From assembly GCA_031263125.1 (NCBI GenBank), contig JAISGL010000168.1, forward strand, positions 1-32,542: a stretch of 32,542 bases of DNA, given 5' to 3'. Made by a program: the position numbers and the translations under genes. The notes under the pieces are model-generated. The model was not told the DNA's origin. It saw nothing but the letters and a program-made list of their open reading frames with translations, and ran no database searches. Below, piece by piece: positions 1-32,542 of the stretch. This DNA comes from Opitutaceae bacterium. Its GTDB lineage: Bacteria; Verrucomicrobiota; Verrucomicrobiia; Opitutales; Opitutaceae. How positions within the stretch are numbered: the first letter of the stretch is position 1; the number at the start of each line of letters is the position of its first letter.

Positions 1-170
1 GAGACAAGCAATGCGAATGAGCCGTGAATCGGTTCATTCGTATCGCTCTTCCGCATTGTTTGCCGCAACTCCCACTACTTTCGATTACACCCTTTCCTCA
101 AAAGCCGGAACGAAACGGCGGGAGTATCTCGAAAAATCCTCACTCCCTTATCCCTCACTCCTTTACTCCC

Positions 171-851
171 TCACAACAAATCGCGGTCGATCTTGTTTTC
201 GAGGATGCGGTTCAGTTGCTTGCGGAGCATCCGTTCCTTGCCTTTCAGGCCGGGCATGAGCGCGAGCCAGCCATAGACTTCCTCGCACAAATGTTTCGGC
301 ATGCGTGGCTCCATGACGAGCACGCGGTCAAGCGCGCGCACGCACGCCTGCGCGATCTGCTCGCACATCAGCTGCGCGTCCACGGAACTGTGCTGCCCGG
401 CGAGCCTCACGATTTCGTCGAGCGCCGAAAGGCGGCGGCGCTTCATCGACGTTTTGTAGAGGCCGGGGCTGTCCACGAGCACTTTCACGGTGCGCGGGAA
501 AAAGCCGGCCATCGTCGTCCACGCGCCGCCGCGCGTGTCGCTGCGCAAAATGACCGACGGGATGTCCGCGAACTTCGCGATCATGAACGCCGCCAGCGTG
601 CCCGCGTCCACCTCCGTGCCCTCGAAGTTGAAAAGCGCCAGGTCGCACTCGAACAATTCGCGGATGTCGCGGTCGCGAATTACGCGGTTCGAGGGCGCGC
701 GGTGCTCGATGTTTTGCGGCAGCACGCACAGGTAGCGCCCGTGCGATTTTTCATAAATCGCCTCGGCAAGATAGGCGTTTCCGATGAGGTGTTTTTGGGA
801 GTAAAACTCGCCCGCGAAGTAAACCGTGTGGTGCTTCCGTTTGTGTTTCAT
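171..851 (-). CDS. Nucleoside 2-deoxyribosyltransferase-like protein
   Basis: 226-aa ORF; YFAGEFYSQKHLIGNAYLAEAIYE... FECDLALFNFEGTEVDAGTLAAFMIAKFADIPSVILRSDTR resembles the nucleoside 2-deoxyribosyltransferase fold (D-G-T-E/D-x-G-T-x-E-x-A-type motif). Confidence 0.75.
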   Translation of the reverse strand: MKHKRKHHTVYFAGEFYSQKHLIGNAYLAEAIYEKSHGRYLCVLPQNIEHRAPSNRVIRDRDIRELFECDLALFNFEGTEVDAGTLAAFMIAKFADIPSVILRSDTRGGAWTTMAGFFPRTVKVLVDSPGLYKTSMKRRRLSALDEIVRLAGQHSSVDAQLMCEQIAQACVRALDRVLVMEPRMPKHLCEEVYGWLALMPGLKGKERMLRKQLNRILENKIDRDLL

Positions 852-881
852 TCAGTGATGTTGATGCGTAACGTAGCGAAC

Positions 882-907
882 CGTAGCGCAGGCTGCCAAG
901 CCTGCTT
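882..907 (+). repeat. Solo REP-like unit, family III (GTAG + GCAGGCT-gcca-AGCCTGC)
   Basis: cgtagcgcaggctgccaagcctgctt; same sequence as the arms of the inverted pairs at 959-1067 and 26375-26486. Confidence 0.75.
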
Positions 908-958
908 CTGGAAGAAAAATCGTGAAACTGGCAGGGCCTGACCTTGTGTCAGGTCTCT

Positions 959-1067
959 CGTAGCGCAGGCGGCCAAGCCTGCTTTGCTTGCCGCACGTCA
1001 CCGGGTGCTTGTTTTTTTGAACCGGGCGAGGCTTCGCCTCGTCGGCAGGCTTGGCAGCCTGCGCTAC
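959..1067. repeat. REPIN-like inverted pair, family III
   Basis: cgtagcgcaggcggccaagcctgc ... gcaggcttggcagcctgcgctac; internal hairpin cGAGGCttcGCCTCg. Second copy in the same orientation at 26375-26486. Confidence 0.8.
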
Positions 1068-1140
1068 TTTTGAGCGGTGACGCTGAAGCAAGCCGGAGGT
1101 TTGCCAGATATCAGACGGTAGTTGAGCGAGGCTTGGCGAG

Positions 1141-1264
1141 CGACACCACCGGATATAATCGCAGATAAAAACCGCATCCCGGAGGGATGCCAGAGAGAGG
1201 GTGTCACGATTTTTAGCATCCCTCCGGGATGCGGTGATTTTTATGTTGGGTTCCGGTGGTGTCG
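1141..1264. repeat. Nested inverted-repeat element with GCATCCCGGAGGGATGC arms
   Basis: Outer exact 13-bp IR cgacaccaccgga (1141-1153) / tccggtggtgtcg (1252-1264); inner exact 20-bp IR accgcatcccggagggatgc (1171-1190) / gcatccctccgggatgcggt (1216-1235). Confidence 0.75.
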
Positions 1265-1394
1265 GTCGCGTTGCGACGTTGTGATCATGCCCGCCCGCCA
1301 AAGCGGGCGACCGGTCATGGCCAATTTTTCGGGCCATCGCTTGCGGCAATGCCATCTTCGCGCTACCGCGCTCCGTCAACCACCGGCTTATATT

Positions 1395-1520
1395 CTGATG
1401 TTACGCAGCCGGCAGATTTCGTAGGGCCTGACCTTGTGTCAGGCCGCGAATTACCAGTGTGGCCTCCCACACGTGCGCGGCCTGACACAAGGTCAGGCCC
1501 TACGGGCTGCGTAACATCAG
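1395..1520. mobile_element. 126-bp palindromic frame element (CTGATGTTACGC TIR) carrying a family I REP pair
   Basis: Terminal IR ctgatgttacgcagccgg / gggctgcgtaacatcag; internal gtagggcctgaccttgtgtcaggcc (1421-1445) and its inverse (1479-1503); flanked on both sides by ttatatt. Confidence 0.8.
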
Positions 1521-1643
1521 TTATATTTTTCAAGCCTCCGGCTTGAGCAGCCGCTGAAAATAACGGGGAAAACATTTCATACTGATTGGGCTTCTTTTTT
1601 GCGTCTGTTCCTTTGGCTGCGGCTCTGCCGCGCGAATGTCTTT

Positions 1644-1760
1644 CTTGGGAACGCGGGCATCTCTGCCCGCGAAACGCCGTGCGCCCGCCTGGGGTATTTC
1701 AAACACGCATCGCGGGCAAAGATGCCCGCGCTCCCAGGAAAAACCGGCTGCGTAACATCA
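1644..1760. repeat. REPIN-like pair, family II, followed by a lone right frame end
   Basis: cttgggaacgcgggcatctctgcccgcgaaacgc (1644-1677) and gcatcgcgggcaaagatgcccgcgctcccag (1707-1737), then ggctgcgtaacatcag matching the right frame end. Confidence 0.7.
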
Positions 1761-1887
1761 GATAATAATACCGATGGTTCCATTATCCTGAACTTTTGAA
1801 GGCAGGGCAAACTGAAGGTTCACCCTGCCAAAGCATGAATATTTTCCACTGTTGGTATTTTTGAAATACATCAAGCGGACGCACGAT

Positions 1888-1918
1888 GCATCGCGGGCAA
1901 AGATGCCCGCGCTCCCAG
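1888..1918 (-). repeat. Solo REP-like unit, family II, just downstream of the helicase stop
   Basis: gcatcgcgggcaaagatgcccgcgctcccag, identical to 1707-1737; on the minus strand reads CTGGGAG + hairpin CGCGGGCA-tctt-TGCCCGCG. Confidence 0.75.
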
Positions 1919-1936
1919 GATGGGGCTTCGTGTTGC

Positions 1937-3535
1937 CTACCGTCCGCGGCGCAGGACGCTGGTGGTTTTCGGCGGGGCGGCGGCGGCCTGGGCGGCTTCG
2001 TCGAAGAGCGCGCTGTAGATGTAATCAAAGCCGTCGAGTTTTTTGCGTTCGATGCCCGCGTTTATAAAGCGTTCGATCGAGCGCGCATCGCGCACGTCCT
2101 CCTCGGTGACGAGCGTGAAGGCGTCGCCGGTTTTTTTGGCGCGGCCGGTGCGGCCGATGCGGTGCACGTAGTCCTCGGGGTTTTCAGGGACGTCGTAGTT
2201 GATGACGTGCGAGACGTCGGCGATGTCGAGTCCGCGCGCGGCGATGTCGGTCGCGACGAGGATTTCGTATTTGCCGGACTTGAAACCTTCGAGCGCCTCA
2301 AGGCGTTCGCGCTGGTTGCGGTCGGAGTGGAGCACGCCGACTTTGCGGTTCGCGTTTTCAAGGCGGCGCGCGATGCGGTCGGCGCCGAATTTCGTGCGGC
2401 TGAAAATAATGATGCTGTTGTAGTCGGTGCGCTTGAGCAGTTCGTCGAGGAGGTCGGCTTTTTGCGAGGCGACGACGGGATAGAAGGCGTGCGAAACGGT
2501 CTCGGCGGGCGTGTGGTGGGCGCCGACTTTCACCTCGACCGGATCGTTCAGCGCCCACGAGGCGAGTTGCGCGATTTCGGGCGGGAGCGTGGCGGTGAAG
2601 AAGAGCGTCTGGCGCGCCTTCGGGCATTGTTGCACGATGCGTTTCACGTCGGGGAGGAAACCCATGTCGAGCATGCGGTCCACTTCGTCGAGCACGAGTA
2701 TCTCGATGTCGTCGAGGCGCACGGTGCCTTGCTCCATGTGGTCGAGGAGGCGTCCGGGCGTGGCGGCGAGGATGTCGACGCCGCGTTTGAGGTCGTCGCG
2801 CTGTTTTCCGTAGCCGACGCCGCCGTAGACGATGGTGACGTCGAGGTCGGTGTATTCGCTGTATTTTTTGAACGCGTCCTCGACTTGGAGCGCGAGTTCG
2901 CGCGTGGGTTCGAGCACGAGGCAGCGGAGGCGTCCGTGCGAACCGAGGCGTTGGAGAATCGGGAGCGCGAAGGCGGCGGTCTTGCCGGTGCCGGTTTGCG
3001 CGGAGCCGGTCACGTCGCGTCCGGCGAGGATGTGCGGGATGGCCTGCGCCTGGATGGGCGTGGGTTCGACGTAGCCTTTTTGCGCGACGGCGTAGGCGAT
3101 GTGATCGCTGAGGCCGAATTTGGAAAACGGCGTATCCTGCGGGGGAACGGGCGCGATTTGTTTTGGCGGGCCGCTGCGCAGGGGCGGTTCGTAGACGTCG
3201 GTCACGCGTTCGTGCCTGAGCCTGCCGGCGGCGCCGCGCTGGAATGATCCGCCGCGGCGCGGTCGTGAATCGCCGCCGTGGCGTGGTCGCGAATCGCGGT
3301 CGCCGCGCGGTCGTGATTCGCTGTCGTGGCGCGGTCGCGAATCGCTGTCGCCGCCGTGTTGTTTTTTATCCTGGCGCCGACGTGTGGTTTCCCCGCGCTG
3401 TCCGCGTTGCTGGGACTTGGCGTCGTGTTTGCGTTGCGGTTTGGAATTGTTTTTGCCGGCGGGCTTGGAGGCACCCGTTTTTTTGGGCGAAGGCGCGAGT
3501 GCGCTGCGCAACTTCGACATGATCTTTCTGAGCAT
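1937..3535 (-). CDS. DEAD-box ATP-dependent RNA helicase (RhlE-like)
   Basis: Q motif (FSKFGLSDHIAYAVAQKGYVEPTPIQAQAIP), AQTGTGKT, PTRELA, TPGRLLDH, DEVDRMLDMGF, FFTATLPPE, ARGLDI, HRIGRTGR. Low-complexity Arg-rich N-terminal region. ORF can extend to 3577; start uncertain. Confidence 0.95.
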   Translation of the reverse strand: MLRKIMSKLRSALAPSPKKTGASKPAGKNNSKPQRKHDAKSQQRGQRGETTRRRQDKKQHGGDSDSRPRHDSESRPRGDRDSRPRHGGDSRPRRGGSFQRGAAGRLRHERVTDVYEPPLRSGPPKQIAPVPPQDTPFSKFGLSDHIAYAVAQKGYVEPTPIQAQAIPHILAGRDVTGSAQTGTGKTAAFALPILQRLGSHGRLRCLVLEPTRELALQVEDAFKKYSEYTDLDVTIVYGGVGYGKQRDDLKRGVDILAATPGRLLDHMEQGTVRLDDIEILVLDEVDRMLDMGFLPDVKRIVQQCPKARQTLFFTATLPPEIAQLASWALNDPVEVKVGAHHTPAETVSHAFYPVVASQKADLLDELLKRTDYNSIIIFSRTKFGADRIARRLENANRKVGVLHSDRNQRERLEALEGFKSGKYEILVATDIAARGLDIADVSHVINYDVPENPEDYVHRIGRTGRAKKTGDAFTLVTEEDVRDARSIERFINAGIERKKLDGFDYIYSALFDEAAQAAAAPPKTTSVLRRGR

Positions 3536-3742
3536 AGAATTGTTATGAAAGCGCGGAGCATTTGGCATGCGGCGCATTTTGACAACATTGTATATTTATG
3601 TGCGCGTAGCTGCGTAGCCGGGTCAGCGACAATTCCGCCAGCCGGCCTTCCCTGTCGCCTGTCGCATGCGTCATTTCACGTCTGTTGCATGCGTCAGTTC
3701 ACGCCATTTTGCTCCGCTGGCACAACTTCCGGCCGCGCTTTT

Positions 3743-4528
3743 TTATGCGCCGGGGGCGAGGCCGCGTTCGCTTTGGCTGACGAATTTGAAGATGCGCTGG
3801 AACTCGGCGCTCGCGGCGTTTTCGTGCGCGGCGAGTTTTTCCATCGCTTGCGTGCGGTTGAGGCCGTCGCGGAAGAGGATGCGGTAGACTTGTTTCACGC
3901 GCTCCATTTGCTCGGGGGTGAATCCTTTGCGTTCGAGGCCGACTTTGTTGATGGTGCGCACGACGGCGGTGTTGCCTTCGGCTATCATGAAGGGGACGAT
4001 GTCCTGCACGATTTTCGAGAATCCGCCGGGCATGGCGTAGGCGCCGATGCGGCAGAATTGGTGCACTCCCGCGTTGGCTCCGAAGACGACGTGGTCCTCG
4101 ACGGTCACATGACCGGCGACCGCGGCGTAGCTGCTCATGACGATGTTGTTTCCAAAAACGCAGTCGTGCGCGATGTGACAGTAGGCGAGGATGTGGTTGT
4201 CGTCGCCGAGGACGGTGAAGGCGCCGTCGGCTGTGCCGGAGTGGACGGTGACGTATTCGCGGAAGACGTTGCGGTCGCCGATGCGGGCGCCGGGGTTGCC
4301 GCCTGCGTATTTGAGGTCCTGCGTTTTGCCGCCGATGCAGGCGTAGGGAAAGACTTCGCAGTTTTTGCCGAGGCGGGTGTTGCCTTCAACGGAGCCGTGG
4401 TGGTGGACGCGGGTGCCGTCGCCGAGGCGGACTTGCGGGCCGACGTAGGCGAAGGCGCCGATCTCGACGCCGACGCCGAGTTGCGCGCCGTTTTCAACGA
4501 CCGCGGTGGGGTGGATTTGAGAAGACAT
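3743..4528 (-). CDS. lpxA: Acyl-ACP--UDP-N-acetylglucosamine O-acyltransferase (LpxA)
   Basis: 261 aa; hexapeptide left-handed beta-helix repeats; IHPTAVVENGAQLGVGVEIGAFAYVGP, GGKTQDLKY, NVFREYVTVHSGT, AHDCVFGNNIVMSSYAAVAGHV, GANAGVHQF. Confidence 0.95.
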   Translation of the reverse strand: MSSQIHPTAVVENGAQLGVGVEIGAFAYVGPQVRLGDGTRVHHHGSVEGNTRLGKNCEVFPYACIGGKTQDLKYAGGNPGARIGDRNVFREYVTVHSGTADGAFTVLGDDNHILAYCHIAHDCVFGNNIVMSSYAAVAGHVTVEDHVVFGANAGVHQFCRIGAYAMPGGFSKIVQDIVPFMIAEGNTAVVRTINKVGLERKGFTPEQMERVKQVYRILFRDGLNRTQAMEKLAAHENAASAEFQRIFKFVSQSERGLAPGA

Positions 4529-4537
4529 GCGGGAAAT

Positions 4538-4762
4538 TTTGGATTTTGGATTCTAGATTTTGGATTTGGGCGCTGCCGCGTCACGGGGAGGGTGCCAGTA
4601 AAGGTGATTCGGATTGGAACTGATCGCCGGGCACGATTGCGGATGGGAGTGCAAGTGGAAGTGCGGATTGGAGTGAGGAATGGGAGCGTGGAGATGGGAG
4701 CGTGGAGATGGGAGTGTTGGATGTTTGCGTAATCCAAAATCCGCAATCCAAAATCCAAAATC
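4538..4762. repeat. Inverted repeat flanking the lpxC-fabZ / lpxA spacer, with an internal 14-bp tandem repeat
   Basis: attttggattttggattctagattttggattt near 4538-4566 versus aatccaaaatccgcaatccaaaatccaaaatc near 4733-4762; gggagcgtggagat twice at 4682-4709. Confidence 0.65.
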
Positions 4763-6110
4763 ATTCGGTGCCGCCCAGTGCGCCGGTCTCGGCGTCGACG
4801 AGGGTGAACATGAGTTCGGCGCTCGAGACGACGTTGCCGCCGACGGTGCAGGTGGCTTCGGCGACGGCGAGTTTGTTGGCGCGGATTTTTGTGAGTTTGG
4901 CGTTGATGGTGAGCTGGTCGCCGGGGCGCACGGGGCGGCGGAATTTGATTTTGTCGGCGCTCATGAAGAAGGGCGTGCGTCCGTCGACGTTGATGCCGCG
5001 CAGGAGGAGGATGCCGGAGGCTTGCGCCATCGCTTCGAGCTGGAGGACGCCGGGCATGAGGGGTTCGCCGGGATAGTGGCCTTGGAAATGGGGTTCGTTG
5101 ACGGTGACGTTTTTGATGGCAACGAGTTCGTTGTCGCCGATGAATTCGATGACGCGGTCGACCATGAGGAAGGGGTAGCGGTGCGGCATCATTTCGAGGA
5201 TGCGCTTGATGTCGAGCGAGGTTTCGTTGGCGCGGACGGTGTCGGCGCGGGCGGTTTTTTTTCTGGCGGGGGCTTTTTTGCGCTCCTGGAGTTTTTCGTA
5301 GAGGGCTTTGGTGAGGTCGGCATTGATGGCGTGGCCGGGGCGGGTGGCGATGATGTGCGCCTTGAGGGGCATGCCGAGGAGGGTGATGTCGCCGATGATG
5401 TCGAGGATTTTGTGGCGGACGAACTCGTCGTTGAAGCGGAGGCCTTCCTTGGAGATGATTTTGTCGCCTTTGATGACGACGGCGCAGTCGAGGGTGCCGC
5501 CTTTTATTTTGCCGAGTTTGAGGAGTTCCTCGATGTCTTCGTAGATGGTGAAGGTGCGGGCGGCGGCGATCTGCGACATGTAGGTGTCGGGATCGATGGA
5601 GATGGAGAGGTGCTGGGTGTGGATGCCGCGGTCGTCGGCGGAGGTGCAGGAGATTTTGAGTTCGCCGGCGGGGAGGGCGATGATGGTGGAGTTGCCGCGC
5701 GTGACGGAGACGGGGGCGTCGAGCGTGAAGTAGTCGCGGTCCCTGGCCTGCTCGACGGGTTCGGCCTGGAGAATCATGTTCACGAAGGGGCGCGCGGAGC
5801 CGTCAAGGATCGGGGGTTCGGAGGCGTTGATTTCGATGAGGGCGTTGTCGATGCCGCAGCCGGAGAGGGCGGAGAGGACGTGCTCGACGGTGTGGAGTTT
5901 GGCGTGGCCGACCTGGATGGTGGTGGCGCGGACGAGGTCGGTGACTTGATCAACGCGGGGGCGGAGTTCGGGGCTGCCGGGGAGGTCGACGCGCTTGAAA
6001 ACGATGCCGTGGCCGGCGGGCGCAGGGCGCATGGTCATGGTGACTTCTTCGCCCGTGTGGAGCGCCTTGCCTTGGATGGTGACTTCCCGTGCGAGGGTGC
6101 GTTGTTTCAT
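4761..6110 (-). CDS. lpxC/fabZ: Bifunctional UDP-3-O-acyl-N-acetylglucosamine deacetylase / 3-hydroxyacyl-ACP dehydratase (LpxC-FabZ fusion)
   Basis: 449 aa; LpxC part ([71 protein letters not shown]); FabZ part ([49 protein letters not shown]). Confidence 0.95.
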
Positions 6111-6189
6111 GGATTCTTGGAAACTTGGAAACTTGGTGGAACGTTATGAAGGCGGGAGCGTTTTGGAAACAATGAGTTTGGGCAAGCGC

Positions 6190-6320
6190 GGATATGGGTG
6201 GAAAAGAGAGAGGAGGGAGGAGGGAGTGAGGGAATGAGTGATCCATCCCTTCCCTCATTCCTTCATTCCCTTATTCCCTCTCTCCCTCACTCTCTTATTC
6301 CCTCTCTCCCTCTCTCCCTT
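6190..6320. repeat. Polypurine/polypyrimidine low-complexity tract with direct repeats
   Basis: agagaggagggaggagggagtgagggaatgag ... then CT-rich; cttattccctctctccctc occurs at 6270-6288 and 6294-6312 (24-bp period). Confidence 0.7.
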
Positions 6321-6423
6321 ATCCGCAACTTTCCACGAGTTTCGTTTTCATACTGTCATATGCCCGCGTGTGTTGCGTCCCGCAGCCGATGCGATGCTTT
6401 TTCAAACAATACTTTTTCAAACA

Positions 6424-9288
6424 ATGATAAATCCGCATGCTGTTTTTCGTAATTTTTTGGGATGTGTCCTGATGGCGCTTTTGCCAGGCGTTTTGTGTGT
6501 CAGCGGCGGTGCGCAAAGTTTTTCGGCGCCCGACAAATCGCCGGCGTCGTTGCCGGCGTCATCGTCGGGCGGCAATGCGGACGCGGCGGCGGGTGCGTAC
6601 AATTCCGATTTCACGACGCCGGGTTTGGGCGCGGGGGCGCGTCCGGCGCCGGGCACGACGCAGGTGATCCAGGTGCCGGTTCCGAACACGGATGAGGAAC
6701 TGGCGCAGTTGCCGGCGGCGATCATCGGCAGCGTCGTCGACTCGACGAATCCGCAGGGCGAAATCATCTCGGCGACGTCACGCAGCCTGACGCGCGGCGG
6801 CAATGCGTGGACGCCGGTGATGGGCGAGTTTCACTATTCGCGTTGTCCGGCGGAGGAGTGGCGCGGGGAATTGCTCAAGATGAAGGCGGGCGGAATCGAC
6901 ATCGTGGCAACGTATGTGTTTTGGATTCACCACGAGGAGGTCGAGGGGAGTTTTGTGTGGAGCGGGGAGCGTGATTTGCGGAAGTTTGTGCAAACGTGCG
7001 CGGAGGTCGGGCTGGATGTGATCGTGCGCAGCGGGCCGTGGTGCCACGGCGAGGTGCGCAACGGCGGGCTGCCCGACTGGCTGGTGGCGAGCGAGTGCCG
7101 GTTGCGCTCGGACGATCCGGCGTATCTCAAAAAGGTGCGCGTGCTTTACCGCGAGATCGGCGCGCAGTTGCACGGGCTGCTCTGGAAGGACGGCGGGGTG
7201 GTCATCGGCGTGCAGATCGAAAACGAATACCGCGGGCCGGCGGAGCATTTGCTGACGTTGAAAAATATGGCGGTCGAGTGCGGCCTCAATGTGCCGCTCT
7301 ACACGCGCACGGGCTGGCCCGCGCTGACGACGCCGATGCCGCGGGGCGAGATGACGCCGCTCTACGGTGTCTACGCGGAGGGTTTTTGGGATCGCGAACT
7401 CACGCCGATGCCGGGCAGTTATTGGGCGGGGTTTCGTTTCAGCACGTTGCGAGTGGATGCGAACATCGCAAACGAGGCGCTTGGCCGCGCCGACGTGGCG
7501 GACGATCCCGACGTCGCCTCGTATCCGTATCTGACGTGCGAGATCGGCGGCGGCATGATGAGCGCGTATCACCGGCGCATCCTTGTCGATCCGCGCGACA
7601 TCGAATCGACCACGCTCGTGAAACTCGGCTCGGGCAGCGTGCAGCTCGGTTATTACATGTATCATGGCGGCGTGAATCCCGACGCGATCACGCCAGGAAT
7701 CACGCTCGAGGAAAACCAGTCCACGCGCTTCACGAACTGGAACGATCTGCCGAAAAAGAACTACGATTTCCAAGCGCCGCTCGGCGCGGCGGGGCAGGTG
7801 AGGCCGCAGTTTCATCTGCAACGGCGGCAGCATCTTTTCATGCACGATTTCGGCTATCTGCTGCCCGGAATGCCGGCGGTGCTGCCCGCAAACCGTCCGA
7901 AGGGAAAGGACGACAACGCCACGTTGCGCTGGGCGCTGCGCTCGAACGGACGCTCGGGTTTTATCTTCGTCAACAACTACCAGCGTTTGCAGCCGATGCC
8001 GGTTCATCGCGGCGTGCAATTCGCGCTCAACCTGCCGCCGGTCGAATCCGTTTCGCCGATACCGGGCGGCATCGCGACGTCGCGCTCGGAAAATCCCGCG
8101 GGCGCCGCGCCGGATGCCGCGCGCCGCGCCGTGGTAGCGCGAGCCGTGAGCAAGCGCATGGTGCCCGTCGCGCCGGTTGATATTCCGTCCGATGTGTCGT
8201 TCATGTGGCCCTTCAATCTCGATCTCGGCAGCGGCGCGATCCTCGCCTACGCGACCGCGCAACCGCTCTGTTACGTGGACACGCCCGACGAGAAAACGCG
8301 CACGTATTTTTTCTCCGAAATCCCCGGCATCCCGCCCGAGCTTGCCTTTGATGACACGACCGTGCGCCTGCTCGGCAACACCTCCGGACGCCACCGCGCC
8401 GGCGACGGGCTTGAACGCATCACAAGCGTGAAAACGGGCCGCGCGCGCGCGATCACGCTGCGTTCGCGCGACCCCGGCGCGATGACGATCCAGATCGTCG
8501 TGCTCACCCATGCCGATTCGCTCAATCTCTATAAATTCGCATGGGGCGGGGACGAGCGCGTGATCCTTTCGCCGCATGTCGTGACCATCGACACCGACGA
8601 GTCCCTGCGCGTGCATGCGCCCGTGTCCGGGCCGGTGGATGTTTACGTGTATCCGCTCCCGCCGGTGGAGAGCGGCAAAAAACAAAGCCTGTTTGCCCGC
8701 CTCGTGTCCCCGATCACCAATGCGATAAAGGAGACCGGCAGCATTTTCACGAAAATCACGGTGCCCGGCATTGGTGATCTGGCGGCGGCGGAAATCGCAT
8801 CGCCGCGCGCCGGGAAAATTCGCGACGCCGGCCCCGTGCGCGAGATTCCGGCGGGCCGCGCGCCGAAGCCCGTGGCCGCCTCGCCGCTCGACGCCGATTT
8901 TGCCGCAGCCGCCGTGTGGGAAATCACGCTGCCCGCCGGCGTTTGGAAACACGCCACGGAACCGTTGCTGCGCATTCACTACACCGGCGATGTCGCGCGC
9001 GTGCTCCTCGACGGAAAAGTGATTCTCGACGATTTCTACAACGGCCAGCCGCTGGATGTGCCGCTTGCGCGATTTGCGAGGGAGCTGGACGCAGGAGCGC
9101 GGCTTGCGGTGGAGATTCTGCCATTGCGCAAGGACGCCCCGATCATGCTGCCCAACAGCGCGCACCCGCGTTTCGGCGCACGCGCGTCGATTGTGGAACT
9201 GGGCAAAGTCGAGATTGTGCAAACATTCCTGCACATACTCACGCCCGCGGCGAGTGACGGGACAAACAAAGCCGAAACCGACGAATAA
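6424..9288 (+). CDS. Glycoside hydrolase family 35 beta-galactosidase-like protein, secreted
   Basis: GEFHYSRCPAEEWRGELLKMKAGGIDIVATYVFWIHHEEVEGSFVWSGERDLRKFVQ, IVRSGPWCHGEVRNGGLPDWL, GVQIENEY; signal-like N-terminus MINPHAVFRNFLGCVLMALLPGVLCVSGGAQ. ORF opens at 6238; 6424 chosen as start. Confidence 0.85.
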   Translation: MINPHAVFRNFLGCVLMALLPGVLCVSGGAQSFSAPDKSPASLPASSSGGNADAAAGAYNSDFTTPGLGAGARPAPGTTQVIQVPVPNTDEELAQLPAAIIGSVVDSTNPQGEIISATSRSLTRGGNAWTPVMGEFHYSRCPAEEWRGELLKMKAGGIDIVATYVFWIHHEEVEGSFVWSGERDLRKFVQTCAEVGLDVIVRSGPWCHGEVRNGGLPDWLVASECRLRSDDPAYLKKVRVLYREIGAQLHGLLWKDGGVVIGVQIENEYRGPAEHLLTLKNMAVECGLNVPLYTRTGWPALTTPMPRGEMTPLYGVYAEGFWDRELTPMPGSYWAGFRFSTLRVDANIANEALGRADVADDPDVASYPYLTCEIGGGMMSAYHRRILVDPRDIESTTLVKLGSGSVQLGYYMYHGGVNPDAITPGITLEENQSTRFTNWNDLPKKNYDFQAPLGAAGQVRPQFHLQRRQHLFMHDFGYLLPGMPAVLPANRPKGKDDNATLRWALRSNGRSGFIFVNNYQRLQPMPVHRGVQFALNLPPVESVSPIPGGIATSRSENPAGAAPDAARRAVVARAVSKRMVPVAPVDIPSDVSFMWPFNLDLGSGAILAYATAQPLCYVDTPDEKTRTYFFSEIPGIPPELAFDDTTVRLLGNTSGRHRAGDGLERITSVKTGRARAITLRSRDPGAMTIQIVVLTHADSLNLYKFAWGGDERVILSPHVVTIDTDESLRVHAPVSGPVDVYVYPLPPVESGKKQSLFARLVSPITNAIKETGSIFTKITVPGIGDLAAAEIASPRAGKIRDAGPVREIPAGRAPKPVAASPLDADFAAAAVWEITLPAGVWKHATEPLLRIHYTGDVARVLLDGKVILDDFYNGQPLDVPLARFARELDAGARLAVEILPLRKDAPIMLPNSAHPRFGARASIVELGKVEIVQTFLHILTPAASDGTNKAETDE

Positions 9289-9406
9289 CGCGCGGCGTGC
9301 ACGGCAGGTTTCCCCTGCAAGTTTCATGTACGTAAAAAAGAAAAGAAAAAAAGGGTCAGACATGATAACCATTGACGCGAACCTGTTTTTATGGCTGTTT
9401 TGTCCC

Positions 9407-10414
9407 ATGCGAGGTTATCGAATAAAAATTTATGGCGAAGATGCGGTTTATCACTGCATCTCACGCACCGTTAACGGCGAGCGACTCTTTGACGAAGACT
9501 CAAAGGAAATGCTTCGCCGGCAGATTTGGAAGATCGCCGACTATTGCGGCGTTACCATTCTCACCTACGCCGTCATGGACAACCACTTCCACGTACTCGT
9601 CAAGGTGCCCAAAAAGGCTCCCGTCGACGATGCGGAGTTGCTGCGCCGTTACAGGTTGCTTTACCCCGAGCCGACCCGCTTTAAGGGCGCTTCGCTGGCC
9701 GTCGTCGAGGCCCAGCTCAAGGCGGGCGGAGCCGGCGCCGAGGCGTGGCGCAGGCAGCAGCTCGCGCTCATGAATGACGTCTCTGCTTTCATGAAGCTCC
9801 TCAAGCAACGCTTCACCATTTGGTTTAATAAAACGCATTCCCGCTATGGGACGCTATGGTCTGAACGTTTCAAAAGCGTGCTTGTCCAGCCAACCGGACG
9901 CGTTGTGCGGACCATGGCCGCATATATTGACTTGAATCCTGTGCGCGCCGGACTTGTCGAAGATCCAAAGGATTATCGGTTTTGCGGCTATGGCGAGGCG
10001 GTCGCGGGCAGAAACAAGGCGCGGGATGGAATCATGCTTGTCGTCGGCGAAGAATATGCGCGCACATGGAAGTGCGCCCATGACGGATATTACCGGCCCA
10101 TGCTCATGGGCAGTGGCGTCCAACCACGCGCAGGCAAGGCCCGTGTGCCGGAAAAACTCTTCGAGGAAACGTTGCGTGCGAAGGGAAAACTTCCGCTGGA
10201 AACCGTATTGAGATGCCGGATACGTTACTTTACCGAAGGAGTGGTGCTTGGGAGCAGGGATTTTGTTGCAAAACAACTCACGCTTTATTGCCGGAAGGCA
10301 GGACTGCGCCGCCGCAAGTTGCCCCGGACGCTGCCGCCGGTATGCGATTGGGGCAGTGCAGATGCGAATGATATTTCGATCATGCGCATGCCGAGGAAAC
10401 GGGCGCCCGGCTGA
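9407..10414 (+). CDS. REP-associated tyrosine transposase-like protein (Y1_Tnp / IS200-like HUH)
   Basis: YHCISRTVNGERLFDEDSKEMLRRQIWKIADYCGVTILTYAVMDNHFHVLVKVP (HxH), RYGTLWSERFKSVLVQ, AAYIDLNPVRAGLVEDPKDYRFCGYGEAVAG. Alternative start at 9362. Confidence 0.9.
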   Translation: MRGYRIKIYGEDAVYHCISRTVNGERLFDEDSKEMLRRQIWKIADYCGVTILTYAVMDNHFHVLVKVPKKAPVDDAELLRRYRLLYPEPTRFKGASLAVVEAQLKAGGAGAEAWRRQQLALMNDVSAFMKLLKQRFTIWFNKTHSRYGTLWSERFKSVLVQPTGRVVRTMAAYIDLNPVRAGLVEDPKDYRFCGYGEAVAGRNKARDGIMLVVGEEYARTWKCAHDGYYRPMLMGSGVQPRAGKARVPEKLFEETLRAKGKLPLETVLRCRIRYFTEGVVLGSRDFVAKQLTLYCRKAGLRRRKLPRTLPPVCDWGSADANDISIMRMPRKRAPG

Positions 10415-10569
10415 ACAAGCATTGGGGGAAATCGCCGCTGTCCGTCGTTTTTTGCGGAGCTTGGATATCGTTCGCTTGTATACTATCCGGAAACTTGCCG
10501 TCCGGGAAACCGGGGATTGTGTTTTCGCGCGCCTGCCTCGTGCTACAATGCGAATGTATGAACTAACAT

Positions 10570-10588
10570 CCAACATGCAACATGTTGG
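10570..10588. repeat. Perfect hairpin CCAACATG-caa-CATGTTGG
   Basis: 8-bp perfect stem, 3-nt loop, about 155 bp downstream of the RAYT stop; no clear T-tract. Confidence 0.6.
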
Positions 10589-10643
10589 TTCAAGTTTCAA
10601 CACGTTGGTTGCCACAAACCGGCTGCGCGCAATCTGCGCGCCT

Positions 10644-10672
10644 CTTGTTTGCGTCCTCAGTCCGCAAACAAG
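10644..10672 (-). repeat. Hairpin downstream of the TPR pseudogene
   Basis: cttgtttgcg / cgcaaacaag, 10-bp perfect stem with 9-nt loop; no obvious U-tract, so not called as a terminator. Confidence 0.5.
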
Positions 10673-12576
10673 CCGGGAGCACCATCATTTTGTCGCAGCC
10701 GACAATCGCTCCAGATTTTCCTTTGCTTCCTGCAATCCGGGCTGCAAACGCAACGCCTCCCGCTCCTGCGCAATCGCCTCCTGTATCCGCCCGAGTTTTT
10801 CCAATGCGACAGCGTAACCATGGTGAATAACCGGCTGATAAGGCGCCAGTTTCAGCGCCTCTTCATATTGTGTCACCGCCCCGGCGTAACGCCCGCACTG
10901 CGTGAGAGCGACCGCATAATTATAGCGAATCTCCCCGCGCGCAGGCTCCGCGTTTACAGCCGCTTGATAATGCGGCAGGCTCTCCTCACCCCGGTTCAGG
11001 GCAACAAGAATATTCGCAAGCAGCACGTGATTCGACAAAGTATCCGGCACGGCATCCACCATCGCCTGCGCCAACGGTTGCGCAGACTCCGCATCTCCCT
11101 TTGCCATCAGCGCAACCGTCTGCCCGCCGACATGGCGCTGTCGCGAAGGGTCTTTCTGGAGGCAGATTTTATATTGTTCCGCGGCATCCTAATAACGCTG
11201 CAAATTATACAAAACATCCGCATAATTGATGCGGGCGCTGACGTCATTGGGAACGACCGCCAGTTCAGCCTCGAAATAGGGAATGGCCTCCTGCCAACGC
11301 CCCAACTGGGCGAGCAAGCGCGCCGCGTTGTCCTGAATATCCGCGCTCAACGGCGCAAGCGCCGCAGCTTTTTTATAATATTCCAACGCCTCCTCCAATT
11401 TGCCACCCTGCCGGGCTTTCACATTGCCCATGTTATTCAATGCCTCCGGATTCTTGTCATCAATCTCCAGCACTTTCTTGAAATAGCCCTCGGCCTTCGG
11501 AAGATTGTTTTTTGAATAACAGACATTTCCCATGACAATATATCCGGATGCCTTGTCCGGGAACATATCCAACAGCCGCCGGGCCATCCGCATGGTATCG
11601 TCAAATCGGCCCAATTTCATGAGCGCCTGGCAGTAGTTTGCAAGAAACACGTCCTCCAGTGCTATTTTTTTCTCGATGGACTGCTCATAATAATAAACAG
11701 CGTTTTCAAAGTCACCCATCGTCGCGTAGGCATGCCCCAGATTATTATAATGATCCCCGCGACCCGGATGAAGCGCGATGGCCTTTTCCAGATAGGGCAA
11801 TGCCTCATTTGCGCGCCTGCTTCGCACCAGCATATTGCCGACGTTCCCATTTGCCCGGGCACTTACCGGATATTTTTGCACAACATCCATCCATAGCGTA
11901 TCAGCATCGGCATAGACCTTGTTCCGCTCAAACGTCATCACGGTAAAAATCAGGACCACGGGCAATCCCACCCACAAAACACGCCTTGAAAGAAAATGAC
12001 ACCCCATCAAAACCACCGCCGCGACAACGGCGGTAAGCGGCAAATACATGCGATGCTCAGCGATAACCTGGGTCGCAACAGGGATCATTGTCGTCGTGGG
12101 CGCGAGCACGGCAAGATAAAATAACCCAAGCCAGCCCGCGCGTGGGTGCTTCCAATATAAAACGAAACATCCTGTTACAAATGCCATGGCAAACAATATC
12201 TGCCACCATACCTGTGCCGCGCTTGTATGCACAAAAAGACCGTAATCAAAAACCAACGGACATGGCACGATCGCGAGTTGCAGGTAGCGAACAAATGCCC
12301 AGCACTGGGACAGCGCGTAATACCACCATGTGATTTCAGGATCAGCAGAAAATCCAACTGTGTAACCCCGATTTCCCGTGCCAATCATGAGAAGCACCAG
12401 CGGAATTCACGCAAGCATAATGGAAATATGCCAACGCTTGCGTTGACGCAATGCCTCGCGAAGCGAATCGGAAATAAATGCGGCGTCGTAAAGAAAAAGC
12501 ATTATCGGAGTGGATACCATTACCTCCTTGGTCGCCATGCCGAGAAGGCAGAAAAAGACGGAGAGGATGAGCCAGA

Positions 12577-12670
12577 GTGTAGCATGGGCATTCTGCCCAT
12601 GTGCTGTTTTTTGTGGCACGGGCAACTTGTCCGTGGTTTTGGAAGACATGGGTTGGCAGACCGGGCAACC
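12577..12670. repeat. REP-like hairpin cluster, family IV, inside the TPR gene
   Basis: GTAG + CATGGGCA-ttc-TGCCCATG (12583-12601), then CACGGGCAACTTGTCCGTG (12616-12634) and GGGTTGgcagaccgggCAACC; translated in frame as GCPVCQPMSSKTTDKLPVPQKTAHGQNAHA within the TPR protein. Confidence 0.65.
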
Positions 12671-12740
12671 TCGAATGAAACAATACAGCGTCAGCAAATA
12701 AAACAGGGCCATGAGCGACTCGGCGCGTTGTATTATATAA

Positions 12741-12866
12741 CTGATGTTACGCGGACGGCAGGATTTTGTAGGGCCTGACCTTGTGTCAGGCCGCGCATGC
12801 GTAGGAGGCCGCACAGTAATTCGCGGCCTGACACAAAGTCAGGCCCTACGCGCCGCGTAACATCAG
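12741..12866. mobile_element. 126-bp palindromic frame element carrying a family I REP pair, inserted in the TPR gene
   Basis: ctgatgttacgcgg ... ccgcgtaacatcag; inner gtagggcctgaccttgtgtcaggcc (12768-12792) and inverse (12825-12849); flanked by direct TTATATAA on both sides. Same length as 1395-1520, with the central loop in opposite orientation. Confidence 0.85.
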
Positions 12867-13423
12867 TTATATAAGTAACCGACTCCGTTGCCAAAGGATG
12901 TGCCAGCCAGATCGCCGCCACGAGCCAGCCGAGCATGAAAGCGTTTTGCCCGAAGCGTTCGCGCAAGGCAGGCAACAGCAGCGTTCGGCGCACGACACCG
13001 AACAACGCAAGGCCGGCCAAAAAATGAATGAGCAGATTGCCCGCGTGATAACTCCACACGTCCAGCCCGCTAATTTTGTAATTGATCGCGAGCGTGAGAT
13101 TGAGCACCGGGCGGCCGCTGGCCGTCTCGCCTATTTTCAAGTCGGGAGTGAGCGCCGTGCGCCACTCACGGATGCTCATGTTGTCCTCTATGGAATAAAC
13201 ATCATCAAAGATGAAAGGACAATGGAACGTGTTGCCATAGGCGGCCAGAACGATAACAAGCAACGCGGCAGTTGCGAGCAGCATCTGCTGTTTTGTGACG
13301 GCAGCTTGCGTTACTTGTTTATTTTGAAACCGGGCCATGAAAACTGGCCAAAATTGGCCAGACCTGAAACTCGTAACTCAAGTAGAAAGAATGATCTTGC
13401 CTTGGATTATGAAATGGGAAGGT

Positions 13424-13468
13424 AAAATAAACAGGAGCGGCAGGAAGTGGTTCAACCTGCCGCTCCTG
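13424..13468 (-). terminator. Rho-independent terminator of the TonB-receptor gene
   Basis: Perfect 13-bp stem caggagcggcagg (13432-13444) / cctgccgctcctg (13456-13468), followed on the minus strand by TTTATTTT; 25 bp downstream of the 13494 stop. Confidence 0.85.
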
Positions 13469-13493
13469 TCTGCCCTACCGGACGAGAGTCTTT

Positions 13494-16400
13494 CTAGAAG
13501 TCACCTTTGACGCCGACACGGAAAGAGATGCCGGTGAGGGTTTCCTGCGAGAGTATTGCCGCAGAGTTTCTATACTGGCTTTGCGGCGAATTGAGAAGAT
13601 TGTCGCCCCTGAGATACAGAGAGAACCCCCTGGAAATACGGTAGACCAACTCGGCATTGAGCAGGAAACGGGCATGAACACCTATCCGCTGCTTGTAGTC
13701 CAAGTCTTCCACCGGCCAGTTTTGCCAGTAGCGCGACCTCCAATTGCCGCTGACCCGAATATACATATTCCGATTGCTGTAGCTGATGCCGCCCGACGCG
13801 AGTTTCGGGGCTGATGCGGCACCCTCTTTCCTCCAGTTCGGAACAACCCTGGTAAAATTGGCATCAACTTGCAGGCCGGGAATGGCGGGAATGCGCTGGC
13901 GGTAACTGAATTCGAGCGTCTGCATCGCCCTGTTTTCAACACTCTCGGGTTCCCATGTGTAGATTATGTAATTACTATCCAAAAAGGCATTAACGGTGTC
14001 CTCACCATACAGCTCGATGAGATTGCGCAGCGCCGGATTATTCGGATCATTGCTTTCAATGGGTGTTTCCGTATAGCTGGTGCCATCCCATTTGCGATAG
14101 GAATAGGTGAACGTGAAGGAGCCGGCAGGTTCAAAATAATACTCAAAGGCGGCCGAGTAAGTCCTGTAATGATCCGGCTCAAGGTTCGGATTCGGGGCAT
14201 ATGCCTCCATCTCCGTATCGCGCACCCTCCAATTGCTGGCGAGTTTATCGACGCTTACGCGCCCGAAGCCTTCGCTATAGCCCAAGTGGGCGGTGAGATT
14301 GGGGGTGAAATTATATTTCACGGCGGCGCTGGGCAACAGGAACGAATAGCTGTTCGTTGTCGTCGTGCGCTCACCTTTTTTGTACATCGCATCAACCCAT
14401 TGGTCAGTGCCCTCCATCCCGGGATCACCGCCGACGGCAAGCAACGTTTGCCCCCTTGTCAGCGGGATGAGTGTAATGGCTTCCTGATCGGTGTATTCAT
14501 AACGATAGCCTGCCTGAAAAACAAAGCCCTTCCATGGACGCACCTCGCCCATGAAATAGCCCGCGTAGATGGTTTCGGAAAGATTGCGCCGTCCCGTATA
14601 GCCGGCGATACGATCATTCAACGTGTCATTTGGATTTCTATAGAACCAATCCGGATTATCCTTGTAGGTTTGGTAGAGGAGGGTCTGGTTGATCACCGGG
14701 ATGTTCAGATCGGAGATGTTTCCGCCAAAATGAGGATCGAAATGATAGTCCGAAAGGAAGTAGGGATCCGAGAGGCGCGGCACATTGGGGTCAACATAGG
14801 CTGCATTCACGCCAGCATCATAGTTCGCGGCCGAGGTGCCGCGTATGGTTGGCTGCAATACCGAGACAGCGCCGATATATTGGTAGTGGTTGGCCAGGGC
14901 CGTGCGGTTGCCATCAACAGGCTGCCATGCGTTGTATATGCTTTTCCGTCCGTTGAAGCCTGTCTTGAACCAAAGGGGGAATTTGGTCGGAGCGTCCCAG
15001 CGCAGGTCTACTTTCAGGGTGGGGATGGTCTGCTTGTTATTGCTGGGCAGTTCCTCTAACAATGCATAGGTGCCATCCTGCTTGTATCGGCCGATATCAC
15101 CCATTTCCCCGGTCAGGCTGTCATCGGCTGTCATTGTGGCCCTGTGACCGCGGTAGAAAGACCAGTCCATTTCCCTCGTGCTGCTACGCTCGCCCCATAG
15201 GCTGTAGTCATTGCTGGCATCGGTTCGCGACCTATACATATTGACACGGGAAAACCATTTGTCATTGGTCGGGTTCTTGTTGCCCACCCCGTAGGAAAAA
15301 GTGAAAACACCATCAAGGGTGAAGCGGTAGCGTTTCCAGTTGAAGGTTGAGGTGATGGTGTCCGTTTTGCTGGTATTGTAGGAGGCCGTTTGCGAGATGC
15401 TGTTTTGGGTGGCGGTTTCGTTTTCCGGGGCCGAGATCACGAGAAGGCTGCTCGAATCGGAAGTATTATTCCTGCCTGTTTTGAAAAGAACATTCCGGTT
15501 GAACGAAGTGGTGTTTCTCATGTCATGGGAATACTGGATTGAGAATTTGGCATACGGGCTGATTTTCCAATCATACTGAATACTACCGCTGAGGCGCTCG
15601 CTCTGCGTTTGTGAATTTCGGTAAGTCACTTGGTCGAGAAACGGGCTTATCATTTTCAAGTCGCCCCTGGGTATTGCATCGACCCTGTTGGTTTCGCGGA
15701 AATCCTCCTGCGCGCTGAGTTGTACCAAAAGCCCCATGGTGCCTTGTCTGAACGGTGTCGAATAACTCATATTGAAACCGGGCTGGAGTTTGATACTTTT
15801 GCCATCGTCGGCGCCGGGGGTGCGCTTCAGGTTCATGTTATAGGAATTGGTGGTGAAAAACGCATCATAACGAAACAGCGCTGTTTTGCTGTCGAAGGCG
15901 CTCTTGGTTCGCATGACGATGCCGCCGGCGGGAGCGTCGCCTTCCATGTCGGCGCTTACCGTCCTGCGTATTTCGATGCTTTCGATGCCGTTGATTGAGA
16001 CCTGGTCGAAGCGGAAGGAACGGGAGTCTTCATCAAATCCACCCTTGGCACCACTGGCCATGCGGGCGCCGTTCAAATAGACGCCGGTAAGCGAGGGGTC
16101 CATGCCACCAATACTGATTTGATCGGCCTCGCCGGTTACGTCATCCTCCAGCGCGCTGAGACCGGGCATGTTCCGAAGGAATTCGGCAATGTTGCCATTT
16201 GGCACGGTGCCAAAGCTGTCCGTGGCGAGCACGGTGGACATGGTCATGCTGTTTTTCTGATCCATGAACGCGCGCGCGTTGCCGGCACGTTCCGTGGTGA
16301 CAGTGAGTTTGTCCAGCATGACAACGTCATCCTTCGTCTCGCTTGCGCTGGGCGCGCTCAGGGAACTGGGCGTGAGGCGCAATTCGAAGTCAGCAGTGAC

Positions 16401-16739
16401 GCGCCCTCCCGTTGTCACAGCGACCGTCTTTTTTTCCGTAATGTAACCGGCGTAATTGACGGATACGGTTGCCTCCCCCGGAGGAATGCTACTGAGGACA
16501 TAGAAGCCACCTTGTTCGGAAACGGTGGCGGTGCTGATTCCGTCCACGGTAACGGTGATTTCCGCGTTTTGCATGAATCTGCCGGTGTCGGCATCAAGGA
16601 TGCGTCCATAAATGGTGCCATTGCCCCCGGCGCGTTGCGCGAACAGGGAAGAAGAGCACAGGAGGCTTAGAATAAAAACGAGCGCGATTTTCGGGAAGTA
16701 TGTAATACTGTTCCTAATCAGGTGGTTTGTGGTATTCAT
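13494..16739 (-). CDS. TonB-dependent receptor with N-terminal carboxypeptidase-regulatory-like domain
   Basis: 1081 aa; signal peptide; GTIYGRILDADTGRFMQNAEITVTVDGISTATVSEQGGFYVLSSIPPGEATVSVNYAGY; plug (IAEFLRNMPGLSALEDDVTGEADQISIGGMDPSLTGVYLNGARM); barrel; C-terminal ISFRVGVKGDF. Confidence 0.92.
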   Translation of the reverse strand: MNTTNHLIRNSITYFPKIALVFILSLLCSSSLFAQRAGGNGTIYGRILDADTGRFMQNAEITVTVDGISTATVSEQGGFYVLSSIPPGEATVSVNYAGYITEKKTVAVTTGGRVTADFELRLTPSSLSAPSASETKDDVVMLDKLTVTTERAGNARAFMDQKNSMTMSTVLATDSFGTVPNGNIAEFLRNMPGLSALEDDVTGEADQISIGGMDPSLTGVYLNGARMASGAKGGFDEDSRSFRFDQVSINGIESIEIRRTVSADMEGDAPAGGIVMRTKSAFDSKTALFRYDAFFTTNSYNMNLKRTPGADDGKSIKLQPGFNMSYSTPFRQGTMGLLVQLSAQEDFRETNRVDAIPRGDLKMISPFLDQVTYRNSQTQSERLSGSIQYDWKISPYAKFSIQYSHDMRNTTSFNRNVLFKTGRNNTSDSSSLLVISAPENETATQNSISQTASYNTSKTDTITSTFNWKRYRFTLDGVFTFSYGVGNKNPTNDKWFSRVNMYRSRTDASNDYSLWGERSSTREMDWSFYRGHRATMTADDSLTGEMGDIGRYKQDGTYALLEELPSNNKQTIPTLKVDLRWDAPTKFPLWFKTGFNGRKSIYNAWQPVDGNRTALANHYQYIGAVSVLQPTIRGTSAANYDAGVNAAYVDPNVPRLSDPYFLSDYHFDPHFGGNISDLNIPVINQTLLYQTYKDNPDWFYRNPNDTLNDRIAGYTGRRNLSETIYAGYFMGEVRPWKGFVFQAGYRYEYTDQEAITLIPLTRGQTLLAVGGDPGMEGTDQWVDAMYKKGERTTTTNSYSFLLPSAAVKYNFTPNLTAHLGYSEGFGRVSVDKLASNWRVRDTEMEAYAPNPNLEPDHYRTYSAAFEYYFEPAGSFTFTYSYRKWDGTSYTETPIESNDPNNPALRNLIELYGEDTVNAFLDSNYIIYTWEPESVENRAMQTLEFSYRQRIPAIPGLQVDANFTRVVPNWRKEGAASAPKLASGGISYSNRNMYIRVSGNWRSRYWQNWPVEDLDYKQRIGVHARFLLNAELVYRISRGFSLYLRGDNLLNSPQSQYRNSAAILSQETLTGISFRVGVKGDF

Positions 16740-16775
16740 AAGAGTAGTAAAGAGATTTAATTATTGGATGGTTGG

Positions 16776-16802
16776 GAGGCACGGGCCGGCAGCCCGCGCC
16801 TC
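16776..16802 (-). repeat. Hairpin between the autotransporter and TonB-receptor genes
   Basis: GAGGC-a-CGGGC-cggca-GCCCG-c-GCCTC, 7 bp past the autotransporter stop; preceded by GGAG context, so possibly another REP-like unit or an attenuator. Confidence 0.55.
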
Positions 16803-16808
16803 ATGAGT

Positions 16809-19800
16809 TTACCAGTGGTAGGTCACGCCGCTGGAGAGGGTGTAGTTGTTGGTGGGCGTGCCGCCCGTCCAACCGAGAGTAAGATATAACTGCCAGTTGT
16901 GGCGGAACACCGCGACGGCGCCACCTTGGAAGCTATAATAGTTACCGCGCATATCATTGCGGACGTTGTGGTCGTCCACGTAGATAAAATAATCGCTGCT
17001 CATCATGCGTCCGTAGGCGAGACCGCCCCATGGGCGCACGGCAAGGTCATCGTTGATCCTGAGGTGCGATCCCCAGCGGAAGCCGGCCTCGGCCCTGAAT
17101 GTGGTGGGCGCGGTGAAGCTGTAACGACGCCCGTTCGGCGAGTCGGGATCGTAGATCGGATTATAACCCTCGGGATTCGTCAAGTCGACGGGTTCCGTAA
17201 TACTGGAAACAGAGCCGAAATGGTGTTTCTGGCCGGTGGCCTGTCCGTAGATTTCCAACTGACCGAGGCCCGGCGGGTTGATAATAATGCCAAACTCAGT
17301 GGAGACACCAACCCGGGACCCCTTGACCTGGCCATCCATGTCGAATGGCACACTGGCGTCGATACTGGCCTTGTAGGTGGTGTTGGGACTGTATTGGGCA
17401 ATCATGTCGAGATACAAGCGCCACCAACGGGCCGAAGCGTAGGCATTGAGTGTGCTGGTATTCACGCGCAGGGTGGATTTGTCGAGCCGGGTGTATATAA
17501 TATCGGAATCTATGTTCAGTGTGTTTATCCCCCTGCGTGTTGCCTCGGCCATGGTAATGGCGAGCGCGCCGCCAACATTAAACGAGGGAATGAAACTGTA
17601 AGCCTCGTCGCTCTTGACAAAGGCATAGTCGCCGCCGACTTGGAAGACGTCCTGTTTGATCACAGTGCTGTCGTAGTAATCCTTGCGGAGCCGATCCTCG
17701 CTGTGCGTGTAGTTTGTCCATGCAGTCCAGCCTTCCTCGAGTTTGTCGTGGCGGGTGCTGATGCGTTCGTAGATCGCCTTTACGGTGCTTTGGGCGATCA
17801 TATCGGCCATGACGGGTGCGGCGCCAATGAACGGCAGATCGCCATCCTGAAGCTCGATGGAGTCGTTGCGGAAATACCAGTTGCCGTCCCTGCCTTCGAC
17901 GAGCTTGTAGTTGTCGCGCGACTCCCCGTAGTCCACTGTTTCACTTCTACCGTAGGTGACGCCGATATAGGTGACAACGCTGGTGCCTGTCACGACAGTG
18001 GTGCCGCTTGCCGTGGTCGTGCCGCTTCCGAGGGCTGTGCTGCCAGTCGATCCGAGACTGTTCATGGAACCGTCGGCATTATATAAATGCACCCGGTTGA
18101 CCGTGCCAGAGTCAATAACAGAGGAGGTGCTGGATATGACAACGCCATCCTGCATAATGGAGGTGATTTCATAGGTGGTGGACGTCATTGTCAGGAAGGG
18201 AACGGTGGAGCTGACCGTGGCTGCCGGCAGGTATTTCTCACTCTCGGTCCAATTCATGACCAGCTTCAAATCACGCTGCGCGCCGAGTGTTGTAACCACG
18301 GGTGTGTCGCGTTTGGGAGCCGCGTTCGGGTTCGCGGTCGCGGGCGTGCCCGCCGGCTGGGCGTAGGTGCCGGTAGTATTGACCACCACCCCGACCGTGG
18401 AGGTTGTACTCAGCCCCGTGATGTTCCTGACGATCACGCTGCTCGTGCCGCTTGCGTTGCCAGTAATAAACAGATTGTTTATCATCACCTCATCACGGAA
18501 GGTGTTCAATTCGATGGTGCCACCCTCGCTGTGGTAATTGCCGTCTAGGAAAATGGTGCTCAGACTAACGCCAGGGTCCCTGATTTGCAGGGCATCTGTC
18601 GGCCCCTTTTGTGAATCATTATTAAGATTATAGGTTGATTTCCGGAGAACACCTTTGTTTACAAGCGTCCCGACATGGAGACCTTGGTTAAGCAGAAGTG
18701 TTGTCCCGGCTTCCATGGTAAGCGTCCCGGAGACCAGCAGCGAACCGAGGTTTTCCACTTCCAATGTGCCTTTCTGAAGGTGGTAATTGCTGGTTTCGAT
18801 GATGCCGGTTTCCTTCATGGTGATTTTGCTGGCCCCCCTTTGGATGATGTCGCCAGGACCATAGATACGGGTGTCCTTGTATTCATCATTGTCGCCCGCG
18901 GTCTCGCTTTGCTGGAAAATTATATGACTGTCATTCCAGATCAGGTTTCCATTCAATACCTTGGCGGTGGTCAACAAAGTGCCATTGTTGATTTCGATAT
19001 CACTCAATTTCGTCACGGCTGAACCGGTGCTTACATAAATGCCGTTGAAGTGGACGCGGGAATTGAGGAGGGACACAGTGCCTGTAAAGCTATTATCAAG
19101 AAGAAGCTGGCCCGTGCTCAAGTCCCTGCCGTTTTCATCCTTGTATTCATTGCCTCCGGCATTGGAACTGATCTCACCTCCCGTGATCGTCCAGTTGTCA
19201 CTGCCTGTGAAAGTCATATCCGCGACCAAAATGCCCCTTGCCTGGACGGCGATATTCCTGCCACCCGCGTTCCCCTGATAATAAGATGTCCCATTTTCAT
19301 CAGTGGCGCCGAAGGCTATGCTGTCTCCCATGGCAAAGGTGTTATCATCGTAACCGGGCACATCCCAGTTCTGCAATATGTTGTTCCACGTTGCCGTTCC
19401 GCTTGCACCTGTATAATGGATTTTCTGATTATGGACGAAGGCATTCAATTGGAGCTGGGTGGCATCATAGTAGTTGGTCTGGCTGACAAGGACGACACCT
19501 TCGGCAAGGGTAATCGGGCCATTGGTGGTGTATGTCGTGGTGGTCGTCTCAACAAGCCCGCTCACCTCATTCGTGCTGCTCGTAACAACCTCTGATTTGA
19601 GGAATGCATATTCAACACTGGTTTCATAGCGACGGGGATCAACCTCCACCCCACCCTTGGTGATCTTGAAATCCTGGGCGACCCACTCCTCGCTGTCGGT
19701 GCCAGCAAAGCTGCCGCTGCTCACCAAGGTTGTATTTCCGCCCAGCGTGATATGGCCCGCCGCACCGGTTTGGATGAGGGTCGAAATGCCATTGCTGAAG

Positions 19801-22800
19801 GCGTTGAATTCCAAGGTCGTGATGCCCGATATATCCACAATGCCGCCCACGATGATCTTGTCGGCGCTGTATTCATTGCTCTTGTTGAGCATGGCGTTGT
19901 AGATTAACGTAGCCCCGGTCAAATCAAGGTTGCCGAGTATCGTGAGTGTTTGGGCCGAATCCGCGGGCGCACGGCCAAAGGCATCGCCGCCATCGATGGC
20001 AAGTTTGCCACCATTCACGGTGAAATTACCGCCAAAGGTCGCCGCGCCGCCGAGAAGGGCGCCGGTGGCAATATTGATCCGGCTCGTGGCATCACCAAAT
20101 ACCGAACCTTCGCCAAAGATCACTGCGCCACTGTTCACGTTCAGCGTGCCCGCGAAGCCGGAACTGTTGGAGTTGATCGAAAGTGTGCCGTCGCCGTTTT
20201 TTTCGATGATGGAATTCGCGGCGCCGTAAATGGAGTCGGCCATGCTGATGTTCGCCCCGGTCTTAAGTTCGCGGTCGCCCTGCAAACCGAACATCACGGT
20301 TTTGTCCGCCGCAACGTCCACGTTGAGCCTGGCGTTGGCGGCGAGGGCGAGCGCGCCGCCGTTGCCCGTCGCGGTATTGTTGAGGAAGAACATGTCACTT
20401 TGCGCATTGAGGTTGAGAATCGCATCCGCGCCAATGTTGAACACGCCACCGTCGCCTGACACCGCATTATTGATCACGGCGAGAATACCAGTGGCGTTCG
20501 TCACGATGGAGGCTGTGTTATTGGCGGCGATGGTGAGTTGCTGCGGGTTGAGGCTGCTCGCGCCGTCGAGCAACATATTGTCAGTGACAAGCAGCGCCGC
20601 GCCGTTGTCAGTGGTGTTTTCAAAAATAATCTGGCTGAGCGCCGCGCCGAGTTGGGCCGCATTGCCCGCCGCCACGGTTCCACCCTTGATAATAATGCTG
20701 GCAAAGTCGTTGCTCTGACCCGCGCCAGTGGCGTTGTCGAGGGTCAATGTCTTGCCAACAGCGTCCATGGTCAGACTTCCATTGCCGACACCTCCGGAGA
20801 TAACCTGCGTGGTGATGCCGTGGGTGCCGGTAAACGTATAATCATCCGTGACGGTCATGCCAGCCAGCCCGACGTTTTCATCAACGGATACTGTTTTGTT
20901 TGCAGCGCTGGCTCCGAAATTAATGGCGTCGCCGAGCACGTAATCCGCATATCCCCCTGTCATATTGCCGCTGGTCAGGGTCAACGAGCCGCCGACATTG
21001 GCGCCAACCCAGTCGAGAACTTGGTTGGTCAACGTGAAAGTTAACTGGAGTTCGTCACCACCCACGACCGAGGTGCCGAAGGTCATGCGCCCACCACTGC
21101 TTAACAGGGTGCCTTTATAATCAATTACCGTGGAAGAGCTGTCCGAAAGCGCGCTATTCGCGGACGCGATGGTGAAGGTGCCCTGTGCCAGCGAGGTCAG
21201 GCTGATGTTGGTCTGGCCGGTAAATATGATATTCCCAGCCTCGATTTTGTCGCTTGTGTTGCCGTCGAAGAGTCCGACAGCGAGTTTTATATTATTCAGC
21301 GTGATGTCCGCCAGTGTGGAGGCATCCTTGGCGATGGTCAGCGTTTGTGCCAAGGTGTGACCGACGTCGCCAACGGAAATAGTATCGATTGTCCCGGCGG
21401 CAAAAGCACCCAAGCCGAGTTCCAGCGTGCCGCTGCCAGCGAAGTTGAGCGACGTTCCGAAAACGACACCACCCGTACCCGCGTTCAGCTTCAGAAGGCC
21501 ACCCTGATTCGCGCCGACGCCGAGCACGCGGAGCGTGGCTCCATCGCCGAGCTTGATGGTCCCGGCGTTGATGGTGGCATTGGCCTCCAATGCGGCGGCG
21601 CCTTTGAGATCAAACAGCGTGCCTTCGCGTGTCGTGCTCGCGGCGGATCCCCAGTGGAGATCATTGGAAGTGCCCTGAATGCGCAACGTGCCGTTGCCGA
21701 TGGTGGTGACGCCTTCAATATCCGCGCTGGCGTTGTCAAGCACGACCAAGCCCACCGGGGCGGTGTTGTCCAAGGGCGCGATTGTTGCCGAGGTCCCGCC
21801 AATGGAGTCATATGGCGGCGTGTCCGTAATAGTATTAATATTGACCACGAGATTCTTCGTGCCGCCGTGGTCCATCTCAATGCCGCCGCCGAGGGAGATT
21901 TTTATGCCCTCGTAGGCATCCATGTTAATCGTAGCGATGATGTCGCTGGTTCCCGTGGACGCGCCAAGACCCACATAAATGTCGTTTTGCCGGCCTGAAT
22001 CCGGGTCCAGCTGCATGTAGCCGTCATTACTGATGCCATTTTCGTTGGTCCGGAGCGGGTCGAGAATTTTGTCAAGATCAACCACGGAATCGTCAATGGT
22101 GACACCGGCCCTGTTGCCTTGGAAAGTGATGTCGGCCACCCGCGCGCGCAAGTCGAGTTGTGGCGCATCAAGCAACCCATAAGTCTGCCCCGATGTCATT
22201 GCCAGCGCAATGGCGCCGCCATCGCCGCCGGCGTAATTGTCGAGAAATTTCGCGCCGGAGCTGATGTAGAGACTGGCGCCGTCATGGGCGGCAATGGCGC
22301 CGCCGTCACGCATGGCCACGTTGTCTTGAAACAGCGCAAAGTCGCCCGCCTGCGAATAGGTGCCCGCGGGCTTCCAATCCAGCGCGCTCAAAACCAGCGA
22401 ATAGGGCGTGCCCATAAGCGTCCCCACAAGCGCCGGAGTAGTGCCGGAACCGATCAGCAGGGCGCCGCCGCTGCCCCCGGTCTGATTATGCCAGAAAGAA
22501 TATTGTGACTCGACATAAAGTCCGCCGACGGAAAAGACCGCGCCACCGCCAAACACAGGGACGGCCACCACGGTGGAACCGTTCGCCGCCATCACGGTCG
22601 TGCCAGTGGACAACGTAACCGAATAAGCGGTGCCGGAAAGCGAAGCGGAAGCATCGGTGGTCAGCGCCTTCGGCGCAGTGTGGGCGATATTGCCATGCAT
22701 GGTCAGCATCGAGCCGGCCCCGGCTTTGCCGAAATACACGCTCGCGGAGATGGCGGTGCCACTATTGTATTCCCATACTGCGGACCTTACGGGACCGTAT

Positions 22801-24662
22801 GAACCCGCCATGATGGCGCCGCCGTTGACGGCCGCGACATTGCCTATGAAAGCGGCATCATCATAAAACGCCGCCCCGAAACCGGCAAGATAACCCGTCG
22901 GCTGTGCCGTGGAATTCTTGGCAATTTGCAGCGCGCCGCCGAGTCCGTTTGTGCTGTTGCGCATAAAGGTCGCCTTCGCGTCGGGATTGAAGAGCAAATA
23001 CGTGCCCGCGCCATGGAAAGCGCCGCCACCGCGAATATTGCCGCCATAGGTGCTCTCGCCGCTGCCCGCAAGGGTTCCCGAAAAGACGTTGATGATGGTC
23101 GTGCCGGACCACACGCCGTCCTCAATGCCGGCGGTTGCGACATCTCTCGGCAGCGGAAACACGCCATTTGTCTTCTGGCTTATGGTATTGCTGTAGACCG
23201 TCGTGATCTCGGGATTGAAACCGGACACATTGTCCATAAACAGCGCATTGGCGGAAAACTCGAAAAAGCCGTTATCATCAGACGTCTCATATCCGCTGGC
23301 AAGGGCGCCACCGAAACCCGCCGACTCGTTTGCGATGAAATAACTTTCACCGGCAAAATATGCCCTGTTGCCAGCCGCGCCGAACACGATGGCGCCACCA
23401 TTGCCGCCACCGCGCCCCGCATCCGGCCTCATGAAAAGACCGCCCTGATTCCCCATGAATACAGCCTTTCCATTAAATTGAAGCGTGGAGTTATTGTGAA
23501 GCGATATGGCGCCACCCATGTCGGCGGCCATGTTGCCGATGAAGATGGCATCCTTGTTGAAGGTGGCAATCTGGCCGCCGGAGCCTATGCGCATGGCGCC
23601 GCCATTGCCGTGATAAGAAGTGTTGGAAGGGGCGCTGAACTTCACCACCTTCTCATCAGGGTTGTAGCTTACGCCGGACATGTTGCCCACCATGTAAAGA
23701 TTACCGTCGAACTGAAGGCTGTCCTGCCCCTGGATGCCCCCGCCCAACTGACCGGCCATGTTGTCAACAACGGCGATGTCACCCTTGATCTGCAATATGG
23801 CGCGGGTATTCGCATTTCCCGTAAGACCATCCGAACGCTTGAAATCAATCGCCCCGCCTGCGCCCGAAATATAACCGCCATAAAAAATGACATGCTCCAG
23901 GGTAATCATCGAGTAGCTGCCGTCCCAAGGTCTGCCCTTGCCCGTGACGGGCACGTATTCGCCAAAGTAATTCAAAAGCTGGGTGCGTTGCGCCACGGTC
24001 GTGCCGCTGGAGGCCAGGACAACCCAGGCCGCATTCTGCATGTCCAGCCGGGGCGCCCCAGTCTCGGGGTCCAGCGCATCGGAAGAATAAACCGAAATCG
24101 GCCAGGTGCCGAATGGATTCGAGGTCACCGCCTTTATATAATCAGGCGTGTTTGCGTTGTCCTGCCCGATTCTGGCCGAGAGATACACCCACTCGCTCTG
24201 GGTAAAGAAAGAGGGCATCAAATCCCCAAGCGACGGTGTTTTTTCGATCAACTCGTTCAAACGCGCAAAAGGCTTGATTTCACTATAAATGGCAGGGTCT
24301 CCCGACATGTATCCCATGTAGGGACTCACTGCGCCGTTTGACAATTGGGAGGTGCGTGAAATCGTCGAACTGATGGCAACCCACGGAGTGAAAGGGGTGA
24401 AATTGCCGGTTTTGTTCGCGTCAAGAAGCACCACGTCATTCTTGAGCAAACGTATCTGGCCTGAAGGATTGTCATACGAACCGGTGCCCCCGGCGGTGCC
24501 GCTCAACCAGTAGGTTTTTCCGCCCGAGGTTGAATCTGTCTGCGAAAAAACCGACCCCGCCGTGAGAAGTGCGGCGGCGGCCACTAACACCGCCAGACGG
24601 CGGAAAGTGGAGACTCTTGCAAACAAAGGGCAAACGCGTGATGATGTGATGTTGGTGTTCAT
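16809..24662 (-). CDS. Giant autotransporter with Chlamydia-Pmp-like GGA(I/L)/FxxN repeats and C-terminal beta-barrel
   Basis: 2617 aa; signal peptide; many GGAI/GGAL and FxxN motifs (GGAISLHNNSTLQFNGKAVFMGN, FIGNMAADMGGAI, FLDNYAGGDGGAIAL); autotransporter beta-strand repeat NGDGTLSINSNSSGFAGTLNVNSGAVIFG; C-terminal barrel ending TLSSGVTYHW. Confidence 0.88.
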   Translation of the reverse strand: MNTNITSSRVCPLFARVSTFRRLAVLVAAAALLTAGSVFSQTDSTSGGKTYWLSGTAGGTGSYDNPSGQIRLLKNDVVLLDANKTGNFTPFTPWVAISSTISRTSQLSNGAVSPYMGYMSGDPAIYSEIKPFARLNELIEKTPSLGDLMPSFFTQSEWVYLSARIGQDNANTPDYIKAVTSNPFGTWPISVYSSDALDPETGAPRLDMQNAAWVVLASSGTTVAQRTQLLNYFGEYVPVTGKGRPWDGSYSMITLEHVIFYGGYISGAGGAIDFKRSDGLTGNANTRAILQIKGDIAVVDNMAGQLGGGIQGQDSLQFDGNLYMVGNMSGVSYNPDEKVVKFSAPSNTSYHGNGGAMRIGSGGQIATFNKDAIFIGNMAADMGGAISLHNNSTLQFNGKAVFMGNQGGLFMRPDAGRGGGNGGAIVFGAAGNRAYFAGESYFIANESAGFGGALASGYETSDDNGFFEFSANALFMDNVSGFNPEITTVYSNTISQKTNGVFPLPRDVATAGIEDGVWSGTTIINVFSGTLAGSGESTYGGNIRGGGAFHGAGTYLLFNPDAKATFMRNSTNGLGGALQIAKNSTAQPTGYLAGFGAAFYDDAAFIGNVAAVNGGAIMAGSYGPVRSAVWEYNSGTAISASVYFGKAGAGSMLTMHGNIAHTAPKALTTDASASLSGTAYSVTLSTGTTVMAANGSTVVAVPVFGGGAVFSVGGLYVESQYSFWHNQTGGSGGALLIGSGTTPALVGTLMGTPYSLVLSALDWKPAGTYSQAGDFALFQDNVAMRDGGAIAAHDGASLYISSGAKFLDNYAGGDGGAIALAMTSGQTYGLLDAPQLDLRARVADITFQGNRAGVTIDDSVVDLDKILDPLRTNENGISNDGYMQLDPDSGRQNDIYVGLGASTGTSDIIATINMDAYEGIKISLGGGIEMDHGGTKNLVVNINTITDTPPYDSIGGTSATIAPLDNTAPVGLVVLDNASADIEGVTTIGNGTLRIQGTSNDLHWGSAASTTREGTLFDLKGAAALEANATINAGTIKLGDGATLRVLGVGANQGGLLKLNAGTGGVVFGTSLNFAGSGTLELGLGAFAAGTIDTISVGDVGHTLAQTLTIAKDASTLADITLNNIKLAVGLFDGNTSDKIEAGNIIFTGQTNISLTSLAQGTFTIASANSALSDSSSTVIDYKGTLLSSGGRMTFGTSVVGGDELQLTFTLTNQVLDWVGANVGGSLTLTSGNMTGGYADYVLGDAINFGASAANKTVSVDENVGLAGMTVTDDYTFTGTHGITTQVISGGVGNGSLTMDAVGKTLTLDNATGAGQSNDFASIIIKGGTVAAGNAAQLGAALSQIIFENTTDNGAALLVTDNMLLDGASSLNPQQLTIAANNTASIVTNATGILAVINNAVSGDGGVFNIGADAILNLNAQSDMFFLNNTATGNGGALALAANARLNVDVAADKTVMFGLQGDRELKTGANISMADSIYGAANSIIEKNGDGTLSINSNSSGFAGTLNVNSGAVIFGEGSVFGDATSRINIATGALLGGAATFGGNFTVNGGKLAIDGGDAFGRAPADSAQTLTILGNLDLTGATLIYNAMLNKSNEYSADKIIVGGIVDISGITTLEFNAFSNGISTLIQTGAAGHITLGGNTTLVSSGSFAGTDSEEWVAQDFKITKGGVEVDPRRYETSVEYAFLKSEVVTSSTNEVSGLVETTTTTYTTNGPITLAEGVVLVSQTNYYDATQLQLNAFVHNQKIHYTGASGTATWNNILQNWDVPGYDDNTFAMGDSIAFGATDENGTSYYQGNAGGRNIAVQARGILVADMTFTGSDNWTITGGEISSNAGGNEYKDENGRDLSTGQLLLDNSFTGTVSLLNSRVHFNGIYVSTGSAVTKLSDIEINNGTLLTTAKVLNGNLIWNDSHIIFQQSETAGDNDEYKDTRIYGPGDIIQRGASKITMKETGIIETSNYHLQKGTLEVENLGSLLVSGTLTMEAGTTLLLNQGLHVGTLVNKGVLRKSTYNLNNDSQKGPTDALQIRDPGVSLSTIFLDGNYHSEGGTIELNTFRDEVMINNLFITGNASGTSSVIVRNITGLSTTSTVGVVVNTTGTYAQPAGTPATANPNAAPKRDTPVVTTLGAQRDLKLVMNWTESEKYLPAATVSSTVPFLTMTSTTYEITSIMQDGVVISSTSSVIDSGTVNRVHLYNADGSMNSLGSTGSTALGSGTTTASGTTVVTGTSVVTYIGVTYGRSETVDYGESRDNYKLVEGRDGNWYFRNDSIELQDGDLPFIGAAPVMADMIAQSTVKAIYERISTRHDKLEEGWTAWTNYTHSEDRLRKDYYDSTVIKQDVFQVGGDYAFVKSDEAYSFIPSFNVGGALAITMAEATRRGINTLNIDSDIIYTRLDKSTLRVNTSTLNAYASARWWRLYLDMIAQYSPNTTYKASIDASVPFDMDGQVKGSRVGVSTEFGIIINPPGLGQLEIYGQATGQKHHFGSVSSITEPVDLTNPEGYNPIYDPDSPNGRRYSFTAPTTFRAEAGFRWGSHLRINDDLAVRPWGGLAYGRMMSSDYFIYVDDHNVRNDMRGNYYSFQGGAVAVFRHNWQLYLTLGWTGGTPTNNYTLSSGVTYHW

Positions 24663-24973
24663 GGTGTTGGTGGGTTATTGTGGCTGTATAATCGAGAATT
24701 GTTTAAAAAATGGCAGTGACAGCTTTCGCCTCCTGGCGCCGAAAACGGGAGCGAAGGCGCGCGGCATGCTTGATGTATATCATGGCATAATCATTTTTTT
24801 TGCAGGGACGTGTCAGAAAACATGAGGATAAATATATTAAATAGAAGATGACGGTTTAACGTGACAGAAGAGCAGTTTGAGCTTGCAGATTTTTGTTTCC
24901 GCCGAAATGTAGCGGTAACAAAAGTGATTCTACGTAAAACTTTGGTTTTCCTTTTCAGCAACAAGTTGAAACT

Positions 24974-24984
24974 CGGACAGTCCG
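24974..24984. promoter_or_regulatory. Small dyad CGGAC-a-GTCCG in the divergent lacI/autotransporter intergenic region
   Basis: Exact 5-bp arms; a second dyad GTGTT-gcat-AACAC at 25012-25025. Candidate operators only. Confidence 0.25.
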
Positions 24985-25067
24985 ATTTGGGATTGCTTCC
25001 GTGCGTTGCGCGTGTTGCATAACACTCTACTTCGAACATTCACGCCAATTCCTTCCACCACCACGCC

Positions 25068-26102
25068 ATGTCAGCACCCCCCACTCTCCGTTCCCTTGCA
25101 AAATCACTCGGTGTTTCACGCACCACCGTTTCCGAGGCGCTTCGCGGCTCGGCTTGCGTGAGACCCGAGACCGCGGAGCGCATCCGCAAAGTCGCCGAGG
25201 CCGCGGGATACCGCATCAACCCGCTCGCCGGCGCGGTGATGTCGGAACTGCGCCGGTCAAGCAGCAACACGTTCCGGGGCGTCATCGCACTGCTGGTCCT
25301 CGACGAACCGGGGCGCCCGGCATACGCGAACAAGTTTTATCACGAGATCACGCATGGGGCGATGGAGAGCGCAAAAAAACTGGGATTCAAAACCGAATCG
25401 CTCACCTCCTCCGGCAAAACGGGGGTGAGCATGAGCCGCCTCAACCAGATTCTCGACTCCCGCGGCATCCAAGGCGTCGTGATTCTTCCCGTTTATGGCG
25501 ACCCGGACTTTTCGGGGCTGGACTGGACGCGCTTCGCGGGCGTTTACACGGATTATTCCATTCGCAAACCGGCGCTGCACTCCATCTGCCCGGATCATTA
25601 CCGCTCGCTCGTCAGGGCGCTGCAAAAACTCCACGAGCGCGGCTACAAGCGGCCCGGTTTGTTCATGCACCGGCACACGGACGAACGGCTGCTTGGCCGC
25701 TGGCAGGGTGCGTTCCTGGCGTTCCAAAATTCGATCACCGAAAAACGTCCCGTGCCTCCGCTCGTGGCTGACGAGATTAACGTGGACAACTTCAAAAAGT
25801 GGTTCGCCAGGCATAACCCCGACGTCGTGATCGGACACCAGAGTGAAGCCATTGAGTGGATGCAGGCGTGCGGCGCGCGCGTGCCGCAGACGCATGGGTT
25901 TTTCTGCCTCAACATGCTTCGCCAGCATGTGCCCTGCGCCGGTCTTGAACAGCGCACCGCGCTCATCGGTGCGCGCGCGGTCGAGAGCGTCGTCGCCATG
26001 CTGCATCGCAACGAGCGCGGCATCCCCGAGATTTCTTCGCTCACCACAATCCCAAGCCGCTGGATGGACGGGCCGACGGTGAAAGGAAATGCGCAGGGGT
26101 GA
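25068..26102 (+). CDS. LacI-family transcriptional regulator
   Basis: 344 aa; N-terminal HTH TLRSLAKSLGVSRTTVSEALRGSACVRPETAERIRKVAEAAGYRINPLAGAVM; periplasmic-binding-like effector domain. Confidence 0.92.
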   Translation: MSAPPTLRSLAKSLGVSRTTVSEALRGSACVRPETAERIRKVAEAAGYRINPLAGAVMSELRRSSSNTFRGVIALLVLDEPGRPAYANKFYHEITHGAMESAKKLGFKTESLTSSGKTGVSMSRLNQILDSRGIQGVVILPVYGDPDFSGLDWTRFAGVYTDYSIRKPALHSICPDHYRSLVRALQKLHERGYKRPGLFMHRHTDERLLGRWQGAFLAFQNSITEKRPVPPLVADEINVDNFKKWFARHNPDVVIGHQSEAIEWMQACGARVPQTHGFFCLNMLRQHVPCAGLEQRTALIGARAVESVVAMLHRNERGIPEISSLTTIPSRWMDGPTVKGNAQG

Positions 26103-26133
26103 AGGGAACGTGAGGGGGGATGAATCGACTTAA

Positions 26134-26206
26134 CTGATGTTACGCGACCGGCGGGGTTTTGCAGGGCCTGACACAAGGTCAGGCCCTACGCGCCGCGTAA
26201 CATCAG
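26134..26206. mobile_element. 73-bp frame element (copy A), collapsed family I cargo
   Basis: ctgatgttacgcgaccggc ... gccgcgtaacatcag; the 53-bp deficit relative to the 126-bp copies equals the distance between the two GGCCTGAC repeats in the full element. Confidence 0.8.
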
Positions 26207-26223
26207 TTATTAACACTAATTAA

Positions 26224-26507
26224 CTGATGTTACGCGACCGGCCTATCCTGGGAGCGCGGGCATCTTTGCCCGCGATGCGTTTTCGAAATGCTATATGCGG
26301 GCGCATGGCGTTTCGCGGGCAGAGATGCCCGCGCTCCCAGGAACGGAATGGCCTTCGCGTTATCCTCGCCCAAACGTAGCGCAGGCTGCCAAGCCTGCTT
26401 TGCCTGTCGCATGCCGCCGGGGGGGGCGTTTTTTTTCGAATCGGGCGCGGCTTCGCCTCGTCAGCTGGCTTGGCAGCCTGCGCTACGTATGTGCCGCGTA
26501 ACATCAG
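26224..26507. mobile_element. 284-bp frame element (copy B) carrying a family II pair plus a family III pair
   Basis: Same frame termini; family II pair 26248-26340 and family III pair 26375-26486; flanked on both sides by ttattaacactaattaa (26207-26223, 26508-26524). Confidence 0.85.
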
Positions 26508-26595
26508 TTATTAACACTAATTAAGCGGTATTGGACTTAAGTCGACTTAACTCGATTTAAGTCGCAAAACCCGCATCCCCCCCCTTTTCAGCCCT

Positions 26596-27927
26596 TCAGC
26601 TCTTCGGCCCTTCAGCCTTTTCTCCTCCCACCGTGCTTGCCAGCCGGTTCATCAGCGTCCCCGCAGCCATCACCACGGGACGGCTCGGACCCGGCTGCGC
26701 CGCCCACGGAGCCGCCGCCGCCAGCCGCCGCGCCAGCACATACGTAAGCCCCATGAAAATCGCCGACATGACGCCCACATACGGATACCCAACAATCCGC
26801 CCCGTCACCGCATCGCTCGACACAAGCAACCCCGCCGTGATCGTCGCCAGCCCGCCCGCCGCCTGCTGGATCGCCGCGTTCACGCTCATGAACCCACCCC
26901 GATAACGCGCCTCCACCGCATTCGCAATCATCGCCATCGTCGGACCGAAACGCGACGACATCGACGCCATGAAAAACGTCGACGCCACCAACGCCCCCAC
27001 CAACGGCACCCGCGGCAAATTCGTTATGAGCAACGCCGCGCACGTCGCCCCGCACGAAAACAGCCCGATCAACCGCACCTTGTTGTAACGATCCGTCCAC
27101 CGCCCGATGACCGGCGTCGTCAGAAACGTCAGCGTCCCGCCGCACAAATAGATGAGAAACAACCGGTCCTCGGGGATGCCCGCGTTGGCCACCATCGCCG
27201 GCGCCATGAGCGGAATCACCGACGCCCCGCCGAACACAAGCACCGCCGTGAGCACGAAACACCGCAGATGAATCGGATGCGCCACGATTCCCCCCATCTG
27301 CCTCCACGGATTGACCGACGGCGCGAACGCCTTGATCGACGGCAGATTTTTCGCCCCGATCGCAAACACGATCACGCTCAACCCCACCAGCAGCACAAAC
27401 GGCGCGTGCCATTCAAACATATCCGTGAGCTTCAACCCCAGCGGAATGCCGAAAATCGACGCCAGCGGAAACGCCGCGCCCACGATGCTCATCGCCCGCC
27501 CGCGCCGCTCCGGCGGAATGATGTCGCCCACCATCGCCACGACCACCGAGCTTGCCACGCCGCCGAACGCCCCCGCCGCGCACCGCGCCCCCAGCAACGC
27601 CCAGTATGTCGGCGCCAGCGCGCAGCACAACGTCGACACACCAAACCCCCCGTACAACACCAGCAACGCGTGCTTGCGGTTCACCCGGTCGAGCACGAAC
27701 CCCGCCAGGAACCCCGTCACCGCCGCCGCCAGCCCGTACACCGCCACGAGCCGCGTGAACTGCCCCGGCGTGATCGCAAACACCGCCATCAACCGCGTCC
27801 CCAGCGGCTGCATCACCATGAAATCCAGGATGTGCGTGAACTGCACCGCGGCCAGCACGAACAACGTGAGCCGTTCGTTGATGCGTTTTCCATTCGGGAG
27901 CGTTGCGGGCGAGAAGTCCATTGCCAT
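26596..27927 (-). CDS. Major facilitator superfamily (MFS) transporter
   Basis: About 443 aa from MAMDFSPATL; multiple TM helices; FVLAAVQFTHILDFMVMQPLGTRLMAVFAITPGQFTRLVAVYGLAAAVTGFLAGFVLDRVNRKHALL, MFS motif A-like. ORF extends to 27966. Confidence 0.88.
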   Translation of the reverse strand: MAMDFSPATLPNGKRINERLTLFVLAAVQFTHILDFMVMQPLGTRLMAVFAITPGQFTRLVAVYGLAAAVTGFLAGFVLDRVNRKHALLVLYGGFGVSTLCCALAPTYWALLGARCAAGAFGGVASSVVVAMVGDIIPPERRGRAMSIVGAAFPLASIFGIPLGLKLTDMFEWHAPFVLLVGLSVIVFAIGAKNLPSIKAFAPSVNPWRQMGGIVAHPIHLRCFVLTAVLVFGGASVIPLMAPAMVANAGIPEDRLFLIYLCGGTLTFLTTPVIGRWTDRYNKVRLIGLFSCGATCAALLITNLPRVPLVGALVASTFFMASMSSRFGPTMAMIANAVEARYRGGFMSVNAAIQQAAGGLATITAGLLVSSDAVTGRIVGYPYVGVMSAIFMGLTYVLARRLAAAAPWAAQPGPSRPVVMAAGTLMNRLASTVGGEKAEGPKS

Positions 27928-28144
27928 TGTACAGAAACGCGCACCATGCCCTAACGCCCGCGCCACTGCTAGAAATATTTGCCGCGATTTTCCCGCGCCC
28001 GCTTAAAAAACGAATAAAAATGCACTCTTGTTTTCTTTCACTCGCGGTGCAACTTTAGCCCGTCTTCTCCGTCGTGCGTGCTCGTTGACTCCCGGTCCCG
28101 TCGCGTGGTGCGCGCGCCGCTCCCGGCCACAACCCATTTTCCCA

Positions 28145-29416
28145 ATGACTCTTCCCGATCATTTTGTCCTCACAAAAAAAACACTGCTCTGCCTCGCGGC
28201 GGCCTCGGCGCTCATCCTCGCCGGCTGCGATGCGGGCGCCGAAAACAAAGCCGGCAAGTCCGGCAAAAAAGGAGGCTCGGGCGGCGGCGGCGGCGACACA
28301 CGCCCGCAACCCGTCGAGGTCGTCAACATCGAACGCCGCGACCTCATCGAAACCCTCAACCTCGTCGGCTCGCTCGCGCCCAACGAAACCGCGCAAATCC
28401 GCGCCGAAATCGCCGGCCAGGTGCGCGAGGTCCTCTTCGACGAAGGCCAGCAGGTCAAACAAGGCCAGCTCCTCATGCGCGTCGACGACTCCGAACTGCG
28501 CGCCCAACTCGCCCAGGCCGACGCCAAACTCGCCCTTGCCACCCAAAACCTCAAACGCATCCAAAGCCTCACCTCCCAGCAATTCATCTCCGAAGCCGAG
28601 GCCGACCAGACCCTCTCCAACTACGACGCCGCCGTCGCCGAGGCCGAATACCTCCGCGTGCGCCTCGCCAAAATGGAAATCAAGGCCCCCTTCGACGGCA
28701 TCGCCGGCGCCCGCACCGTCTCCCCCGGCGACTACGTCACCGCCACCGTCACCGCCACCCCCATCACCACAATCGACGACCTCAGCCGCCTCAAAATCGA
28801 ATTCCAGGTGCCCGAACGCTTCGTCGCCCGCGTGAAACCCGGCACCCGCTTCAAAGTCCGCGCCCGCACCCCCGACGGCGAGGCCGAGACCACCGGCGAA
28901 GTCTATTTCGCCTCCGTCATCATCGACCGCGCCACGCGCTCCGTGCAGGTCAAAGGCTACGTGGACGACGCGCCCGCCTGGTTCCGCCCCGGCATGTTTG
29001 CAAACGTCGAACTCGAACTCGCCACCCGCGCCGGCGTCCTCACCGTGCCCGAAGGCGCCATCCTCATCACCACCGAAGGCGGCGCCCAAATCGTCATCGC
29101 CCGCGAACGCGACGGCGGCTACTTCGCCGACTTCATGCCCATCGAAATGGGCATGCGCGAACGCGGCCTCGTCGAAATCACCCCCCGCAAAAAAATCGCA
29201 CCCACCACCGCCGCCACTGCCACCGACGATGCCGCCACCGCCATCGCCGCCGCGCCCGGCGCCGCCGCCGCCACCCTTGAAGCCGGCCTGAAAGTCGTCG
29301 CCTCCGGCGTCGGCGCCCTCATCCTTTACCAGGACGGCAAACTCGAACCCCGCGCCCTGCGCAAGGAATTCGCCCTCGGCGGCACTGAAACCGACGCGGA
29401 GGGCGTGCGCAAATGA
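28145..29416 (+). CDS. RND efflux periplasmic adaptor (membrane fusion) lipoprotein
   Basis: Lipobox-like LILAGC; VVNIERRDLIETLNLVGSLAPNETAQIRAEIAGQVREVLFDEGQQVKQGQLLMRVDDSELRAQLAQADAKL; MEIKAPFDGIAGARTVSPGDYV. ORF opens at 28028; 28145 chosen. Confidence 0.9.
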   Translation: MTLPDHFVLTKKTLLCLAAASALILAGCDAGAENKAGKSGKKGGSGGGGGDTRPQPVEVVNIERRDLIETLNLVGSLAPNETAQIRAEIAGQVREVLFDEGQQVKQGQLLMRVDDSELRAQLAQADAKLALATQNLKRIQSLTSQQFISEAEADQTLSNYDAAVAEAEYLRVRLAKMEIKAPFDGIAGARTVSPGDYVTATVTATPITTIDDLSRLKIEFQVPERFVARVKPGTRFKVRARTPDGEAETTGEVYFASVIIDRATRSVQVKGYVDDAPAWFRPGMFANVELELATRAGVLTVPEGAILITTEGGAQIVIARERDGGYFADFMPIEMGMRERGLVEITPRKKIAPTTAATATDDAATAIAAAPGAAAATLEAGLKVVASGVGALILYQDGKLEPRALRKEFALGGTETDAEGVRK

Positions 29417-32400
29417 TCCTCTCCGACACCTCCATCAAACGCCCCGTCGTCGGACTGGTCGCCTCCATCCTCATCGTCCTCATCGGCCTGCTCTCATTCT
29501 CAAAACTGCCGGTGCGCGAGTATCCCAACACCGACACCGCCGTCGTCTCCGTCCGCACCACCTACCGCGGCGCCTCCGCCGAAGTCATCGAATCGCGAGT
29601 CACCGAACCCATCGAAAAGGAAATCGCCTCCATCGACGGCATCCGCAACATCCAGTCCAACTCCCGCGACGAACAGTCCTACATCACCGTCGAGTTCAAC
29701 ATGAACCGCGACATCGACGCCGCCGCCAACGACATCCGCGACCGCGTCAGCCGCGCCCGCGGACGCCTCCCGCTCGACATCGACGAACCCCGCATCGAAA
29801 AAGCCGACCCCGACGCCGACCCCGTGATGAGCCTCGCCTTCAACTCCGACCGCTACTCCCGCCTCGAACTCGTCGAGATGATCGAACGCCTCGCCATCCA
29901 GCGCATCCAGACCGTCCCCGGCGTCGGCTCCACCACCGTGCGCGGCCCCCGTTTCGCCATGCGCATGTGGATCGACAGCGACCGCCTCGCCGCCTACGGC
30001 CTCACCGTCGCCGACGTCGAAAGCGCCCTCACCGCGCAAAACGTCGAAATCCCCGGCGGCCGCATCGAATCCGTCGCCCGCGAATTCCCCGTGCGCGTCC
30101 AGGGCCGCATGGCCGAGGTCAGCGACTTTGAAAACCTCATCCTCCTCTCCAAGGACAACTACCAGGTCAAGTTCGGCGACGTCGGCCGCGTCGAACTAGG
30201 CTCCGAGGACTACCGCGCCGAGACCTACTACAACGGCCACCCCACCGTCGGCGTCTCCATCGTCCGCCAGGCCAACGCCAACCTCCTCGACGTCGTCAAC
30301 GGCGTCAAAGCCATCATCCCCGCCATCCAGCAGGACATGCCCAAGGGCGTGGACGTGGCCATCGGCTTCGACAGCTCCACCTTCGTCGAACGCTCCGTCC
30401 ACGAAATCTACTCCACCCTCGGCGAGGCCACCATCCTCGTCATCCTCATCATCTTCCTCTTCCTGCGCGACTGGCGCGCCACGCTCGTGCCGCTCGTCGC
30501 CATCCCCGTCTCGCTCATCGGCACCTTTGCCGTCATGGCCGTGCTCGGCTTCTCCATCAACATCCTCACCCTCCTCGCGCTCGTGCTCGCCGTCGGCCTC
30601 GTGGTGGACGACGCCATTGTTGTGCTCGAAAATATCTACCGGCGCATCGAGGAAGGCGAAAGCCCCATCCACGCCGCCATCTTCGGCACCCGCCAGGTGG
30701 CCTTCGCCGTCATCGCCACCACGCTCACCCTCGCCGCCGTGTTTGTCCCCGTGGCCTTCCAGTCGGGCCGCACCGGACGCCTCTTCTACGAATTCGGCAT
30801 CACCCTCGCCACGGCGGTGGTGGTGTCCGGCTTCGTCGCCCTCACCCTCACCCCCATGCTCTGCTCGCGCCTCCTGAAAGTCCGCATGGTGGACGGGAAA
30901 AAGAAACACAACTGGCTCTACGAAAAAACCGAGCCGTTCTTCGAATGGTTCAACTCCCGCTATGAACGCGTCCTGCGCTTCACCATCAAACGCCAGTGGT
31001 TCGTGCTCCTGTTTTCCGCCGCCTTCGTCGTCACCGGACTCTGGCTCTACACCCGCCTCCAGCGCGAACTCACCCCCTCCGAGGACCGCGGCATCTTCAA
31101 CGCCAACCTCATCGCCCCCATCGGCTCCACCCCCGAATACCTCCGCCTCTACTCCTACGATGTCGAACAAATGATCCTCGCCATCCCCGAAATCCAACGC
31201 ACCTTCCACCGCACCGGCGACGGCGGGCGCGCCTACATCTACTCCACCCTCAAACCCTGGGAGGAACGCACCCGCAAAACCCAGGACATCACCGCCCTCC
31301 TCCGCCGCCAGTTCGCCGACGAGGTCACCGGCGGCTCCGCCTTCGCCAGTCCCGTGCGCCCCTTCGGCCAGCGCGGCGCCGGCGTCCGCCTCGTCCTCCT
31401 CGGCAACGAATTTGACGAACTCCACCGCCTCGGCACCGATTTCCTCCGCGCCATGCAGGAAAACGGCATGTTTGTCCAACCCCGCGTCGACCCCCAGCCC
31501 ACCAAACCCCAGCTCCAGGTTTACATCGACCGCACCAAAGCCGCCGACCTCCGCGTCAACGTCAGCAACATCGCCTCCACCCTCGAATCCCTCCTCGGCA
31601 GCCGCCGCGTCACCGAATTCCAGCGCGGCAACCAGCAATACTACGTCATGGTCCAGGTCGAGGACGCCAAACGCGTCACCCCCGCCGACCTCGCCCGCCT
31701 CTACGTCCGCTCGACCGACGGCAACCTCGTCCAACTCTCCAACCTCGTCACCTGGAACGAAGACTCCGTCTCCGAAAGCTACCGCCACTTCGACCGCATG
31801 CGCTCCATTGTCATCTTTGCCCAAATGGTCGAAGGCCGCACGCTCGGCGACGCCGTTGACTTCCTCAAAGCCCGCGCCCAGGAAGTCCTCCCCCCCGGCT
31901 ACACCATCGCGTGGGACGGCGAAATCCGCGAATTCATCGAAAGCGGCAACGACACCTACGTGCTCTTCGGCCTCGCGCTCGTGTTCACCTTCCTGATCCT
32001 CGCCGCCCAATTCGAGTCATGGATTCACCCCACGACGATTTTCAGCGGCGTCCTCCTCGCCATCGCCGGCGGCCTGCTCGTGCTCTGGTCCACGCGCTTC
32101 TGGGCCGAGACCGCGATGACCGACAACCTCTTCTCGCGCTTCGGCCTCATCATGCTCATCGGCCTGGTCACGAAAAACGGCATCCTCATCGTGGAATTTG
32201 CCAACCAGCTCCAAGTCGAAGGCAAGGACGTGTTCACCGCGGCCTTTGAAAGCGCCACCCTGCGCTTCCGCCCGATCCTCATGACGGCGATAGCGACGGT
32301 GCTCGGCGCCGTGCCCATCGCCTTTGCGAGTGGCGCCGGCGCCGAGACGCGCAACCCCATGGGCATCGTGATTGTGGGCGGCCTGACGATTGCGACCGTG

Positions 32401-32542
32401 ATGGCGCTCTTTGTGATCCCGATCATCTACATCCTGATGGACCGCCTCTGCCGGCGTTTGACAGGAAAGTCGAGTGCCCACGGCCTCATCCAAGCCGCCG
32501 CGATCGACCGCGAAACGCGCGAAACCGCCAACGCCAACGCCG
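29413..32542 (+). CDS. RND efflux permease (AcrB/MexB-like), 3' truncated by the window end
   Basis: ATGA overlap with the adaptor stop; my translation begins MILSDTSIKRPVVGLVASILIVLIGLLSFSKLPVREYPNTDTAVVSVRTTYRGASAEVIE and includes VLAVGLVVDDAIVVLENIYRRIEEGESP. Missing from the ORF track because no stop occurs before the window end. Confidence 0.93.
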   Translation, partial: MILSDTSIKRPVVGLVASILIVLIGLLSFSKLPVREYPNTDTAVVSVRTTYRGASAEVIESRVTEPIEKEIASIDGIRNIQSNSRDEQSYITVEFNMNRDIDAAANDIRDRVSRARGRLPLDIDEPRIEKADPDADPVMSLAFNSDRYSRLELVEMIERLAIQRIQTVPGVGSTTVRGPRFAMRMWIDSDRLAAYGLTVADVESALTAQNVEIPGGRIESVAREFPVRVQGRMAEVSDFENLILLSKDNYQVKFGDVGRVELGSEDYRAETYYNGHPTVGVSIVRQANANLLDVVNGVKAIIPAIQQDMPKGVDVAIGFDSSTFVERSVHEIYSTLGEATILVILIIFLFLRDWRATLVPLVAIPVSLIGTFAVMAVLGFSINILTLLALVLAVGLVVDDAIVVLENIYRRIEEGESPIHAAIFGTRQVAFAVIATTLTLAAVFVPVAFQSGRTGRLFYEFGITLATAVVVSGFVALTLTPMLCSRLLKVRMVDGKKKHNWLYEKTEPFFEWFNSRYERVLRFTIKRQWFVLLFSAAFVVTGLWLYTRLQRELTPSEDRGIFNANLIAPIGSTPEYLRLYSYDVEQMILAIPEIQRTFHRTGDGGRAYIYSTLKPWEERTRKTQDITALLRRQFADEVTGGSAFASPVRPFGQRGAGVRLVLLGNEFDELHRLGTDFLRAMQENGMFVQPRVDPQPTKPQLQVYIDRTKAADLRVNVSNIASTLESLLGSRRVTEFQRGNQQYYVMVQVEDAKRVTPADLARLYVRSTDGNLVQLSNLVTWNEDSVSESYRHFDRMRSIVIFAQMVEGRTLGDAVDFLKARAQEVLPPGYTIAWDGEIREFIESGNDTYVLFGLALVFTFLILAAQFESWIHPTTIFSGVLLAIAGGLLVLWSTRFWAETAMTDNLFSRFGLIMLIGLVTKNGILIVEFANQLQVEGKDVFTAAFESATLRFRPILMTAIATVLGAVPIAFASGAGAETRNPMGIVIVGGLTIATVMALFVIPIIYILMDRLCRRLTGKSSAHGLIQAAAIDRETRETANANA

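Follow-up and report, generated by a model that had tools for sequence, protein, structure and literature searches.

The window, a 32,542-nucleotide stretch of DNA comprising one contig of an Opitutaceae bacterium, carries a gene for a TPR-repeat membrane protein that is interrupted by a 126-bp palindromic element (Table 1). The element has perfect 12-bp terminal inverted repeats, CTGATGTTACGC and GCGTAACATCAG, and is flanked on both sides by the octamer TTATATAA, at exactly the positions given in an earlier note on this DNA. Its interior consists of two REPs, each a GTAG followed by a palindrome, in mutually inverted orientation, and the whole folds onto itself over almost its full length (-100.3 kcal/mol, z = -17); no transposase ORF was found within its 126 bp. 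The octamer equals its own reverse complement, so that one copy of the element would look the same whether the octamers were a target duplication or the outermost part of longer inverted repeats. This ambiguity is resolved by the family described below, which shows true target duplications.

Table 1. Coordinates of the interrupted gene, the inserted element and related features in the window
Feature	Position	Strand	Remark
TPR-repeat membrane protein gene	10685..13338	-	interrupted by the element and two in-frame stops
MITE, 126 bp, non-autonomous	12741..12866	-	copies 97-98% identical elsewhere in the genome
Target site duplication TTATATAA, first copy	12733..12740		from sequence
Target site duplication TTATATAA, second copy	12867..12874		from sequence
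Terminal inverted repeat CTGATGTTACGC, 12 bp	12741..12752	+	from sequence
Terminal inverted repeat GCGTAACATCAG, 12 bp	12855..12866	+	from sequence
REP type A, GTAG-tagged palindrome GTAGGGCCTGACCTTGTGTCAGGCC..., first arm	12768..12798	+	
REP type A, second copy, inverted	12819..12849	-	
Second 126-bp family element	1395..1520		duplication TTATATT
Shorter family member, 73 bp	26134..26206		
Family member of 284 bp, holding REP types B and C	26224..26507		
RAYT (REP-associated tyrosine transposase)-like gene	9407..10414	+	possible source of REPs, not of target duplications

Further members of the same family lie within the window. The 73-bp and the 284-bp elements are both followed by the same 17-bp TTATTAACACTAATTAA (26206-26524), which exceeds the normal duplications of this family in length and may stem from recombination between the adjacent elements. 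At positions 880-1080 and 1640-1930, towards the left end of the window, there are clusters of type B and type C REPs that are free or half-shelled, with an unpaired shell end at 1750-1761. Apart from these, a degenerate octamer tandem repeat (TCCCTCAT-like) is found at 6240-6330, at the start of a long beta-galactosidase-like ORF.

The earlier note had proposed that removing 134 bp, the element plus one octamer, would restore a single reading frame. The removal does join the flanking frames, with ESVTYI on one side and IQRAESLM on the other, but it does not restore the whole gene, as a TGA (12407-12409) and a TAG (11189-11191) follow in frame. With these two further stops the TPR gene is a pseudogene. 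In three genomes of the same genus (G001, G002, G003) the orthologues and paralogues of the gene lack the insert, and their uninterrupted sequence at this point is ESVTYIVQRAES or a close variant of it; the predicted empty site thus exists at the protein level, and the insert is not a conserved part of the protein. These sequences are about 48-73% identical to the window gene on the protein level, so that the DNA junction in the sister genomes is similar rather than identical. A neighbouring TonB-receptor gene is likewise kept beside the orthologue in G002.

What can be discerned from the other copies of the element? Exact ends (CGTAACATCAG) occur 777 times on both strands of the genome assembly (3.9 Mb in 489 contigs, 66% complete) as opposed to none for the reversed pattern used as a control, and none in the three same-genus genomes, a contrast that reflects a recent burst. 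In 0.70 Mb of contigs, taken in stretches, we found 93 left-right pairs of ends, 37 of them spanning exactly 126 bp. Exact flanking duplications of 7-9 bp accompany 37 of the 91 pairs with flanks on both sides, with 30 of 7 bp, six of 8 bp and one of 9 bp, while exact duplications of 5, 6 or 10 bp were absent from this set; shuffling the right flanks 2000 times gave a mean of 1.1 duplications and a maximum of 6. The remaining pairs, about 60%, lack an exact duplication, being copies that are old, recombined or mispaired. Read position by position, duplications of 7 bp yield the target consensus T-T-A-N-T-A-A. Adjacent elements are sometimes only 7 bp apart, and the loop of one type-A element has received another element, flanked by the duplication TTGGTAA, which provides an empty site within the genome itself. 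The family statistics therefore establish the octamer as a true target duplication, if in a minority form of 8 bp where 7 bp is the rule, and confirm the insertion in the TPR gene as a real transposon insertion. The proposal that the element is, or recently was, mobile is borne out by these duplications and by hundreds of copies in a genome whose same-genus relatives have none. In addition, contig ends in several metagenome-assembled genomes (MAGs) lie near this end sequence (L288-L298; contig starts of G076 and G064), and the shell, as we call the two ends irrespective of what they enclose, appears to be a frequent breaker of MAG assemblies.

The different REPs are tied to the shell to a different extent. 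In 0.52 Mb of contigs, 129 of 173 type-A cores lie between two ends and another 37 beside one, whereas only 2.9% of random positions fall between two ends. For type B, 27 of 109 cores are enclosed and 29 free, and for type C, 22 of 55 and 17, respectively; cores were matched with up to four differences, which admits a few chance matches among the free ones. Type A thus moves together with the shell, and types B and C are found outside it as well. Another REP fills the shell in G007, a genome from the same family; it has 64 exact cores there, about 11 of which lie near an exact end by a comparison of lists. For the interior unit of the shell in a Latescibacterota genome we counted about 40 matches; around half of these have no exact end close by, and many share their boundaries. 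Full copies of the interior repeat in an Acidobacteria genome lie mostly in shells, with a few partial copies outside. All counts of free repeats are upper bounds, as a copy with mutated ends is scored as free. In these other genomes the shell encloses palindromic repeats that are specific to the host. As a natural reading, the shell would have captured resident repeats of its hosts, and repeatedly so.

How far does the shell extend beyond this genome? We scanned one genome per species, 264 billion bases on two strands, for GCGTAACATCAGTTANTAA, a pattern with 18 fixed bases, and obtained at least 111 stretches compared with an estimated 8 or so by chance. Among the matches listed, they fall into Bacteroidota, Pseudomonadota, Campylobacterota, Acidobacteriota, Chloroflexota, Planctomycetota, Latescibacterota and others; the records include isolates, and many of the others are single MAG contigs for which misbinning is possible. 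Within its own phylum, the present genome is the only one of 390 with a match. The shell is also found in Thiomargarita MAGs.

In several of these lineages the same ends enclose a transposase. In a Neisseriaceae genome, a DDE transposase is carried by a copy of 1070 bp with the duplication TTATTAA; this transposase matches the NCBIfam model transpos_IS701_2 (NF049921) with E = 3.5e-64 and 217 bits, below the cut-off of 250, in a record with a run of N and an incomplete reading frame. DDE transposase genes bounded by shell ends on both sides were further found in Methylomonas (1091 bp), Ghiorsea (1110 bp, with an exact 7-bp duplication TTAAAAA), Hymenobacter and Acidobacteria (1374 bp). NF049921 itself has matches in 23 of 30 genomes tested, nine of them over the curated cut-off and not all with these ends. 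The seven transposases with shell ends share 39-74% identity with each other, as against about 23-35% with members that have other ends. They separate in all bootstrap trees from three transposases with TAGGACTT ends (L282, L283, L287), although the fork support of the seven-member clade (92/99) is below the tool's star; two members of this sister group show 5-bp duplications, AATTA and CAAGA. The motor of the shell is thus likely a DDE transposase of the transpos_IS701_2 kind. In the present genome we found no intact cognate gene (best family match 58.5 bits), and no transposase-bearing full-length copy between the end pairs of the contigs examined, the largest pair spanning 626 bp. In an assembly that is 66% complete and in 489 contigs such absence is weak evidence, and the motor may have been lost from this genome. 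What the genome does contain are three fragments of such transposases, with up to 82% identity to the one of Methylovulum across 38 amino acids. Matches to PF01609 in this genome and in G007 were listed as candidate motors.

Could the element instead be a REPIN or BIME moved by the RAYT encoded in the window, with its outer ends a mere extension of the palindrome? The RAYT-like gene is only 2.3 kb away, and an inverted pair of GTAG-tagged palindromes is what the element has as its interior. However, HUH transposases of the IS200/IS605 kind are not known to make target duplications, and we rejected the RAYT as the motor on account of the duplications seen in 37 of 91 pairs. Nor is the RAYT gene flanked by any of these REPs or by a shell end, and the occurrence of the shell around unrelated interiors, together with the DDE transposases enclosed by the same ends in other phyla, argues against mobilization by the RAYT, which we consider very improbable.

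A different objection concerns the identity of the DDE enzyme: the shell could belong to another DDE family that arrived at the same ends by convergence, its link to IS701-like elements being incidental. That no intact cognate gene was found in the genome would fit this, as would the duplications of mostly 4-5 bp reported for IS701 members (PMC8024623). Yet in several phyla, shells and copies with a transposase have the same ends, the same duplication length of 7 bp and the same TTANTAA target, and the fragments in the present genome are of that very transposase group, making convergence very improbable. That the insertion could be an artefact, a wrong join at a repeat within an intact TPR gene, is suggested by the fragmented assembly and by the many contigs that end in or near the repeat; but the two flanks are parts of one gene, in the correct order and at the correct distance as in G002, and a wrong join is not expected to create an exact duplication at a single site. 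We regard such an artefact as exceedingly improbable.

Our analysis therefore favors, with a probability of roughly 0.86, the reading that the window element is a MITE with a REP payload, moved in trans by a DDE transposase of the transpos_IS701_2 kind. Its basis in direct observation comprises the ends, the duplications, the target preference, the copy number, the uninterrupted orthologues and the same-end transposase genes in other phyla. In this scenario, an IS701-like insertion sequence would have provided both ends, of 12 bp each, of a non-coding shell around a pair of REP palindromes. The transposase would recognize the CTGATGTTACGC ends in trans, cut the shell out or copy it, and join it to staggered cuts, mostly of 7 bp but of 8 bp here, at A+T-rich, TTANTAA-like sites, thereby duplicating the target. 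One such event would have left the copy in the TPR gene, and we infer that a transposase of this kind moved it in the present genome. The REP pair was presumably picked up from the REPs resident in the host, after which it multiplied as a passenger of the shell.

On a broader scale, a single and nearly invariant transposon end, CTGATGTTACGC in combination with a TTANTAA target, might define a pan-bacterial, cross-mobilizable shell into which REP-like repeats resident in unrelated hosts were taken up time and again, which would make DDE transposases a general second route of REP and BIME spread besides RAYTs; we offer this as a tentative proposal, to which we give somewhat less than even odds. 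RAYTs are the usually proposed motor of REP and BIME multiplication, and a MITE shell that carries host REPs provides an alternative and testable route. The ends have stayed invariant from phylum to phylum, although identity among the transposases has fallen to about 40%; transposases and shells are therefore predicted to be interchangeable between hosts, and such shells may be findable with a 12-base probe. In the part of the literature searched, we met no description of an IS-type shell with REPs inside it, and a full-text search of the same partial scope gave no relevant paper with the shell 12-mer, although these ends may belong to an IS that already has a name.

Several known systems share individual traits with this element. 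GTAG-tagged palindromes in inverted pairs are the hallmark it has in common with REPs, BIMEs and REPINs associated with RAYTs (PMC2817692, PMC3116915, PMC3733652), and an abundance of GTAG repeats has been noted in O. terrae, a member of the phylum Verrucomicrobia (PMC3733652); here, however, the repeats sit in a DDE-type shell with target duplications, and type A is almost confined to the inside or the vicinity of shell ends. A physical association of IS and REP is also known from IS elements that insert into REPs (PMC1525189), but the nesting is reversed here, with the REPs inside the shell. The MITE in hupL of Candidatus Thiomargarita nelsonii, whose parent IS was not identified (PMC4853749), resembles the element in its high copy number and in breaking genes; its repeats differ in their published lengths, 10 bp for the direct and 19 bp for the inverted ones. 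To the IS701 family (NF049921) the link is provided by transposase genes that match its model and are bounded by the same 12-bp ends, although the window element has no transposase. Members of that family are reported to make duplications of 4 or 5 bp, with 4-9 bp for two in PMC8024623; as the published lengths are mostly 4-5 bp, the 7-bp duplication marks the present clade. A precedent for mobilization is MITEAba12, which is moved in trans by ISAba12, an IS sharing only its ends (PMC6382973). Both MITEs are short and non-coding, disrupt genes and have identity to an IS confined to the ends, and target duplications accompany 40% of the MITEAba12 copies (PMC6382973) and about 40% of the pairs here. 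What distinguishes the present family is its likely IS701-like motor, its 7-bp TTANTAA target, its hundreds of copies, its REP interior and the presence of its ends in many phyla.
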